The notes under the pieces were generated by a model. The model worked only from the letters and a program-made list of their open reading frames with translations, was not told the origin of the DNA and ran no database searches. This document shows positions 1 to 62,319 of a stretch of 62,319 nucleotides of DNA, piece by piece; position 1 is the stretch's first letter, and every line of letters begins with the position of its first letter. The position numbers and the translations under genes were made by a program. The DNA is taken from positions 1 to 62,319 of the forward strand of contig NZ_JAGUQP010000018.1 of the NCBI RefSeq assembly GCF_018704065.1, read 5' to 3'. The stretch is from Desulfovulcanus ferrireducens (GTDB lineage Bacteria > Desulfobacterota > Desulfovibrionia > Desulfovibrionales > Desulfonatronovibrionaceae).

Positions 1-64
1 AAAATTGTTCTTGAAAACAAAATAAACTAACCAATAAATTTTAACCATTAACTATTGACAAAAA

Positions 65-358
65 ACACAGTTGCTGAGTTAATTTGCAAGCGCATTTTCT
101 TCAATGCTAACAAAGAGTTGGACACATCTAAGGCTTGCTTGCGGGCTGTGCATAATGGGGTTAGTTAATAGAATATTATTTAACGCCTTTTCTGTTGTTA
201 TGATGGGTTTCGAAAGTTCGATGGAATAACCTCCCTATGCACAGCACTTCCGCAATTTTCGCCAAGATGTGTTACCCAACCCGTTTGTAATGCATTTCAG
301 AAAATGCACTCTTCAATTGTGCAGTAATTTTAGGATGTTAATCATGTCAGAGTTGAGT
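65..358 (+). repeat. Type-2 palindromic MITE-like element, copy H
   Basis: About 294 bp of non-coding DNA. It is nearly identical to the element at 40973-41264 and its right arm matches the inverted fragment at the window end. The two halves are imperfect inverted repeats: a left-arm GCTTGCGGGCTGTGCAT faces a right-arm ATGCACAGCACTTCCGC. The right end reads TCAGAGTTGAGT; the left terminus is degenerate, so that boundary is approximate. No gene is seen in positions 1-469. It shares its core with the type-1 elements but has different ends. Confidence 0.8.
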
Positions 359-469
359 TAACTGACCAGCCTCTAGAGGTGACGCTGAAACTGACAAATT
401 TTGTCTAGGCTAATGGGGTAAGTTCACTAATTAATGAGATTGATAGAAAAAATGTCATTGACGAATACA

Positions 470-625
470 CTACTTACGGGGTGGTATATCTGCTCCGCAG
501 AATTTACAGCGCACTCTTTCCCGTCTTTTGCTCGCAGGGACAACCTGGTTTCTCTTGCACTTAGGGCATGTGCGTTTGAGGCCAAGAAGAGTACCGATAG
601 CTGCCGGTATAAATAGTAGATTCAT
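470..625 (-). CDS. Small zinc-ribbon protein coupled to the antiporter gene
   Basis: A 51-residue protein that is short enough to be overlooked. Its ATG (623-625) overlaps the TGA stop of the KefB-like gene in an ATGA junction, the usual sign of translational coupling. Residues 1-16 are hydrophobic (MNLLFIPAAIGTLLGL) and may touch or cross the membrane. They are followed by two knuckles, CPKC (20-23) and CKFC (40-43), a complete four-Cys zinc ribbon, and a basic stretch in between (KRRERVR). The function is unknown. Its placement suggests a regulator or accessory of the antiporter. Coding status is inferred from the overlap, the paired CxxC motifs and the clean stop. Confidence 0.7.
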   Translation of the reverse strand: MNLLFIPAAIGTLLGLKRTCPKCKRNQVVPASKRRERVRCKFCGADIPPRK

Positions 626-2625
626 GACCCCTCATTTTTTTCGTGTGAATATGAAAATATGTTAATAGCTTCTGATATTTGCTCAGAAGAGCCAAGGACA
701 AAAAGCACATCGTTGGACTGAAGCTGCATGTCTGCTCCGGGGTTGGACAATATTTGTGAATCCCGTCGTATTGCCACTACGGAAACCCCATAACGCCTTC
801 TTAACTCGATCTGGGCAAGGGTTTTCCCAATTAGCGTTGAGCCTTGCGGGATTCTAAATGTACTTATATTGACATCATGAAGCTGAAGTTTCAAGTCAGA
901 AAAAGATGCCGACGCTTTAGAAAGACTCCGAAACATCTCGTAACCATCTGCTCGCACCTCAGCAACCAGCCTTTCGATTTCATCTCTGGGCACAAGATAT
1001 TTCGTCAAAACCCGAGTAAAGATTTCTACTGATGTCTCAAACTCTTCCGGGATGACGTCGTCGGCCCCTAATTCATACAGAGGCTTCATCTCTTGGAGAT
1101 AACGGGTTCGTACGATCAAATGAAGTTTCGGATTAAGTCTCCGAATGACTTCAGTAATTCTGCGGGTTGCCGTTGGATCGTTAATAGCAACTACAACAAT
1201 TCTCGCATCTTTAATGCCTGCGTACTGAAGTGTGGTCTCCCGGGTTGCATCGCCATAATGAATTGGTTCACCCTTTGCTTGTTCGCTTCTTACTGTTTCG
1301 GGGTTCATCTCAATGATTGCATAGGGGATGCCAGCTACTCTGGCGGCTCGTGCTACATTTCTCCCGTTCACTCCGAAGCCGATGATAATAAGGTGGTCTT
1401 TCCTGTCCATGACCTCTATGTCTGAAACAGGATAAAAGCCTGACACTAATCTTTTCGGCAGAGGCAACCGCAGGATGATATCCACTAGGCGGGGTGCCAA
1501 GGGTATAATGAAGGGTGTCGCCGCCATGCTAAGAACAGAGACAGATAGAAACAGCTGGTAAATATTTCCAGCAAGTAAACCGTGTTCAACACCGGCTCTT
1601 GATAAAATGAAAGAAAACTCACCGATCTGGCCGAGTGCAAAGCCGACTAAAATTCCGGTGCGAAGTGGGAATCCCAGTAAAATGGTAACAGAACCAGCGA
1701 TGATGGCTTTCAAAACCAAAACGCTTAGTGTAATCAGCGTGATGATTCCTGGCTGCTGGAAGAGAAAACCGACATCAAGCATCATGCCAATGGAGACAAA
1801 AAAGAAGGTTGTAAAGACATCCCGAAAGGGTAAAATATTCCCGAGTGCATGGTGGCTGTATTCAGATGCAGAAATGACCAGTCCTGCTAAAAACGCGCCC
1901 AGGGCAAGTGATAGCCCTGCCTTGGAGGTTAGCCACGCAACCCCAAAGCATATTACAACCACGCTTAACAGGAAAAGTTCATGATTACGTGTTCTGGCGA
2001 TTTGATACATCACCCGGGGAACAATCCATCTTGCAGAGACTATCACCAACAGTATGATGCCGATTCCTTTGGCCAGAAGAACGAGGAGGGATTCGCCTAA
2101 ATTCCCAGTTGCTCCAGCCAGTAGCGGCGTGACCAAGATCATCGGAACAACAATAATATCCTGGAAGATAAGGATGCCAAGAGTTGTACGTCCGTGAGGG
2201 CTATCAACTTCGGCTCTTTCTTGGATTAGTTTGAGTACAATCGCCGTGCTACTCAGGGCTACGAGAAATCCGATAAAGACCGCCTCACCAAAAGCCTGGC
2301 CAAACTGCCTGGCTATGAACAAAGTAGCCGAAAAGGTTAACAACACCTGAAGCGAGCCGCCCAGCAAAACGGACTTCCTGATTTGCAACAGCCTTTCAAG
2401 CGAGAACTCGATCCCGATAGTAAAAAGCAATAACACAATACCTATTTCGGCTAAAATTTCAACTTCATGAATTGCCTCAATCAGTCCAAGTCCGTACGGC
2501 CCGACAAATATACCCGTAAGGAGGAAACCCACAACCGTCGGCAGGCGAAGTTGATGGCATATAAAGAGGACAGCAATGGACAGCCCAAATATGATGACTA
2601 TGTCATTTAGCAGTGGTATTTCCAT
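622..2625 (-). CDS. KefB/CPA2-type monovalent cation:proton antiporter with RCK domains
   Basis: A 667-residue inner-membrane protein. Residues 1 to about 385 form the Na+/H+-exchanger fold, with a long series of hydrophobic segments and the stretch LSSTAIVLKLI typical of CPA2 transporters. A RCK/TrkA-N domain follows at about 410-530, with a Rossmann-type glycine motif (IIIGFGVNGRN). A TrkA-C domain follows at about 575-655. The architecture matches KefB/KefC-like or YbaL-like K+ or Na+ antiporters in which nucleotide binding to the RCK domain gates transport. The exchanged ion cannot be told from sequence. The stop codon overlaps the start of the zinc-ribbon gene at 470-625, so the two are probably co-translated. 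Confidence 0.88.
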   Translation of the reverse strand: MEIPLLNDIVIIFGLSIAVLFICHQLRLPTVVGFLLTGIFVGPYGLGLIEAIHEVEILAEIGIVLLLFTIGIEFSLERLLQIRKSVLLGGSLQVLLTFSATLFIARQFGQAFGEAVFIGFLVALSSTAIVLKLIQERAEVDSPHGRTTLGILIFQDIIVVPMILVTPLLAGATGNLGESLLVLLAKGIGIILLVIVSARWIVPRVMYQIARTRNHELFLLSVVVICFGVAWLTSKAGLSLALGAFLAGLVISASEYSHHALGNILPFRDVFTTFFFVSIGMMLDVGFLFQQPGIITLITLSVLVLKAIIAGSVTILLGFPLRTGILVGFALGQIGEFSFILSRAGVEHGLLAGNIYQLFLSVSVLSMAATPFIIPLAPRLVDIILRLPLPKRLVSGFYPVSDIEVMDRKDHLIIIGFGVNGRNVARAARVAGIPYAIIEMNPETVRSEQAKGEPIHYGDATRETTLQYAGIKDARIVVVAINDPTATRRITEVIRRLNPKLHLIVRTRYLQEMKPLYELGADDVIPEEFETSVEIFTRVLTKYLVPRDEIERLVAEVRADGYEMFRSLSKASASFSDLKLQLHDVNISTFRIPQGSTLIGKTLAQIELRRRYGVSVVAIRRDSQILSNPGADMQLQSNDVLFVLGSSEQISEAINIFSYSHEKNEGS

Positions 2626-2814
2626 ATTCTAATTTCATCTGTGTCTGGAGATATGTATCATAAGTTGAGTTGAGAATTTTGGGTTGTCGCATCCTCTAGG
2701 GAATGGGGCCAAAGTTTGTTCTCACAATGGTAGCTTAACATATCAAAGCTTAGGCTACATCTTTTTTGACAAACACCGGTGGTCTTTTCTCCTTTTTTGG
2801 GAGATCATTATAAC

Positions 2815-2845
2815 AAAAAGGGGCGCCTTCTGGCGCCCCTTTTTG
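2815..2845 (-). terminator. Rho-independent terminator after the ArsB/NhaD-like gene
   Basis: A perfect 8-bp GC stem (GGGGCGCC / GGCGCCCC) with a 4-nt loop is flanked by A-run and T-run. It lies 22 bp downstream of the permease stop on the minus strand. The A/T symmetry would also let it work in the other direction. Confidence 0.9.
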
Positions 2846-2866
2846 ACTAAATATTATTTACCTAGC

Positions 2867-4201
2867 TTACCAGCCCAGGACATAGTAACGTACATAGATA
2901 TAAACCATGGCTAAGGCAATGGTCATTATGGTTACTGGCACACCATATTTTAAAAAGCGGATAAAGGTAATTTTATGTCCTGCCTTTTCGCTCATACCAA
3001 CGACAATAACATTGGCTGAGGCCCCAATGGGAGAACCGTTACCGCCCAGACAAGCGCCTAAGGCCAAGGCCCACCAGACCGGCATCATGGCTGCATGCTG
3101 GATGTGTTCCATCGTTGCTGCGTCAGTTAAGCCGTAAACCTTGTGGACCATATCAATGAGCAAGGGGTTCATGGTGGCCACAAAGGGGATATTGTCCACA
3201 ATAGCTGAGGCAATTGCAGAGAACCAGACCAGGACCATGGACAGGGTGAGCATGTTATCCGGTTGGGGATTGGTTATTTGGATCATTTTTTGCGACATGA
3301 GCTCAATAAGCCCGACCTTGACCGTGCCGCCAATGATGATGAACAGGCCAATAAAGAAGAAAATGGTTGGCCATTCCACTTCGGCCAGGATTTCATGCGG
3401 CTCTTCTCCGGAGATGAGCAACAATGTGGCTGCACCCATCAAGGCTACTGTGGCCGGTTCATAGTGAAATACCCCATGCAGAATAAAGCCGATAACAGTT
3501 AGCCCTAGAACAAAGAGCGATTTTTTAAGCAAAAGAGGGTTTTTTATAAGCTCGTTTTCATTCATGGCCATGACGCGTTCTTTGTTTTTCTGCTCAACAT
3601 GAAGACGCTTGCCAAAAATGATTTTCCAGCAAAGCATCCAGATAATAAAGATGATGATAACGGCCGGGGTTAGGTGGATAATAAAGTCCATAAAGTTTAG
3701 CCCCGCTTTAGATGCGATCATGATATTTGGTGGGTCACCAATTAACGTGGCAGTCCCGCCAATATTTGAAGCCAGGGCTTCGGTAATCAGGTAAGGAACC
3801 GGATCCACTTCCAGTTGCTCTGCAATTAACAGAGTTACCGGAGCCAGAAGAAGAACAGTGGTTACATTGTCCAGAAAGGCCGATCCAATAGCCGTAATCA
3901 CGGCAAAGATGGCCATTATGGTATATGGTTCTCCTTTGGCTACCTTGGCAGATTTGATGGCTACGTATTGAAAAACCCCTGTTTTGGTCATAACATTGAT
4001 GATGATCATCATTGAAATGAGCAAAAAGATAACGTTCCAATCTACACCAAGCTCAATGTCGTGCAGTGCTTCGTGTTGCAAAAGGATTTTTGTAATTAAA
4101 ACCAGGGCAGCTCCAAACAGCGCCACTTTGGTCTTATGTACCTTTTCAGATACAATTACCGCATAAGATATGACAAAAATTAAGGTTGCCGTCCAAAACA
4201 T
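2867..4201 (-). CDS. ArsB/NhaD-family ion permease
   Basis: A 444-residue polytopic membrane protein of the ArsB/P-protein (ion transporter) superfamily, which includes Na+/H+ antiporter NhaD and arsenite permease ArsB. Two pseudo-repeated halves are visible. The first contains DNVTTVLLLAPVTLL and SNIGGTATLIGDPPN; the second contains DNIPFVATMNPLL and GNGSPIGASANV. This pairing of D-N helix breaks with G-x-x-P loops is diagnostic of the superfamily. The ion is not determined; NhaD-like Na+/H+ exchange is the likeliest role. A strong GGGAGGG ribosome site precedes the ATG. It lies 157 bp downstream of a CBS gene and may be the last gene of that operon. Confidence 0.85.
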   Translation of the reverse strand: MFWTATLIFVISYAVIVSEKVHKTKVALFGAALVLITKILLQHEALHDIELGVDWNVIFLLISMMIIINVMTKTGVFQYVAIKSAKVAKGEPYTIMAIFAVITAIGSAFLDNVTTVLLLAPVTLLIAEQLEVDPVPYLITEALASNIGGTATLIGDPPNIMIASKAGLNFMDFIIHLTPAVIIIFIIWMLCWKIIFGKRLHVEQKNKERVMAMNENELIKNPLLLKKSLFVLGLTVIGFILHGVFHYEPATVALMGAATLLLISGEEPHEILAEVEWPTIFFFIGLFIIIGGTVKVGLIELMSQKMIQITNPQPDNMLTLSMVLVWFSAIASAIVDNIPFVATMNPLLIDMVHKVYGLTDAATMEHIQHAAMMPVWWALALGACLGGNGSPIGASANVIVVGMSEKAGHKITFIRFLKYGVPVTIMTIALAMVYIYVRYYVLGW

Positions 4202-4358
4202 TTATTCCCTCCCGTTTTTTGCAATTTTGATGCTTATGTAATTGAGCATTGGCGGTTTAAAAAATCGAATATTGGAGATAGATTAATTGCATGGTTCTTT
4301 TTGTAAATTAAGATTTGAACTTTACTCGAATTTATAAAACTTTTCACATAGAACAACT

Positions 4359-4910
4359 TTAGTCATTATTTCCTTCGTTTTGGAGATTATACAGATATTT
4401 TTTCTTATCTTCTTCCTTTTTTATCTTGGCCAGGTCAACTGTTTGTAGTTTTTTAAGATTACAGTTTAAACAGGTTTTGACCATATAGTTTAAAATGTCT
4501 CGTCGATGGACTTCACCCAGAAGTACGCCATCTTCATCCAGTACTGGGAGGGCATTTATTCTTTTTTCCACAATCAGAGCTTCTGCTTCCATGGCATGGT
4601 CTGTAGGTCTCAATGCTGTAAACTCAGTGATCATAATTTCTTTAGCTGTTTTACTTCTAGCAGCTTTTATACATTTTTTTAAAAAGTCATCACTGTCACT
4701 AAGGGAGCGGAGCAGATTGGAATCAATATAGCTTGGTAAAACGACCTTTAGGAGGTCATAACCTGTAATAATTCCTTTTAGTTTCAATTCGTCATCAACA
4801 ACATATACTTGTCTGGGAGCTAGTTCAGCTATTTTACACATTAGTGTTTCAAAGTCACAGTTTGGGCTGACCAGCACCAGATTGGTGCGCATGATTTTCG
4901 AGATTAACAT
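4359..4910 (-). CDS. Tandem CBS-domain protein (second copy)
   Basis: 183 residues from the chosen ATG, which has a GGAGGAG ribosome site. A longer frame back to 4985 exists, but its extra 25 residues are only a translation of the intergenic TTGAGTGG-type repeat, so it is rejected. Two CBS motifs are visible, near residues 5-60 and 95-150, separated by an inserted linker. Such pairs bind adenine nucleotides and regulate transporters or enzymes. The tail is Lys/Glu-rich and carries a CxxC-like CLNC. It resembles in layout the CBS protein at 8000-8557, and the two flank a DASS permease and a beta-helix protein, so adenylate control of anion uptake is a fair inference. Confidence 0.85.
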   Translation of the reverse strand: MLISKIMRTNLVLVSPNCDFETLMCKIAELAPRQVYVVDDELKLKGIITGYDLLKVVLPSYIDSNLLRSLSDSDDFLKKCIKAARSKTAKEIMITEFTALRPTDHAMEAEALIVEKRINALPVLDEDGVLLGEVHRRDILNYMVKTCLNCNLKKLQTVDLAKIKKEEDKKKYLYNLQNEGNND

Positions 4911-4929
4911 CTTCTCCTCCAAGGGGTTA

Positions 4930-5027
4930 TTGGTTAAATGAGTAGTTGAGTGGGTAAAAGGTTGAGTAGTGGGGGAGTGGGGCAATTCTTCAAATTCCCC
5001 CTTTACCTACTCAACCCAATTAAGTCA
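4930..5027. repeat. TTGAGTGG-type low-complexity intergenic tract with inverted arms
   Basis: The spacer between the beta-helix gene and the downstream CBS gene consists of GAGTAGTTGAGTGGG-like units. An oppositely oriented set follows (CCTTTACCTACTCAACCC), so it can fold into an imperfect hairpin in the mRNA. Similar units occur near 49760-49815 and 62096-62150. Confidence 0.65.
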
Positions 5028-5028
5028 C

Positions 5029-6465
5029 TCAACTAATCTCCAGGTGCTTTATGTCTAGGGTTGGATATAGTCCCTTTAAAGGCCCGTCCGGATAAGGCTG
5101 GATAATATTAAAAGTAATGTCCTGTCCTTTTTGGGCATGCCCCTCTCCGTTTTTGCCGTCATAAAAAGCGCCATTGGCCTCTAATATATGTTCCAGGCGG
5201 TGTTTAAAGCCCTCAACAAATGCTTTGCCATTGCCCTGAAAAATCATGGCTCCTTTTTCTACTTTGCTGTCAACCCTAGCAAGTTCATCCAGATCAATGA
5301 TATGTTTTTTTAAGTCTTCCCGGGAGCGAATAAGTCCCCAAATGAGATGGTTGGCCGGTATCTCCAGTGGTTCCTGGGCATCAATAATACAATGGGGCAT
5401 GACAATGCTTCCCTCACCGATTGTGATAGGGGCATCTTTTTTCCCACAGACAAAGGAGTTGAATCCGACAAAGATGTTTTGTCCGAGTTTGGTATGGATG
5501 ACTTTGCCGCCGTGAGCAGTAATATTGTTACCTTCAAGAGTTGAATTTATGATATAACAGTTTTCCTGGGCATTGGAGCCTTTGCCAAGAAAAGCGTTTT
5601 CCAGATAGGCCCTTTGTGCTACAAGGACATTTTCACCGATTTGCACATCCCCTTTAACCACGGCATAGGGACTGACTGAAGCTCCCTTTGCTGATGGAAG
5701 GGCTCCGGACGGGACATGTTCAAAAATATCTTCAAAGTCTTTTTTCCGGCTTTCAACAAAGTCTATGAGAATTCCCTTAGGCTGTTCTCCAGGCTTTAAG
5801 CTGATATAGGTCTTTAAACTTTCCAGTTGGAAACGATAACGGAAATCGAAATTTCCTTCCGAACGTACCCAGATTAGACCTGGTTCTACCCAGTGGTGAG
5901 CAAGTTCTCCTACCTGGACATAGGCATAGTTGCCTATGATACAGTCATGGACAGTGGTCAGGTCAACGGTGGCAAACGGGGCAATGAACGAGCCTTCTAC
6001 AGGAGCGCCGTGAATATTGGCATAGTGCATGGACAAGGTATTTTTTATCCAGAACTCTTCTGGCTCTTCCGGATCATGGGAAAAACTATGAATAAGGGTT
6101 TTAATGAGGAAACTATCCCGGATTTTGATCTCCTCATCTTTGTGTAAAGGGATGTCTATTCCATCTACCTGAAAAGACTCTCCTTTGGTTTTCAGTTCAT
6201 CACCGCGAACGTCTGTTTTATATAGTATAGAGTGTTCAACACTACATTTTCCTAGAAAATAACTGCCAGCAAGACTGGAATTAAAGAAATAAAAATGCAG
6301 TGGATGTCTTAAGGAAAGGCCGTAAAAGGCATAAAACTTTGAGAATTGCTCAATGGGAATGGTCTCCAGGATGTACTTACTGCAGTCAAAACTAGGTTCA
6401 CGTAAGTTAACATTAATTCGATTGATGATGCGGTGCATTAACTTTGTTAGGCTGCTGTTGTTCAT
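5029..6465 (-). CDS. Left-handed beta-helix (hexapeptide-repeat) protein
   Basis: 478 residues from an ATG with a perfect AAGGAGG ribosome site; the longer frame to 6513 runs upstream of that site and is not used. The N-terminal third shows no motif I recognise. From about residue 165 there are hexapeptide-like turns (GSFIAPFATVDLTTVHDCIIGN). From about 275 to 385 there is a longer run (SPYAVVKGDVQIGENVLVAQ and onwards), which predicts a left-handed parallel beta-helix as in acyltransferases and gamma-carbonic anhydrases. The catalytic residues and substrate are not evident. It sits between a DASS permease and a CBS protein in one transcription direction, so a role tied to the imported anion is inferred. 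No closer name is justified. Confidence 0.75.
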   Translation of the reverse strand: MNNSSLTKLMHRIINRINVNLREPSFDCSKYILETIPIEQFSKFYAFYGLSLRHPLHFYFFNSSLAGSYFLGKCSVEHSILYKTDVRGDELKTKGESFQVDGIDIPLHKDEEIKIRDSFLIKTLIHSFSHDPEEPEEFWIKNTLSMHYANIHGAPVEGSFIAPFATVDLTTVHDCIIGNYAYVQVGELAHHWVEPGLIWVRSEGNFDFRYRFQLESLKTYISLKPGEQPKGILIDFVESRKKDFEDIFEHVPSGALPSAKGASVSPYAVVKGDVQIGENVLVAQRAYLENAFLGKGSNAQENCYIINSTLEGNNITAHGGKVIHTKLGQNIFVGFNSFVCGKKDAPITIGEGSIVMPHCIIDAQEPLEIPANHLIWGLIRSREDLKKHIIDLDELARVDSKVEKGAMIFQGNGKAFVEGFKHRLEHILEANGAFYDGKNGEGHAQKGQDITFNIIQPYPDGPLKGLYPTLDIKHLEIS

Positions 6466-6519
6466 AATACCTCCTTTTTGACAGGGAGCGGTTTTACGAA
6501 CCGTCACCTGCATTTTGTT

Positions 6520-7983
6520 TTATCCGGTTGTTACGGGCATACCCATTATTGGCCATAGTACATAAACCGCCAGTCCAACGACAATCATCAGTAATATACT
6601 GGCGGGAATTCCATATAAGAAGAACTCTCCGGTTGTAAACTGTTTTGAGTCGTAAGCAATGGCATTAGGTGCGGCGCCAACCAAGAAAAGGAATGGCATA
6701 CCAGCGGTAACTAATGATGCATAAAGGATAACATCAGGAGCTACACCAAGATAAGGGGCAATAACCAGAGCTACTGGCAGGGAAATGGCAATTGCTGCCA
6801 CGTTCATGATAAAATTTGTCATGAGCATGACAAAGAAGGCAATGCTCATGACAAAAATAAACCAGTGAGATTCCTTAAACATGTTCAACCAGTTGACAGC
6901 TAGCCACTTGGCTGCCCCGGTTTCCCAGAGACAAAAACCAATACTCATGGCGCCGGCAAAGAGGAGGATGATGTTCCAGGGGACTTCTTCAAGATCTTTG
7001 AGGTCCAGGATGCGAAGTATGAAGAATAAGATGGTAGAAAGCAGGATGATGGCTGTTTTATCAATGGCCTTTAGCTCCGGAATAAATGAGCGCAAGGACA
7101 TGACCACAATTACGCCAATAACGATTATCCCGGCAATAATTTCGTCTCTGGTAATTGGGCCTAGCTGGGCGTTGAGTTCTTTAGCCTTCTCTCGAAGCCC
7201 GGGGATTCTGTCTTTTTCCGGTTTAAGAAAAATCATGAAAAATCCCCAGAGTAAAAAGGTCATGAGCCAACCAATAGGGGCCATGTAATATGTAAGCTGG
7301 AAGAAGGTTACGTCCTTGTTCACTATTTCGTTAAAAAAACCGAGAGCAACAGCCCCGCGGGCAGCACCAAGCAGGGTGACGATACTTCCAGCACCGGCCA
7401 CATAAGCCATACCCATGAATAGACCCTTACCGAACTTTGTTGGCTTGTTGCCTTCGCCATATAGAGAATAAATGGCCAGAAGAAGGGGATAGATGGTGGC
7501 AGCTACAGCAGTATGGGCCATGAAATGGGTCATGGCTGCTGTGACCAGAAAGCATCCCAAGTAGATCATGCTTGTCCTTTCGCCCACAATCATGAGCATT
7601 TTATAGGCCAGTCTTTTGGTTAGGCCTGTCTTGGTGAATACAGTCCCGATGATTAACGAGGCAAAGATAAACAAGACTGATGGATCCATAAAATCTTTGA
7701 AAGCCACCTTAGCTGGACGGATAAGAAACATGGCCTGCAAGACCCCGATGGCCAGACTAGTCACACCAATAGGCACAACTTCAAAGACCCACCAGGTTCC
7801 AGCGAGCAAAAATACGGCTATTGCGCCTTTACCTTCTCGAGACAGTGGAAAATGTTTACCGAAAGGATCAATGGCATCGGGCCATTGCGGTGACTGGTAA
7901 ACAATAGTGAACAGAGCAATGCCAAGAAAAATAAAAAGTACTCGTTTCCAATCAAATTTGTTGTCCAAGCTTTGCGCTGTCAT
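6520..7983 (-). CDS. DASS/SLC13-family anion permease
   Basis: A 487-residue, highly hydrophobic protein of the divalent-anion:Na+ symporter family (SLC13, CitMHS-related). Supporting features are the amphipathic start, the WWVFEVVPIGVTSLAIGV helix and two family-typical re-entrant regions (HFMAHTAVAATIYPLLLA and TNFIMNVAAIAISLPVAL). These regions lack the canonical Ser-Asn-Thr sodium-site triplets and read AHT and MNV instead, so coupling to Na+ is uncertain. In a sulfate reducer, sulfate or a C4-dicarboxylate is the likely substrate. GGGAGG precedes the ATG 16 bp after the upstream CBS gene, so the two are co-transcribed. Confidence 0.88.
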   Translation of the reverse strand: MTAQSLDNKFDWKRVLFIFLGIALFTIVYQSPQWPDAIDPFGKHFPLSREGKGAIAVFLLAGTWWVFEVVPIGVTSLAIGVLQAMFLIRPAKVAFKDFMDPSVLFIFASLIIGTVFTKTGLTKRLAYKMLMIVGERTSMIYLGCFLVTAAMTHFMAHTAVAATIYPLLLAIYSLYGEGNKPTKFGKGLFMGMAYVAGAGSIVTLLGAARGAVALGFFNEIVNKDVTFFQLTYYMAPIGWLMTFLLWGFFMIFLKPEKDRIPGLREKAKELNAQLGPITRDEIIAGIIVIGVIVVMSLRSFIPELKAIDKTAIILLSTILFFILRILDLKDLEEVPWNIILLFAGAMSIGFCLWETGAAKWLAVNWLNMFKESHWFIFVMSIAFFVMLMTNFIMNVAAIAISLPVALVIAPYLGVAPDVILYASLVTAGMPFLFLVGAAPNAIAYDSKQFTTGEFFLYGIPASILLMIVVGLAVYVLWPIMGMPVTTG

Positions 7984-7999
7984 CTATTAAACCTCCCTA

Positions 8000-8557
8000 T
8001 TAATTTTCTGGTAGTGTACAGTTTTCAATAATAGAGCAGACAAGATTGAATAAATCGATGGACCTGAGCAGACCGATAAATTGACCTTGCTCATTGAAGA
8101 CGATCAGAGCGTGACAGTGGTTCAAAATCATTTGGTGTGCGGCTTTGTCCAAGGTGGTGGTGGCAGATATGGTTTCAGATTTCTCTAATGGACGCATTAT
8201 GTCTTTGATTAAAGTTTGCGGTACTTTTTTACATAGTTCTTCCAGGGGGTGTGCCCAGAGTTCATGAGTTTTTAAAATAGACTCCATAAAATCTGTACTA
8301 TAGCCAAATCGGGAAAGATCTAGATCGGAGATTTCCCTGTATTTTGGCTCTATTCCTCTTAGAACATCCAGAATAGTCAACTGTGAAAGTACCTTGCCGA
8401 GTTTATCGACTACAATGATGGTCGTGTGGGTTTTTTCCTTAGTTTTTACGTGCTGTTGCTTGAGCTTTAAAATGGCTTCATAAAGAGTAGTATCTTTTGT
8501 TACACAAACGTACTCGTCTTTAGGGATCATGATATCTTGAACAAAAGTCCGTCTCAT
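8000..8557 (-). CDS. Tandem CBS-domain protein (first copy)
   Basis: 185 residues from an ATG preceded by AAGGAGG; an upstream in-frame ATG at 8578 lacks such a site. Two CBS domains lie near residues 6-60 and 115-170, separated by a linker of about 50 residues like that of the CBS protein at 4359-4910. Each has the pattern of a D-IM start, a threonine-rich sensor strand and a terminal VVDKLGKV or VFNEQGQF turn. It is the first gene of the CBS-DASS-beta-helix-CBS run, so the promoter should lie in the AT-rich gap at 8579-8821. The likely role is nucleotide-dependent control of the adjacent permease. Confidence 0.85.
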   Translation of the reverse strand: MRRTFVQDIMIPKDEYVCVTKDTTLYEAILKLKQQHVKTKEKTHTTIIVVDKLGKVLSQLTILDVLRGIEPKYREISDLDLSRFGYSTDFMESILKTHELWAHPLEELCKKVPQTLIKDIMRPLEKSETISATTTLDKAAHQMILNHCHALIVFNEQGQFIGLLRSIDLFNLVCSIIENCTLPEN

Positions 8558-8821
8558 GTTTACCTCCTTATATTTCACAAAAGGATCGTCTTTGCTGTTA
8601 GTTTTGGATTTAGAATCTTGATTTTTTAATTGCTTTATTATGATATCGGACTAGATTGATGTGTCTACAAAAATTAAGGTGTTTACGATTTTGTTTTAAA
8701 TTTTTAAAATTGATCAATTAAAATATACAATATTATCTCATTTAAAAAATATGGAAGATTTCACAATCTGAAACATTTTAAATTTAATATTTTATCTGAA
8801 CAATTTTTCTGCATGACCGGC

Positions 8822-9184
8822 CTATTTATCTAATGCCTCATTAATCAGCTTGATTAACTTATTTAGGTCAAACGGAGTGTATAGATCATCAAAAACACCC
8901 ATTTGCATGGCCTTGATGGACAGGTGGATGTGTTCTGTATCGTTTATAATAATTATTTGAACGTGGGGTAGTTTTTTTTTGATTTTTTTTATGATTTCCA
9001 ACCCCTTATTTTGTAAACCATGCAAGTCGAGGATGACTACTTTTGCCTGAGATTGCCCAAGTTCCTCCAGGATATTTTCAAAGTTCTGAGCATGGAAAAT
9101 ATCGAACCCCTTTTCTTTGAGTCGAAAAATTAACTTTTGCAAAAAGAGGTTATTAGATTCGATAAGAAAGATTCTTTTAGCCAT
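8822..9184 (-). CDS. Stand-alone response-regulator receiver domain, degenerate
   Basis: 120 residues made of a single receiver fold with no output domain. The phospho-acceptor Asp is kept in VILDLHG (D53). Two other key positions look altered: the acidic pair at the start of the fold reads IES (E9-S10), and the near-invariant Lys before Pro-Phe is Thr (LYTPFDL, T103). It may therefore be phosphorylated weakly or act by protein interaction only. The ATG at 9184 is chosen over a TTG nine bases upstream; neither has a strong ribosome site. No kinase gene is adjacent; the nearest is at 60213-61880. Confidence 0.8.
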   Translation of the reverse strand: MAKRIFLIESNNLFLQKLIFRLKEKGFDIFHAQNFENILEELGQSQAKVVILDLHGLQNKGLEIIKKIKKKLPHVQIIIINDTEHIHLSIKAMQMGVFDDLYTPFDLNKLIKLINEALDK

Positions 9185-9370
9185 GCCAACCAACGTTTTT
9201 TTTTGTTAAAATTTTCTCAAAGCAATTTAGTATACAGCAAGGATGGTGCCAAGAAAAATGGTATGTTATTTTAATGTGTTGGATAAGGTGCGGGTTGCAG
9301 GTGAAACATAGTGAAAAGACATGTTTTTGTTGATGTTTTATTGTGAAACAAATTGAAAAGGCAACGATAA

Positions 9371-9400
9371 AAAAAAGGGGGGCTGTGCCCCCACTTTTTT
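9371..9400 (-). terminator. Terminator of the rpsO-pnp transcript
   Basis: A 6-bp GC stem (GGGGGC / GCCCCC, 3-nt loop) with flanking A- and T-runs begins directly after the pnp stop codon. It closes the ten-gene translation cluster on the minus strand. Confidence 0.9.
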
Positions 9401-11611
9401 TTATCGTTTAAAACGTGATTTAGTTCGTTCGCCTCGTTTTCGCGACGGTCCAGAACGAGCTGGACGGGCAAAAGAAGAAAGGTCTACTTTTTCACCGTTC
9501 TCCTCCTGAATAACAGCTGAACGACTCAGGCGAATCCGGCCGTTGTCTTCAATCTCTATTACCTTTACCTTTACCCTGTCTCCTACCTTTAGCAAATCAG
9601 AGACATTCTCGACCCTTTCTTTCGCTAGTTGGGAAATATGCACCAGACCGTCCACTCCGGGCAGGATTTCCACTACTGCCCCGAAGTCAAGAATTTTCTT
9701 CACCAGGCCCTCGTAGTTTTTGCCTAGTTCTGGTTTTTGGTTGAAAAACAGGATCATTTCAATAGTTTCATCCAGCGCCTTTTGCGAAGGTGCAAAGATG
9801 GTGATTTTTCCTGTATCTTCAATGTCAACTGAGGCGTTGGTAGTGGCAGTAATGGCCTTGATGTTTTTGCCGGATGGTCCAATAACATCTTTTATTTTCT
9901 CCGGCTCCACATAAATCACTCCCATCTTGGGGGCATAAGGTGAAAGCTCTGTCCTGGGTTTGTCCAGAACCTTGTTCATGGTTTCCAGAATATGCAGCCG
10001 GGCATCCTTGGCCTGGGCCAAGGCTTTGGCCATGATTTCAGAGGGGATGCCGGAAATTTTGATATCCATTTGAATAGCCGTGACCCCATCTTTAGTCCCG
10101 GCCACTTTAAAGTCCATATCGCCCAAATGGTCCTCATCGCCCAGTATATCAGTGAGAATAAAATAATCCTCGTTTTCCTTAATCAGTCCCATTGCAATAC
10201 CGGCTACTGGTTCTTTAATGGGGACGCCTGCATCCATTAAAGCCAGGCTGCTTCCGCATACAGTGGCCATGGAAGATGAACCGTTGCTTTCCATGACTTC
10301 CGAAACGATTCTTAAAGTAAAAGGAAACTCTTCTGCAGACGGTAGAATAGGCAAGAGAGCCCGTTCAGCCAGAGCTCCATGTCCTATTTCTCGCCTCGAT
10401 GGTCCCCGCAACATCTTTACTTCGCCTACGCAATAAGGAGGGAAGTTGTAGTGGAGCATAAATCTTTTTACGCTATCTCCAGCCAGAGTTTCAATGCGCT
10501 GTTCATCAGTGGTGCTGCCCAGAGTAGCGATACATAGAACTTTTGTTTCTCCCCGAGCAAAAATAGCTGAGCCATGAGTCCGGGGTAATATTCCCACTTC
10601 AATTGTTAGGGGTCTGACAGTTGTTAAATCCCGCCCATCAATTCTGGTTCCTGATTCCTTGATTTTTTTGCGTACAATCTCTTTTTCCAGTTCTTCCAGT
10701 ATAGTAGAAACCATACTAAGTTTAGAAGAAGCGTCTGGTTCTTCAGAAAATTTTTCTGTCAGGGCTTCTATGACCTGGTTGTAGACTTCTTTTTTCGCCT
10801 GTTTGCGAGGAAGCTTTTCAGGGACTTCCAGAGCCTTACTTAAATCTGAATAAGCTAACTCCCGTACAGTACTTTTCAGGTTTTCATCTAGCTCAGGAGG
10901 AGTAAATTTCAGTTTTTCCTGACCACACCTCTGGCGAAGAGTTTCCTGGGCCTCTATTACTGGGAGTATTTTTTCATGTCCCCACTCAATGGCTTCAGCC
11001 AGGATTTTTTCGGGAAGGAATCTGGCTCCTCCTTCAACCATAACCACACCGTCTCTGGTAGCAGCAAGAACCAGATTCAGTTTACTTTGCTGGATCAGGT
11101 CTTGTGTGGGGTTCAGAACAAATTCTCCGTTAATATATCCGATTCTAGCGCCAGCAATCGGGCCAGAAAAAGGAATTCTTGAAATATGTAAAGCTGCAGA
11201 GGCTCCGGTCAAGGCCAGTATATCGGGATCATATTGGGGATCTGCCGATAAGACAGTGGCAATTATTTGTACTTCATCGCGGAAGCCATCAGGGAAAAGG
11301 GGACGAATTGGGCGGTCGATAAGCCGAGAAACAAGGGTTTCCCGTTCGCTGGGCCGACCTATCTCCCTGCGGAAATAGCCGCCGGGGATTCTTCCAGCAG
11401 CATAAGACATCTCCTGGTAGTTGACTACCAGGGGCATAAAGTCTGTTTCTCGGTCAAGGGTCTGGGTAACTGCAGTAACTAAAACAACGGTGTCACCGCA
11501 TTGGACCCAAACAGCACCGTCAGCCTGTAAAGCTAGCTTTCCGCTTTCCAGGATGATTTCACTGCTTCCATAAGGTGCACTTACCCGAGATGAATCAAAA
11601 TTCTGTTCCAT
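9401..11611 (-). CDS. pnp: Polyribonucleotide nucleotidyltransferase
   Basis: 736 residues from the ATG at 11611. The frame is open for another 44 residues upstream, but that part is Lys/Ser-rich intergenic read-through and PNPase proteins normally start at MEQNFD-like sequence. Two RNase PH domains are separated by a helical linker. A KH domain with its GxxG loop (VIGPSGKNIKAI, about 550-610) and a C-terminal S1 domain (about 615-690) end in a basic tail. The enzyme is the phosphorolytic 3'-5' exoribonuclease of the degradosome. It is the last gene after rpsO, and the spacer carries a 19-bp inverted repeat that may allow RNase III-type autocontrol, as in E. coli. Confidence 0.97.
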   Translation of the reverse strand: MEQNFDSSRVSAPYGSSEIILESGKLALQADGAVWVQCGDTVVLVTAVTQTLDRETDFMPLVVNYQEMSYAAGRIPGGYFRREIGRPSERETLVSRLIDRPIRPLFPDGFRDEVQIIATVLSADPQYDPDILALTGASAALHISRIPFSGPIAGARIGYINGEFVLNPTQDLIQQSKLNLVLAATRDGVVMVEGGARFLPEKILAEAIEWGHEKILPVIEAQETLRQRCGQEKLKFTPPELDENLKSTVRELAYSDLSKALEVPEKLPRKQAKKEVYNQVIEALTEKFSEEPDASSKLSMVSTILEELEKEIVRKKIKESGTRIDGRDLTTVRPLTIEVGILPRTHGSAIFARGETKVLCIATLGSTTDEQRIETLAGDSVKRFMLHYNFPPYCVGEVKMLRGPSRREIGHGALAERALLPILPSAEEFPFTLRIVSEVMESNGSSSMATVCGSSLALMDAGVPIKEPVAGIAMGLIKENEDYFILTDILGDEDHLGDMDFKVAGTKDGVTAIQMDIKISGIPSEIMAKALAQAKDARLHILETMNKVLDKPRTELSPYAPKMGVIYVEPEKIKDVIGPSGKNIKAITATTNASVDIEDTGKITIFAPSQKALDETIEMILFFNQKPELGKNYEGLVKKILDFGAVVEILPGVDGLVHISQLAKERVENVSDLLKVGDRVKVKVIEIEDNGRIRLSRSAVIQEENGEKVDLSSFARPARSGPSRKRGERTKSRFKR

Positions 11612-11686
11612 TTTTTTCAAGTCCTTAAGTTTGTGAGAATAATTAGCTTGGCTACTTTTGCTCTCTTTTTTTGGTTTTATAGTTTT

Positions 11687-11800
11687 GAGTTTTGAGTTCT
11701 GAGTTGACTTTATATGCGTCCAAGATTTTACATTCCGTTTCAATAAAAATCAGAATGAAGATCAGAAGAGCGCATCAAACAAACTCAGAACTCAAAACTC
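11687..11800 (-). promoter_or_regulatory. Inverted repeat in the rpsO-pnp spacer
   Basis: Positions 11687-11705 and 11782-11800 are perfect 19-nt reverse complements (left arm GAGTTTTGAGTTCTGAGTT) around a 76-nt loop. In the mRNA this makes a long duplex between the rpsO stop and the pnp start. In enterobacteria a hairpin at the same place is cut by RNase III to autoregulate pnp; the same role here is inference. Confidence 0.6.
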
Positions 11801-11812
11801 TTCTCAGACACT

Positions 11813-12082
11813 CTATTTTCTAAGTCCTAACCGTTTGATGAGATTACGATATCTTTCGATATCTTTATTTTTCAGGTATTTGAGCAGGTTTCTTCTTTTA
11901 CCGACCAGTTTTAAAAGCCCGGTGCGAGAATGGTAATCTTTTTTATGTACTTTAAAGTGTTCGGTCAGGTACTTAATCCTGGCGGTTAAAAGAGCTACCT
12001 GTACTTCTGGAGAACCAGTATCTCCGTCATGTTGCTTAAACTCATCAATAATCTTTGCCTTTTCTTCAGGGGTCATAACCAC
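11813..12082 (-). CDS. rpsO: 30S ribosomal protein S15
   Basis: 89 residues, the normal S15 length. Typical sequence is visible: [20 protein letters not shown] near the N-terminus, [29 protein letters not shown] in the middle and [13 protein letters not shown] at the end. It binds the 16S rRNA central domain early in small-subunit assembly. I chose the GTG start because a GGAGG site sits 8 nt before it; the ATG two codons later is farther away. It lies between truB and pnp, the common bacterial order. Confidence 0.97.
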
Positions 12083-12109
12083 AGCAATATCCTCCTTGAG
12101 TTTTAGATT

Positions 12110-13060
12110 TTAGTTCTGCGTCCATAGTCCGCGCAAAATGGTCCACCTAAGCCGCCCATCCTTTACCTTGGCCTGAACCAAAGCCAGTTCCTGTCCTTTT
12201 TCATTCACTAGCAGTGCCCTGGCATCTTTTTTTTGTGGCAACTCTGGAACCAGTTCCGGATCCAAGGCATGGCCATGACGGATGAGCTTTTCTGCCTCGG
12301 TAGAAACAGTTGCCTGTGGCCAATGAGACAGGGCCTTGGGTATGGACAAAATAAAAGGTTCCAGTTGTTCCGCTTTTAAGACCTCCTCCAGGTCAAAAGC
12401 TTGTTCAAGCCCGAAAGGATGGCATTTTTCCCGGATGAGTTCGGTTAGAACAGCCCCGCACCCTAAGCGCTTCCCCAGGCTGTGGGCCAGGGAGCGTATA
12501 TAAGTGCCCTGGGAGCAAGTCACCCGAAAATTTATTTCTGGCAAGTCTATGTGTATGACTTGTGCCTCAAAAATTTTTATTGCTTTTGTCTTTAAAGGGA
12601 CCTTTTGTCCAGTCCTTTTTAGGACATAAAGTGGTTTCCCTTTATATTTTGCCGCTGATACAGGAGGCACCTCCTGTTCTTGAAGATTTTTCCAGTTCAG
12701 AATTTCCTGGACAACATCTTCCTCGCGGATATTGTCCCAGGGAAGTTCTGCTTCGATTTTCCCTTCAATATCATAGGTATCAGTGACAAGGCCAAGTCGT
12801 AAGGTCCCTGCATAGGTTTTTTTGCCTTGGCCTAAATAATTAGCCAGCTTCGTAGCCTGCCCGAATAAGACCAGAAGAACTCCTTGAGCTAAGGGATCCA
12901 AGGTTCCGGCGTGGCCGATTTTCTTTGGTTTAAATCTTTTTTTAATTCTATTTAGACACGCAGTTGAAGTAGGCCCTTTGGGTTTATTTAAAACCAGCAC
13001 GCCACTGGGAAAAGTCGATGTGCGAGAGTCGAGAGTTAAAGAGGAAGTAATGTTATTCAT
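12110..13060 (-). CDS. truB: tRNA pseudouridine-55 synthase
   Basis: 316 residues. It makes pseudouridine at position 55 in the T-loop of tRNAs. The catalytic Asp lies in GHAGTLDPLAQGVL (about residues 49-62) after VLNKPKGPTST. The KTY motif and the RxxxGxYIRSLAHSLG-like segment (CSQGTYIRSLAHSLG) are also present. The C-terminal part (about 250-316) resembles the PUA-like extension of longer TruB proteins. The first codons overlap the end of nrnA by 8 bp, so translation is likely coupled. Confidence 0.95.
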   Translation of the reverse strand: MNNITSSLTLDSRTSTFPSGVLVLNKPKGPTSTACLNRIKKRFKPKKIGHAGTLDPLAQGVLLVLFGQATKLANYLGQGKKTYAGTLRLGLVTDTYDIEGKIEAELPWDNIREEDVVQEILNWKNLQEQEVPPVSAAKYKGKPLYVLKRTGQKVPLKTKAIKIFEAQVIHIDLPEINFRVTCSQGTYIRSLAHSLGKRLGCGAVLTELIREKCHPFGLEQAFDLEEVLKAEQLEPFILSIPKALSHWPQATVSTEAEKLIRHGHALDPELVPELPQKKDARALLVNEKGQELALVQAKVKDGRLRWTILRGLWTQN

Positions 13061-14024
13061 ATTTAGACAAATATTGGCTCACAGTATCTAAAACTTTTTC
13101 CTTGGCCTGGCTTAAGGACATTTCTAATGTCCCTCCGGATGCATTTTTATGTCCCCCTCCGCCTAAGGAACTGGCCATCTGTTGTACGTCTATTTTGCCG
13201 TATGAGCGGAGGCTGAACTTAATCTTTTCTGCCCCATCTTCGCGTAAACTAATGGCCACCTTAACACTTTTTATATTTCGTACGTAGTTTACCAACCCTT
13301 CGCAGTCCTCAACAGTGGAGCCTGTCTGTTTGAACATCTCTTCCGTAATAGTGATCAGGCCGATTTGGTCATTAAAATGCAGTTCTGTCCCCTGCAGAAC
13401 TTTGCCCTGTAATTTGATCTTGTTTATAGTCCATTGTTTTTGCATCTGGGCATTCACGAGGCCAAAGTCCAGTCCTTGACGAATGAGATGGGCTGTAAGC
13501 TCCAGAACTTCTGGAGTTGTGTTGCCAAAGGAAAAGCCGCCAGTATCACTGGCAATGGCCAGATAGATAGCCTCGGCCAGAGGCCCCCGTAAAGGAACTC
13601 CTAATTTTCTGGCTATTTGGGCCACCATTTCTCCCACCGAAGAAGAACGAGGCTCGACCCAGTTGATTAGCCCAAAGTCAGGATTACCCAGGTGATGGTC
13701 AATATTGATGGTTCTAACCTTGGTTATCAGGTTCTTGATTTTTTCTCCAGGTCGACTGCTATCTCCACTATCAAGAACGATTAACCATTTAGGCTCTTGC
13801 TCGGGCAGTTCCTGAATGATTGGTCCCGGCAACTTTAACCAGCTAAGCCTTTGCGGTAGTCCAGACTCGTTATACAGAACAAAATTTTTTTTCAGGCTCT
13901 GTAAAATATAGCCCATAGCAGCCATAGCACCGACAGCATCGCCATCTGGATTGGCATGGGCTGTGACCAGAAAATGGTCGTTTTCTTTTATAACTGTTAG
14001 TATTTGCTCAAGGTTTTTGGTCAT
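13053..14024 (-). CDS. nrnA: DHH-family oligoribonuclease / pAp phosphatase
   Basis: 323 residues from the ATG at 14024, which lies inside the end of rbfA (17-bp overlap) and has a GAGGA site. The longer frame to 14099 is not used. DHH motifs are clear: AHANPDGDAVGA, VLDSGDSSR, the signature IDHHLGNP, and the DHHA1 glycine loop GGGGHKNASGG near the end. NrnA degrades short oligoribonucleotides and dephosphorylates 3'-phosphoadenosine 5'-phosphate. Clearing pAp links it to sulfur metabolism, although the position between rbfA and truB is standard in many bacteria. Confidence 0.92.
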   Translation of the reverse strand: MTKNLEQILTVIKENDHFLVTAHANPDGDAVGAMAAMGYILQSLKKNFVLYNESGLPQRLSWLKLPGPIIQELPEQEPKWLIVLDSGDSSRPGEKIKNLITKVRTINIDHHLGNPDFGLINWVEPRSSSVGEMVAQIARKLGVPLRGPLAEAIYLAIASDTGGFSFGNTTPEVLELTAHLIRQGLDFGLVNAQMQKQWTINKIKLQGKVLQGTELHFNDQIGLITITEEMFKQTGSTVEDCEGLVNYVRNIKSVKVAISLREDGAEKIKFSLRSYGKIDVQQMASSLGGGGHKNASGGTLEMSLSQAKEKVLDTVSQYLSKYE

Positions 14025-14334
14025 AGACCATTTCCTCAAGAAAGGTATCCCAAACAAAGCGCAGTTCAGGAACAAAACGCAGGCGCAAGTTTTGTCCAAG
14101 ACTTGAACGTAAAAACCCCCGTGCGTGATTCAGAGCCTGAGTAAGTTCATCGGATTGACCATGAATATGGGTATAGAGCACTTCAGCCACGCTCATATCC
14201 CGGTTTAAACGCACTCCGCTTATAGTTATGAGTTGTAGACGAGGATCCTGAATGTCCTCGACCATAATTTTGGCCAACTCCTGCATGATCATGTCGGCCA
14301 GTTTTGCGGCCCGTCTTGAAGTTGCTCTACGCAT
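14008..14334 (-). CDS. rbfA: Ribosome-binding factor A
   Basis: 108 residues, the usual RbfA size. The N-terminus is basic (MRRATSRRAAKLADMIMQELA). It is followed by the conserved DPRLQLITISGVRLNRDMSVAEVLYT and the C-terminal LRLRFVPELRFVWD. It is a KH-fold factor for maturation of the 16S 5' end in the 30S subunit. It starts 5 bp after the DUF503 gene and its 3' end encodes the start of nrnA. Confidence 0.95.
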   Translation of the reverse strand: MRRATSRRAAKLADMIMQELAKIMVEDIQDPRLQLITISGVRLNRDMSVAEVLYTHIHGQSDELTQALNHARGFLRSSLGQNLRLRFVPELRFVWDTFLEEMVYDQKP

Positions 14335-14339
14335 TACTT

Positions 14340-14627
14340 TTACGCTCCAAATACTTCCATGTGCACATCTATTATTTCGTCGGTACTGATTGCCTCAATC
14401 ATCGCCAGGGCCTTGTTCAGTATTGATTCTACTCTTTTGGTCTCATTGGCTACGGTGACAATGCCCAAAGTCAAGATATCCAGACTATCTAAATGTTCAA
14501 TCTCAGCAACAGCCACATTGAATTTATTTTTTAGCTTTTGCTTCAAGCTATTGGTGATCTGCCGTTTGCCTTTTAGAGAGAAAATACCGTATAACCTAAA
14601 TTTAATGATTAATGATCCAATCAACAT
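14340..14627 (-). CDS. DUF503 (YlxP-like) protein
   Basis: 95 residues, matching the small DUF503 family that sits between infB and rbfA in many bacteria. Recognisable parts are the SLKGKRQITNSLKQKLKNKFNV helix and the following EIEHLDSLDILTLGIVTVAN strand pair. The biochemical role is not established; ribosome maturation is suggested by context only. It is spaced tightly to rbfA. Confidence 0.88.
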   Translation of the reverse strand: MLIGSLIIKFRLYGIFSLKGKRQITNSLKQKLKNKFNVAVAEIEHLDSLDILTLGIVTVANETKRVESILNKALAMIEAISTDEIIDVHMEVFGA

Positions 14628-14746
14628 TTTCTGAGTTTTTGAGGCACGTATTAAGTTTTATGTTTGACGGGGACACTTACATATCCATTTAACTATTTAA
14701 CTACTCAGCTAAACACTAAGCCTTTGGCTTTCGCTTTGGAATAAAG

Positions 14747-17386
14747 TTACAATTTCGCCTTTTCTTCTACTTCTTCAAAGGCCTCGATTACATCACCAAC
14801 TTTGATGTCATTGTAGTTTTCCAGACCTACACCACATTCAAATCCTTTTTGTACCTCTTTGACATCATCTTTAAATCTTTTCAAAGAGCTTAATTTTCCA
14901 GTATAGATAACTACTCCATTCCTGAGCAATCTGACCTTGGCGTTGCGCATTAGTTTTCCGTCTACAACCATACAGCCAGCTACTGTGCCGACTTTGGGGA
15001 CACTAAAGGTTTGCAATACTTCGGCCTGACCAAGATATTGCTCCTTGATGATTGGAGCAAGCATGCCTGCCATGGCATCTTTGATGTCGTTAACGAGATC
15101 ATAAATGATGTTATAGAATCTGATTTCAACGTTTTCCTTTTCAGCCACTTCTTTGACTTTTGCTGTGGGTCGGACATTAAAACCAATGATAATGGCCGAG
15201 GAAGCCGAAGCCAACATGATATCAGATTCAGAAATAGCTCCTGTGCCACCGTGGATAATATTGATCTTGATTTCATCGGTGGATAGTTTGCGCAAGGCTT
15301 CGGAAATGGCTTCCAGGGACCCCTGGACATCAGCCTTGAGAACAAGATTGAGGGTTTGGGTTTCGCCTTCCATCTTGGCTGCAAGTAAGCTCTCCAGTGT
15401 GATTTTATTTTCCTTGGCAAGTTCCCTTTCCCTCTGTTTGACCTGCCTTGCCTCGGCAATGCGTCTGGCTACTTTCTCGTCTTTGACCACTACAAACTCA
15501 TCACCGGCCTCTGGCACGCCATCAAAACCCTGTACTTCCACGGGAAATGACGGCCCTGCTTCTTTTACTTTTTTGCCTTGATCATTGAACATGGCTCTGA
15601 CTTTTCCATGCTTAAGACCACAGACAAAGGCATCTCCCTGGCGCAGAGTACCGCCCTGGATCAGGACTGTACCAACTGGGCCGCGCCCTTTATCCAACCT
15701 GGCTTCTATTATGTGTCCGTGCGCCGGCTTGTTTGGGTTGGCCTTTAGTTCTAATACCTCAGCCTGCAAGAGAATCATTTCCAGAAGTTCGTCAATACCA
15801 ATTTTCTTTTTAGCTGAGACATTAGTAAAGATGGTTTCGCCACCCCAATCTTCGGGAACCAGCCCAAGTTCAGCCAACTCCCTTTTTACTCGATCAGGAT
15901 TGGCCCCTTCCTTGTCGATTTTGTTTACAGCTACGACAATGGGTACATTAGCAGCTTTGGAGTGGTTTATGGCTTCTCTGGTCTGTTCCATAACGCCGTC
16001 ATCAGCTGCTACAACCAGAACAACTATATCTGTGACCTCGGCTCCGCGGGCGCGCATGGCTGTAAAAGCCTCGTGTCCCGGAGTATCCAAAAAGACAATG
16101 TCCCCTTTTGGAGAGGAGACGTAATAGGCTCCAATGTGTTGGGTTATGCCACCTGCTTCTTCTGCAGTGACTTTAGACTTTCTAATAGCATCTAAGAGAG
16201 AAGTCTTACCATGGTCTACATGACCCATAATTGTCACCACCGGAGGCCTGGGACGCAGATCTTCGGGTTTATCTTCTTCCTTGGGCAAGAGGAATTCATC
16301 TTCTGAAAAGCCCACTTTTTCCACTTCATAACCAAATTCAGCTGCCACGATAGTTGCCGTTTCAATGTCAATAGATTGGTTAATGGTGGCCATAACGCCT
16401 AAAGAAAGTAAAGTTTTGATGATATCCTGAGCCTTGATTCCCATTTGTTTGGCCATGTCCGCCACCCTGATGGCCTCGTCAATTTTTACTTTGCGTTTGG
16501 AGGCCTTGATGGGCTGGGTGGTTGGTTTGGCAGGCTCTTCAGGAGCCTCCTTTTCTACTTTTGCTCTGGCTTTTGGTTTCCCTGGCCCTTTGTCTTCTGG
16601 TTTGACAGCTTTTTTCTTCTTTTTGGCCTTTTTGTCTTCCTCTTCTTCATCGTGATAGAAATCAGAAAAATCGACAACTCGTTTTTGTTTTTTCCCTTTT
16701 TTCTTCTTTTTGCGTTTTTTCTTTCCTTCTTCTTTTTGCTCTTCAACTGGAACCTGGACTACCTCTTTAACTTCAGCTTTGGGCAAGAGTTCGGATTCTA
16801 CTTCAGGCTCTGTTGAAGGTTCAGCAACAGGGGGCTCAGGCTTGGAAATAACCCTGACTTGTGGCTCAATGACTTTTTTCTTCTTTTTAAATTTTTTTCT
16901 GGCTTTTTTGCGCGGTTTAAGTTCTTTCTTTTTCTGATCTAACTCTTCTTTACTTTTTTCTTCTTTTTCAGGCTTTTCAGGGGCTGCTTTTTTAATTTCT
17001 TTTTGTGGGGGCTCGATTTTTTGAGGGACTTCTTTGGCTGAGGTTACTTCAGGAGCAGTTTCTGGAACTGGCTTTTCAGTGACCTCTTTTTTTAGTTCAG
17101 GTTCAGGGAGAGCTTTATCTTCCTCTTTTAAAAGCTCTACTTTCTGTTCTGGCTTGGGTTTGGGCTTTCTTCTACGCCTAACAATAACTCCAGACTCAGC
17201 TTTTCTTTCGACAACTGTCTCCTGAGGTGTTTTAGTTATCTTCTCCCGGACTAGTTGCACCTCTTCATCTGTCAAACCGCTCATATGGCTTTTGACATGA
17301 ATGTCCAGTCCCCTCAGGATTTGAATCAATTCCTTGTTGGAAATTCCAAGCTCTGCAGATAACTCTCTAACGCGCATTTTGGACAT
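14747..17386 (-). CDS. infB: Translation initiation factor IF-2
   Basis: 879 residues. The N-terminal IF2_N domain (1-50, [19 protein letters not shown]) is followed by a long Lys/Glu/Pro-rich linker (about 60-290), a second IF2_N-like domain (about 295-350) and the GTPase core. G motifs are GHVDHGKTS (G1), DTPGHEAF (G3), NKID (G4) and SAKK (G5). C-terminal beta-barrel and initiator-tRNA-binding domains follow. It delivers fMet-tRNA to the 30S subunit. Its ATG overlaps the end of the YlxR gene by 20 bp. The linker is extended compared with minimal IF-2, as is usual in this lineage. Confidence 0.97.
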
Positions 17387-17615
17387 GCCTTACCCCCTTA
17401 CATTTATTTCGCCATCCCCTGAATTTGGATATATTTTTTTGGCATCTCTCTTTATGACAAACATAAAAGCCCCGCCCAGGGCTTTTCCCAGTGGGATCGA
17501 TTTGGAGCTCGTTTTCTGTCCGTGGACAGGTGAATCGGACAAGCTCGTGTTTGGGATATTTTTGCCGGCATATAACACAAGTTCTAATAGGGATATGTTT
17601 GTTAGCTTTGCTCAT
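17367..17615 (-). CDS. rnpM: YlxR-family RNA-binding protein (RNase P modulator)
   Basis: 82 residues with the family motif [18 protein letters not shown] near the N-terminus and PGRGFYVC in the middle. Members of this DUF448/YlxR family lie between nusA and infB in very many bacteria. They bind RNA, and in Firmicutes have been linked to RNase P. The four Cys at CxxC and CHKERC could bind a metal. It overlaps infB by 20 bp and follows nusA closely. Confidence 0.9.
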
Positions 17616-17634
17616 TTATTTTTTTTAAGTCCTC

Positions 17635-18915
17635 TTAAGAAGATGAAGGATCCTCCTCTGATTCTTCCCCTTCTTTTTTTTCTTTATCCGGTCTCAAAAG
17701 ATTTATGGCTGCCCTTAAATCTGAGACTTTGTCCGGGTTAAACCCTGGTATTTGCAGAAGTTCTTCATCACTGGCCTGTGCTAATTGGTCCATGGACTCA
17801 AAACCAGCCCGGAGAAAATCTTGCATTGAAACTTCTGCAGCGCTCGCCAGTTGTTCGAGCACTTTTTTATGCTCGTTTATCTGATTATATCTGGTTTCAG
17901 TATATACATCTATCTTCCAACCCAAAAGTTTAGAAGCAAGTTTAACATTCTGGCCTTTTTTGCCGATAGCCGGAGTAAGTTGATCATCAGGAACAATCAC
18001 TTCTAGAGTCTTTTCTTCTTCGTCAACGAAAATTTTAGAGATGCGTGCCGGAGATAGAGCATTGGCTGCATATGTGGCTATATCCGGGCTCCAGACAACT
18101 ATATCGATCCTTTCCCCTTTAAGTTCTTGGACAATATTATGGATACGAGAGCCCTTGACTCCAACGCAAGCGCCAACAGGATCCACGTCCAAATCTTGAG
18201 TCATAACAGCTACTTTGGCTCGTTTGCCCGGATCTCTAGCTGCTCCCATGATTTTGACTGTACCGTCAGCCACCTCCGGAACCTCGCGATGAAACAGGGC
18301 AATCAGATAGTCAGGATGAGAGCGGGAGACAATGATTTGCGGGCCACGTCCTTCTTTGCGTACATCAATTATAAAAGCCTGGATCCTGTCTCCACGACGA
18401 TATCTTTCCTTTGGGATCTGTTCGTTTTTGGGCAAAAGCGCTTCTGTTCGGCCTAAATTAATGATCCAGCCTTCCTTGTCTCTGCGTTGGATAATACCAC
18501 TTATGATTTCACCCTTTCGATCTTTATATTCTTCATAAATGATTTCCTGTTCTGCATCGCGCATTCTCTGGATTATTACCTGTTTGGCAGATTGGGCAGC
18601 AATACGGCCTAAGTCTTCCACTTTCAGCTTGAAGCCCAATTCATCGTCCAGTTGCACATTGGGGTCATGTTTTTTGGCTTCTTCCAGGGAGATTTCTGTA
18701 TCCGGGTCATTTACATCCTGGACAACAATCTTGAATTGATACACATCAATTTCCCCGGTTTCTTCATTGTAACTGACCTCGATGTCCAAATGGTCACCAT
18801 ACTTTTTGGCCACTGAAGACCGGACTGCCTCTTCCAGGGTATCCACGAGTAAATCCCGATCAATACCTTTGTCTTTGCTAATCTGGTCGATGGCCTTTTT
18901 AAGCTCTAAACCCAT
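17635..18915 (-). CDS. nusA: Transcription termination/antitermination factor NusA
   Basis: 426 residues. The RNA-polymerase-binding N-terminal domain (1-125) is followed by an S1 domain (about 130-200; GEIISGIIQRRDKEGWIINLG) and two KH domains. The KH loops are VGVKGSRI and AIGKKGQNVKLA. A helix-hairpin-helix-like end (LLQIPGFNPDKVSDLRAAI) and a short acidic tail close the protein. It controls pausing, termination and rRNA antitermination. It lies 42 bp after rimP, as in most bacteria. Confidence 0.96.
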   Translation of the reverse strand: MGLELKKAIDQISKDKGIDRDLLVDTLEEAVRSSVAKKYGDHLDIEVSYNEETGEIDVYQFKIVVQDVNDPDTEISLEEAKKHDPNVQLDDELGFKLKVEDLGRIAAQSAKQVIIQRMRDAEQEIIYEEYKDRKGEIISGIIQRRDKEGWIINLGRTEALLPKNEQIPKERYRRGDRIQAFIIDVRKEGRGPQIIVSRSHPDYLIALFHREVPEVADGTVKIMGAARDPGKRAKVAVMTQDLDVDPVGACVGVKGSRIHNIVQELKGERIDIVVWSPDIATYAANALSPARISKIFVDEEEKTLEVIVPDDQLTPAIGKKGQNVKLASKLLGWKIDVYTETRYNQINEHKKVLEQLASAAEVSMQDFLRAGFESMDQLAQASDEELLQIPGFNPDKVSDLRAAINLLRPDKEKKEGEESEEDPSSS

Positions 18916-18957
18916 TGCTGTCCTCCGCTCTCTTTTATAGTCCGGAATTTTATATAT

Positions 18958-19434
18958 TTAATCGTTAAATTCAAACTTTAACTGCACCTTTTGCGTATCG
19001 GCAAAGTCGAATTCCCATTTCTCGCCTGAATCTGAGATAATAGTAAACATATTAGCTTTTACTTCCTGCAGGGTACCTGAAAAATTTTTTCGGTTGTCAA
19101 TAGGATGAATTAATTTAATTTTCAATTTTTGACCAATATAATTTGTTAATTGCTCCGAAGAAAAAAAGGTACGGTTTAAGCCTGGAGAAGATATTTCCAG
19201 ATTATAAGAACCCGGTATAATATCTTCTACATCTAAAATAACACTTAACTCTCGGCTGAGCTTGGCACACTGGTCAACATTAACCCCGTGTGGAGCGTCC
19301 ACATAAACTCTAAGTAAACCTCGTTTTTTGCCTGCACCCGGGGCAAACTCTATGCCCCATAGAGAAAGTCCAAATAGTTGACACTGAGCTTTAACTAATT
19401 GGGTGATCTTCTCCTTGATTTCTTCAAGTTCCAT
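18958..19434 (-). CDS. rimP: Ribosome maturation factor RimP
   Basis: 158 residues from the ATG at 19434. The frame continues to 19518, but that part would run through the tRNA terminator hairpin, so it is rejected. The family signature is clear: the glycine-rich strand LLRVYVDAPHGVNVDQCAKLSREL, then YNLEISSPGLNRTFFSSEQ. It assists late 30S assembly. It is the first protein gene of the cluster, and its transcription probably starts between the tRNA terminator and its ATG, or by read-through. Confidence 0.93.
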   Translation of the reverse strand: MELEEIKEKITQLVKAQCQLFGLSLWGIEFAPGAGKKRGLLRVYVDAPHGVNVDQCAKLSRELSVILDVEDIIPGSYNLEISSPGLNRTFFSSEQLTNYIGQKLKIKLIHPIDNRKNFSGTLQEVKANMFTIISDSGEKWEFDFADTQKVQLKFEFND

Positions 19435-19468
19435 AAAATTTACCGCTATCCAAAAAATTATCGTTTCC

Positions 19469-19495
19469 AAAAAAAAAGTGGACCTTAAGGTCCAC
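19469..19495 (-). terminator. Terminator of tRNA-Gly
   Basis: A perfect 18-bp palindrome (GTGGACCTTAAGGTCCAC) is followed on the minus strand by nine T. It lies 39 bp downstream of the tRNA CCA end and upstream of rimP. Confidence 0.85.
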
Positions 19496-19534
19496 TCCAC
19501 TAAGGCCTTGCAGGCCAATTATTTTAGCCAGGAG

Positions 19535-19610
19535 TGGAGCGGGTGACGGGGATCGAACCCGCGACACCAAGCTTGGGAAGCTTGTACTCTACCAGCTGAG
19601 CTACACCCGC
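19535..19610 (-). tRNA. tRNA-Gly (anticodon CCC)
   Basis: A 76-nt cloverleaf with encoded CCA. The acceptor stem GCGGGTG pairs with CACCCGC, with T as discriminator base. The D-arm is AGCTC..GAG. The anticodon stem CAAGC/GCTTG encloses the loop TTCCCAA, giving anticodon CCC (codon GGG). The T-arm contains GGTTCGATC. It stands alone upstream of the rimP cluster with its own promoter-like sequence and terminator. Confidence 0.97.
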
Positions 19611-19625
19611 TCAAGTAAGTTTTCT

Positions 19626-19654
19626 CATATTGCTAATAAATAAGTGTTTGTCAA
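19626..19654 (-). promoter_or_regulatory. Sigma-70-type promoter for tRNA-Gly
   Basis: On the minus strand a perfect TTGACA (19649-19654) is followed after exactly 17 nt by AATATG (19626-19631), a fair -10 box. Transcription would begin a few bases before the tRNA 5' end at 19610. Confidence 0.55.
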
Positions 19655-19702
19655 GAGTAAAAATCCTCTTTTTTGGACTCGGAAGTGAGGTAGCCAAAGG
19701 TT

Positions 19703-19718
19703 TGGTCTGGTATTTGCT
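19703..19718 (+). promoter_or_regulatory. Candidate sigma-54 promoter for the flagellar operon
   Basis: TGGTCTGGTATTTGCT has GG and GC separated by 10 nt and follows the -24/-12 consensus TGGCAC-N5-TTGC fairly well. The predicted start, near 19729, leaves only a short leader carrying the GAGGAGG ribosome site of flgF. The tight spacing makes this tentative. Confidence 0.4.
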
Positions 19719-19742
19719 ACTTTTTAGGTGAGGAGGTAAATT

Positions 19743-20525
19743 ATGCAACAAGGTATGTACACCGCCCTGTTTGGGTCTCTAACTCAAGAATACAGGATGA
19801 ATATTATTGCTAACAACCTGGCTAATGTGAATACAATTGGATTTAAGAAGGATAAGTTGTCTTTTCGTGATGTGTTTAAACATTATGCTGCAGACTATGT
19901 AAATCCCAAAGAAGCTCTGAAGGACAAGATATTGTGGCCAGAGGCAAAGGTTTATGGTCAGACAAGGATTGCTGAGTCCAGTATAGACTTTAACCAGGGT
20001 GCTATGCGGCTTACCGGGAATAAACTGGATCTGGCTATTGAAGGAGAAGGTTTTTTCCGGGTCAGGACTCCTGATGGACAGACTGCCTATACTAGAAATG
20101 GTCGTTTTCAAAGGGATCCTCGCACGGGGTATATGGTTACTGGTCAGGGGTTTGTACTTCTTGGTGATGGCGGTCCTATAGAGCTTCCTGAGAATGGTGA
20201 TGTAGTAGTCACGGAAAAGGGACAGGTAGTAGTTGGTGGGGAAGTAGTCGACAACATTTCCCTGGTTTCATTCAACGATCTAAATGGGCTGGAAAAGTTG
20301 GGCCGACAATTATTTCGAATTAAACCAGGTTTAAATATGGCGGAAATACCCGCTGAGCAGGCCTGGGTTAAACAAGGTTATTTGGAAGACTCAAATGTAG
20401 AAGTGGTGCAAGAAATGGTTAGTATGATTGATACTATGCGAACTTTTGAGTCTTTGCAAAAGGTCATGACCTCTTCGCAGGAAGAGGATCAAAAGGTTAT
20501 TCGGGAAGTGGGAACGGTTAGATAA
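19743..20525 (+). CDS. flgF: Flagellar proximal rod protein FlgF
   Basis: 260 residues. The N-terminal rod signature ([22 protein letters not shown]) and the C-terminal coiled segment (LEDSNVEVVQEMVSMIDTMRTFESLQKVM) are those of flagellar rod/hook axial proteins. The absence of a long central insert and the position before flgG favour FlgF. It assembles in the proximal rod of the basal body. GAGGAGG lies just before the ATG. It is the first gene of the block through fliW. The final residues diverge from the FlgG-type end (QMLQIANQ), as expected for FlgF. Confidence 0.93.
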   Translation: MQQGMYTALFGSLTQEYRMNIIANNLANVNTIGFKKDKLSFRDVFKHYAADYVNPKEALKDKILWPEAKVYGQTRIAESSIDFNQGAMRLTGNKLDLAIEGEGFFRVRTPDGQTAYTRNGRFQRDPRTGYMVTGQGFVLLGDGGPIELPENGDVVVTEKGQVVVGGEVVDNISLVSFNDLNGLEKLGRQLFRIKPGLNMAEIPAEQAWVKQGYLEDSNVEVVQEMVSMIDTMRTFESLQKVMTSSQEEDQKVIREVGTVR

Positions 20526-20714
20526 AGTCAATTGTTGAATTGAAGGGGTAATGGGTTAATGGGGTATAAATATTTGCTATTAAACTTTGCTCTATCCACT
20601 CATCTGCTCAACTTTATTAAAGCGCGACTCCTGTCCCGGAATACAGGAAAATCGCCAAAAAGCTAAGGGATTTAGGTTAGAATTTAAACCAGACATACAA
20701 AGGAGTAGCAAGCC

Positions 20715-21497
20715 ATGATGCGTTCACTATGGACAGCGGCTTCGGGTATGATAGCCCAGCAATTGAATATCGATGTTACTGCCAATAACTTGGCTAATGT
20801 AAACACCATTGGCTTTAAAAAGAGCAGGGCTGAGTTTGAGGATTTAATGTATCAAAATTTAAAAATAGCTGGAGTACAGAATCGATCAGGTGATCGCATT
20901 CCCACAGGGTTGCAGATCGGCATGGGAGTCAGACCTGTAACAGTACATAAACTTTTTTCCCAAGGAGACTATCAGAGCACAGGGAATCCTTTGGATTTGG
21001 CCATTGAAGGGGATGGTTTCTTTCAAGTTTTGGTTAACGGCGAAATAGCCTATACCCGAGCTGGGGCCTTTAAGCTGGACCAGGATGGCCGGGTGGTTAC
21101 AGCCAATGGTTATCCGCTGCAGCCTGAGTTTAATGTGCCAGCGGAAACGCAAAATATAGTGGTTACAGAAAACGGGCATATGGCCGCCTTGGACAAGTCC
21201 GGGAATGAATTGGCAGCGGTAGATATTCCCCTGTATACATTTATAAACCCGGCTGGACTAAAAGGTATTGGCCGCAATCTGTACTTAGAAACAGATGCCT
21301 CTGGTGCGGCTACCGAGGGCGTGCCTGGCGAAAACAATGTTGGGACAATAGCCCAGGGTTTTCTGGAAATGTCGAATGTGGAGTTGGTAGAGGAGATGGT
21401 GAATATGATTGTGGGACAGCGGGCCTATGAAATAAATTCCAAGGCCATTACTACTTCCGATCAGATGCTCCAGATCGCTAATCAGATGAAACGTTAA
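20715..21497 (+). CDS. flgG: Flagellar distal rod protein FlgG
   Basis: 260 residues. It starts with [20 protein letters not shown] and the axial motif [25 protein letters not shown], and ends with [38 protein letters not shown]. Both are near-invariant in FlgG. It forms the distal rod joining the basal body to the hook. It lies 189 bp after flgF; that spacer is low complexity, with a run of GGGGTAATGGG-like units and no visible gene. An AAGGAG site precedes the ATG. Confidence 0.96.
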
Positions 21498-21531
21498 AAA
21501 GCTCAGGAGGCTGAGCTTGTGAGGTTGGAAA

Positions 21532-22536
21532 GTGTTTAGTTCAGGTCAGACAAACTTAACAAGCTCAATGAACTTAACGAAGCCAATAATTATTTCTTTG
21601 CTGCTTGTGGTGAACTGTTTTTTAATGCCTGGCCAGGGGCTGGCTCAGGTAAAAGAAGGTAGGTTTTGGATCAAAGAATGGGTTGCTGTACAGGGCGAGC
21701 GGGTCAGGTTTGGAGAAATAGCTGTGCCTGAAGGGGAGTGGGCACAAAAGAAGTGGTCTGAGCTGAAGGATGTTTTATTGTGGCCAGTGCCTGCAAAGAA
21801 AATGATGGTTATTCCCAGACAAAGGCTTTTGACAAGTCTAACTCGTTTTTTAGGGGATATTGCCAGTGTTTGTTTTTTGCCCAAACAAATAGTTATAAAA
21901 CAGGCTGCAGGTGGCTTAGGAAAAGAGATTTTAAGAAAAAAAATCGTCACATTTTTGACAGACAAGGTAAAGGCCCTAGGTGGGGAGGTAAATTTTCGGG
22001 ACTTTCGTTTGCCAAACGTAATTTTTTGGCAAAAAAATGAGTCCGTTCGCATTGAGCTTATGCCTGATGTAAAGCCAGGGCGTAACTCCTTACGTCTTCT
22101 GGTTGAAGATGCTTTTGGAAACTTGGTTAAAAGTTATACCGGTACTGTTTTTATCGATGTGTGGAAGGCAGTACCTTGTGCTGCTAAGCCTTTAAATAGA
22201 AAAGAAGTTGTTTATCCGAGCACTGTTCGTTTTGAAAAAAAGAATTTGGCCTATGTGCATGGGCAGGTCTGGAACGGACAGGGTGGTCCCTGGAGGGTAA
22301 AGAGCCCTGTGGGCAAAGGACAAATTCTTGTCATGTCTAACCTAGAGCCTGTTCCTACCATCAGTCGGGGTGAGAAAGTTAACTTAAAGTTTCAAGGACA
22401 GTTTGTATCTCTGGTAGTGCCAGCCATGGCCTTGGAGGATGGAAATCTGGGCCAGTCTATTTTGGTGAAGAATTTGCAAAGTAAAAACCAGGTATTGGCC
22501 AAGGTCGTGGATAAAAATACAGTGGTTGTCGATTGA
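21532..22536 (+). CDS. flgA: Flagella basal-body P-ring chaperone FlgA
   Basis: 334 residues from a GTG with a GAGG site. An internal ATG 12 codons in is an alternative and would start just before the signal peptide (IIISLLLVVNCFLMPGQGLAQ). The protein is periplasmic and helps FlgI assemble the P ring. The C-terminal SAF-like domain is visible (about 205-330): V..RGQ-like GKGQILVMSNLEPVPTISRGEKVNLKF and LGQSILVKNLQSKNQVLAKVVDKNTVVV. A small GCTCA/TGAGC hairpin lies between flgG and this gene. It sits in order before flgH and flgI. Confidence 0.88.
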   Translation: MFSSGQTNLTSSMNLTKPIIISLLLVVNCFLMPGQGLAQVKEGRFWIKEWVAVQGERVRFGEIAVPEGEWAQKKWSELKDVLLWPVPAKKMMVIPRQRLLTSLTRFLGDIASVCFLPKQIVIKQAAGGLGKEILRKKIVTFLTDKVKALGGEVNFRDFRLPNVIFWQKNESVRIELMPDVKPGRNSLRLLVEDAFGNLVKSYTGTVFIDVWKAVPCAAKPLNRKEVVYPSTVRFEKKNLAYVHGQVWNGQGGPWRVKSPVGKGQILVMSNLEPVPTISRGEKVNLKFQGQFVSLVVPAMALEDGNLGQSILVKNLQSKNQVLAKVVDKNTVVVD

Positions 22537-22565
22537 TGAAAGTTAGGCGCATTAAGGTGTGTTTG

Positions 22566-22665
22566 AAAAAATAAACTTTATTCTTGATGACAAGTAGGTC
22601 TTCCTGGGGGTAGATTCAGGATGACGTGTCTAATTGTCGCTATTCTGAGCGCAAGCGAATAAATT
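22566..22665 (+). repeat. Degenerate CATTCTGAGC-type intergenic repeat (flgA-flgH gap)
   Basis: GATTCAGGATGAC (from 22613) and CTATTCTGAGCGCAAGCGAAT (22641-22661) resemble decayed arms of the widespread ATTCTTCGC / GCGAAG.. CAGAATGAC dispersed repeat. Related sequence occurs at 24775-24890 and 57262-57316. Confidence 0.45.
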
Positions 22666-22741
22666 TCCGGCAAACGCGGGAAGAGTTACTGTTGGTTTAA
22701 TCGTTTTTACAGACGCATCCATTAATTTTGGGAGATAGAAA

Positions 22742-23473
22742 ATGTTAAAGGGAATAGTTTTTGTGCTTATTTGTTTAAGTATGTTTGCTTGTGCTCCGGC
22801 AAGTAAACAATCAACTCCTATGCCTGCGTTTACTCCGCCACCTCCCGAGCATGTTGTTGATCAGAAAGTTGAAAATCCAGGTTCTCTTTTTGATCCGAAT
22901 CAGGCCAGTTATTTATTTACTGATAACCGGGCTAGACGAGTAGGAGATATTGTCGTGGTCAATGTCGTGGAGACTGTTACTGCCAAAAATAAGGCCACGA
23001 CTAAGTCTGAAAAGGATTCGTCTATAAATCTTGGGGTGCAGAACTTGTTTGATCTTGGACATATGCGAGCACTACCTTTGGGTTCTATTGTTGGAGCAGG
23101 GCCAAATATTGGTCCGCGGGGTACGGTAGGGGCTACGCCTATGGTTAAAGCAGGTTCTGTAAGTAAATTCACTGGCAATGGTGAAACCAAGCGAGAGTCA
23201 GATATTTCAGCCAGCGTGGCAGCCCGTGTGGTCAAGGTGTTAAATGGAGGTATTTTGCAAATTGAAGGAGCCAGGCAGATCAGGGTGAATGGAGAAACGC
23301 AGATCATAGTTGTTCGCGGTTTGGTTCGGTCCAGGGATATTAGCCCTGACAATTCAGTATCTTCTAACTACCTGGCGGATGCACATATAGAGATTTATGG
23401 GCAGGGTATATTGGCAGACAAACAAAAACCAGGTTGGTTAACCAGAATTCTAGACCATATTTGGCCATTTTGA
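22742..23473 (+). CDS. flgH: Flagellar L-ring protein FlgH (lipoprotein)
   Basis: 243 residues with a lipoprotein signal (MLKGIVFVLICLSMFAC; acylated Cys at about 17). The conserved L-ring body includes DNRARRVGDIVVVNVVETVTAKNKA, followed by FTGNGETKRESDISASVAARVVKVL and IEGARQIRVNGETQIIVVRGLVR. It forms the outer-membrane ring around the rod. The gap from flgA (22537-22741) contains a degenerate CATTCTGAGC-type repeat and nothing coding. flgI follows 64 bp later. Confidence 0.95.
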   Translation: MLKGIVFVLICLSMFACAPASKQSTPMPAFTPPPPEHVVDQKVENPGSLFDPNQASYLFTDNRARRVGDIVVVNVVETVTAKNKATTKSEKDSSINLGVQNLFDLGHMRALPLGSIVGAGPNIGPRGTVGATPMVKAGSVSKFTGNGETKRESDISASVAARVVKVLNGGILQIEGARQIRVNGETQIIVVRGLVRSRDISPDNSVSSNYLADAHIEIYGQGILADKQKPGWLTRILDHIWPF

Positions 23474-23537
23474 GTCGTGAAAGCTGAAAAACGCAAGTTT
23501 ATCTTCTTCAACACCCAAAAATTGGGAGCCTCAGATT

Positions 23538-24644
23538 ATGCGTATGCGTAAGTTAATATTATTTTTTTTAATAGCAGGGTTGTATTTGCTGGGGGTCTGT
23601 AAGCAAGGTCAGGCTGTTCGTTTAAAAGATATTGCTACTTTCGGTGGGGTGAGAACTAATCAGTTGGTTGGTTATGGCCTAGTGGTAGGCCTGTCCGGAA
23701 CTGGAGACAAAAGTGGAACCCAATTTACCATTCAGTCCCTGGTGAATATGCTTGAAAATATGGGGGTCAGGGTAGATAAAAATGCCCTGAAAGTAAAAAA
23801 TGTAGCAGCAGTTATGGTTACGGCCAGGATGCCGGTTTCGGCGAAGCCGGGAACAAAGCTGGACGTCACCGTTTCCTCTATTGGTGATGCCAAAAGTTTA
23901 CTTGGCGGGGTGCTCTTACAAACGCCACTCAAAGGAATTGATGGTAAGATCTATGCTTTGGCCCAGGGCCCCTTGGTTGTCGGTGGGTTTTCCGCAGGAG
24001 GAGCAGCAGCCACTGCAACCAAAAATATTACTACCGTAGCTCGCATTCCTGGTGGGGCAATGGTGGAAAGGGCAGTGCCCTTTAAATTTAATCGCCAGGA
24101 AAACGTGATTATTAATTTAAGCACGCAGGATTTTTCAACCACAGCTCAGATTGTAGACAAGATCAACAATAGTTTTAACCGGGATGTGGCCAAGGCCGAG
24201 GATATTTCCACTGTTAGAGTAAAAGTACCGGAGAGATTTCGAGGTAATTTAATTCCTTTTCTAGCCTCATTGGAAAATTTGGATATCAGCCCTGACAGTC
24301 CTGCCAAGATTGTAGTGGATGAAAAGACAGGAACAGTGGTCATGGGCGAGAATGTGACCATTTCCAAGGTGGCCATTGCCCATGGGAACCTGCATATTGT
24401 GGTCCAGGAGCAACCTCAAGTTTCCCAGCCTGCTCCGTTTTCTCAGGGTCAGACACAAGCGGTGCCCAGAACTCAACTTGGTATCAAAGAGGAGCAGCGT
24501 AACCTGGTTTTTGTTAAGGGAGCGACCATTAAAGAACTGGTCGATGGATTGAATGCTATTGGGGCTTCGCCTAGAGATTTAATTTCTATTTTAAGATCGT
24601 TAAAGGCAGCAGGGGCTCTGCATGCTCAGCTTGAAGTGATATAG
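23538..24644 (+). CDS. flgI: Flagellar P-ring protein FlgI
   Basis: 368 residues. The signal peptide (residues 1 to about 26, ending GQA) leads into [31 protein letters not shown], the near-invariant FlgI start. [25 protein letters not shown] and the C-terminal [35 protein letters not shown] confirm the family. It builds the periplasmic P ring in the peptidoglycan layer. It overlaps nothing and is followed by a gap of about 356 bp before the flgJ-like gene. Confidence 0.97.
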
Positions 24645-24774
24645 AACACAGAGTGGAAATCCGCCTATGATGGGGGAGTGAGGCGGAGTGTTTGGGGTTC
24701 TTGTGTGGGTGTAATATAAGGGAAGTATTATATTACTAATGCCGTCAATTGGTTATTGTATTCTTAAAACTGTT

Positions 24775-24890
24775 CCTGGATCCATTCTGATGGAGCAAAA
24801 CGACCGAAGGACTCTCAGACAAATTTACGAGATTCTTCGCTTCTCTCAGAATGACGGGAGGGGCCCTCAGAATGAGCCCGTCAAACGCCG
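24775..24890 (+). repeat. CATTCTGA/CAGAATGAC palindromic intergenic repeat
   Basis: The flgI-flgJ gap (24645-25000) holds CCATTCTGATGG.., then GAGATTCTTCGCTTCTCTC followed by AGAATGACGGG. This is the familiar dispersed palindromic unit with decayed neighbours. No gene or clear terminator is seen in the rest of the gap. Confidence 0.55.
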
Positions 24891-25000
24891 GGTAAAGTAA
24901 AGCGGTTTGAGAAATAAAAGAATAATTTTCCACTAACCTATTATATAGAGTAAAAAAAATAACACTTTAGTTCTCTTTACTCACTTCAAAGAGGATAGTT

Positions 25001-26053
25001 ATGTCTGATCAATTAATGCAACAGGGAATCATAGCAGCGCAAAAGGCCAAGGACAATGCTTTTCAGCAACGATTGGCCAGGTTGAAACAAAATCTAGGGC
25101 CGAAGAAAAATCAGGAAAAAGAGCTGCGTAAGGCCTGTGCTGATTTTGAGGCAATTTTTATTCAGAAGCTGTGGGAGCAAATGCGAGCAACTGTGCCCAA
25201 AGAGGGCTATCTTCATAGCAAAGAAGAAGATATTTATCTTTCTTTATATGACCAGGAGTTATCAACCAGATTGGCTAAAAGAGGTGGTTTGGGCCTAGGC
25301 GACCTTTTATTTTCACAGTTACAAAAGAGGCTGGAAAAGAGTAGTGCTGAAACTGATCCTGCCGCAGCTCCGGTAAATGAGCTTAAGAGAAGTCAACCAC
25401 AGCCCGAGGCAAGCAACACATGCAACAAGGTTCGACCAGTTGAGAAAAGTATTCATGAGTTGAAGGATGCACTGGTGCATGAAAGGGATCCGTTAAAGAA
25501 AGTAGATATCCTGGCTAGACGAATTGAGGCCAGATCAAGGTCGGGAAAAGGTGGGCTGAGTCCTTTGCAGGAATCTCTTCAAATTGACCCGGTAAAAAAT
25601 ATAAACATAGACACCGGTCCATTGCCTCAATTACATTGGCCAGTCCAGGCACAGGTAAGTTCCGGATTTGGCTGGCGTTTGGATCCTTTTACAGGCCAAC
25701 AGGCCTGGCATGCAGGCATTGACTTGGTTGTCTCAGAAGGAACTCCTATTGAGGCTTGCTGGCCGGGTAAAGTCGTCTTTTCCGGCTCAAGAGGTGGTTA
25801 TGGTCAGGTGGTTATTTTGGAGCACAAAAATGGGTGGCAAAGTATTTATGCACATAACACAAAGAATTTGGTCCGGGAGGGGGAATTTGTTCGTTCTGGC
25901 CAAAGAATTGCATTATCAGGGAATACAGGTCGCTCCACTGGGCCGCACGTGCACTTTGAACTCAGACAGTATGATCAGGCTTGGAACCCCTTGCAGATAA
26001 GAGAAAGATTGCTGGCTGGTCTGAGCATCGGCAAGAAGACGGATAATGCCTAA
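25001..26053 (+). CDS. flgJ: FlgJ-like rod-cap protein fused to an M23 peptidase
   Basis: 350 residues with two domains. Residues about 40-105 match the FlgJ rod-binding domain (ELRKACADFEAIFIQKLWEQM ... DQELSTRLAKRGGLGLGDLLF). After a variable linker (about 110-210), residues about 215-340 are a LytM/M23 zinc endopeptidase. It has both metal motifs, HAGID (HxxxD) and HVHF (HxH), so it should be active. In enterobacteria the second domain of FlgJ is a glucosaminidase; here a peptidase replaces it, cutting the peptide rather than the glycan part of the wall for rod passage. Its place between flgI and flgN/flgK fits. Confidence 0.92.
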   Translation: MSDQLMQQGIIAAQKAKDNAFQQRLARLKQNLGPKKNQEKELRKACADFEAIFIQKLWEQMRATVPKEGYLHSKEEDIYLSLYDQELSTRLAKRGGLGLGDLLFSQLQKRLEKSSAETDPAAAPVNELKRSQPQPEASNTCNKVRPVEKSIHELKDALVHERDPLKKVDILARRIEARSRSGKGGLSPLQESLQIDPVKNINIDTGPLPQLHWPVQAQVSSGFGWRLDPFTGQQAWHAGIDLVVSEGTPIEACWPGKVVFSGSRGGYGQVVILEHKNGWQSIYAHNTKNLVREGEFVRSGQRIALSGNTGRSTGPHVHFELRQYDQAWNPLQIRERLLAGLSIGKKTDNA

Positions 26054-26136
26054 ATGGGTGAGTGGTAAGCGTGCAAGATAAAAAGAGATGTCGAAATTTA
26101 ATGAATTCTCAATTACGAAAAAAAGGGGAGTTGTTC

Positions 26137-26610
26137 ATGCAGGCAAAGATCGAGCAAAGTCTTAAAAGGCAAAAGCAAGGCCTCGTTCTTTTGAGGACTC
26201 TTTTACAGGAAGAATTTTCCGTCCTGCGCGGGCATGACCCTAAAAAAATTTCCTCCCTAGAGTTTTCAATCCAGGAATTAATTCGGCAGCTTGTTGACGA
26301 GAAGGAAGCGTTAAAAAGTTTACTCCAGCAGATAGGTTGCATTTCCATTAAGGATTATATTCTCGAACTGAGTGATGGCGAGAAAGCTAAGATAGAAAAT
26401 CTTCTTGGTAGCCTGGAAGAAAACGAACAGAAATGTGTTGTGCAAGCGGCAAAAAACGCAGAATTAGCGCAGGCATTGGCGGAACAAACTACAAAACTGA
26501 CCAAATTTTTGTATGAAAGGCTTCTGCCCAGGAATAAGGATACTTACTCGGCTCGTGGCAGGTGGCAACAGAAAACTGCCCGAGCTACGTTGCTTCGAGG
26601 TACTTTATAA
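26137..26610 (+). CDS. FlgN-like flagellar export chaperone
   Basis: 157 residues from the ATG with a GGGGAG site; a GTG 75 bp upstream is in frame but less likely. The protein is almost wholly helical and coiled-coil-like, with Leu/Gln/Glu-rich heptads (LVLLRTLLQEEFSVLRGHDP, then LVDEKEALKSLLQQIG). This fits FlgN, the chaperone that escorts FlgK and FlgL to the export gate. Sequence identity in this family is low, so the call rests on fold-like pattern and position. Its stop overlaps the flgK start (TAATG), a strong coupling sign for a chaperone and its client. Confidence 0.78.
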   Translation: MQAKIEQSLKRQKQGLVLLRTLLQEEFSVLRGHDPKKISSLEFSIQELIRQLVDEKEALKSLLQQIGCISIKDYILELSDGEKAKIENLLGSLEENEQKCVVQAAKNAELAQALAEQTTKLTKFLYERLLPRNKDTYSARGRWQQKTARATLLRGTL

Positions 26611-28754
26611 TGCCTGGTATTAGTTCGCTGTTAAATATTGGTCGGGGAGCCCTGTTTGCTTCCCAGTCAGCTATTGAAGTTGTTGGCAATAACATCGCTA
26701 ATGCCAATAATCCTGATTATCGTCGTCAAGAAGTACGTCTGGAAGAGGGCATTGGTATTGATTCTGTCCCAGGGCAACTAGGTTCCGGAGTAAAGGCTGC
26801 AGAAGTTATTCGCCACTTTGATCAGTTTATTGAGGAAGAATACAACTTTACGGCTTCAAACAGAGAGATGTGGGATAAATTGCAGACTTATTTGAGTGAC
26901 GTTGAAGGGTTATTAAATGGAATGGAGGATGGAGGGTTAAGTGAGGTTTTGAGTCAGTTCTGGCAGGATTGGCAGGACTTGGCCATGCGACCAGAGGACA
27001 CCAGTACCAGGACTGCTTTGATAGGGCGTACGCAGAATTTACTCCATGTAATGGGATTAATAAATGGTGACCTGGACAATGTGCAAAAGCAGATGGATGA
27101 TTACATTTCGCAGGATGTGGACAGAGTCAATGAGATTTTGCAGCAGATTGCAGAGTTAAACCGTCAGATTAATATGCATGAAGAAGCAGGGAAGAACAAT
27201 GCCAATGAGCAAAGAGACAAGCGGGCAGCCCTGGTCAGGGAGTTAGCTGAGAAAATTGATATCAATTACATTGATAATGGTGTTGGGAACGTGACTATTA
27301 CTACCAGGGCCGGACATACCCTGGTGGACGGAACCACATACTTTGGATTGAAGTTTGAAGGTCCAAAGTCCATTGCCAATTTAACTGCCGGTTCAGTCTT
27401 TACTGACAGTATTTATTTTGAAGGCACTTCTGATTATGAATATACAATTGAAGTTGTTACGGATGGCCCGGCAGATGGTTCGGCTGGCGCGGCTACATTT
27501 AAAGTGTCTATAGACGGCGGACAAACGTGGCTAAAGGATGAAGATGGCAATGTGATGCTATTTACAGCTAATGATTATGATAATCGTGTCAGGATACCTG
27601 GTCACGATATTGCCATCTGGTTTGGGGATAAAAGTAATTCCCAGAGTCCAGCTTCTTCGAATTTAAGTGTAGGAGATAATTTTACCATTATTCCTAAAAA
27701 GGGACTTTACTGGTATAAAAATAGCTCTACGGCCATGAATATCACACCACAAACATTCAGTAATGGTGCGGTGAACGAACGCCGTTTAGTAGGCGGAAGC
27801 ATTGCAGGTTATTTTAATTTTCGGGACCATTACGTAGGCCGCTATAGAGAAAAATTCGATGCATTGGCTAAAAGCCTTGTCTGGGAGGTGAATAGGATAC
27901 ATTCTCAGGGCGCGGGCCTGACAAAATTTTCCTCAGTGACCGGGACATATGGAGTGACCAGTACCGTTAATCCTTTAGGTGATTTTTCTTCAGGACTTAC
28001 TTTTGGGGATAAACTTCAAGCGGGCAATTTTAATATATATATTTACGATGAAAACGGCCAGTTTTTACCTGGTGTTTCCGGACCTTTAGATTTTGATGCA
28101 ACAACCAGTGGCATACAAAATTTTGATCCTAATGTGCATAGTCTTGAAGATGTACGAGATGCCATTAATAATACATTTAGTGGCTACCTTACAGCAGAAA
28201 TTGTGAATAATAAATTGGTCATTAAAGATGATCTTAGTGATAGTACTAATTACAAGTTTGCCTTTGGGAATGATAGCTCTGGATTACTTGCGGCTTTGGG
28301 GATAAATACATTTTTTGACGGATCCGATGCAGGAAGTATATCATTAAATGTCCAGGTGCGCAATAATCTTAATTTTATCAATGCAGGACATGTAAATGGA
28401 GATGGTGCAGTAAATCCAGGAGATAACCAGATTGCCAGATCCATTGCGGAGCTGCAGTATAGTGATGTTAGTATTACTACTACTTTTGAAGGTACTACAA
28501 CACAAACTATTCAAGAGTACTATAATTCTCTGGTCAGTAATGTGGGCGCAGATACAGAAATGTCTGAATTTAATTTTCAGTACAACAAGACTTTGGCGGA
28601 TGATTTAAATGATCGGCAGCAGGCAGTTTCAGGCGTGAATATGGACGAAGAGATGAGTAATTTAATTAAGTTTCAGCATGCTTATGAAGCTGCGGCCAAA
28701 CTTATATCCACTGCCGACCGCATGATGCAGACTTTACTTGCTTTGAAGCCATAA
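26610..28754 (+). CDS. flgK: Hook-filament junction protein FlgK (HAP1), enlarged
   Basis: 714 residues from the ATG overlapping the flgN stop; the frame upstream to 26562 belongs to flgN DNA. The N-terminal signature SLLNIGRGALFASQSAIEVV-GNNIANANNPDYRRQEV and the C-terminal VNMDEEMSNLIKFQHAYEAAAKLISTADRMMQTLL are typical. The protein is much longer than E. coli FlgK (about 547). Part of the extra length is a module with an Asp-box motif (SIDGGQTW, 300-307), also found three times in FlgL next door. A second insert near 450-600 has FlgK/flagellin-like beta character. A palindromic element begins directly after its stop codon. Confidence 0.95.
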   Translation: MPGISSLLNIGRGALFASQSAIEVVGNNIANANNPDYRRQEVRLEEGIGIDSVPGQLGSGVKAAEVIRHFDQFIEEEYNFTASNREMWDKLQTYLSDVEGLLNGMEDGGLSEVLSQFWQDWQDLAMRPEDTSTRTALIGRTQNLLHVMGLINGDLDNVQKQMDDYISQDVDRVNEILQQIAELNRQINMHEEAGKNNANEQRDKRAALVRELAEKIDINYIDNGVGNVTITTRAGHTLVDGTTYFGLKFEGPKSIANLTAGSVFTDSIYFEGTSDYEYTIEVVTDGPADGSAGAATFKVSIDGGQTWLKDEDGNVMLFTANDYDNRVRIPGHDIAIWFGDKSNSQSPASSNLSVGDNFTIIPKKGLYWYKNSSTAMNITPQTFSNGAVNERRLVGGSIAGYFNFRDHYVGRYREKFDALAKSLVWEVNRIHSQGAGLTKFSSVTGTYGVTSTVNPLGDFSSGLTFGDKLQAGNFNIYIYDENGQFLPGVSGPLDFDATTSGIQNFDPNVHSLEDVRDAINNTFSGYLTAEIVNNKLVIKDDLSDSTNYKFAFGNDSSGLLAALGINTFFDGSDAGSISLNVQVRNNLNFINAGHVNGDGAVNPGDNQIARSIAELQYSDVSITTTFEGTTTQTIQEYYNSLVSNVGADTEMSEFNFQYNKTLADDLNDRQQAVSGVNMDEEMSNLIKFQHAYEAAAKLISTADRMMQTLLALKP

Positions 28755-28755
28755 G

Positions 28756-29067
28756 AGCTTGTAGCCAAACCTTTTTATAAACTTAATTTCCATGGTTTAT
28801 TCTAGTCTTGATTTCTTTCATGCTGGTACAAAGACTTGGACCCAACTAAACTTGCTTGCGGACAGAGCATAATGGGATACTTTGGGTAAACAAATATTAT
28901 TTTATTATCGATAGTTATGGTCAATATCGCAAAATATTTAGCCCATTCATCCCGATGCTCTGTTTTCCCGCAAGCTTCGTTAAGACTGGGTTACCCAAGC
29001 CGTTTGTAATGCATTTCAGAAACCAAGACTTTCAAGCAGCGGTTAAAATGGGGTTTGGCCACAGACT
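28756..29067 (+). mobile_element. Type-1 palindromic MITE-like element, copy A
   Basis: 312 bp between flgK and flgL. The ends AGCTTGTAGCC and GGCCACAGACT are imperfect terminal inverted repeats. CATAAG flanks both sides (28750-28755 and 29068-29073), a perfect 6-bp target duplication that includes the flgK TAA stop. The interior is a long imperfect palindrome around ATCGAT. No transposase is encoded; a 77-codon frame inside it is just the repeat. Confidence 0.9.
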
Positions 29068-29101
29068 CATAAGCGTTTGTTTGGTTTGAGGGGATAAAAC
29101 T

Positions 29102-30970
29102 ATGCGCGTAACACAGAGCAGCCTTTATAGCAGTATCATCAATCAGTTGGGCAGTTCTACTTCAAAGCTTATGGAACTGAACAACCAGATGGCCAGCCAG
29201 AAAAAAATTGATCGTCCATCAGATGATCCAGTGGGGGCAAGTAGGATCTTATATCTTCGGGATTCTTTAGGAGCTCTGGGTCAGTATCGGGAGAATGTAG
29301 ACACTGCCAAAGGTTGGCTAACTCTTGCTGACGAGACTTTGTTGCAGGTGAATAATGTTCTGACCAGATTTAAAGAATTGGCAGAACAGGCAGCAACCGG
29401 TACATTGACAGATAAAGATAGAGAGATTGTTTCTTATGAAGCCCGTCAGCTTTTTGATCAAATGATAAATTTAGCCAATACAACCTATGAAGGCAAATCT
29501 ATTTTTGCTGGACATAAAGTAGACAGCAACGCCTATGAAAAGGGCATGATGGTTTATGCTCAGGATGGGAATGTTGAGCCTTATTTGCAGGAAATTTCCG
29601 GGTATAGTGACCATTCAATCCTGGTTCAATTTGTTGGGGCCAGCAACAGTCAGGCTACCGTAGGAACTGACAATATCAATTATAGATTTTCCAGGGATGG
29701 TGGTAAAACATGGTCGAGCAATAAAACTATTACTGCTGCCGGGCCGTATGAGCTTGATCTGGATGGAGTGACAGTAAAATTAAGAGAGGGATACCAGGTT
29801 GACCTCAGCCCTGAGACGAACCTGGATACCTCAAAAGGTACCTGGTTGTATGTGACTTCTACAGCTATTTATAACGGAGATGATGAAACTCAGGCCGCGG
29901 TTAAATTTGGTAGCACTGGTTCCCCGGAGAACTTTAATGCTGTCCTTAAGGGCGCTTTTGACAAGGATGTGCGAGTTGAGATTGTTTCAGGAGATCTGTC
30001 CATACCAACAGATGTGACTTATAGATACAGTTATGATGGGGGAACGACATGGATTCCCGGAGACACAACAACCTTTACAGCTGCAAGCACGACTGTTGGG
30101 CAGACCATTATAGATTTGCCTGATGGACAGGTGGTTTTAAATGGAACAGGAGATGCAAGTGGAGTTACTTTTGATGTTTTAACTAATAGTATCGCGGTCC
30201 AACAGAGGGTGAATGGCGGAGAAATTAATGCCTATGCTCAGGGTGAGATTGACTCCGATATCATGGTCCGTATTGATTATGGTCTGGACAGTGGAGGAAA
30301 TAAAGTAGAGACTTCTTTTGTTTTGGGAGATACTACTACAGTTTCTAGCGTAGTTTACTCATACAGTACCGATGGAGGTCGCAGTTGGACTCAAGGGACA
30401 ACAGCCAATACGGCAGAGGCTGATCTGCTTATTCCTGGGGGGCATCTCTATCTTTCTGCCAAGGGCACTCAAGACCAGATCAAAGCTGGCGATCAATTTG
30501 TTGTTCACCCCAAAACAGCCAGCCTGGATGTTGAGATTTCTCCCAGCGATACAATTCAAATAAATGAAATTGGCTGGGAAATATTTGGTGGTCACAATCA
30601 ATATGGCGTTAAACCTGCTTTTGCAGATACTGAACCTGGAAAAAATTTATTTGTAACTCTTGGTAAATTTGTGGCCGCTATGGAAAACAATGATCAGGAT
30701 ACAATAGCTCAGTCTTTGGAAAATATAGAGACAGCACGACAGCATATTTCTAATCGGCTGGCCAGGGTTGGGGCCAGGGAAAATCGTTTGGATGTTGTGG
30801 ATACGGTACTGTCCGGGCTCCAAGTAAATAAGACCGAGAGGTTAAGTAAGCTGGAGGACGTGGATGTGGCTGAAGTGATGACCGACTTGAGCCAGCAGCA
30901 GTTCGTTTATGAGGCTATACTTAAGTCGTCGGCTATGATTATGCGCATGAGTTTGGTTAAATATATTTAG
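29102..30970 (+). CDS. flgL: Hook-filament junction protein FlgL (HAP3), with Asp-box modules
   Basis: 622 residues, about twice E. coli FlgL (317). The N-terminal flagellin-like domain (1-140; KIDRPSDDPVGASRILYLR) and C-terminal domain (about 510-622; LENIETARQHISNRLARVGARENRLD) are intact. Between them are three similar modules of about 112 residues. Each carries an Asp-box-like motif: SRDGGKTW (197-204), SYDGGTTW (310-317) and STDGGRSW (422-429). Each is preceded by a D-x-x-(I/V)-x-V strand. Asp boxes stabilise beta-hairpins and are usual in carbohydrate-active proteins; exposure on the filament base is inferred. The start is separated from flgK by a mobile element. Confidence 0.93.
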   Translation: MRVTQSSLYSSIINQLGSSTSKLMELNNQMASQKKIDRPSDDPVGASRILYLRDSLGALGQYRENVDTAKGWLTLADETLLQVNNVLTRFKELAEQAATGTLTDKDREIVSYEARQLFDQMINLANTTYEGKSIFAGHKVDSNAYEKGMMVYAQDGNVEPYLQEISGYSDHSILVQFVGASNSQATVGTDNINYRFSRDGGKTWSSNKTITAAGPYELDLDGVTVKLREGYQVDLSPETNLDTSKGTWLYVTSTAIYNGDDETQAAVKFGSTGSPENFNAVLKGAFDKDVRVEIVSGDLSIPTDVTYRYSYDGGTTWIPGDTTTFTAASTTVGQTIIDLPDGQVVLNGTGDASGVTFDVLTNSIAVQQRVNGGEINAYAQGEIDSDIMVRIDYGLDSGGNKVETSFVLGDTTTVSSVVYSYSTDGGRSWTQGTTANTAEADLLIPGGHLYLSAKGTQDQIKAGDQFVVHPKTASLDVEISPSDTIQINEIGWEIFGGHNQYGVKPAFADTEPGKNLFVTLGKFVAAMENNDQDTIAQSLENIETARQHISNRLARVGARENRLDVVDTVLSGLQVNKTERLSKLEDVDVAEVMTDLSQQQFVYEAILKSSAMIMRMSLVKYI

Positions 30971-31027
30971 TTAGAAGTTTTCAGTAAGGGTAGCTACGAA
31001 CTTTGAACTAGGAAATATTTTACTACA

Positions 31028-31261
31028 ATGCTTATTCTTTCCCGTCGACCAGGTGAGAGTATTCACATTGGTGACGATATAAAAATAACCATACTTGCCT
31101 TGAAGGGCAAGCAGGTCAAAATTGGCATTGAAGTGCCGGAAGATTTGCCTGTTTATCGAGATGAAGTATACAAAAAGATCCAGGACGAGAATAGGCAAGC
31201 CATGCTAACTAGAGAAGATGATTTTTTGGTAGTAGCGAGTTTATGGAAAAGAGAGAAATAA
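31028..31261 (+). CDS. csrA: Carbon storage regulator CsrA
   Basis: 77 residues beginning [23 protein letters not shown], the standard CsrA strand order, followed by the basic [20 protein letters not shown]. It is a small dimeric RNA-binding protein that represses translation by masking GGA-containing ribosome sites, including that of flagellin mRNA. The tail is slightly longer than E. coli CsrA (61). Its stop lies inside the start of fliW (19-bp overlap), pairing the repressor with its protein antagonist. Confidence 0.97.
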
Positions 31262-31722
31262 AATCACGCATAGGACAGTTTGTTATAGAAGAAGAAAAAA
31301 TCCTTCGTTTCCCGCGGGGGTTAATAGGGTTTGAAAGTGCGCGGGAGTTTACCCTGCTTCAGGTCAAACCAAATTCTCCTTTTCTTCTGTTACAAAACAT
31401 TGAGAACCCAAAACTGGGTTTGATTGTGGCTGATCCCTATACTTTTTTGGCCAACTACTCCGTAGTGATTGGAAAAAGTGAAGAAAAGATTTTGCGTCTG
31501 CAAAGCGTATATGACTTGACTGTTCTGGTTACAGTAACCATCCCTCCTGGAGAGCCAGAAAAGACAACTTTAAACTTGGCGGGACCAATTTTGATTAATA
31601 CCAAGGCTCGGTTGGGGCTGCAAGTACCTCAGGTGGAACTGACCGGAGCTTCTAGGGTTGTCCTGGCTGATTTGCAGAAAGCAAATAGTGAGAAGCAACT
31701 AGTAGGCAGGTCGGGAGGTTGA
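31243..31722 (+). CDS. fliW: Flagellar assembly factor FliW
   Basis: 159 residues with family motifs [19 protein letters not shown] and [26 protein letters not shown]. FliW binds flagellin or CsrA. When flagellin is used up in the filament, FliW sequesters CsrA and translation of flagellin resumes. It overlaps csrA by 19 bp and ends the flagellar plus-strand block. The convergent flgM lies beyond a 297-bp gap. Confidence 0.95.
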
Positions 31723-31823
31723 GTTGTTAAGGGGCGATGAGGTAGGAAGTTTAAAAGTCGAAAAGAGCTTTTTTGTGAGCTATCGGAAGCGGTAAAATAA
31801 AAGTTTAAAATAATAAGTTAAAA

Positions 31824-32019
31824 TTACGCAACAAATAGATATCCTCCTGAAGGATGTATCTTCCCCTCATTCTTAATCCCGCCTTCTGCGAGTTGAAGTG
31901 AATAACCTCGGCGAACTCGAAAGACAGATAATTCGACTATCTCCTGAAGAGCAGCAAACTTAGACAGTATATTTTTTTTGTAGGTGTAACTGTTGTAATT
32001 GTTTGTATGGTTTGAAAAA
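31824..32019 (-). other. Unexplained open intergenic segment between fliW and flgM
   Basis: The gap 31723-32019 has a minus-strand stretch that stays open in two frames at once. One frame ends FRVRRGYSLQLAEGGIKNEG and onwards, the other reads FEFAEVIHFNSQKAGLRMRG and onwards. Dual open frames with no start, no ribosome site and GC-richer composition than the surroundings suggest a piece of a dispersed repeat or a decayed gene rather than a working protein. I cannot name it. Confidence 0.35.
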
Positions 32020-32313
32020 TTAAATCCACAAGTCCATCTCATCCTCGAGTATCTTCTGAGCAATTTTTTGCTCATCCGGATGGTAATCTCCAGCCTCAAT
32101 CTTTTCTTTTAACTCCTGAATTTTTTCCAGACGTACTTCAGGACTTTGCTTGGCCGTATCAAGACCGGTCTTGTAAAGTTTGGCAGTTGAAGAGAGAGAA
32201 ACTTTATCCTCAGTGGATATTGAATGTTGCTTTTTTGATAAGGGCTTTTCCTCTTTCTCGATTTTCGTTTGCTTGTAGGTTTGAATACCTGTTAAAATAT
32301 TTTTTATTTCCAT
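32020..32313 (-). CDS. flgM: Anti-sigma-28 factor FlgM
   Basis: 97 residues. The N-terminal half is polar and probably disordered. The C-terminal half carries the sigma-binding pattern DKVSLSSTAKLYKTGLDTAK ... VRLEKIQELKEKIEAGDYHPDEQKIAQKIL typical of FlgM. It holds FliA inactive until it is exported through the completed hook, so filament genes wait for the hook. An ATG with a GGAGATA site starts the gene; the gene upstream on the same strand is the 138-residue protein. Confidence 0.92.
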   Translation of the reverse strand: MEIKNILTGIQTYKQTKIEKEEKPLSKKQHSISTEDKVSLSSTAKLYKTGLDTAKQSPEVRLEKIQELKEKIEAGDYHPDEQKIAQKILEDEMDLWI

Positions 32314-32392
32314 GAGTTATCTCCTTAAATATGATTAAACATTTAGGATTAAGGATTAAATGGTAAGAAAGAACTTTCTGTTTCTCAATCCC

Positions 32393-32809
32393 TTATAACA
32401 TGGTTTCATTGACCTTAACCAAGGTAATTTCCCAGAGCTTGTTCAGAACCGCATCTTTTTCCTCGGGCTTTAATTCTTCCGGACCATGAGGACCTAGCTT
32501 CAAAATTTGCATTTCTTCTCCGGATGGAGGATAGCGAAAAATTAGTTTTTGTTGAAATTCTTTTTCTAGCTCAGACTTTATTTCTTGCACAACAGGATTA
32601 TTGCTGTCAGAGGTTAGTAAGTTCTCTATTATTTCTCTGGATACCCTTTCCACCAGTTGTTTTCTTTTTGCTTCTTGTGAGATGGTTACGGAGTCCCCCC
32701 CTCCAGACTGTTGCAAGTATTTTTTTAGTCTGGCTATTCTTCGCCCATTGGTTAGTTGGCGATCATAGACGCGTATGACGCTTTTGACAAGAAAGGGGTT
32801 GATAGTCAT
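32393..32809 (-). CDS. Conserved flagellar-locus protein (DVU0524-like)
   Basis: 138 residues. Its place directly upstream of flgM, on the same strand, matches the order recalled for D. vulgaris (DVU0524 next to flgM DVU0523). Residues 1-35 are basic (VYDRQLTNGRRIARLKKYLQQ), followed by SVTISQEAKRKQLVERVSREIIENL, a FlgM-like serine-helix pattern. The C-terminal half has charged helices. It may be an accessory or partner of FlgM, but no function is known to me. The resemblance to FlgM N-terminal patterning (VTIS..AK) is my observation. Confidence 0.75.
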   Translation of the reverse strand: MTINPFLVKSVIRVYDRQLTNGRRIARLKKYLQQSGGGDSVTISQEAKRKQLVERVSREIIENLLTSDSNNPVVQEIKSELEKEFQQKLIFRYPPSGEEMQILKLGPHGPEELKPEEKDAVLNKLWEITLVKVNETML

Positions 32810-32949
32810 GCTTTTCCTCTTCTATTCGTCTGTATCGGCAAGTTAGAAGAAAACTTTAGGGGAAAAAGGATTCTTGAGCGAAATTTATCTGCTCTCGCAC
32901 CAAGTTCTTTTTACTTGAATGATTTGGCTTGATTAGCTAAAGTTCTCAT

Positions 32950-33798
32950 ATGTACAATCATTTTAAAAATATAGTCATCATTACCAAGGCACAAAATAAG
33001 GATGCCCTCTCTTTGGCTTTGCAGATTGAGGCCTGGCTGATGGCCAGGAATCTTAAATCCTGGACACTGGATAATCAAGTTCAAAGTACTATAATCGATA
33101 TAGGTTCGTTAAAGCCGGATCTGATTTTAGTTCTGGGGGGAGATGGGACTATTTTAAGTGTGGCCAGGAAGATCACTACCTCTGATGTTCCTTTTTTGGG
33201 TGTTAATTTAGGTCAGGTGGGTTTTTTAGCCGAGATTTCGCCCGTCAATTGGCAGGAACAATTGGAAATTATTCTAGGTGGAACTTACCGTATTTCCGAA
33301 CGACTGGTTTTAAGTTTTAAGGTAATTCGTCAGGGAAAAGTGTTTAAAGAAGGTCAGGCCATAAATGATTTGGTCGTTCATCGGGGAGGCCTGGCCAGGT
33401 TGATTAATCTGGACCTGACCTTGGGCAGTCAAAAGTTCGGGCATCTTCGAGCGGACGGAATTATATTCGCAACTCCTACAGGCTCTACGGCATATTCTGT
33501 CTCAGCCGGCGGTCCTCTTGTGTATCCGGAACTCGATGCCTTTGTTGTCACTCCGATTTGTCCTTTTTTGCAAAATTTCAGGCCCTTGGTTTTGCCTGGC
33601 CGGGAAAGGGCCCGCATCTACATTCAGGATATAGATCCGGAAATAATGTTAACTGTTGACGGGCAAGCCGGCTATAGCCTGAATTTTGGTGATGTCGTGG
33701 AAATAGAAAAGTCAGAAAAGAGATTTAAACTGATCAGCCCTGAGAATGTTGATTTTGTCCAGAAGCTGGTCGAAAGAAAATTTCTAAACAGGGGGTAG
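32950..33798 (+). CDS. nadK: NAD kinase
   Basis: 282 residues, normal for NadK. It phosphorylates NAD to NADP. The signature LVLGGDGTILSVARK is present, as are LGVNLGQVGFLAEI and the C-terminal DGIIFATPTGSTAYSVSAGGPLVYP with the substrate-binding NE/D region (INDLVVHRGG, where E is replaced by the family-tolerated D). The next gene starts three bases after its stop, so the two are translated together. Confidence 0.95.
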   Translation: MYNHFKNIVIITKAQNKDALSLALQIEAWLMARNLKSWTLDNQVQSTIIDIGSLKPDLILVLGGDGTILSVARKITTSDVPFLGVNLGQVGFLAEISPVNWQEQLEIILGGTYRISERLVLSFKVIRQGKVFKEGQAINDLVVHRGGLARLINLDLTLGSQKFGHLRADGIIFATPTGSTAYSVSAGGPLVYPELDAFVVTPICPFLQNFRPLVLPGRERARIYIQDIDPEIMLTVDGQAGYSLNFGDVVEIEKSEKRFKLISPENVDFVQKLVERKFLNRG

Positions 33799-33801
33799 GT
33801 C

Positions 33802-35553
33802 TTGCCCAATTTGCCTAAAATTTCATCGGTCTTAGAACTTTACTATGGCCGAGACCCTTATCTTGATGCCTGGCTGCTTCATTTCATGACCGAAAATAAC
33901 ATTGAGCATTTGGCCAACCCGCGTGAGAATGCTTCCCCGGAACAAATGCGATTTATGGTCGATCTTGATGAGAACCAAGTGTTTGCGCCGTGTAGTGATT
34001 GGATGTTGAAGAACCTGTTAATGTCCAAAATGACAGAGGAATTGCGGCTGGAATACCGTTCCAAGTGGCGCCAATTGGTAACCTTGATCAAAGATTTTAC
34101 CGGTGATGAGTATATTAAAAAAAAGGTACTGGCCTTATGTAGGCATAAATTCCAAAAAGTATTTAAATCGCCGTTTGTTATTCCTTCCAGGTTAATAAAA
34201 AGGCTTTTGACAATTTTTTTAAGTCAGACTGCTCAGCAGGATCCATTTGAGGCCCGGAAAAGAGAATTCAATAAAAGGGCCAAAAGAGTTGTAGAAAGCC
34301 CTCTATTCTTTCGTTTTTTAAGTGCCTGCCCCAGTTCCACTATGGGGTGTCAGCGTATTCAGGACCTGAGATGGGAACTGGATCTTTTGGAGTTGAAAAG
34401 ACTTTTTTGCCTCTCTACATGGGATGCTATCTGGAAAAACGAACATTTTGCCCCGGAAACTAACTTGGTTAATGGTGAATTGGCTAAAATTTGGGATGAA
34501 TTTGATCAGGTCATGACCAAGCTTATGGGGCCGGGCATAAAAACAGAACTGAAAATATTGTATCTGCCCAACAGTGCGGGGGGAATTCTCTTCGACATCA
34601 TGGTTATCAAATCTTTGATCAGACAGGGGCATAAAGTCATATTGGCATTAAAAGAAGGTTTTTACTATGACTATCCTGTTTTCTGGGATTATGAAAATGA
34701 TCCTATTCTTGCCGAGGAACTGAAAGGGGCTACTTTCCTGGAGAATCACCAGGTATCCAAAAGAGAGCTACTCAAGGCCCTCAGGGAAAATGATTTGGTG
34801 GTTATCTCTGACGGAACCAGGGAAAGATTGAACCTCTGCCGCACTAGTGTCACTTTTGCACGGGCCTGGAAGGAATCTGACCTCATCTTTGCCAAGGGCG
34901 AAGGCAACTTTCGGCGTCTCATTATGACTTCACACAAGTTTACACGGGATATTCTGGCTTTTTACCGAGATAAACAGGGTCAGTTACATTTTGCCTTCAA
35001 AGAAAAGAGCCCTCGGGTGCGTAAGGTTACGGAAAAGGAGATTTTAGCCAAGGCTGAAGAGATCAAGCGACAGATGAGAGAAGCCAAGGCCAATGGCCAA
35101 AAGGTCATGTTTTATAGCGCTATTGTTGGCAGTATCCCGGGGCAGACTAAGGTGGCCATAAATATTCTAAATCGTTTTGTGGATTATTTGCGCTCGCGTC
35201 TGGATGGCACTTTTATTATCAATCCAGCCGAACATTTTGAGCCGGGCCTGGATGGGGATGACTTGATGTATATGTGGGAGATTGTTCAGCGCAGCGGGTT
35301 GATTGATGTGTGGAGGTTCCAGACCGTGGCCGATATAGAGAAGAGTTTTGAACTCATGGGCCAAAAAGTTCCGCCTATCTGGGCAGGGAAAGATGCTACA
35401 TTTTCTACCGGTTGCACTAAAGAGATGCAAATCGCCCTGGAGGAACAGCGCAAGTATCCGGAAATGCAGATAATTGGGCCAAGTCCGGAAAAGTTTTTCC
35501 GCCGTAGAGAGTATGGGGTCGGTAAGTTTTTTGATGCCAGTATTGAGAGGTAA
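33802..35553 (+). CDS. DUF89/ARMT1-like domain protein
   Basis: 583 residues from a TTG placed three bases after nadK and behind GGGGGTAGG. Residues about 250-400 match DUF89: LPNSAGGILFDIMVIKSLIRQGHKVILAL for the family DNAGE-fD strand, then VVISDGTRERLN and FAKGEGNFRRL for SdG and KGqGNfe. DUF89 members are metal-dependent phosphatases that clear damaged sugar-phosphate metabolites. Here the first D and the E of DNAGE are P and G, so catalysis may be changed. The N-terminal 200 and the C-terminal 170 residues are not recognised. Pairing with NAD kinase hints at a role in cofactor or metabolite repair, but only by context. Confidence 0.72.
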   Translation: MPNLPKISSVLELYYGRDPYLDAWLLHFMTENNIEHLANPRENASPEQMRFMVDLDENQVFAPCSDWMLKNLLMSKMTEELRLEYRSKWRQLVTLIKDFTGDEYIKKKVLALCRHKFQKVFKSPFVIPSRLIKRLLTIFLSQTAQQDPFEARKREFNKRAKRVVESPLFFRFLSACPSSTMGCQRIQDLRWELDLLELKRLFCLSTWDAIWKNEHFAPETNLVNGELAKIWDEFDQVMTKLMGPGIKTELKILYLPNSAGGILFDIMVIKSLIRQGHKVILALKEGFYYDYPVFWDYENDPILAEELKGATFLENHQVSKRELLKALRENDLVVISDGTRERLNLCRTSVTFARAWKESDLIFAKGEGNFRRLIMTSHKFTRDILAFYRDKQGQLHFAFKEKSPRVRKVTEKEILAKAEEIKRQMREAKANGQKVMFYSAIVGSIPGQTKVAINILNRFVDYLRSRLDGTFIINPAEHFEPGLDGDDLMYMWEIVQRSGLIDVWRFQTVADIEKSFELMGQKVPPIWAGKDATFSTGCTKEMQIALEEQRKYPEMQIIGPSPEKFFRRREYGVGKFFDASIER

Positions 35554-35604
35554 AAAGGAGAGCAGGTAAAAGGCAAAAAGACTAAAAGGTAGAAAAGGTT
35601 AAAG

Positions 35605-35702
35605 AGTCTGTGGCCAAACCTTGCTTAAGAGGACAAATTTTCATAATTTTTTTCAATCCTGATTTCTAATCTGGTAGTCAAAATGGTGTTGAGCCATAGA
35701 CT
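35605..35702 (+). mobile_element. Type-1 palindromic element, miniature copy D
   Basis: 98 bp with both ends (AGTCTGTGGCC ... GAGCCATAGACT) but no core. Left and right arms are joined at GATTTCT, a 7-bp sequence present in both arms of the long copy at 36911-37228, so it is an internal-deletion derivative. The flanks TTAAAG / CTAAAT are a partial duplication. It lies between the DUF89 gene and mltA. Confidence 0.8.
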
Positions 35703-35725
35703 CTAAATAGGAGAAGACCAGGGGC

Positions 35726-36907
35726 ATGTATTGTTTCTGTAAGTTGCGACTCACAAAACTATATCTTTGCTGCTTTCTTTTAATTCTGGTTTGGGGCTGT
35801 GCTCCTAAGGCGCCGGAGAAGCCTTATTTTGATTATGTGCAGGGAAGAAAGATAGTATCCAGGTTGCCACGTTTGCCTATTGGGCAAGAATTGCGATCAT
35901 GGCAGGAACTTAAGCCGAGTATTCAAAGAAGTTTGGAGTTTGTGCGTCGTAAAAATGGCTCTGAGGTGGTTTTGAAACGACCGGACTTAACCCTTACTTG
36001 GCAGGATTTGCAGGAGACACTGGAACTACTCCTTGAACTCCTGCCCCGCCTGGATCAAGACCCAAAGATTTTAAGCGACTTTTTTGATTTTTATGAGCTA
36101 AAACCGGATGTTTTGCTTACAGGCTATTATGAACCGTGGCTGGAAGGCTCGCTTGAACCATCTCCTGAATATCCCTATCCTGTTTACGCCTGTCCGGATG
36201 ATTTGAAAGTAGTGGACCTGGGTCTGTTTCATCCACGCTGGCAGGGGCAGCGTTTAGTGTATCGCCTGGATAATGGGGAGATAAAGCCGTATTATTCCAG
36301 AGCGGAAATTGATGGACAGGGAGTTCTCGCTGGAAAGGGTCTAGAAATTGCCTGGGTTAAAGATAAAATAGCTCTTTTTTTTCTGCATATTCAGGGATCA
36401 GGGCGGCTAGTTTTACCGGACGGCCAGGTTAAGCATGTTCTATACGCAGGGAAGAATGGCCGGCCCTATGTATCATTAGGTCGAGTCTTGGCTGATAATG
36501 GTTATTTAAGTTTAGAGAATGTCAGTCTCCAATCAATAAGGAAATTTTTAAAGGAACATGCAGAAATTGCTGACGATCTTTTATATACTAATCCCAGTTA
36601 TGTTTTTTTTCGTTTAGGTGATAATGGTCCCTTGGGTAGCATGGGTCAGCCGTTGACGCCGTGGGTGAGTGTGGCTAGTGATCATTCTTTTGTTCCTTTG
36701 GGGTCTGTCTTGTTTTTGCAGACTCGACTTCCGGTTGAGGAAGGTAGAGAAAAGGAATTTTCAGGTCTGGTTCTGGCTCAGGATAGGGGTGGAGCCATTA
36801 ATGGTAACCACTTTGACCTTTTTTGCGGCTCGGGCAGTCGTGCAGAATATATGGCCGGACATTTAAAAAAGAGGGCGGAAATTTTTCTATTGGTAAGAAA
36901 AAAATAG
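35726..36907 (+). CDS. mltA: Membrane-bound lytic murein transglycosylase A
   Basis: 393 residues. It begins with a lipoprotein signal (LYLCCFLLILVWGC, acylated Cys at about 25), so it is anchored in the outer membrane. The MltA barrel runs from about residue 110 to 330; VLLTGYYEPWLEGS and PYYSRAEIDGQGVLAGKGLEIAWVKD are characteristic. A 3D domain with the catalytic Asp follows: LAQDRGGAINGNHFDLFCGSG. It cleaves glycan strands, leaving 1,6-anhydro-muramyl ends. It sits between two palindromic elements, with no operon partner. Confidence 0.95.
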   Translation: MYCFCKLRLTKLYLCCFLLILVWGCAPKAPEKPYFDYVQGRKIVSRLPRLPIGQELRSWQELKPSIQRSLEFVRRKNGSEVVLKRPDLTLTWQDLQETLELLLELLPRLDQDPKILSDFFDFYELKPDVLLTGYYEPWLEGSLEPSPEYPYPVYACPDDLKVVDLGLFHPRWQGQRLVYRLDNGEIKPYYSRAEIDGQGVLAGKGLEIAWVKDKIALFFLHIQGSGRLVLPDGQVKHVLYAGKNGRPYVSLGRVLADNGYLSLENVSLQSIRKFLKEHAEIADDLLYTNPSYVFFRLGDNGPLGSMGQPLTPWVSVASDHSFVPLGSVLFLQTRLPVEEGREKEFSGLVLAQDRGGAINGNHFDLFCGSGSRAEYMAGHLKKRAEIFLLVRKK

Positions 36908-36910
36908 ATG

Positions 36911-37228
36911 AATCTGTGGCCAAACCTTACATAAATAGAGGAAAAATTTTCATAATTTTTTTCAATCCTGATTTCTTTCATGCTGGTGCAAATGTCTGGA
37001 ACCATCTATAGCTTGCTTGCGGACAGAGCATAATGGTACATTTAGGATAAATGAATATTATTTTTATTATCGATAGTTATGGTAAATAGTCCCGGATATT
37101 CAGTTTTGTCACCCCGATGCTCTGCTTATCCGCAAGCTTCGTCAAGATGGTTTGTCCAGCCCTTTGCAATGCTTTCAAGAAACCAGGATTTCTAATCTGG
37201 CAGTCAAAATGGGGTTTGGCCACAGATT
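36911..37228 (+). mobile_element. Type-1 palindromic MITE-like element, copy B
   Basis: 318 bp that start three bases after the mltA stop and fill most of the 351-bp gap to the next gene. The ends are AATCTGTGGCC and GGCCACAGATT. Opposed arms (GCTTGCGGACAGAGCAT versus ATGCTCTGCTTATCCGCAAGC) meet near TTATTATCGATAG. The flanks TAGATG / CAGAAG match only partly, so the duplication is degraded. Confidence 0.87.
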
Positions 37229-37258
37229 CAGAAGCGCGAGACGGGAATTATAAAGATT

Positions 37259-37900
37259 ATGCATGAAATAATCAGCAAAGACTCTCTTAAAAATCTCCTT
37301 CGTGATTGCTGGAGCCTACAATTAAAAAAAGTGACAGAATGGCATCAGAACGAGCCGGGATTGTTTTTAGACGAATTGGATGACCAAAGTGATTTGAGAG
37401 ATATAGTTCTGGCCCAGCATTTGTGCAATTTTAAATTGTGGCATGTGGAGGATAAGGCCAGAAGGACAGACGTCAGCCCTGAGGTCATTGCCAATTGTAA
37501 AAGAGAAATTGATGGGTTAAACCAGCAGCGCAATGATCTTATTGAGAAGATGGATGCCTGGTTAGTACAAAGGATAGAAACCATACTGCCAAAAGAGGCG
37601 AAAACGAGATACAATACTGAAACCATTGGCTCTGCCCTGGACAGGATGTCGATTTTAAGCTTGAAAATTTATCATATGCAGGAGCAGACACAGCGTCAGG
37701 ACGTTGACAAGGAGCATATTACCCGTTGCCGAGAAAAACTTGTCACTTTGTGGGAACAGCACGAAGATCTGGGGCAAAGTATTCTGGATTTGATCGAAGA
37801 ATATGCTTTGGGATTAAAAAGACCCAAAGTTTATTTTCAGTTTAAAATGTATAATGATCCAAAGCTTAATCCTGAATTATATAGTAGGTCTAAGGGATAA
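37259..37900 (+). CDS. DUF4254 protein
   Basis: 213 residues with two similar halves: LRDIVLAQHLCNFKLWHVEDKARRTDVSPEVIANCKREIDGLNQQRNDLIEKMD and LDRMSILSLKIYHMQEQTQRQDVDKEHITRCREKLVTLWEQHEDL. Both halves share a W/Y-H-x-E-D/Q core followed by a charged helix. The pattern matches DUF4254, a family often found near glycosyltransferase and envelope loci. It has no known activity. The protein is soluble with no signal. It is separated from mltA by a mobile element and from gatB by 37 bp. Confidence 0.8.
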   Translation: MHEIISKDSLKNLLRDCWSLQLKKVTEWHQNEPGLFLDELDDQSDLRDIVLAQHLCNFKLWHVEDKARRTDVSPEVIANCKREIDGLNQQRNDLIEKMDAWLVQRIETILPKEAKTRYNTETIGSALDRMSILSLKIYHMQEQTQRQDVDKEHITRCREKLVTLWEQHEDLGQSILDLIEEYALGLKRPKVYFQFKMYNDPKLNPELYSRSKG

Positions 37901-37937
37901 GGATTAAGGTGTAAATTTGAAAAATGGAGTGTTATAA

Positions 37938-39368
37938 ATGCCTGAATATGAGAGTGTAATTGGGTTGGAGGTCCATGCCCAACTAAAAACCAAAAGTAAA
38001 ATTTTTTGTTCATGTTCCACAGAGTTCGGTAAGGATCCCAATGAGAATACCTGTCCGGTATGTATGGGTATGCCCGGGGTGTTGCCGGTACTGAATAAAA
38101 GGGCGGTGGAATATGCCGTTAAGATGGCATTGGCCGTGAATTGTAAGGTTAACAAAAAGTCAATTTTTGCCCGCAAAAATTATTTTTATCCGGATTTACC
38201 CAAAGGTTATCAGATTTCACAATACGAACTGCCTGTGGCTGAGCATGGCTATATTACTATTCAAGTGGGTGGAAAGGAAAAGAAAATCGGCATCACCCGG
38301 ATTCATATGGAGGAAGACGCGGGCAAATCAGTTCACTCGTCAGCGGAAAATGTTAGTTTTGTGGATTTGAACCGCACAGGAGTACCCTTGATTGAGATTG
38401 TTTCTGAACCGGATATTCGCAGCCCGGAGGAAGCTGTAGCTTACTTAAAGGCCCTGCGTAGTATTTTGGTCTATTTAGATATCTGCGATGGAAACATGGA
38501 AGAGGGCAGTTTCCGCTGCGATGCCAATGTTTCTATTCGGCCCAAAGGGCAGAAAGAGTTCGGGACCAGGACTGAACTCAAGAATATGAATTCATTTCGT
38601 CACGTGCAGCGGGCTTTAGAATATGAGATAGAGCGTCAGATTGACCTGGTCGAAGATGGTGACAAAGTGGTTCAGGAAACCAGGCTCTATGATGCAGATA
38701 AAAATATTACCAAGCCCATGCGTGGTAAAGAAGAGGCCCATGATTATCGTTACTTCCCGGATCCTGATCTGGTACCATTGGTGCTGAAAGATGAGTGGAT
38801 TGAGGCCTGGCAACAAGAGCTTCCGGAATTACCTGCTGCCAAACAGGACAGGTTTGTTCAGGAATACGATTTGCCGGTTTATGATGCGGAGGTGTTAACT
38901 GCGGAGAGAGATCTGGCAGATTTTTTTGAACAGACAGTAAAAATTTACAACCAGCCCAAAAAAATCAGCAACTGGATTATGGGCGAAGTCTTGCGCGAAC
39001 TTAACGAGGCCAAAATAAATATTAGCCAGACTAAATTCAGACCGGAGAATTTGGCCAAACTGATAAAAATAATTGATGATGGTTTGATTAGCGGTAAAAT
39101 CGGGAAGAGCATTTTCTCCGAAATTTTTAATACGGGTCAGGATCCCGAAGAATATGTTCGCGCCAAGGGCATGGTTCAGATCTCTGATAGCAGTGCTTTG
39201 GAACAGGTAGTGGAAGAGGTTTTGGCCAGTTTGCCCAGCGAAGTTGAGAGGTATAAGAGCGGTCAGACCAAGTTGCTCGGTTTTTTTGTTGGTCAAGTGA
39301 TGAAAAAGACAAAAGGCCAGGCCAATCCAGGTTTGGTGAATAAAATTTTGAGAGAAAAGTTGAGTTAA
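37938..39368 (+). CDS. gatB: Aspartyl/glutamyl-tRNA amidotransferase subunit B
   Basis: 476 residues. It starts with [21 protein letters not shown] and the zinc-cluster Cys set CSTEFG ... [49 protein letters not shown] and the C-terminal YqeY-like domain follow. It converts Glu-tRNA(Gln) and Asp-tRNA(Asn) to the amides, together with GatA and GatC, which are not in this window. mtnA begins three bases after its stop. Confidence 0.97.
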
Positions 39369-39371
39369 TTT

Positions 39372-40388
39372 ATGAACCACATTTACTTCGACCCAGAAAA
39401 GAATGCCCTGGTCCTGCTCGATCAGCGCTGTTTACCTTTAAAGGAGGAGTGGTTTCTCTGCACTAACCTGGAAGATGTAATTTATGCCTTGAAAGAGATG
39501 GTCGTTCGAGGAGCACCGGCCATTGGGGTTACAGCGGCTTTTGGTTGTTATTTGTTGGCCCGGGAAGCGGCTGCCGCTGGAGACTGGAAGGCTAAAATAG
39601 ACCAGGGGCTGAACGAATTATCGCAGGCCAGGCCCACAGCCGTTAATTTAGTTTGGGCTGTGGATTTTATGCGTTCGTCCTGGGAGAAGAGCCAAATCAA
39701 TTCTCCTGTGGAACTTGCTCATTTGTGGCTTGAGCTGGCCCGGAAAATTCTAGCTGAAGATATAAGTATAAATAGAAAAATGGGTCGGTTTGGTGCGGAG
39801 CTGCTACATGATGGAGATGTGGTTATGACTCATTGCAATGCCGGAAGCCTGGCCACGGGTGGATATGGCACGGCCCTAGGAGTTATTCGGGCAGCTATCG
39901 AGGCTGGAAAAAAAATTGAGGTCATTGCCAATGAGACAAGGCCTTTTTTGCAGGGGGCAAGGCTTACGGCTTATGAGCTCAAGCAAGATGGTATTCCGGT
40001 TAAAGTGGCTTGCGATAATGCCGCGGCCTTACTTATGCGTAAAGGCTTGGTGAACAAGGTCATTGTGGGCGCAGACCGTATTGCCAGAAACGGCGATGTG
40101 GCCAATAAGATTGGCACATATGGAGTAGCTCTTCTGGCTAAGGCCCACAATATTCCGTTTTATGTGGCCGCACCAATGTCTACCATTGACCCAAAAACTC
40201 CAACCGGTGATGACATTACTATTGAAAAGAGACCGGCCAGTGAAGTAACCCATATCAATGGTCAAGCTGTTGTTCCGCCGGGGGTAGAGGTGTTTAACTT
40301 TGCCTTTGATATAACCCCAAACGAGCTTATAAGTGCTATTATTACAGAAAAGGGAGTGTTTAGGCCTCCATATAGTTTTGAGTCGTAA
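39372..40388 (+). CDS. mtnA: Methylthioribose-1-phosphate isomerase
   Basis: 338 residues of the eIF2B-alpha/MtnA fold. It converts 5-methylthioribose-1-phosphate to methylthioribulose-1-phosphate in methionine salvage. Hallmarks are [14 protein letters not shown], the catalytic Cys in [34 protein letters not shown] and the Asp in [18 protein letters not shown]. These separate it from plain eIF2B paralogues. It follows gatB by three bases and is the last gene before a gap of about 900 bp with two palindromic elements. Confidence 0.94.
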
Positions 40389-40437
40389 TTCACGATTCAT
40401 GAAAAAATGTGGCAAAGCAATTGTATTGTGTCTAAAG

Positions 40438-40638
40438 AGTCTGTGGTCAAATCTTACTCAAATGGATATTTTTTTATTATCGATAGTTATGGCGGCTAGT
40501 ACCAGATATTCAGCTTTGTCACCTCGATGCTCTGCTTATCCGCAAGCTTCGCCAGGATGGCTTGCTCAACCCTTTGCAATGTTTTCAAGAAACCGGGCTT
40601 TCTAATCTGGTAGTCAAAATGGGGTTTGGCCATAGATT
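40438..40638 (+). mobile_element. Type-1 palindromic element, left-arm deletion copy C
   Basis: 201 bp with both ends (AGTCTGTGGTC ... GGCCATAGATT) but lacking most of the left arm: it jumps from CTCAAATGG to TTATTATCGATAG. The right arm is complete and close to copy B. Flanks are CTAAAG / CTGAAT, a degraded duplication. It lies in the mtnA-thi4 gap, whose stretch 40639-40972 holds nothing I recognise. Confidence 0.83.
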
Positions 40639-40972
40639 CTGAATAGAAACCTGAATCCGTAGAAAGTGAGCAAATTTTGTTTATTGACAACTAGCAATCC
40701 GGAAATTTTGTCAAACAGGCGAAAAAACTCCCTCGAAGGCAGCCTGAATTAAAGTTTTAACACGATTAGTTGGATTTATGGGGCTATATTTTCAGGTTTT
40801 TAAGCAAATTTTGGAGCTAACGACTTAAAAAGATTTTAATTAAGGTTGCCTAACTCGGTCAGACAGTTTTCTCTGTTTTGCAAAAGCCTCGGGTTGTTAC
40901 AGAAGTCGTTGTTGGGTTAACCTTCACGGATCCGGGTAGAAATTAAAACCAAATTTGGATTTTGTATAAGTA

Positions 40973-41264
40973 ACTCAACTTTTTGAGTTAATTTGCGAGC
41001 GCATTTTCTTCAATGCTGACAAAGACTTGGACACATCTAAGGCTTGCTTGCGGGCTGTGCATAATGGGGTTAGTCAATGGAATATTACTTAATGCCTTTT
41101 CTTATGATGGGTTTCGAAAGTTCGGTGGAATAACCTTCCTATGCACAGCACTTCCGCAATCTTCGCCAAGATGTGTTACCCAACCCGTTTGTAATGCATT
41201 TCAGAAAATGCACTCTTCAATTGTGTAGTAATTTGAGGATGTTAATCGTGTCAGAAAGTTGAGT
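40973..41264 (+). mobile_element. Type-2 palindromic MITE-like element, copy I
   Basis: 292 bp with termini ACTCAACTTTTTGA and TCAGAAAGTTGAGT. It is flanked on both sides by AAGTA (40968-40972, 41265-41269), a perfect 5-bp target duplication. The core (GCTTGCGGGCTGTGCAT / ATGCACAGCACTTCCGC) resembles type-1 elements but the ends differ. It lies immediately upstream of the thi4 leader. Confidence 0.9.
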
Positions 41265-41303
41265 AAGTAAATAATTATATCATTATTAATTTTAGGAGGA
41301 AAT

Positions 41304-42095
41304 ATGGCCTTAGATGAAAGAATTGTTACCGAAGCTATTATCACTAAATATTTTGAAAAGTTCAAAGAATGCCTGGACCTGGATGTGGCTATTGTCGGAG
41401 CCGGACCTTCAGGTATGACTGCTGCCTATAAGCTGGCTGAAAATGGACATAAGGTTGCCATTTTTGAGCGCAAGTTGTCCATTGGCGGTGGCATGTGGGG
41501 CGGAGGAATGACCTTTAATTATATCGTGGTTCAGGAAGAGAGTCGAAGAATTTTAGAAGAAGTTGGCCTGACTTTAGAAGAATTCAAGCCAGGTTATTAT
41601 ACTGTGGATGCCGTGGCAGCCACAACTACTTTGGCTTCAAAGGCCTGTCTTGCCGGTGCCAAAGTTTTTAACTGTATGAGTGTCGAAGATGTAGTGGTTA
41701 GAGAAGAAAACGGGCAAAAAAGGGTTTGTGGTTTGGTTATAAATTCCAGCCCCGTGGAAATCGCCGGTTTACACGTAGACCCTCTGGTCATTCATTCCAA
41801 GTTTGTAATCGAGGCAACAGGCCATGACACAGAGCTTTTACAGACCTTGCTCAGGAAAAATGATCTCAAGCTTCTCACTCCTTCAGGCAAGATTGAGGGT
41901 GAAAAATCCATGTGGGCCGAAGTTGCAGAAACTAACACGGTCAAGAATACTCGAGAAGTTTTCCCAGGTGTATATGTATGTGGAATGGCAGCCAACGCCA
42001 GCTTTGGTTCTTATCGTATGGGTCCTATCTTTGGTGGAATGCTTCTGTCCGGGGAGAAGGTGGCCAAAGAGATTGATGCCCGTTTAAAAGGCTAA
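41304..42095 (+). CDS. thi4: Sulfide-dependent adenosine-diphosphate thiazole synthase (Thi4)
   Basis: 263 residues. An FAD-like Rossmann start ([41 protein letters not shown]) is followed by the Thi4 core and the C-terminal [28 protein letters not shown]. It makes the thiazole of thiamin from NAD, glycine and a sulfur source. At the place where the suicide yeast enzyme has its donor Cys (CCMDP), this protein has His (GLHVDP). This is the archaeal-type, catalytic form that takes sulfur from sulfide, consistent with a sulfide-rich cell. A strong AGGAGG precedes the ATG. No TPP riboswitch was seen upstream. Confidence 0.9.
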
Positions 42096-42219
42096 GAGCC
42101 TAATAAGCAGGTTAAAAGGCAAAAGGTTAAGAGTATTAAGTTGTTAAAAGTTAGAATGCAACGTCAACTTACTCTTAACCTTTTTTAGATAAACTTTAGA
42201 TCAGACAGGGTGGGTAAAC

Positions 42220-43533
42220 GTGCTTCCTTTTGTAGTTATTGCTGGTCGTCCCAATGTGGGCAAGTCCACTCTTTTTAATCGTCTGATCGGTAAGAATAAG
42301 GCCCTGACTCACGATCGTCCAGGTGTTACCCGTGACCGCATCTATGGTGAGGTGCGCAGAGGAGGAACACCATTTGCTCTGGTCGATACGGGTGGTCTTA
42401 TTCTGGATGCTGATGAGGGGATAGAAAAAGAAATTTTGGCCCAGGCCCAGGAGGCCATTGAGGCTGCCGACTTGGTTTTGTTGGTAGTGGATGGCCGGGA
42501 AGGGATAAATCCCCTGGATGAGCAACTGGCTGAAATGCTCAGGCAGAGCAACAAGCCCATCCATCTGGTGGTGAACAAGGTGGATGGGCTAGAAAAAGAA
42601 GATGCTCTGGTGCCTGAGTTTTATGAACTAGGATTTGACTTGACCCCGGTATCAGCAGCGCATGGACATAATATTACCGGGCTTATTGAGGAAATTCGAG
42701 CCAAATTGCCTCCAATAGAAAGGGAGCAGGAAGTTCAGGACAAAGCTCCTGGTCTTCGTCTAAGCTTACTTGGCCGCCCCAATGTGGGTAAGTCCTCCAT
42801 GATTAATGCTTTAGTGGGAGAAAACAGGCTCATTGTCAGTCCCGTGGCCGGTACAACCAGGGACAGTGTTGATGTGACATTGGAAAAGGATGGAAAACTT
42901 TATACATTTGTGGACACTGCTGGGGTGCGCAAAAAGAGGCGAATTCGGGATAGTTTGGAACAGTTTAGTGTTTTGAGGGCTTTAAGGAGTAGCAAGAGGG
43001 CACAGGTGGTACTTTTGGTTCTGGATGCCCTGGAGGGAGTTCTGGCTCAGGATAAAAAGTTGCTTTCATTTCTGGATCGGGAGAAGACCCCGTTTATTGT
43101 GGTTGTAAATAAAATTGACCTCATCCCGCGGTCCAAGCTCGCTCAGCTTAAAGAATATTTCAGGCAGGAGCTTAGGTTTTGCAGTCACGCTCCTATAGTG
43201 TATACTTCCACAATTTCCAAGGCCGGTCTTGGGAGCCTACTGCCACTGGCCGAAAATCTGTGGGCTGAGTGCCAAAAAAGGGTAACTACCGGACTGTTGA
43301 ACAGGTTAATCAAGGAGGCGACATACAGGCATCAGCCACCTTTGATTAAAGGCAAGCGGGCCAAATTTTATTATATGACACAGGCCGGGGTATGTCCTCC
43401 GGAGTTTGTTTTTTTTGTGAATAATAAAGAACTGGTAAAACCCACTTATGTCCGCTACCTGGAACGACAGATAAGAAAGCTTTTTGGTTTGAATATGGCG
43501 CCAATAAGGATGTATTTCAGGGATAAGGGGTAA
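42220..43533 (+). CDS. der: GTPase Der (EngA)
   Basis: 437 residues with two tandem GTPase domains, which is unique to Der. The first has GRPNVGKSTLFNRLIG, DTGG and NKVD. The second has GRPNVGKSSMINALVG, DTAGVRKK and NKID. A C-terminal KH-like domain follows (about 350-437; PPLIKGKRAKFYYMTQAG). It acts in 50S subunit assembly. The start is a GTG at 42220 after a GGTGGG stretch. Confidence 0.96.
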   Translation: MLPFVVIAGRPNVGKSTLFNRLIGKNKALTHDRPGVTRDRIYGEVRRGGTPFALVDTGGLILDADEGIEKEILAQAQEAIEAADLVLLVVDGREGINPLDEQLAEMLRQSNKPIHLVVNKVDGLEKEDALVPEFYELGFDLTPVSAAHGHNITGLIEEIRAKLPPIEREQEVQDKAPGLRLSLLGRPNVGKSSMINALVGENRLIVSPVAGTTRDSVDVTLEKDGKLYTFVDTAGVRKKRRIRDSLEQFSVLRALRSSKRAQVVLLVLDALEGVLAQDKKLLSFLDREKTPFIVVVNKIDLIPRSKLAQLKEYFRQELRFCSHAPIVYTSTISKAGLGSLLPLAENLWAECQKRVTTGLLNRLIKEATYRHQPPLIKGKRAKFYYMTQAGVCPPEFVFFVNNKELVKPTYVRYLERQIRKLFGLNMAPIRMYFRDKG

Positions 43534-43674
43534 AGGGAGAATCTCTTAGAGTTTATAGGAGGATGTGGGTCATGAGAGACAGTTATTTAATTAGAGTCCA
43601 GTCGGTTGTTTTCCTTTACCATTTATCCTTACCTATTAATCCATAATCCTTAATTCTAAAAAAATGGAGGTTAT

Positions 43675-44598
43675 ATGGTTCAAAAGGCCGATAAAATCTG
43701 GTTTGATGGCCAGCTAGTTCCTTGGGACGAAGCCAATGTGCATGTACTCACACATACCTTGCACTATGGCGTGGCTGTATTCGAAGGTATTCGCTGTTAT
43801 AAGTGTACTGATGGTTCTTCTGCCGTTTTCCGTCTCAAAGAGCATGTGGATCGTTTTTTTGATTCGGCCAAGGCAGTGGAGATGAATATCCCGTTTACCC
43901 GGGAAGAAATTAGTGCGGCCATTCTAGAGACCTTAAAAGTGAACAGGCTGGAGCAAGGGTACATTCGTCCTTTGGCTTTCATTGGTGACGGGGCCATGGG
44001 AGTGCATCCAGGTGACAATCCTATAAGGGTGATAATTGCCACTTGGCCATGGGGAGCCTACCTGGGAGAGGAAGCTCTGCAAAAAGGCATTCGAATAAGA
44101 ACCTCCAGTTTTACCAGGCACCATGTCAATGTCATGATGACCAAGGCTAAGGTAGCGGGCAATTATGTTAATTCTGTGCTGGCAAAAATGGAGGCTGTAG
44201 CTGATGGATACGACGAAGCCCTGATGCTGGATGTGGATGGATATGTCTCCGAAGCCACGGGCGAAAATATTTTTATCGTCAAAAAGAGTAAGCTAAAAAC
44301 TCCGCCTCTTGGCTCTATTCTGGGTGGAATTACCAGAGACACCTTGATCACTCTGGCCAGGGACATGGGTTATGATGTTGTTGAACAAAGATTTACCCGT
44401 GATGAGCTTTATGCTGCCGATGAGGCCTTTTTCTGTGGTACGGCTGCAGAAGTGACACCTATTCGGGAAGTGGATCGCCGTGTGATAGGAGCTGGCAAGG
44501 CCGGGCCGGTGACTATGCTCTTGCAGAACGAATACTTTAAGATTGTTCATGGTGAAAATCTCAAATACGCTGGTTGGTTAACTTCTTATGAGCTTTAG
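43675..44598 (+). CDS. ilvE: Branched-chain amino-acid aminotransferase
   Basis: 307 residues of fold-type IV PLP transaminases. It starts [36 protein letters not shown], typical of IlvE. The PLP lysine lies in [21 protein letters not shown], and [22 protein letters not shown] follows. It transfers the amino group between glutamate and branched-chain 2-oxo acids. ATGGAGG-type ribosome spacing precedes the ATG. dnaX begins four bases after its stop. Confidence 0.95.
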
Positions 44599-44602
44599 AT
44601 AA

Positions 44603-46036
44603 ATGTCCAAGGTCAGTCTGACTGCTAAATACAGGCCCCAGACCTTCGCCCAGGTTGTAGGACAAGACTATATCAAGTCTATTTTGTCCCGTGCTTCCGC
44701 TGAGAGTAAAGTTGCTCCGGCATATTTGTTCAGCGGTACTAGGGGAGTTGGGAAAACTACTGTTGCGCGCATTTTTGCCAAGGCGATAAATTGTGAAGAG
44801 GGTCCGGGGCCTGAGCCATGTAATAAGTGTAGCCATTGTGTCCAGATTACAAAGGGAGTGGCAACTGATGTGCTGGAAATAGATGGCGCTTCCTATAATA
44901 GAGTTGACGACGTGCGCAAACTAAGGGAAGAAGTGCCATTTCCTCCCCTTAGCTGCCGGTATAAAGTGGTCATTATTGACGAAGCCCATATGCTTTCCAA
45001 GTCGGCCTTTAATGCCCTGCTAAAGACCCTGGAAGAGCCTCCCAAACATTGCGTATTTATCATGGCTACTACAGAGCCGGAGAAGTTCCCCATCACCATT
45101 ATCAGCCGTTGTCAACACTATGTCTTTAAAAGAATTCCTCAAAATGAGCTCACCAGTCATCTACAATCGGTTCTTGAGGCAGAAGGTGTAGAATATGAAT
45201 CTTACGCCATAAGTCTTATTGCTCGTCGAGGCGGGGGAAGTGTGCGTGACAGTATGTCCTTACTGGCCAAGGTCTTGGCCTTGGGAGAAAAAAAGCTCAT
45301 GACCAAGGATGTGAGAAAAGTCCTTGGGTTGGCAGGTCAAGAGACTTTTTTTCAGGTCATTGAAGCCATTTATAATCAGGATTTGATACACCTGCACCAG
45401 ATTGTTGAAGAACTGCAAAATCAGGGTTTGGACATAGGCTTTTTTTTGCGAGAGCTTGCTTTATGTTGGCGAAATCTGTTTTTATTGGCTAAAGGTGGAC
45501 AGCAGGCCAAAAATATTATTGATCTTCCAGAAGAAGAGTTGGATGCCTGGATTGAGTGGGCGCAAAAGTTTCCTTTGTCCAGAATCCATGCCAGTTGGCA
45601 GATGGTTTTGGAAGGACAAAAGAATGTGCTTAAAAGTATGGAGCCAGGGCTTGCTCTTGAGCTTTTACTTTTAAACTTGGCTTACTTGCCGGATCTCTTG
45701 CCGATTGCCAAGGTACAGGGAGATTCCTGGAAATCGGATTCAAAATCCAATACTTCAGTCCGGCCAGGGCCTATTCAGGCCCCGGCTGCCTTGGGTAAAA
45801 AAGTGCAGGAGGATCCTGCATCATCAGTAGGGACAGAAAAAAAAACTCCAAAGTTTAAAAGCGAGAAAAAAGGCTACGTAAGTTCTAAAATTTCTGGCAA
45901 GTTAACTTCTTTCCCTGAAAATAATAGGCCTAAGGTTTCTGAATTAAAAGAGAGAGTGAGACAACATCCTGTGGTGCAGAAAGTTTTGGATGAGTTTAAT
46001 GCTCGTATTGTTGATATAAGGTTTCGTGAACGCTAG
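44603..46036 (+). CDS. dnaX: DNA polymerase III subunits gamma/tau
   Basis: 477 residues. Walker A (GTRGVGKTT), a four-Cys zinc module (CEEGPGPEPCNKCSHC), Walker B (IDEAHML) and the domain III helices are present. The C-terminal tau-specific part is short. Codons 412-414 (GAA AAA AAA) sit in an unbroken run of nine A (45837-45845). One extra A in the message leads to a stop seven codons on, and one fewer A gives a stop after about 14 codons. Either would give a gamma-like product of about 418-425 residues. Such slippage makes gamma in Thermus and E. coli; here it is inferred. It clamps and loads the beta ring. Confidence 0.95.
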   Translation: MSKVSLTAKYRPQTFAQVVGQDYIKSILSRASAESKVAPAYLFSGTRGVGKTTVARIFAKAINCEEGPGPEPCNKCSHCVQITKGVATDVLEIDGASYNRVDDVRKLREEVPFPPLSCRYKVVIIDEAHMLSKSAFNALLKTLEEPPKHCVFIMATTEPEKFPITIISRCQHYVFKRIPQNELTSHLQSVLEAEGVEYESYAISLIARRGGGSVRDSMSLLAKVLALGEKKLMTKDVRKVLGLAGQETFFQVIEAIYNQDLIHLHQIVEELQNQGLDIGFFLRELALCWRNLFLLAKGGQQAKNIIDLPEEELDAWIEWAQKFPLSRIHASWQMVLEGQKNVLKSMEPGLALELLLLNLAYLPDLLPIAKVQGDSWKSDSKSNTSVRPGPIQAPAALGKKVQEDPASSVGTEKKTPKFKSEKKGYVSSKISGKLTSFPENNRPKVSELKERVRQHPVVQKVLDEFNARIVDIRFRER

Positions 46037-46143
46037 GTTAATTGGTTGAATAGTTGAATGGGGAAAAAGGTAAAAAGAATAGGGTTAACTTTTTTATATC
46101 TTTAAGCCTTACACTTTTAAACCCCATACTGAGGAGGAAAATA

Positions 46144-46446
46144 ATGAATGATTTAATCCGACAGGCTCAGATGATGCAGAAAAAGATGATGAAGATGCAG
46201 GAAGAGCTATCCAAAAAAGTTGTTGAAGCTTCTGCCGGAGGAGGCATGGTCACAGTCAAGGCGACTGGCGGTCAGGAAATCGTAGAAATCAAGATTGATC
46301 CCAGTGTAGTCGATCCGGATGATGTGGAGATGCTCCAGGATCTGGTGTTGGCTGCTACCAATGAGGCCTTGAAAACAGCCCGGGACATGGTTCAGTCAGA
46401 GATGTCTCAGCTTACCGGGGGGTTAAAGATTCCAGGATTATTTTAG
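46144..46446 (+). CDS. YbaB/EbfC-family nucleoid-associated protein
   Basis: 100 residues from the ATG with a GAGGAGG site; the frame to 46054 adds a translated low-complexity spacer and is rejected. It starts with the Met/Lys-rich [22 protein letters not shown] helix, followed by [50 protein letters not shown]. This is the classic YbaB layout. It binds DNA as a dimer. It lies between dnaX and recR, the order conserved in most bacteria. Confidence 0.95.
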
Positions 46447-46455
46447 GGGGAAAAG

Positions 46456-47061
46456 GTGACTAGCCTGCCTAAGCCACTGCAACTTGTTGTGGAACAACTA
46501 TCTGCCTTGCCCGGGGTGGGCCCCAAAAGCGCCTTACGTATGGCCATGACAATATTGGCCTGGCCCAAAGACAAGGCCCAAAATTTGGGGCAATCTATTT
46601 ATAATTTAAGGGATGCCCTGTGTATCTGCTCTAAGTGCGCAAGTCTTTCGGATTCAGATCCGTGTAAGATTTGTGCCGATCCTTTGCGCGAGGATGAAAG
46701 ATTATGCCTTGTGGCTGAGTGGGATTCGGTTCTGGTCCTGGAAGAAGCCGGTTTTTTTAAAGGCAAGTACTTGGTTTTGGGAGGCCTTTTATCCCCCTTG
46801 GATGGAGTAGATGCACATAATCTTGAGTTAGAAAAGTTGAGAGCAAGACTTGCCGAGGGGGTGGTTGAGGAAGTTATTCTGGCCTTGGGAACAACTATGG
46901 AGGCAGAAGCAACCGCATCGTATGTCAAGAATATGGTCCAGAAAGAGTTTCCCAAGGTGGAGGTTACCAGGTTGGCCCAGGGAATTCCTCTGGGAGCTGA
47001 ATTAAAATACATTGACAAAGAAACCTTGCGTCAATCTCTGCATTGGCGCCAGAGTTTTTGA
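46456..47061 (+). CDS. recR: Recombination protein RecR
   Basis: 201 residues from a GTG eight bases after the ybaB stop. A helix-hairpin-helix (LSALPGVGPKSALRMA) is followed by a zinc finger (CSKCASLSDSDPCKIC) and a Toprim domain (LVAEWDSVLVLEEAGFFKGKYLVLGG). It works with RecF and RecO to load RecA at gaps. This is the standard dnaX-ybaB-recR cluster. Confidence 0.96.
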   Translation: MTSLPKPLQLVVEQLSALPGVGPKSALRMAMTILAWPKDKAQNLGQSIYNLRDALCICSKCASLSDSDPCKICADPLREDERLCLVAEWDSVLVLEEAGFFKGKYLVLGGLLSPLDGVDAHNLELEKLRARLAEGVVEEVILALGTTMEAEATASYVKNMVQKEFPKVEVTRLAQGIPLGAELKYIDKETLRQSLHWRQSF

Positions 47062-47182
47062 TACGTAAATGAGTTGGCATTCATCCAATACTCTATCCAT
47101 TCACTCACCACAGATATACTTATAAATTAACCTTTGACACCAATAACACTAAACTCAACAAACGCATATGCAGGAGGAGGTT

Positions 47183-47728
47183 ATGATTGAGACAAGAATC
47201 CATGGACGCGGCGGACAGGGAGGAGTGACCTCGGCTGAACTTTTGGCGAAAGGAGCCATTGATAAGGGTAAATTTGCCCAGGCTTTTCCCAGTTTTGGCC
47301 CTGAACGGAGGGGAGCTCCTGTACAGGCCTTTGTCCGTGTTTCTGATGAGAGAATAAAGCTCAGGGAAAAGATTTACGAGCCTAATATTGTCCTGGTTTT
47401 GGACCCGAGCTTACTAGATATAGGTAATGTCGCCGAGGGCCTAAAGAGTGACGGCTTGGTTGTGGTTAATTCATCAGAATCAGCCCAGGCAATTAAAGAT
47501 AAATATGGATTTCCAAAAGTAGCTCAAGTGGATGCGACCAAGATTGCCTTGGAAGAGCTTGGTGTGCCCATCACCAACACGACCATGCTTGGTGCATTGC
47601 TTAAAGCTGCAGGTATATTGGACGTTAAAGACTTGCAGGGTGTAATTGAAGAAAGATTTGGACCGAAACTTGGGCCAAAGAATTTTGCTGCCTTGGAAAG
47701 GGCGTATGAAGAAACAGCAATAGTTTAA
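47183..47728 (+). CDS. 2-oxoacid:ferredoxin oxidoreductase gamma subunit (orphan)
   Basis: 181 residues from the ATG with a GGAGGAGG site. The gamma-subunit signature IHGRGGQGGVTSAELLAKGA and the following FAQAFPSFGPERRGAPVQAFVRVSD are clear. In sulfate reducers this polypeptide belongs to four-subunit PorGDAB-type enzymes acting on pyruvate, 2-oxoglutarate or other 2-oxo acids. Here no alpha, beta or delta gene follows: a terminator comes 78 bp later and the next gene is on the other strand. The partners must be elsewhere, or the protein works alone or as an exchangeable gamma. The substrate is unknown. Confidence 0.85.
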   Translation: MIETRIHGRGGQGGVTSAELLAKGAIDKGKFAQAFPSFGPERRGAPVQAFVRVSDERIKLREKIYEPNIVLVLDPSLLDIGNVAEGLKSDGLVVVNSSESAQAIKDKYGFPKVAQVDATKIALEELGVPITNTTMLGALLKAAGILDVKDLQGVIEERFGPKLGPKNFAALERAYEETAIV

Positions 47729-47805
47729 GTCTTAAGTGCAACTAATGACTTTTTTGTACCTACCTGTTGTTGTGGTCAATCATGTATTGTTATCAAGGTC
47801 ATGAA

Positions 47806-47836
47806 AAAAGCCGGTCTTGAAAAAGGCCGGCTTTTA
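47806..47836 (+). terminator. Terminator after the gamma-subunit gene
   Basis: AAAAGCCGG pairs with CCGGCTTTT around a 12-nt loop. The A- and T-rich symmetry could stop both this transcript and the convergent nitronate-monooxygenase-like gene. Confidence 0.85.
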
Positions 47837-47880
47837 ATTGATTCCTGAAAAATATCACGAACTCTCTATGCGCTAGTTTG

Positions 47881-48960
47881 TCACGCTTTCTTTATACCCT
47901 CTAGAAGTTCTTCAATAAGATCTTTTACCTTAACGATCTTTTCAGACCGATAGGTATTGCTGCCAGCAAAGGCAAAGCCTTCATCTAATTTACCTTGTTG
48001 GGCATTGATTAAGGCTAAAGAAATACAATAGGGTGATTTCTTGGGCTTACATGTTTTTATACAGTGATGAGGACATTTAAAAGGCACCTTTTCTCCCCGT
48101 TCCACTGCCTCTAAAAACTTATTTTTTACTGCCCGTCCGGGAAGCCCAACCGGACTTTTGATAAAAACAATGTCTTCTTTTTTGGCTCTCAGATGTTCCT
48201 TTTTAAAACCTTCCGAGGCATCACATTCTTCGGTAACAACAAAACGTGTTGCCATTTGGACCCCGCTTGCCCCAAGGTTTAGAAATCGGGCAATATCTTC
48301 ACCGGAATAAACTCCTCCTGCAACAATCAGTGGGATAGGTTTGCCCGCCTTTTGAGCATAGGGGGTTATGGCCTGAAGAGTTTCTAAAACCAGCTGTTCC
48401 AGTCTGTATTTTTTGTTGGTCAGCTCTTCTAAAGAGAAACCGAGGTGTCCACCTGCTTTTGGGCCTTCCAAGACAAAAGCGTCGGGCAGATAATTATAAC
48501 TTCGAAGCCATTTCTTGCATAAAATGTCGGCTGCCCGAGCTGAAGAAATGATAGGAACTAGAGCGGTTTTGTTCCCCGGGTACTTTTCTTTGAGTTTTGG
48601 TAAATTAAGTGGAAGTCCGGCTCCGGAGAAAATAATGTCAGCTCCAGCTTCAAAAGAAGCAGTCACCAAATCTTCATAATCACTCAACGCTACCATGATA
48701 TTGACGCCAATAATTCCGCCAGGGGCCAGATTACGTGCCAGTGTGATTTCTTCTTTTAAAGTGCGAATGTTGGCCAACTGGGGATGTTTGTCAAAGTCGG
48801 GTGCTAAAAAACCCACGGCAGCGGCTGCTATTACACCGATCCCACCCATTTTAGCTACTGCGCTGGCTAAAGAATGGAGAGACACCCCTACTCCCATTCC
48901 TCCCTGAATTATAGGCACTTCTGCTTCATGAACGCCTATTTTTAACTTTGGAATAAGCAT
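47881..48960 (-). CDS. Nitronate monooxygenase-like FMN enzyme
   Basis: 359 residues of the 2-nitropropane dioxygenase/NMO TIM-barrel family. Motifs are IIQGGMGVGVSLHSLASAVAKMGGIGVI, IIGVNIMVALSDY, GGHLGF, PLIVAGGVYSGEDIARFLNLGASGVQMATRFV and PVGLPGRAV. The C-terminus has CPHHCIKTCKPKKSPYC, a Cys-rich stretch of unclear role. In anaerobes such proteins are often of unknown function or trans-2-enoyl reductases, so the name is a family label only. It is the first of three minus-strand entries from the right. Confidence 0.82.
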   Translation of the reverse strand: MLIPKLKIGVHEAEVPIIQGGMGVGVSLHSLASAVAKMGGIGVIAAAAVGFLAPDFDKHPQLANIRTLKEEITLARNLAPGGIIGVNIMVALSDYEDLVTASFEAGADIIFSGAGLPLNLPKLKEKYPGNKTALVPIISSARAADILCKKWLRSYNYLPDAFVLEGPKAGGHLGFSLEELTNKKYRLEQLVLETLQAITPYAQKAGKPIPLIVAGGVYSGEDIARFLNLGASGVQMATRFVVTEECDASEGFKKEHLRAKKEDIVFIKSPVGLPGRAVKNKFLEAVERGEKVPFKCPHHCIKTCKPKKSPYCISLALINAQQGKLDEGFAFAGSNTYRSEKIVKVKDLIEELLEGIKKA

Positions 48961-49215
48961 TGCTAATCTCGTTCTCCTTCATCCAAAAATTTCGTTTCTG
49001 TTTAAAACAGAAAACTCATTATTATGTTAAAAAAGTAAAAATTTCGAATTTGGCTCAATAATCTTTTTGAGCATATTTAACAAGTCCTAAAAACAGAAAA
49101 TCAGGCCACTGTTGTTATCGAAACTAATAGACTGAAATAATTAATTTAACGTCATCAAATATATACAACTATTTGGTTTGACCTCCCTATCCATTTAACT
49201 CTAATGATCTTTCCC

Positions 49216-49746
49216 TCACGACACACTGGCTTTTTTCTGCTTCTCAATGGCCTTTTCCAAAGAACTGGCTACTTCCTGAGGGTCAAGGTTTTCGCCGGCT
49301 TCATAAAGGGCCAAAGTAACATTTATCTCTCTTTGAATTAAGGGCTGATTGATGTTGAAATAGGATTTCCACATCTTAACCGCATCTTTTAAATTTCCTT
49401 CTCGGGCAAAAGAAAGTCCCATATGTAGCACGGCAAAATTGTCCTTGGGCCTTATCTCCAAAACCTTATGCCAAAAATTCCTGGCCGTGCTCATTTCATT
49501 AAGACGAAAATAACAATAACCTGCTTTTTGCAAGGCTTCTAAATGGTCAGGCTCCTTTTCAAGGTATTGTGAGTAAAGTTTGGCTGCACGGACATAATCA
49601 CACTGCTTCAAAGCCTGATCAGCCTCGATCAGTTCCGGGCTAAGCCCTGAGGCTTGATCGTCTTCCAGATGTTCAAACTTTATTCGTTTTATAACTCCTC
49701 GTAGAAAACCTCGACGAGAGACTTTTTTTTGCTTGCCGGTGGCCAT
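49216..49746 (-). CDS. Tetratricopeptide-repeat protein with a twin-Arg start
   Basis: 176 residues. TPR-like helices occupy about 45-150 (AAKLYSQYLEKEPDHLEALQKAGYCYFRLNEMSTARNFWHKVLEIRPKDNFAVLHMG). The N-terminus contains VSRRGFLRG, which looks like a Tat motif, but no hydrophobic core follows (VIKRIKFEHLEDDQ). Export by Tat is therefore unlikely; the motif may be vestigial or used to bind a partner. The protein is likely a cytoplasmic scaffold. It stands alone, upstream of the NMO-like gene by 255 bp that contain AT-rich hairpins. The function is unknown. Confidence 0.8.
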   Translation of the reverse strand: MATGKQKKVSRRGFLRGVIKRIKFEHLEDDQASGLSPELIEADQALKQCDYVRAAKLYSQYLEKEPDHLEALQKAGYCYFRLNEMSTARNFWHKVLEIRPKDNFAVLHMGLSFAREGNLKDAVKMWKSYFNINQPLIQREINVTLALYEAGENLDPQEVASSLEKAIEKQKKASVS

Positions 49747-49871
49747 AGTGTTGCTTGATTGGTTTGGTTAAGTTGTTGAGTGAGTTATTTGTTGGGTTGG
49801 TGAGTAGGCTGGTTAAACCGAACCCAACTCCTGACCCGGAAAACAAAATTAGTTTTAGGCATAATTAAAAC

Positions 49872-50846
49872 TTATATATCCTGCGCCAATCTGTACAGGG
49901 CATTGACCACGGCAGCGGCTACAGGGCTTCCACCTTTAGGCCCTTCATTAGTAATATAAATCAGGTCGCTGTCCATGAGTGCTCGCTTAGACTGGGCCGC
50001 ACCCACGAAACCTACGGGTAAAGCTACTACCAATGCCGGCTGAGGCCCTCCTTTGGCGCAGATATCCAGAAGTTTCCACAGTGCTGTTGGGGCATTGCCA
50101 ATGACTACCAATGCCCCGTCTAAATTAGGGAGCAAATTTTCAAAGGCCAAGGCAGCCCTGGTTGTATTTTCTTTTCTGGCCCTGGCTAACACATCAGGAT
50201 CATCTATGGCACAATAGACATTGTCCAACTTGGTCAGAGCGGTTCTGACCATCTGGACATCGCAGATAATCTTTCTTTGTTCTCTTATACATCTAATGCC
50301 CTGTTCAATGGCCAGAGGGTGGAATCTCAGTGAATGGACAAATGAGAAATCAGCACTGGCATGAACCACACGGGCGGCAACTTGTTTTTGCTCTTTGTCT
50401 AAGTGTGACCATATACCTTGGTTTAGAATAAAATCCAAGCTTTTCTGCTCAATATTTTCTCCCGAAAAAAACTTATCTTCCTCTGTATAAGACCAAATTC
50501 GTTCATAAATAATTTCCTCAACCAGGGGTTCATTTTCTAAAGTGGCCAAAAGCCTAAATTCTACTCCGGAATATTTTTGCCTTAAATTTTGGAGCATAGC
50601 CGGAATATCTTTTTCCACGTGGTTGCCGTTATATAAGAAATAGGGGAAAATTATTATTTCTCTACAACCCTGTTCAATGAGTTCCCTGGTTTTTTCCTCA
50701 AGCGTGGGCTGACCCAGAGAAAAAAAAGCTGGTTCCACACGGGCCTTGCCTATGCGCCGGGCTATTCTTCTAACCATGCGAGTAAAGCTCTCGCTCACAG
50801 CGCCGCGCCTGCTTCCATGCCCCAAGATGATAATTCCTTTTGTCAT
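49872..50846 (-). CDS. CbiX-CbiC fusion: cobaltochelatase plus precorrin-8X methylmutase
   Basis: 324 residues from the second ATG, which overlaps the cbiA stop (TAATG) with AAGGA six bases before it. Residues 1 to about 118 are a CbiX-type chelatase: ILGHGSRRGAV with the metal-binding His, and PYFLYNGNHVEKDI. It inserts Co2+ into sirohydrochlorin. Residues about 155-324 are CbiC: VVHASADFSFVHSLRF, CDVQMVR, GNAPTALWKLLDI and FVGAAQSKRAL. This isomerises (cobalt-)precorrin-8 to hydrogenobyrinate or cobyrinate. It joins an early and a late step of the anaerobic B12 route in one chain, translated with the next gene. Confidence 0.92.
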   Translation of the reverse strand: MTKGIIILGHGSRRGAVSESFTRMVRRIARRIGKARVEPAFFSLGQPTLEEKTRELIEQGCREIIIFPYFLYNGNHVEKDIPAMLQNLRQKYSGVEFRLLATLENEPLVEEIIYERIWSYTEEDKFFSGENIEQKSLDFILNQGIWSHLDKEQKQVAARVVHASADFSFVHSLRFHPLAIEQGIRCIREQRKIICDVQMVRTALTKLDNVYCAIDDPDVLARARKENTTRAALAFENLLPNLDGALVVIGNAPTALWKLLDICAKGGPQPALVVALPVGFVGAAQSKRALMDSDLIYITNEGPKGGSPVAAAVVNALYRLAQDI

Positions 50847-52216
50847 TAACATTCCTTTATTTTTTGTACAAAATATTTGGCAACCTCAGGTTTATGCCCG
50901 AAATACAGGTGCACATAACTGGCTAAAATATTTTTTGTATAGATTCCTAATGTGTAAAGCTTTTGTCCAGCGGCATTTTTTACAGCAAATACATTAATCC
51001 AGCGGGAGTTGCCATGAACAGGTTCAATCTCTGAATAATGGAATTCGTGTCCGCGAAGGGTCAAGTCTTTTTCCCCGAGGAAGGTATCTTTTAAAAATTT
51101 TACTTCAACATACCCCAGCCTTTTTCTGGTCCGGAGCATTCTGGCATTGAAAGGAATAAGCCCAAGCATAGGATATGTTTTATTGTCTACGGTCTCTATT
51201 TGCTGACATAAATACATAAGCCCGCCGCATTCAGCATAAATTTTGCCGCCCAAGGCAGCGTGAGTGCGGATACTTTCTACCATGCCTTGGTTTTGAGCCA
51301 GTTCTTTCGCCCAAAGTTCCGGATAGCCTCCGCCCAGATAAATAGCATCTAAGTTGGGAGGCAAGTGGTCATCCTTGAGTGGAGAAAAAAATACGAGCTG
51401 TGCACCAGCCATTTCTAATATGTCCAGGTTCGCCTGATAGTAAAAATTGAATGCATCATCCAGGGCTATGCCCAGGCGTACTTTTTTTTGAGGACTGATT
51501 ATATTCTTTGCAGTTCCGGGAAGCGTTTGATGATGAGTCTTGCGGTCATAACCAGCCAGGCGCAAAATTTCATCTAGCTGAAGAAACTCTCTTGCTGCCT
51601 GGGCCCAATTTTCAATTTCATCCTTATTCATCTGGCTGGCACCTACGCTAGATAGCCCTAAGTGTCTGGATTTAAGTGTAGGGAGGCTTCCTTTGGGAAT
51701 GGCCCCTACCAAAGGCGGCAGGTGAGCGCTTTTTAATGCTTTTTCCAATATTTTTTTATGTCTTTCGGAACTACAGCCATTGGCAATGACCCCAGAGATG
51801 TTCTGTCCAGCTTGCTCAAAACTACAATATCCTTTGACCAGTGCGGCAAAACTTCTGGCCATGGCTTTTGCCTGACAAACGAGGATAACCGGGGAATTCA
51901 GTACTTGGGCCACATGAGCGGTAGATGCAAAAGACGAATCTGCCATGCAACCGTCATAATAGCCCATCACCCCTTCAATCAGGGCCACCCCATGTCTCTG
52001 TGCAACGAGCTGTTCAATATGCGTCTTGTCGCTCATCCACAAATCCAAGTTGTAACAGGACCTGTCACTGAGCTTGGTCAGATACATGGGATCCAGATAA
52101 TCCGGCCCAACTTTAAAAGGGCTGACAGCAACTCCCATGGCTCTAAGACCAGCAGCTAAGGCCAGGCAGATAGAAGTTTTACCAGCTCCGCTGTTTGTTC
52201 CGGCAATGACTATCAT
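50846..52216 (-). CDS. cbiA: Cobyrinate a,c-diamide synthase
   Basis: 456 residues. The N-terminal P-loop (AGTNSGAGKTSICLALAAGL) and PFKVGPDYLDPMY belong to the dethiobiotin-synthetase-like domain. The C-terminal class I glutamine amidotransferase has the nucleophile Cys in YAECGGLMYLCQ. It amidates the a and c side chains of cobyrinate. The stop codon overlaps the start of the CbiX-CbiC gene, so production of consecutive enzymes is coupled. No cobalamin riboswitch was visible upstream; two palindromic elements are there instead. Confidence 0.94.
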   Translation of the reverse strand: MIVIAGTNSGAGKTSICLALAAGLRAMGVAVSPFKVGPDYLDPMYLTKLSDRSCYNLDLWMSDKTHIEQLVAQRHGVALIEGVMGYYDGCMADSSFASTAHVAQVLNSPVILVCQAKAMARSFAALVKGYCSFEQAGQNISGVIANGCSSERHKKILEKALKSAHLPPLVGAIPKGSLPTLKSRHLGLSSVGASQMNKDEIENWAQAAREFLQLDEILRLAGYDRKTHHQTLPGTAKNIISPQKKVRLGIALDDAFNFYYQANLDILEMAGAQLVFFSPLKDDHLPPNLDAIYLGGGYPELWAKELAQNQGMVESIRTHAALGGKIYAECGGLMYLCQQIETVDNKTYPMLGLIPFNARMLRTRKRLGYVEVKFLKDTFLGEKDLTLRGHEFHYSEIEPVHGNSRWINVFAVKNAAGQKLYTLGIYTKNILASYVHLYFGHKPEVAKYFVQKIKEC

Positions 52217-52336
52217 AATTTAATTGTGAGTTTTGAGTAATGAAGTTCAAGAAGATTACTATTCTTTTCCAACCTCCACAACCCAAATTTTCTTTGTCCG
52301 GGCGTTTTCTTCATAACTCAAGATTTTGACCTTAAG

Positions 52337-52433
52337 ACCCTGTGGACCAACCTCGTTTTGGCTACCAGATTAGAAATCAGGATTGAAAAAAATATGAAAA
52401 GTTGCCCTCTTAAGTAAGGTTGGGCCACAGGAT
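52337..52433 (-). mobile_element. Type-1 palindromic element, inverted miniature copy E
   Basis: 97 bp in the opposite orientation to the other copies, with the same GATTTCT arm joint as copy D. Ends are ACCCTGTGG and CCACAGGAT. It is flanked by CTTAAG (52331-52336) and CTTAAA (52434-52439), a near-perfect duplication. The short form therefore seems to have moved on its own. Copy F begins 16 bp later. Confidence 0.82.
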
Positions 52434-52449
52434 CTTAAAATGTCTTAAG

Positions 52450-52766
52450 AACTTGTAGCCAAACCTTTTTATAAACTTAATTTCCATGGTTTATTCTAGT
52501 CTTGATTTCTTTCATGCTGGTACAAAGACTTGGACCTGTTCTCAAAACTTGCTTGCGGACAGAGCATAATGGGATGTTTTAGGTAAACAAATATTCTTTT
52601 TATTATCGATAGTTATGGTCAATATCGCAAAATATTTAGCTCATTCATGCCGATGCTCTGTTTTCCCGCAAGCAAAGTTCAAGATTGGGTTACCCAAGCC
52701 GTTTGTAATGCATTTCAGAAACCAAGACTTTCAATCAGCGGTTAAAATGGGGTTTGGCCACAGACT
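52450..52766 (+). mobile_element. Type-1 palindromic MITE-like element, copy F
   Basis: 317 bp, closely similar to copy A. Ends are AACTTGTAG and CCACAGACT. It is flanked by CTTAAG (52444-52449) and CTTAAA (52767-52772). The remaining stretch of this 820-bp gap (52773-53036) is AT-rich, has no gene and probably holds the promoter of the selenoprotein gene. Confidence 0.88.
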
Positions 52767-53036
52767 CTTAAATCATAACCAGACAAAAAATAGCGTTCAG
52801 TAACACTTTTAGTAAAAAACATTCAAAAAAATACCGCTGTTTTTGCCTAAAAAAAGTGCCTAAATTTCAAAACCTCGGTTGCGATCTGTTTATAAACATG
52901 TCATTATAAATAAAAATGATTAACGGGAATATTTATTGGGTTTTTTAATCGGAGCTGTTAATCTATTATGGAAAGCCTCTGTATGCTTAGAGGAAAAACT
53001 ATTGGATATAACAGATAATTTCCTAAGGAGGAGTTT

Positions 53037-54335
53037 ATGGCAGAAGCAGCACTGAAGTTAGACGCAGAGCCTAAAACCACCTTTATGGATAAGGTCAAAG
53101 AGATCTTGCCTGAACAAGGGCATCTGAATCTTTGCCTTACCTGTGGTGCCTGCTCTGCTGGTTGTCCCGCCAGTGGCCTTGAGGGAATGGACCCCAGAAA
53201 ATTTTTACGCATGGCTGCCTTAGGGCTTGATAAAGAAGTCACCTCCACCCCATGGGTATGGATGTGCACCATGTGTCGTCGTTGTGTTCACGCCTGTCCC
53301 ATGAACATTGATATCCCCCAGTTGGTCTTTTACGGACGCCAAAGCTGGCCCAGAGAAAAGAGGCCCAAAGGGATTATTGGGTCCTGCGATCAGGGGCTGG
53401 CAACAGAAGGCAACAGTGCCATGGGAGCTCGTTCTGAGGACTTTAAATTTGTTGTCGAAGACGTTTTAGAGGAAGTCCGCGAGGAGCAAAAAGGGTTTGA
53501 AAATTTACAAGCACCCATTAACAAAAAAGGCGCTACTTTTTTTCTCAATCAGAATTCCAGAGAGCCAGTGACCGAACCTGATGAAATGGTCCCATTGTGG
53601 AAAATTTTGCATATTGTAGGCGCTGACTGGACTTATAGCACAAAGGGTTGGGCTGCTGAGAACTACTGCTTGTTTGCTGCCGATGATGAAGCCTGGGAAA
53701 AGATTGTGCGCAATAAAGTTGAAGCTGTGGAGGAGCTGGGTTGTAAAATCTGGCTCAATACGGAGTGAGGACACGAATTCTTTGCAGTCCGGGCCGGATT
53801 GCAGAAATTCAACATCAAAGCTAACTTTGAGCTCGACAGCATTATTCGTTGGTATGCCATCTGGATCAGAGAAGGCAAGCTTCCGGTTAACTCTGACTGG
53901 AATAAAGATCTGAAGATCAAGTTTACCGTTCAGGATCCCTGCCAGTTAGTACGTAAGTCTTTGGGTGACCCCATTGCCGAGGATTTGCGCTTTGTAGTTA
54001 AGTCAGTTGTTGGGGAAGAAAACTTTGTGGAAATGTATCCCAACAAATCCAACAACTTCTGCTGTGGTGGCGGTGGTGGCTACCTGCAATCAGGTTTCCC
54101 TGAACAACGTAGGAAATATGGCAAGGTTAAATTCGATCAAATTAAGGCTACCGGAGCACAGTATTGTATTACTCCATGCCACAACTGCCATTCTCAGATT
54201 CATGATCTGAGCGAATACTACAATGGTGGCTGGCATAGCGTGCATTTGTGGACCTTGATCTGTCTCTCCCTGGGCATACTCGGTCCCAACGAACGAGAAT
54301 ACTTAGGTCCCGATCTGAAGGAAGTCGGCCTGTAA
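53037..54335 (+). CDS. HdrD/GlpC-like Fe-S oxidoreductase, selenoprotein
   Basis: 432 residues if the in-frame UGA (53766-53768, codon 244) is read as selenocysteine. Residues 33-43 (CLTCGACSAGC) and 77-87 (CTMCRRCVHAC) bind two [4Fe-4S] clusters. A CCG domain follows: C302, C342-C343 (FCCGGGGG), and C381-C384 (CHNC), near the C-X31-39-CC-X35-36-CxxC pattern of heterodisulfide reductases. The UGA falls in NTE-U-GHEFF, where relatives have Cys (..ECGH..). Without it the two halves are in the same frame, with no shift and a continuous family fold. A hairpin follows at once. Likely role: electron transfer to or from a disulfide or quinone. Partners are unknown; it stands alone, closed by a terminator. 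GGAGGAG precedes the ATG. Confidence 0.85.
53769..53810 (+). promoter_or_regulatory. SECIS-like hairpin after the UGA codon
   Basis: GAATT (53775-53779) pairs with AATTC (53806-53810). After one bulged C, TTTGCAGTCC pairs with GGATTGCAGA, giving 15 pairs including two wobbles. The apical loop is GGGCC (53791-53795), beginning 22 nt after the UGA and opening with G. This is the spacing and loop base expected for bacterial SECIS elements read by SelB. The stem is coding, so the pairing must be compatible with the protein. Confidence 0.8.
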
Positions 54336-54361
54336 ATATCCGGTTACCATAAAAGCAAACT

Positions 54362-54391
54362 AAAACCCCGCCTTAAGGCGGGGTTTTTTTA
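54362..54391 (+). terminator. Terminator after the selenoprotein gene
   Basis: AAAACCCCGCC and GGCGGGGTTTT form an 11-bp stem with a TTAA loop, followed by more T. It separates the selenoprotein gene from the ABC importer that follows. Confidence 0.93.
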
Positions 54392-54428
54392 TGGACACAC
54401 CGGATAAATCAGATTAAAAAAGATCCTT

Positions 54429-55472
54429 GTGTCTCGCCTCAAAATATCTACATCCTTCAGCCTTTATGTCCTTTTGCTTATGGGCCTTAGCCTGATCAGT
54501 ATCTTGGGAGCCATCTATCTCGGCCCCTTGTCCATACCATGGTCTAAAGTATCTTCCTGTCTCTGGCACGTGGGAGTACAAGACTCTGTTGCCCCACGAG
54601 AACTGTGCGACCCGAACCTTTCACTGATTATTTGGCATCTACGTATGCCTCGGGCTATTTTGGCCTTTCTTGTCGGTTCCAGTTTGGCCCTCTCCGGCGC
54701 AGTCTTTCAGGGTCTTCTGCAAAATCACCTGGCAGATCCTTTTACCATAGGCGTATCCACTGGCTCTGCTTTTGGAGCCAGCCTGGCCATTTTTTTTGGG
54801 TTGACCTCACTTTTTGGGCCGGTGACTCTGCCCATTTTTGCCTTATGCGGGGCCGGGCTTGCTCTGACCATAGTCCTTGGTCTGGGCTACAGGGGAGGTA
54901 AACTTAGCAAAGAATCCTTGGTCCTGGCCGGAATAGTGGTGGCTACATTTTTATCAGCTTTAATTTCTCTGCTGAAATCTCTGGATGAAGAATCCGTAGC
55001 CGGTATAGTCTTCTGGATCATGGGCAGCTTTCAAGGCCGCTCCTGGGAACATGTATCCATTTTTCTTCCTTACTATATTCCGGCCTGCCTCATAATTCTT
55101 TTCTGGGCCAGGGAGCTGGATATATTAAGTCTGGGCGACATCCATGCCAAGACGTTAGGACTTAATCCCAATAGAGTCAGGCTTTTTCTTCTTGCTGGAG
55201 CGAGCCTCCTTACTGGGGCGGCCGTATCAGTATCCGGTGTGATTGGTTTTGTGGGGCTGATCATTCCACATTTAATCCGGTTGTCCATAGGCAGCAACCA
55301 TAAAAAACTGCTTCCACTGTCAGCTCTTTTGGGGGGTAACTTGATGATCTGGGCAGATATTCTGGCCAGAACTATCTTGTCAGGTGGAGAGGAATTGCCA
55401 GTAGGCGTACTAACTGCCCTCCTTGGTGGGCCGTTTTTTTGTCTGCTATTAGTTAAAAAGTTTAAGGCATAG
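54429..55472 (+). CDS. FecCD/BtuC-family ABC transporter permease
   Basis: 347 residues from a GTG; no strong ribosome site is visible, so the start is uncertain. It has about ten membrane segments. The family loop LQNHLADPFTIGVSTGSAFGASLAIFFG near residue 100 and GVIGFVGLIIPHLIRL near 270 (the ATPase-contact region) mark it as a type II importer permease for cobalamin, haem or ferric siderophores. The ATPase and binding-protein genes follow directly. Nearby cbiA and cbiX-cbiC make corrinoid or cobalt-chelate uptake attractive, though ferric siderophore uptake is equally possible. Confidence 0.9.
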   Translation: MSRLKISTSFSLYVLLLMGLSLISILGAIYLGPLSIPWSKVSSCLWHVGVQDSVAPRELCDPNLSLIIWHLRMPRAILAFLVGSSLALSGAVFQGLLQNHLADPFTIGVSTGSAFGASLAIFFGLTSLFGPVTLPIFALCGAGLALTIVLGLGYRGGKLSKESLVLAGIVVATFLSALISLLKSLDEESVAGIVFWIMGSFQGRSWEHVSIFLPYYIPACLIILFWARELDILSLGDIHAKTLGLNPNRVRLFLLAGASLLTGAAVSVSGVIGFVGLIIPHLIRLSIGSNHKKLLPLSALLGGNLMIWADILARTILSGGEELPVGVLTALLGGPFFCLLLVKKFKA

Positions 55473-55501
55473 AAAGTAGAAAGTTTATCCAGACATTAAA
55501 A

Positions 55502-56272
55502 ATGATTGAAGTTAAAAATCTTAGCCTAGCCTACGGTAAGCAACGGGCCCTGCAGGATATAAGTTTCAAGATAAAACAGGGCCAGATGGTGGGCATTTTG
55601 GGGCCCAACGGGAGTGGCAAGTCCACTTTGCTTTCGTGTCTATGCGGGCTTTTAACTCCACAACATGGTCAGATACTTATTAAAGACCAGAAAATAGATG
55701 CTTTTAAGTCAAAAGATCTTGCCAAAATTTTAACCATATTACCCCAAGATAATCACCCACCACTGAGTATGTCCTGCTTCGAACTGGTCCTTACGGGCAG
55801 GTATCCATATCTTGGTCTTCTGGGTACGTATAGCTTTGAAGATAGGCAGAAAGCAGACCAGGCCATGCAGGATACAAAAACTTTTTCATTCAAACTAAGA
55901 ATGACCGCAGAAGTCTCAGGAGGCGAGCTGCAACGTATCCTCCTGGCCAAGACCATTGTCCAGGAAACAGAAATCATTTTTCTGGACGAGGCCACAGCAA
56001 ACTTGGATATCGCCCATAAAATAGAAGTGTTTAAGCTTCTTAAAAAATTGCAAGCCAGTGGCAAGACCATAGTCGTGGCTATCCATGATTTAAACCTGGC
56101 CGCGCTTTTCTGTCCACACCTGATTTTTTTGAAAGAGGGTCAGCTTAAATTTTATGGTCCGACAAAAGAAGTCTTTAACCAAACTAACCTGGAGCAAGTT
56201 TATGCTACGCCTACGTCAATTTTCAGACACCCGCAAACTGGTGCCCCGCAAGCTGTTTTCCATCTTCCTTAG
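55502..56272 (+). CDS. FecE/BtuD-family ABC transporter ATPase
   Basis: 256 residues. Walker A is GPNGSGKSTLLSCL, the Q-loop is LPQD, the signature VSGGELQRILLAK replaces the usual LSGGE, Walker B is IIFLDEATANLDI, and the switch His lies in VVAIHDLNLAA. GRYPYLGLLGTY is typical of the iron/B12 group. It powers the importer with the preceding permease. The binding-protein gene starts inside its last 71 bases, so translation is coupled. Confidence 0.94.
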   Translation: MIEVKNLSLAYGKQRALQDISFKIKQGQMVGILGPNGSGKSTLLSCLCGLLTPQHGQILIKDQKIDAFKSKDLAKILTILPQDNHPPLSMSCFELVLTGRYPYLGLLGTYSFEDRQKADQAMQDTKTFSFKLRMTAEVSGGELQRILLAKTIVQETEIIFLDEATANLDIAHKIEVFKLLKKLQASGKTIVVAIHDLNLAALFCPHLIFLKEGQLKFYGPTKEVFNQTNLEQVYATPTSIFRHPQTGAPQAVFHLP

Positions 56273-57149
56273 CCTGTTTTTTTGGGTCTCACCTGCCTTT
56301 TCCGCTACAGTTATCGATGATTTGGGCCAAACTATCCATCTTTCAAAGACTCCCCAAAAAATAGTAACCCTTTACGGAGCCTTAACCGATATCCTTTTGG
56401 AACTGGGACTCGGCTCAAAAATCGTGGCTTGTACAAAAGAAGATAAAAATCTAGAACCATTAAGAAATAAGCCTGCCATTGGCACGCACATACGCCCAAA
56501 TATAGAGCTTATTGTCAGTCTCAAGCCAGACCTGGTCTTGCAAATGGGCACTCGCAGACACAGCCTTATGCCGGTACACAGGCTCCAAAAATTGTCCATT
56601 CCTGTAGGTGTGTTCAATGTGCAGAACTTTGACGAGCTTTTTGTGACCATTGACAAAATTGGCAAGCTTTGTGGGGTGGAGCGTAGCGCCCGTCATCTGA
56701 TTTCCAAGTTGCAGAATAGACTTAAAAAGGTGGCTGACTTGCGGCCTAAAAACTTTAGTCCCCCCATGGTTTTTTTTGAAGTCCGCTACCCTAATTTACT
56801 TACTGTGGGTAAACGATCCATTGTTACGGAGATCATCGCAAAAGCCGGCGGGATAAATCCGGTGAGTAAGGATAAAAAGCTAGTCAGGATAAGCGAGGAA
56901 ATGCTTATTGCCCTTAACCCGGATATCTATATTGTCCAAAGAGGGCCGATGAATAAAGACCCTTTACCCTTAAATAGCAGGCCTTTATTTCGTAATCTAA
57001 AAGCTGTTAAAAAGGAAAATATCTTATATGTAGATGAAAAAAAGTATTCCCGGCCTGGACCTAAAGCAGTGCAGGCTGTAGAGGAATTGAGCCGGTTTAT
57101 CAGGAAGTTTGTAGCAAAGAAGAGTTATAGTGCAGGTGGAAGTGATTGA
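56202..57149 (+). CDS. FecB/BtuF-family periplasmic binding protein
   Basis: 315 residues from the ATG at 56202, which overlaps the ATPase end; a GTG-type frame further upstream lacks the signal peptide at its start. Signal sequence: FSIFLSLFFWVSPAFSA (about 20-36). The mature part has VIDDLGQTIHLSKTPQKIVTLYGALTDILLELGLGSKIVACT and IELIVSLKPDLVLQ, then a long bridging helix and ALNPDIYIVQRG, as in class III binding proteins. It gives substrate to the permease-ATPase pair. No lipobox is visible. The exact chelate is unknown. Confidence 0.9.
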   Translation: MLRLRQFSDTRKLVPRKLFSIFLSLFFWVSPAFSATVIDDLGQTIHLSKTPQKIVTLYGALTDILLELGLGSKIVACTKEDKNLEPLRNKPAIGTHIRPNIELIVSLKPDLVLQMGTRRHSLMPVHRLQKLSIPVGVFNVQNFDELFVTIDKIGKLCGVERSARHLISKLQNRLKKVADLRPKNFSPPMVFFEVRYPNLLTVGKRSIVTEIIAKAGGINPVSKDKKLVRISEEMLIALNPDIYIVQRGPMNKDPLPLNSRPLFRNLKAVKKENILYVDEKKYSRPGPKAVQAVEELSRFIRKFVAKKSYSAGGSD

Positions 57150-57159
57150 GCAATAGTTC

Positions 57160-57199
57160 AAATCACCAGGAGAAGAACAACTTGTCCTGGTGATTTTTG
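57160..57199 (+). terminator. Terminator of the ABC importer operon
   Basis: AATCACCAGGA pairs with TCCTGGTGATT around a 13-nt loop, followed by a T-run. It starts 11 bp after the binding-protein stop. Confidence 0.88.
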
Positions 57200-57261
57200 G
57201 GTCCACTTGAAGAGTGGATCGCAATAGATCCAGCCGACCTGGTTCAGCGGAATGCCGTCTC

Positions 57262-57316
57262 TGGCGTCATTCTGAGCCCCGCTAGAAGCGGGACACACTT
57301 TGCGGAAGAATTTTCT
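57262..57316 (+). repeat. CATTCTGAGC-type dispersed repeat remnant
   Basis: GGCGTCATTCTGAGCCCCGC and GCGGAAGAATTTT at 57302-57314 are arms of the common GTCATTCTGAGC / GAAGAATCTC unit, with an inner hairpin CCCGCTAGAAGCGGG. Similar remnants lie at 22566-22665 and 24775-24890. Confidence 0.5.
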
Positions 57317-57437
57317 CTACATTGCACGATATTCTCTGTTGTAATCAGAGTAACATAAGTAAACGTTCAAAGTAACACTAAGTGGATGTCAAAAATCAAT
57401 ATTAAACGAGACAAACAAGGGTAGTTGAATAATTTAT

Positions 57438-57620
57438 CTATTGTTGTTGCTCATGTGCGTGTTCGTGAGCCGGAATTACCTCTCCTGTAACAGGATCGTG
57501 TTCATGATCGTGTTCATGAGGGTGTGAGTGGACCAAATCCCCATGCTTATGCTCGTGTTCATGGACGAATTTTGCGTATTTGGACTCTTTTTGGGAGCCG
57601 CAACCACATCCTTTACACAT
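57438..57620 (-). CDS. His-rich metal-binding miniprotein
   Basis: 60 residues from the ATG with GGAGG; a TTG four codons upstream is in frame. It begins MCKGCGCGS, then two His-dense blocks (HEHEHKHGDLVHSHPHEHDHEHD and HEHAHEQ). It has 16 His and 3 Cys, with no hydrophobic segment, so it is a small cytoplasmic metal store or chaperone (Ni, Co or Zn). The tail is reminiscent of the His tracts of SlyD, HypB or CooJ, but it is free-standing. It lies opposite the B12/iron-type importer and next to amt, neither of which settles the metal. The function is unknown. Confidence 0.8.
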   Translation of the reverse strand: MCKGCGCGSQKESKYAKFVHEHEHKHGDLVHSHPHEHDHEHDPVTGEVIPAHEHAHEQQQ

Positions 57621-57632
57621 TTTGACCTCCAA

Positions 57633-58124
57633 AAAAACTGATTTCTTCTTATTTAACCCACCCTCGCCTAAATAGCAAACAAAAATTTTATAAACCCAAG
57701 AGCGCGTTATTTCGAACGTGCTCTGCTATCTTTTTCAAAAAAATCTTTAGAGCCACTGAAGAATCATAAGCCAAGAAGAAGCGGGTTCAGTTGTAAGCGA
57801 ACAAGGTAAGTGCGCAAATAGGCTGCCAGTTGTCTGCCCCCCACCTTTTAGTGTGCGCATCTGCAAGTTTTTCATTTTCTGTTTTTTTGCAGAGTTTTTG
57901 CTGTATTTTTTGGGTGTTTTTTTACAAAAAGAGTAAAAAACGTGCTAGTTTTTACAATATTGTAATTTTTAATTTTACAAAAAAGAGATACAGTTTTGTA
58001 ATATGTTGTTTTCTTTGAGAGAAGACAAAATTGTATGTTACTTGCAAATAATTACAACTTTGAAAAAAGTCGGAGAGGGTATGTTAATCAAACAAGTTTT
58101 TTATCCTAATAGGAGGTAAAAGGA
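57633..58124 (+). other. Long AT-rich leader of amt
   Basis: 492 bp with no gene. It holds the 14-bp perfect palindrome noted separately and several partial copies of TTGTAA. The short frame at 57830-58018 lacks codon character. The promoter of amt should lie here; no convincing -24/-12 box was found. Confidence 0.5.
57952..57965 (+). promoter_or_regulatory. Perfect palindrome upstream of amt, possible operator
   Basis: TTACAATATTGTAA is a perfect 14-bp palindrome 160 bp before the amt ATG. A half-like TTTTGTAATATGTT follows at about 57992. Such a dyad is a plausible repressor or activator site for nitrogen control; the protein is unknown. Confidence 0.4.
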
Positions 58125-59342
58125 ATGAATAGTGCTGATACCGCTTTTATCATGGTCTCTGCTGCGCTGGTATTACTCATGACTCCAGGCCTGGCTCTCT
58201 TTTACGGGGGCATGGTGCGGAAAAAGAATGTTTTGGGTACTATTATGCAGAGTTTCATTATGATAGCCCTGATCAGTTTTGAATGGGTTTATCTTGGCTA
58301 CACAATGTCTTTTGGTCCAGATGTTGGTGGTCTGATAGGAAACTTGTCCTGGTTTGGCTTGAACGGGGTAGGGCTCGAACCTAATCCTGATTACGCGCCT
58401 ACGATTCCTCAACTAGTTTTTATGATTTACCAATGCATGTTTGCTGTAATCACGCCGGCCCTTATTACTGGCGCTTTTGCTGAAAGGATGCGCTTTGGTC
58501 CGTTTCTTGTTTTTAGTTTGCTGTGGGCAATACTTGTTTATAATCCTGTATGTCATTGGATTTGGGGGGCTGGCGGTTGGCTAAAAGCAAAAGGAGTTCT
58601 TGACTTTGCAGGAGGATTGGTAGTGCATTTGACATGTGGTGCAGCAGCGCTGGCTGCAGCCATTATTCTTGGCCCACGCAAAGGGTATGGTCGGGAAAGT
58701 TTTTTCCCGCACAACTTGCCTATGACCTTGTTGGGAACAGGGCTTCTCTGGTTTGGTTGGTTTGGCTTTAATGGTGGTAGTGCTCTGGCTGCAGATGGTA
58801 TCGCTGGTACTGCTTTTGTGGCTACTCATCTAGGAGGTATGGCTGGTATGGCCATGTGGATTTTGATCGAATGGATACATGCTGGCAAACCAACTACACT
58901 AGGTGCTGCCTCCGGAGCTATTGCTGGCCTGGCAACAATTACCCCTGCTGCTGGTTTTGTTGGCCCCAACTCAGCCATAGTCATAGGCTTGCTGGCTGGT
59001 GTGTGTTGTTATATGGGAGTTATGGCTAAAAAATATTTTGGTTATGACGACAGTTTGGATGTAGTAGGAATTCATGGGCTTGGCGGACTGGTTGGGACTT
59101 TATGTGTAGGTATATTTGCTTCTAGGGCAGTTAATCCCGGGGGAGCAGACGGACTTTTGAGCGGTAATGTTTCGCTACTAGGAACTCAATTTTTGGGTGT
59201 AGTAGTTGTGGGTGTGTATGCTCTTGTTGTAAGCTGGATTTTATTGAAAGTTATTGATGCAGTCTTTGGCCTGCGCGTCTCTTCAGAAGATGAAGTAATG
59301 GGTATTGACATTAGCGAACATAGTGAAACTGCATATAATTAA
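58125..59342 (+). CDS. amt: Ammonium transporter
   Basis: 405 residues, eleven membrane segments expected. It starts at the first helix (TAFIMVSAALVLLMTPGLALFYGGMVRKKNVL). The twin-His pore residues lie in GGLVVHLTCGAAALAAAI and DVVGIHGLGGLVGTL. The phenylalanine gate region (GFNGGSALAADGIAGTAF) is present. It conducts NH4+/NH3 into the cell. AGGAGG precedes the ATG. glnB, whose product blocks Amt by its T-loop, follows 115 bp later, the usual amt-glnB pair. Confidence 0.96.
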   Translation: MNSADTAFIMVSAALVLLMTPGLALFYGGMVRKKNVLGTIMQSFIMIALISFEWVYLGYTMSFGPDVGGLIGNLSWFGLNGVGLEPNPDYAPTIPQLVFMIYQCMFAVITPALITGAFAERMRFGPFLVFSLLWAILVYNPVCHWIWGAGGWLKAKGVLDFAGGLVVHLTCGAAALAAAIILGPRKGYGRESFFPHNLPMTLLGTGLLWFGWFGFNGGSALAADGIAGTAFVATHLGGMAGMAMWILIEWIHAGKPTTLGAASGAIAGLATITPAAGFVGPNSAIVIGLLAGVCCYMGVMAKKYFGYDDSLDVVGIHGLGGLVGTLCVGIFASRAVNPGGADGLLSGNVSLLGTQFLGVVVVGVYALVVSWILLKVIDAVFGLRVSSEDEVMGIDISEHSETAYN

Positions 59343-59439
59343 ATGTAGCAGGGTAAAAGGCAAAAGGATTGCGTAGAGAAAATTTTGCCTTGTGGGATTT
59401 TTAACTTATATATTGTTTTTCGTATTGTGCTTAAAGTGA

Positions 59440-59796
<357 letters not shown>

Positions 59797-59827
59797 CCGA
59801 GAAAATAGAGCCGAGGGCTGACTAAAG

Positions 59828-60140
59828 AGCCTGTGGCCGAATCTTTTTATCAACTTAATTTCCAAGGTTTATTTCAGTCTTGGTTCCTTTCATGCTGGTA
59901 CAAAGACTTGGACCCATCTAAAATTTGCTTGTGGACAGAGCATAATGGGATACTTTGGGTAAAAAATATTCTTTTTACTATCGATAGTTATGGTCAATCT
60001 CGCAAAATATTTAGCACATTCATCCCGATGCTCTGTTCTTCCGCAAGCTTCATTAAGATTGGGTTACCCAAGCCATTTGTAATGCATTTCAGAAACCAAG
60101 ACTTTCAATCAGCGGCTAAAATGGGGTTTGGCCACAGGCT
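59828..60140 (+). mobile_element. Type-1 palindromic MITE-like element, copy G
   Basis: 313 bp after glnB, filling most of the gap to the convergent kinase gene. Ends are AGCCTGTGGCC and GGCCACAGGCT, here a perfect 11-bp inverted repeat. The flanks CTAAAG / TAAAAG are a partial duplication. A 110-codon open frame runs through it but is only the repeat translated. Confidence 0.88.
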
Positions 60141-60212
60141 TAAAAGTGGCTTGAAGTGTAACTAGTTTTTTGTTTCGAATTTTCTTTTAAATATTATTTA
60201 AATATTAAGCGT

Positions 60213-61880
60213 TCAGCTTTCAATCTTAAAGGGTAGGGTAAAGTAAAAAGTTGATCCCTGGCCAGGTGTAGATTCAGCCCAGATCCGGCCTCCTAGTAAC
60301 GTGACGATTTTTTTACACAGAGCCAGTCCCAGACCGGTTCCTCCATGTTGGCGAGTATATGAGCCATCAACCTGAGTAAATCGTTCAAAAATTAAATCCA
60401 TTTTGTCCTTGGGAATGCCGCATCCGGTATCCCGGACAGCAAACAGGAGTGTGATTGAGTGCTCGTGAGTTAGCTCCTGGAGCCGGACAAGGATTTTTAT
60501 TTCTCCTTTGTCTGTAAATTTAATGGCATTCCCGACCAGGTTGACCAAGACCTGGCGCACTCTTGAAACATCTCCTATGAGTAAATCAGGAATACCCTGA
60601 TCAATATGATAAGAGATGCGCAGCCCTTTTTTCTGAGCCTGATGCATGAATATGTCCAGAATAGAATCCAGGGTTTTTGTCAAAAAAAAGTTTTCTTCCT
60701 TTATTTCGAGCTGTCCGTATTTAATAAGAGACATATCCAGGAGATCGTCTATAAGTGTAGATAAGCCCTGGGCGGCTTTATAGACGATATTCAGATTTTC
60801 TTTGGCCTCATCGTCAATTGTCGACAGGAGAACAAGCTCGGTCATACCCAGGATTGCATTCAAAGGAGTTCTCAATTCATGGCTTAAATTGGCCAGGAAC
60901 TCATTTTTGACCTGGTTGGCTTCTTTGGCCTTTTTTTGGGCCAGGATAAGTTTTTTTTCGATATTTTTTCTTTCTTCGATTTCATGTTTTAAGTCTTCAT
61001 TGGTTTTGACTAGTTCACTGGTTCGTTCGGCAACTAATTGTTCCAGCTCTTCTTTATGTTTTATAAGCTCCTGCTCAGTCTTTTTTAGTTTTTGAAGGGA
61101 TTTTTCTAGCTGGGTATTTTTCTTTTTAATTTGCGAATACAGCTCGTAAGATTCCAGCATGTGTGCGGAGCAAAACATAATTATGGATAAGAGAAGCTGT
61201 TTGACAGGATAAAAGTCATCTTCACCGTTTAAAAGTCCCAGAAAAATTCCTCTGGTTCTTGATTTGGTAGCAAGGGCGTGGATGAGAAAGGTTTTATCCT
61301 GGTCCGGGGCAGAGACAACAATAGATTTTTGTTTAGTAATGGCCTGGAAAATAAATCGTTCCAGTATGAGACTATCCAAGACTTTTGTCCAAAAAGATTT
61401 TGATTTTTTCGGGTAAAAAAAGGCCGGTGTCAGGTCAGAATTGTCTTCGTTGATCAAAAAGAAGGACGTTGTTTCAAAATGAAAATATTTTTTTATTTTG
61501 CTCTCGGTTTCTTCCAGGATTATAAGGGGAGATTCCAATTGGTTCAGGCTGGTTTCGAAGCTACCCAGGCTAACACCATCTTGAATGACCTGTTTTAATA
61601 ACACAGATTCCTGGTCATGAGGGGAAATGTCCGGTCTGGTTAAAGAGAGGGACCGGGGCTGGTACCTAACGGGAGGAAGAAGGTCAGTTAGACTAATTTC
61701 TTTTGGTGAAAAATCTTTTGGATCATGAACCAGAATTTTTTCTACGCCCCAGATGCTTAAAATGCGTAGGTGAGCAGGTTCTAAACGGGTGCCTTTAGAT
61801 AATAAAAAACGACCGTTTGGGCTATAGACATCGTGGGCTAGAGGTAGGCCCCAAATATGTTGTTTTTTGGTTTTATCCAT
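60213..61880 (-). CDS. Sensor histidine kinase
   Basis: 555 residues. The N-terminal segment (GLPLAHDVYSPNGRFLLSKG, residues 11-30) resembles a short domain seen before signalling modules. A GAF-like region (about 110-255) and a coiled coil (about 250-330) follow. Then come HisKA with the phospho-His in NEFLANLSHELRTPLNAILGM, and HATPase with VLVNLVGNAIKFTDKG (N), DTGCGIP (G1) and HGGTGLGLALC (G2). It has no membrane segment and no receiver. It is a cytoplasmic kinase; its signal and response regulator are unknown. The single-receiver protein at 8822-9184 is a possible partner but far away. Confidence 0.92.
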   Translation of the reverse strand: MDKTKKQHIWGLPLAHDVYSPNGRFLLSKGTRLEPAHLRILSIWGVEKILVHDPKDFSPKEISLTDLLPPVRYQPRSLSLTRPDISPHDQESVLLKQVIQDGVSLGSFETSLNQLESPLIILEETESKIKKYFHFETTSFFLINEDNSDLTPAFFYPKKSKSFWTKVLDSLILERFIFQAITKQKSIVVSAPDQDKTFLIHALATKSRTRGIFLGLLNGEDDFYPVKQLLLSIIMFCSAHMLESYELYSQIKKKNTQLEKSLQKLKKTEQELIKHKEELEQLVAERTSELVKTNEDLKHEIEERKNIEKKLILAQKKAKEANQVKNEFLANLSHELRTPLNAILGMTELVLLSTIDDEAKENLNIVYKAAQGLSTLIDDLLDMSLIKYGQLEIKEENFFLTKTLDSILDIFMHQAQKKGLRISYHIDQGIPDLLIGDVSRVRQVLVNLVGNAIKFTDKGEIKILVRLQELTHEHSITLLFAVRDTGCGIPKDKMDLIFERFTQVDGSYTRQHGGTGLGLALCKKIVTLLGGRIWAESTPGQGSTFYFTLPFKIES

Positions 61881-62095
61881 AAATTTTTGTGATTCGGGAT
61901 TTTGATTAGTGGAATAACAACAACCTTAATCCAAATTTACTCTGGAATAAATAAATTTATAACTGATTGAAATATAATTACATAAATGCAAAATTTATAA
62001 AAAACAAGTCACATGCTCATGGATCTTACGCTCGCGTCAAACCGGCCAGTGAAACGTGAATAAAAACGGGTGCATCCGAGGGCTGCACTTTGGTT
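61881..62095. other. Non-coding AT-rich gap upstream of the histidine kinase
   Basis: 215 bp between the kinase start and the tandem repeat hold no recognisable gene. The minus-strand kinase promoter should lie in 61881-61990. Nothing else is seen. Confidence 0.5.
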
Positions 62096-62150
62096 GAGTG
62101 GCTGAGCAGGTGAGTGGTTGAGTAGGTGAGTGGTTGAGTGGTTGAGCAGG
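62096..62150 (+). repeat. Tandem 16-bp repeat of GAGTGGTTGAGTAGGT type
   Basis: Three consecutive 16-bp units (62096-62111, 62112-62127, 62128-62143) of GAGTGGTTGAGTAGGT with few changes, then a partial fourth. Same class of tract as near 4930 and 49760. Non-coding. Confidence 0.75.
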
Positions 62151-62218
62151 CAGGATGGTCAAAGGAAAAGGTATTTTTAGTAGTTGAAGATCATTCTTTT
62201 TTGTCAATAAGTTATTAA

Positions 62219-62319
62219 ACTCAACTTCTGACACGATTAATGTCCTCAAATTACTACACAATTGAAGAGTGCATTTTCTGAAATGCATTACAAACGGGTT
62301 GGGTAACACATCATGGCGA
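62219..62319 (-). mobile_element. Type-2 palindromic element, inverted fragment J (cut by window end)
   Basis: From ACTCAACTTCTGA (62219) the sequence reads the right arm of copies H and I in reverse, through GAAGAGTGCATTTTC and ACAAACGGGTTGGGTAACAC, to the last base. The other end lies outside. A 90-codon frame running back over it and the tandem repeat is not a gene. Confidence 0.85.

Follow-up and report, generated by a model that had tools for sequence, protein, structure and literature searches.

One long hairpin core between two kinds of transposon end in miniature mobile elements of Desulfovulcanus ferrireducens

What are the long palindromic repeats that lie between flgK and flgL and at many other places in Desulfovulcanus ferrireducens, how do they move, and what keeps their arms paired? 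The window analyzed here is contig 18 (NZ_JAGUQP010000018.1, 62,319 nucleotides) from the genome of strain Ax17T, a deep-sea sulfate-reducing bacterium, whose assembly comprises 2,585,834 bases in 60 contigs, the longest of 262,489 bases. A sequence-only reading of the window had described four type-1 copies of a mobile family, and all four are present where it placed them, on the forward strand at about 28755-29068 (copy A), 36911-37229, 52449-52767 (copy E), and 59827-60141 (copy F). The type-1 inverted ends are GAGYCTGTGGCC/GGCCACAGRCTC, and the center of the palindrome in the window copies is TTATCGATAG. Copy A, a type-1a element, carries a hairpin core of about 211 nt at 28812-29022 (forward strand), located by a covariance model match of 236.6 bits and by alignments. 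Copies E and F are also type 1a. The copy at 36911 does belong to type 1, but represents a distinct subtype, 1b, with ends GAATCTG...CAGATTC and flanks AGAT/AGAA; a second 1b copy, of 203 bp with most of the left arm deleted, lies at 40437-40639 on the forward strand. A BLASTN search of the organism's own genome, suggested with that reading, gave at least 40 near full-length type-1 copies at 86-97% identity, counted from the best 40 of 264 candidates. The right-end motif of type 1 has 241 matches in the genome with at most two mismatches, against 0 for the reversed motif, and at least 175 hairpin cores are present.

Comparison of the 4-mers outside GAG...CTC in the 58 type-1 copies that have both ends identified an exact, AT-rich 4-bp target duplication in 34, while shuffling the partners of the flanks gave a mean of 3.7 exact 4-mers and a maximum of 10 in 2000. 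Longer duplications were found in one copy at 5 bp and in none at 6 bp. The real length over these copies is thus 4 bp, and a 6-bp target duplication is ruled out. The duplicated CATAAG earlier reported at copy A shrinks to ATAA, which is present on both sides and is of the longest length that recurs; for the CTTAAG/CTTAAA reported at copies E and F, TTAA holds at E, and F has the imperfect pair TAAA/AAAA. The original 6-mers were too long because one element base and one neighboring base agree by chance.

The sizes of type-1 elements cluster at 98-101, 142-181, 312-319, 469-485, and 529-612 bp. The 469-485-bp class appears to consist of full-length elements whose loop holds a further, nested repeat; in several copies this repeat is of a different, GTCATTGCGAGG...GAAGCAATCTC type. 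Two mini forms with type-1 ends and no core are found in the window on the forward strand, one of about 100 bp at 35604-35703 with a TAAA duplication and one of 99 bp at 52336-52434, directly before copy E, with a TTAA duplication. Nearly all members of the ~100-bp class contain the junction CCTGATTTCTAATC, which by its sequence fits a deletion between the GATTTCT repeats that flank the core, and several of the 142-181-bp copies would likewise fit a deletion between ACCCA repeats. The order may also have been the reverse for the 100-bp class, with the core inserted into a short ancestor. The core-less ~100-bp copies carry their own target duplications, and the hairpin may therefore be dispensable for movement.

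The left ATAA of copy A contains the flgK stop codon, immediately after which the element begins. The flgK-flgL spacer is 350 nt in D. ferrireducens, and excision of copy A with one ATAA would leave about 30 nt before flgL. An empty orthologous site had been proposed as a check, and at this one site it was found: the element is absent between flgK and flgL in 11 related genomes, ten of which have a spacer of 12-79 nt and one a spacer of 182 nt of other sequence, counting from the final flgK residue in the alignment up to flgL. These relatives belong to other genera, and none that has this locus is closer than family level; in the MAG of the same genus (G001), flgL had no match. The neighboring flgL product (29102-30967) has 622 amino acids, compared to about 500 in most relatives, and its long middle region is poorly aligned with theirs and gives weak BNR/Asp-box matches below the cut-off.

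The copies had been said to sit only between genes. This applies to 45 of the 48 copies tested, which lie outside open reading frames, though not strictly to all; random positions fall inside open reading frames in 87% (type 1) and 77% (type 2) of cases. The orientation of type 1 relative to same-direction genes is balanced (8 vs 7). Among 41 genomes searched, full-length type-1 elements were found in D. ferrireducens only, and a search of plasmids and phages gave no type-1 match. As the earlier reading stated, no transposase is carried, since the elements span 98-612 bp and no conserved frame was seen in them. Copy number, conserved ends, duplications above chance, the lack of an internal transposase, and the empty orthologous site all agree with its proposal of a non-autonomous mobile family. 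Shared terminal inverted repeats, a fixed duplication length (4 bp for type 1, 7-8 bp for type 2), short length, and the lack of genes are also features of MITEs. Together these results support the type-1 repeats as non-autonomous IS-type elements (MITEs) that form a real and recently active family.

A second kind of element shares the inner part of type 1 and differs from it at the ends, as seen at window positions 75-351 and 40977-41272. The latter is a type-2 miniature element on the forward strand with ends CTCAACTTT.../...AAAGTTGAG, a core at 41005-41207, and a 7-bp target duplication. A partial type-2 element, cut by the contig end, occupies 62220-62319 on the reverse strand. Beside it, GGTTGAGTGGNTGAGCAGG-like units form a run at 61980-62190, and a similar run adjoins a type-2 element in Desulfonauticus sp. 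38_4375 (LGER01000020.1). Type-2 ends are CTCAACTTTCTGA, and 19 of 21 copies have duplications of 6-9 bp, mostly 7-8 bp (shuffled mean 1.0). The hairpin core common to both types spans ~210 nt, with an identity of 91% within 1a, 79% between 1a and 1b, 69% between 1a and 2, and 64% between 1b and 2. BLASTN with a type-1 query reached the type-2 copy on contig C4 (108686-108893) at an E value of 3e-15. In same-direction gene pairs, type-2 copies lean to one orientation, 13 vs 4. It is unusual for one and the same long hairpin core to be flanked by two unrelated kinds of transposon end, as it is here. Since both the ends and the duplication lengths differ between the types, two transposases are likely involved.

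A search for an autonomous partner with matching ends had also been suggested. None was found for type 1; for type 2, the contig ends point to an IS-like element. One identical sequence opens 26 contig ends and leads into the type-2 core, and 28 others share an identical 120-base end closed by GAGAAAGTTGAG. Of 23 hairpin-side flanks, 19 could each be matched to a single flank of the other end over 7 bp or more, compared to a mean of 1.3 and a maximum of 5 with shuffled letters and 0-1 with bases further out. Because the flanks pair through duplications, the two sets of contig ends appear to be opposite ends of a single multicopy element, one of them carrying the hairpin. From the contig ends, we infer an IS-like element of 26-28 copies that was collapsed by the assembler and has the same ends as type 2 plus the hairpin. 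Each collapsed copy is expected to be one IS that has CTCAACTTTC ends, a transposase, and the hairpin beside one of the ends. One copy of the hairpin-bearing end forms the start of the window (1-352, forward strand), with a type-2 core at 96-303. The body of the element was not found within contigs longer than 3 kb, and no transposase was read there. About half of the ends of these contigs stop in the same IS-like element, which therefore largely sets the fragmentation of the assembly.

Three DDE_Tnp_1 genes were considered as transposase partners and set aside, as none has type-2 ends nearby or a credible pair of type-1 ends. A 40-amino-acid frame at the common contig end, followed as a lead to the type-2 transposase, was found in this genome only, among 199, and is not clearly kept in a decayed copy of the IS-like end on contig C1. 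The putative gene direction in the IS-like element is taken from this frame, whose coding nature is doubtful. A fragment on C1 at about 234,300, which adjoins the decayed end, resembles an IS3-type OrfA by eye. A candidate outward promoter was also noted by eye in the IS end, but a promoter scan did not pick it up, giving one match at chance level. Some IS-like copies are inserted inside type-1 elements (loci L106/L166 and L112/L158), which would offer a possible route for exchange of the core.

Relatives of the core are known from three genomes of two genera, including that of D. ferrireducens. A full-length match with type-2-like ends was found in a same-genus MAG (uncultured Desulfohalobiaceae, CAJXJU01), and another genus of the family (genome G004) has two matches to a diverged full-length core, also with type-2-like ends. 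No core match was obtained in the remaining genomes searched in the class, for which stricter filters were used. A 20-base core motif was absent from viral contigs and present in genome contigs of two relatives, plus one chance match in Bacillota. Type 2 is probably the older setting of the core and type 1 the later one, because the cores of relatives have type-2-like ends. Desulfonauticus sp. 38_4375, which belongs to a different genus, also has half an element, located where a stretch of ~2.2 kb (C32:20500-23545 vs LGER01000020.1) ends; this stretch is 97.9% identical to D. ferrireducens, and its end falls inside a type-2 element. The identity of this stretch would be consistent with either recent transfer or contamination.

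We next consider the fold. RNA folding of the four window copies in positional order predicted energies of -98.2, -115.8, -94.5, and -105.8 kcal/mol, with z-scores of -6.3, -7.6, -5.8, and -7.8 against dinucleotide shuffles. Of the very large hairpins in RNA or cruciforms in DNA that had been envisaged, a long palindromic fold is upheld as a prediction with covariation support. For 19 sequences from three genomes, RNAalifold predicted 37 pairs, formed in 94.4% of cells. Two-sided changes affect 14 of these 37 pairs and 53 cells, against 17.2 in shuffled alignments, which leave shared ancestry in so that one change inherited by many rows counts repeatedly, and 4-14 in slid controls, which preserve relatedness. 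With the 74-pair fold of a single copy, 25 pairs are two-sided, in 85 cells vs 36.2 shuffled and 20-41 slid. Mutations private to single copies are distributed differently. Singletons per column are 0.34 paired vs 0.40 unpaired in type 1a (p 0.55; 77 mutations) and 0.37 vs 0.34 in type 2 (p 0.81; 75 mutations), sample sizes at which modest constraint would be missed. Given the two-sided changes between lineages and the equal mutation of stems and loops in single copies, pairing appears to be conserved in lineages that spread and not in resting copies, and it is to such lineages, rather than at each inserted site, that the fold seems to matter. An Rfam search of the window gave no family besides a tRNA, which sets a known RNA family aside as an explanation of the core.

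The overall explanation that best accounts for these results, and in which we have high confidence, is that of MITEs moved in trans, with a shared core and a parent IS. Type-1 MITEs would be moved by a transposase that recognizes GAGYCTGTGGCC ends and whose staggered cut, made in AT-rich DNA between genes, spans 4 bp. The mover of type 2 would be the transposase of the IS-like element, in which the same palindrome lies next to one end; both putative transposases would act in trans. What maintains the hairpin is a more tentative matter. Structures near the ends of IS10/IS50-type elements limit read-through expression of transposase, and the Desulfovulcanus core resembles them in being an inverted-repeat structure close to an IS end, where it may have a similar role; it differs in its length of about 210 nt and in occurring with two kinds of end. 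It is possible, though we would not put it higher, that the hairpin is kept because it serves the parent IS and that the MITEs carry it as a passenger. Its most likely role would then be that of a transcript structure next to the IS end, shielding the element from read-through expression. In the flgK-flgL operon and others like it, a copy would add a long stem to the mRNA.

We give equal weight to a second possibility, that pairing is kept by homogenization of the arms, through template switching or conversion in the palindrome, with no selection on a functionless hairpin. In a palindrome, one arm can serve as template for the other, the copies decay neutrally, and the deletions between GATTTCT and ACCCA direct repeats around the hairpin fit slippage. 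However, the unpaired internal loops, which homogenization should have removed, persist in all subtypes, and several of the pairs that changed stand alone and do not form tracts. Use of the hairpin as a DNA structure in transposition, either as a cruciform or as a single-strand hairpin, would fit its retention next to the multicopy IS end and in most MITE copies. This appears unlikely, as copies of ~100 bp and 142-181 bp that lack the core or its tip also duplicated their targets, and both element sets have ordinary inverted ends and duplications.

Slightly less likely again is the view of the core as a selfish structured RNA gene, or a cis-acting RNA, that uses two kinds of IS ends to move and is under selection for its own fold. 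The strong covariation, the occurrence of one core between two sets of ends that come with duplications of different length, its presence in two genera, and the orientation bias of type 2 speak for such an RNA. Conversely, type-1 orientation is balanced, pairing is unconstrained in single copies, mini copies without the core exist, the IS end has no promoter above chance, and no Rfam family other than the tRNA was matched. Ancestral REP- or ERIC-like repeats with a host function at each site could share the intergenic placement and stable folds, but are very improbable given the flgK-flgL site without an element in 11 relatives, the exact target duplications, the neutral decay of stems, and the restriction of full-length type 1 to one genome among 41.

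MITEs moved in trans, the preferred reading, also place these elements among known systems. IS-derived prokaryotic MITEs, such as Coxiella QMITE1 and QMITE2, are usually <500 bp, with inverted ends, duplications, and AT-rich intergenic sites (PMC10969869). The elements described here resemble them in their stable fold, lack of a transposase, and internally deleted size variants, and the QMITEs in particular in size variation and in serving as IS targets (QMITE2/IS1111). By the searches made they are unrelated to QMITEs, and differ in having one covarying core between two unrelated end sets and in the parent IS-like element. They are short palindromic interspersed repeats like Correia/NEMIS, ERIC, and YPAL, which form stem-loop transcripts and are often found in co-transcribed regions (PMC2229807), but are about twice as long (312-319 bp); in place of the terminal TA of NEMIS and ERIC, type 1 has GAG...CTC ends with 4-bp duplications, which sets it outside that class. 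REP/REPIN-RAYT elements (PMC3116915) are likewise amplified palindromic non-autonomous DNA; the Desulfovulcanus elements are much longer, with target duplications and IS-type ends. In the part of the literature covered, we found neither these elements nor a single covarying core shared by two kinds of end.

Stable stem-loops are a stock description of bacterial MITEs, and whether the fold is selected is usually left open. Here a single genome offers at least 175 cores, two end sets, and an IS-like parent element, and two relatives add cores that have diverged. This material separates selection at the level of the lineage, seen as two-sided changes, from selection at inserted sites, of which none was detected, and so makes the question testable. 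We tentatively suggest that the core is a portable hairpin module of ~210 nt, fold-selected in the mobile lineage and exchanged between transposons with unrelated ends and transposases. If this is true, a portable hairpin would act as a cargo structure that selfish elements have in common, serving for instance as a transcript insulator or an RNA regulator of transposition.
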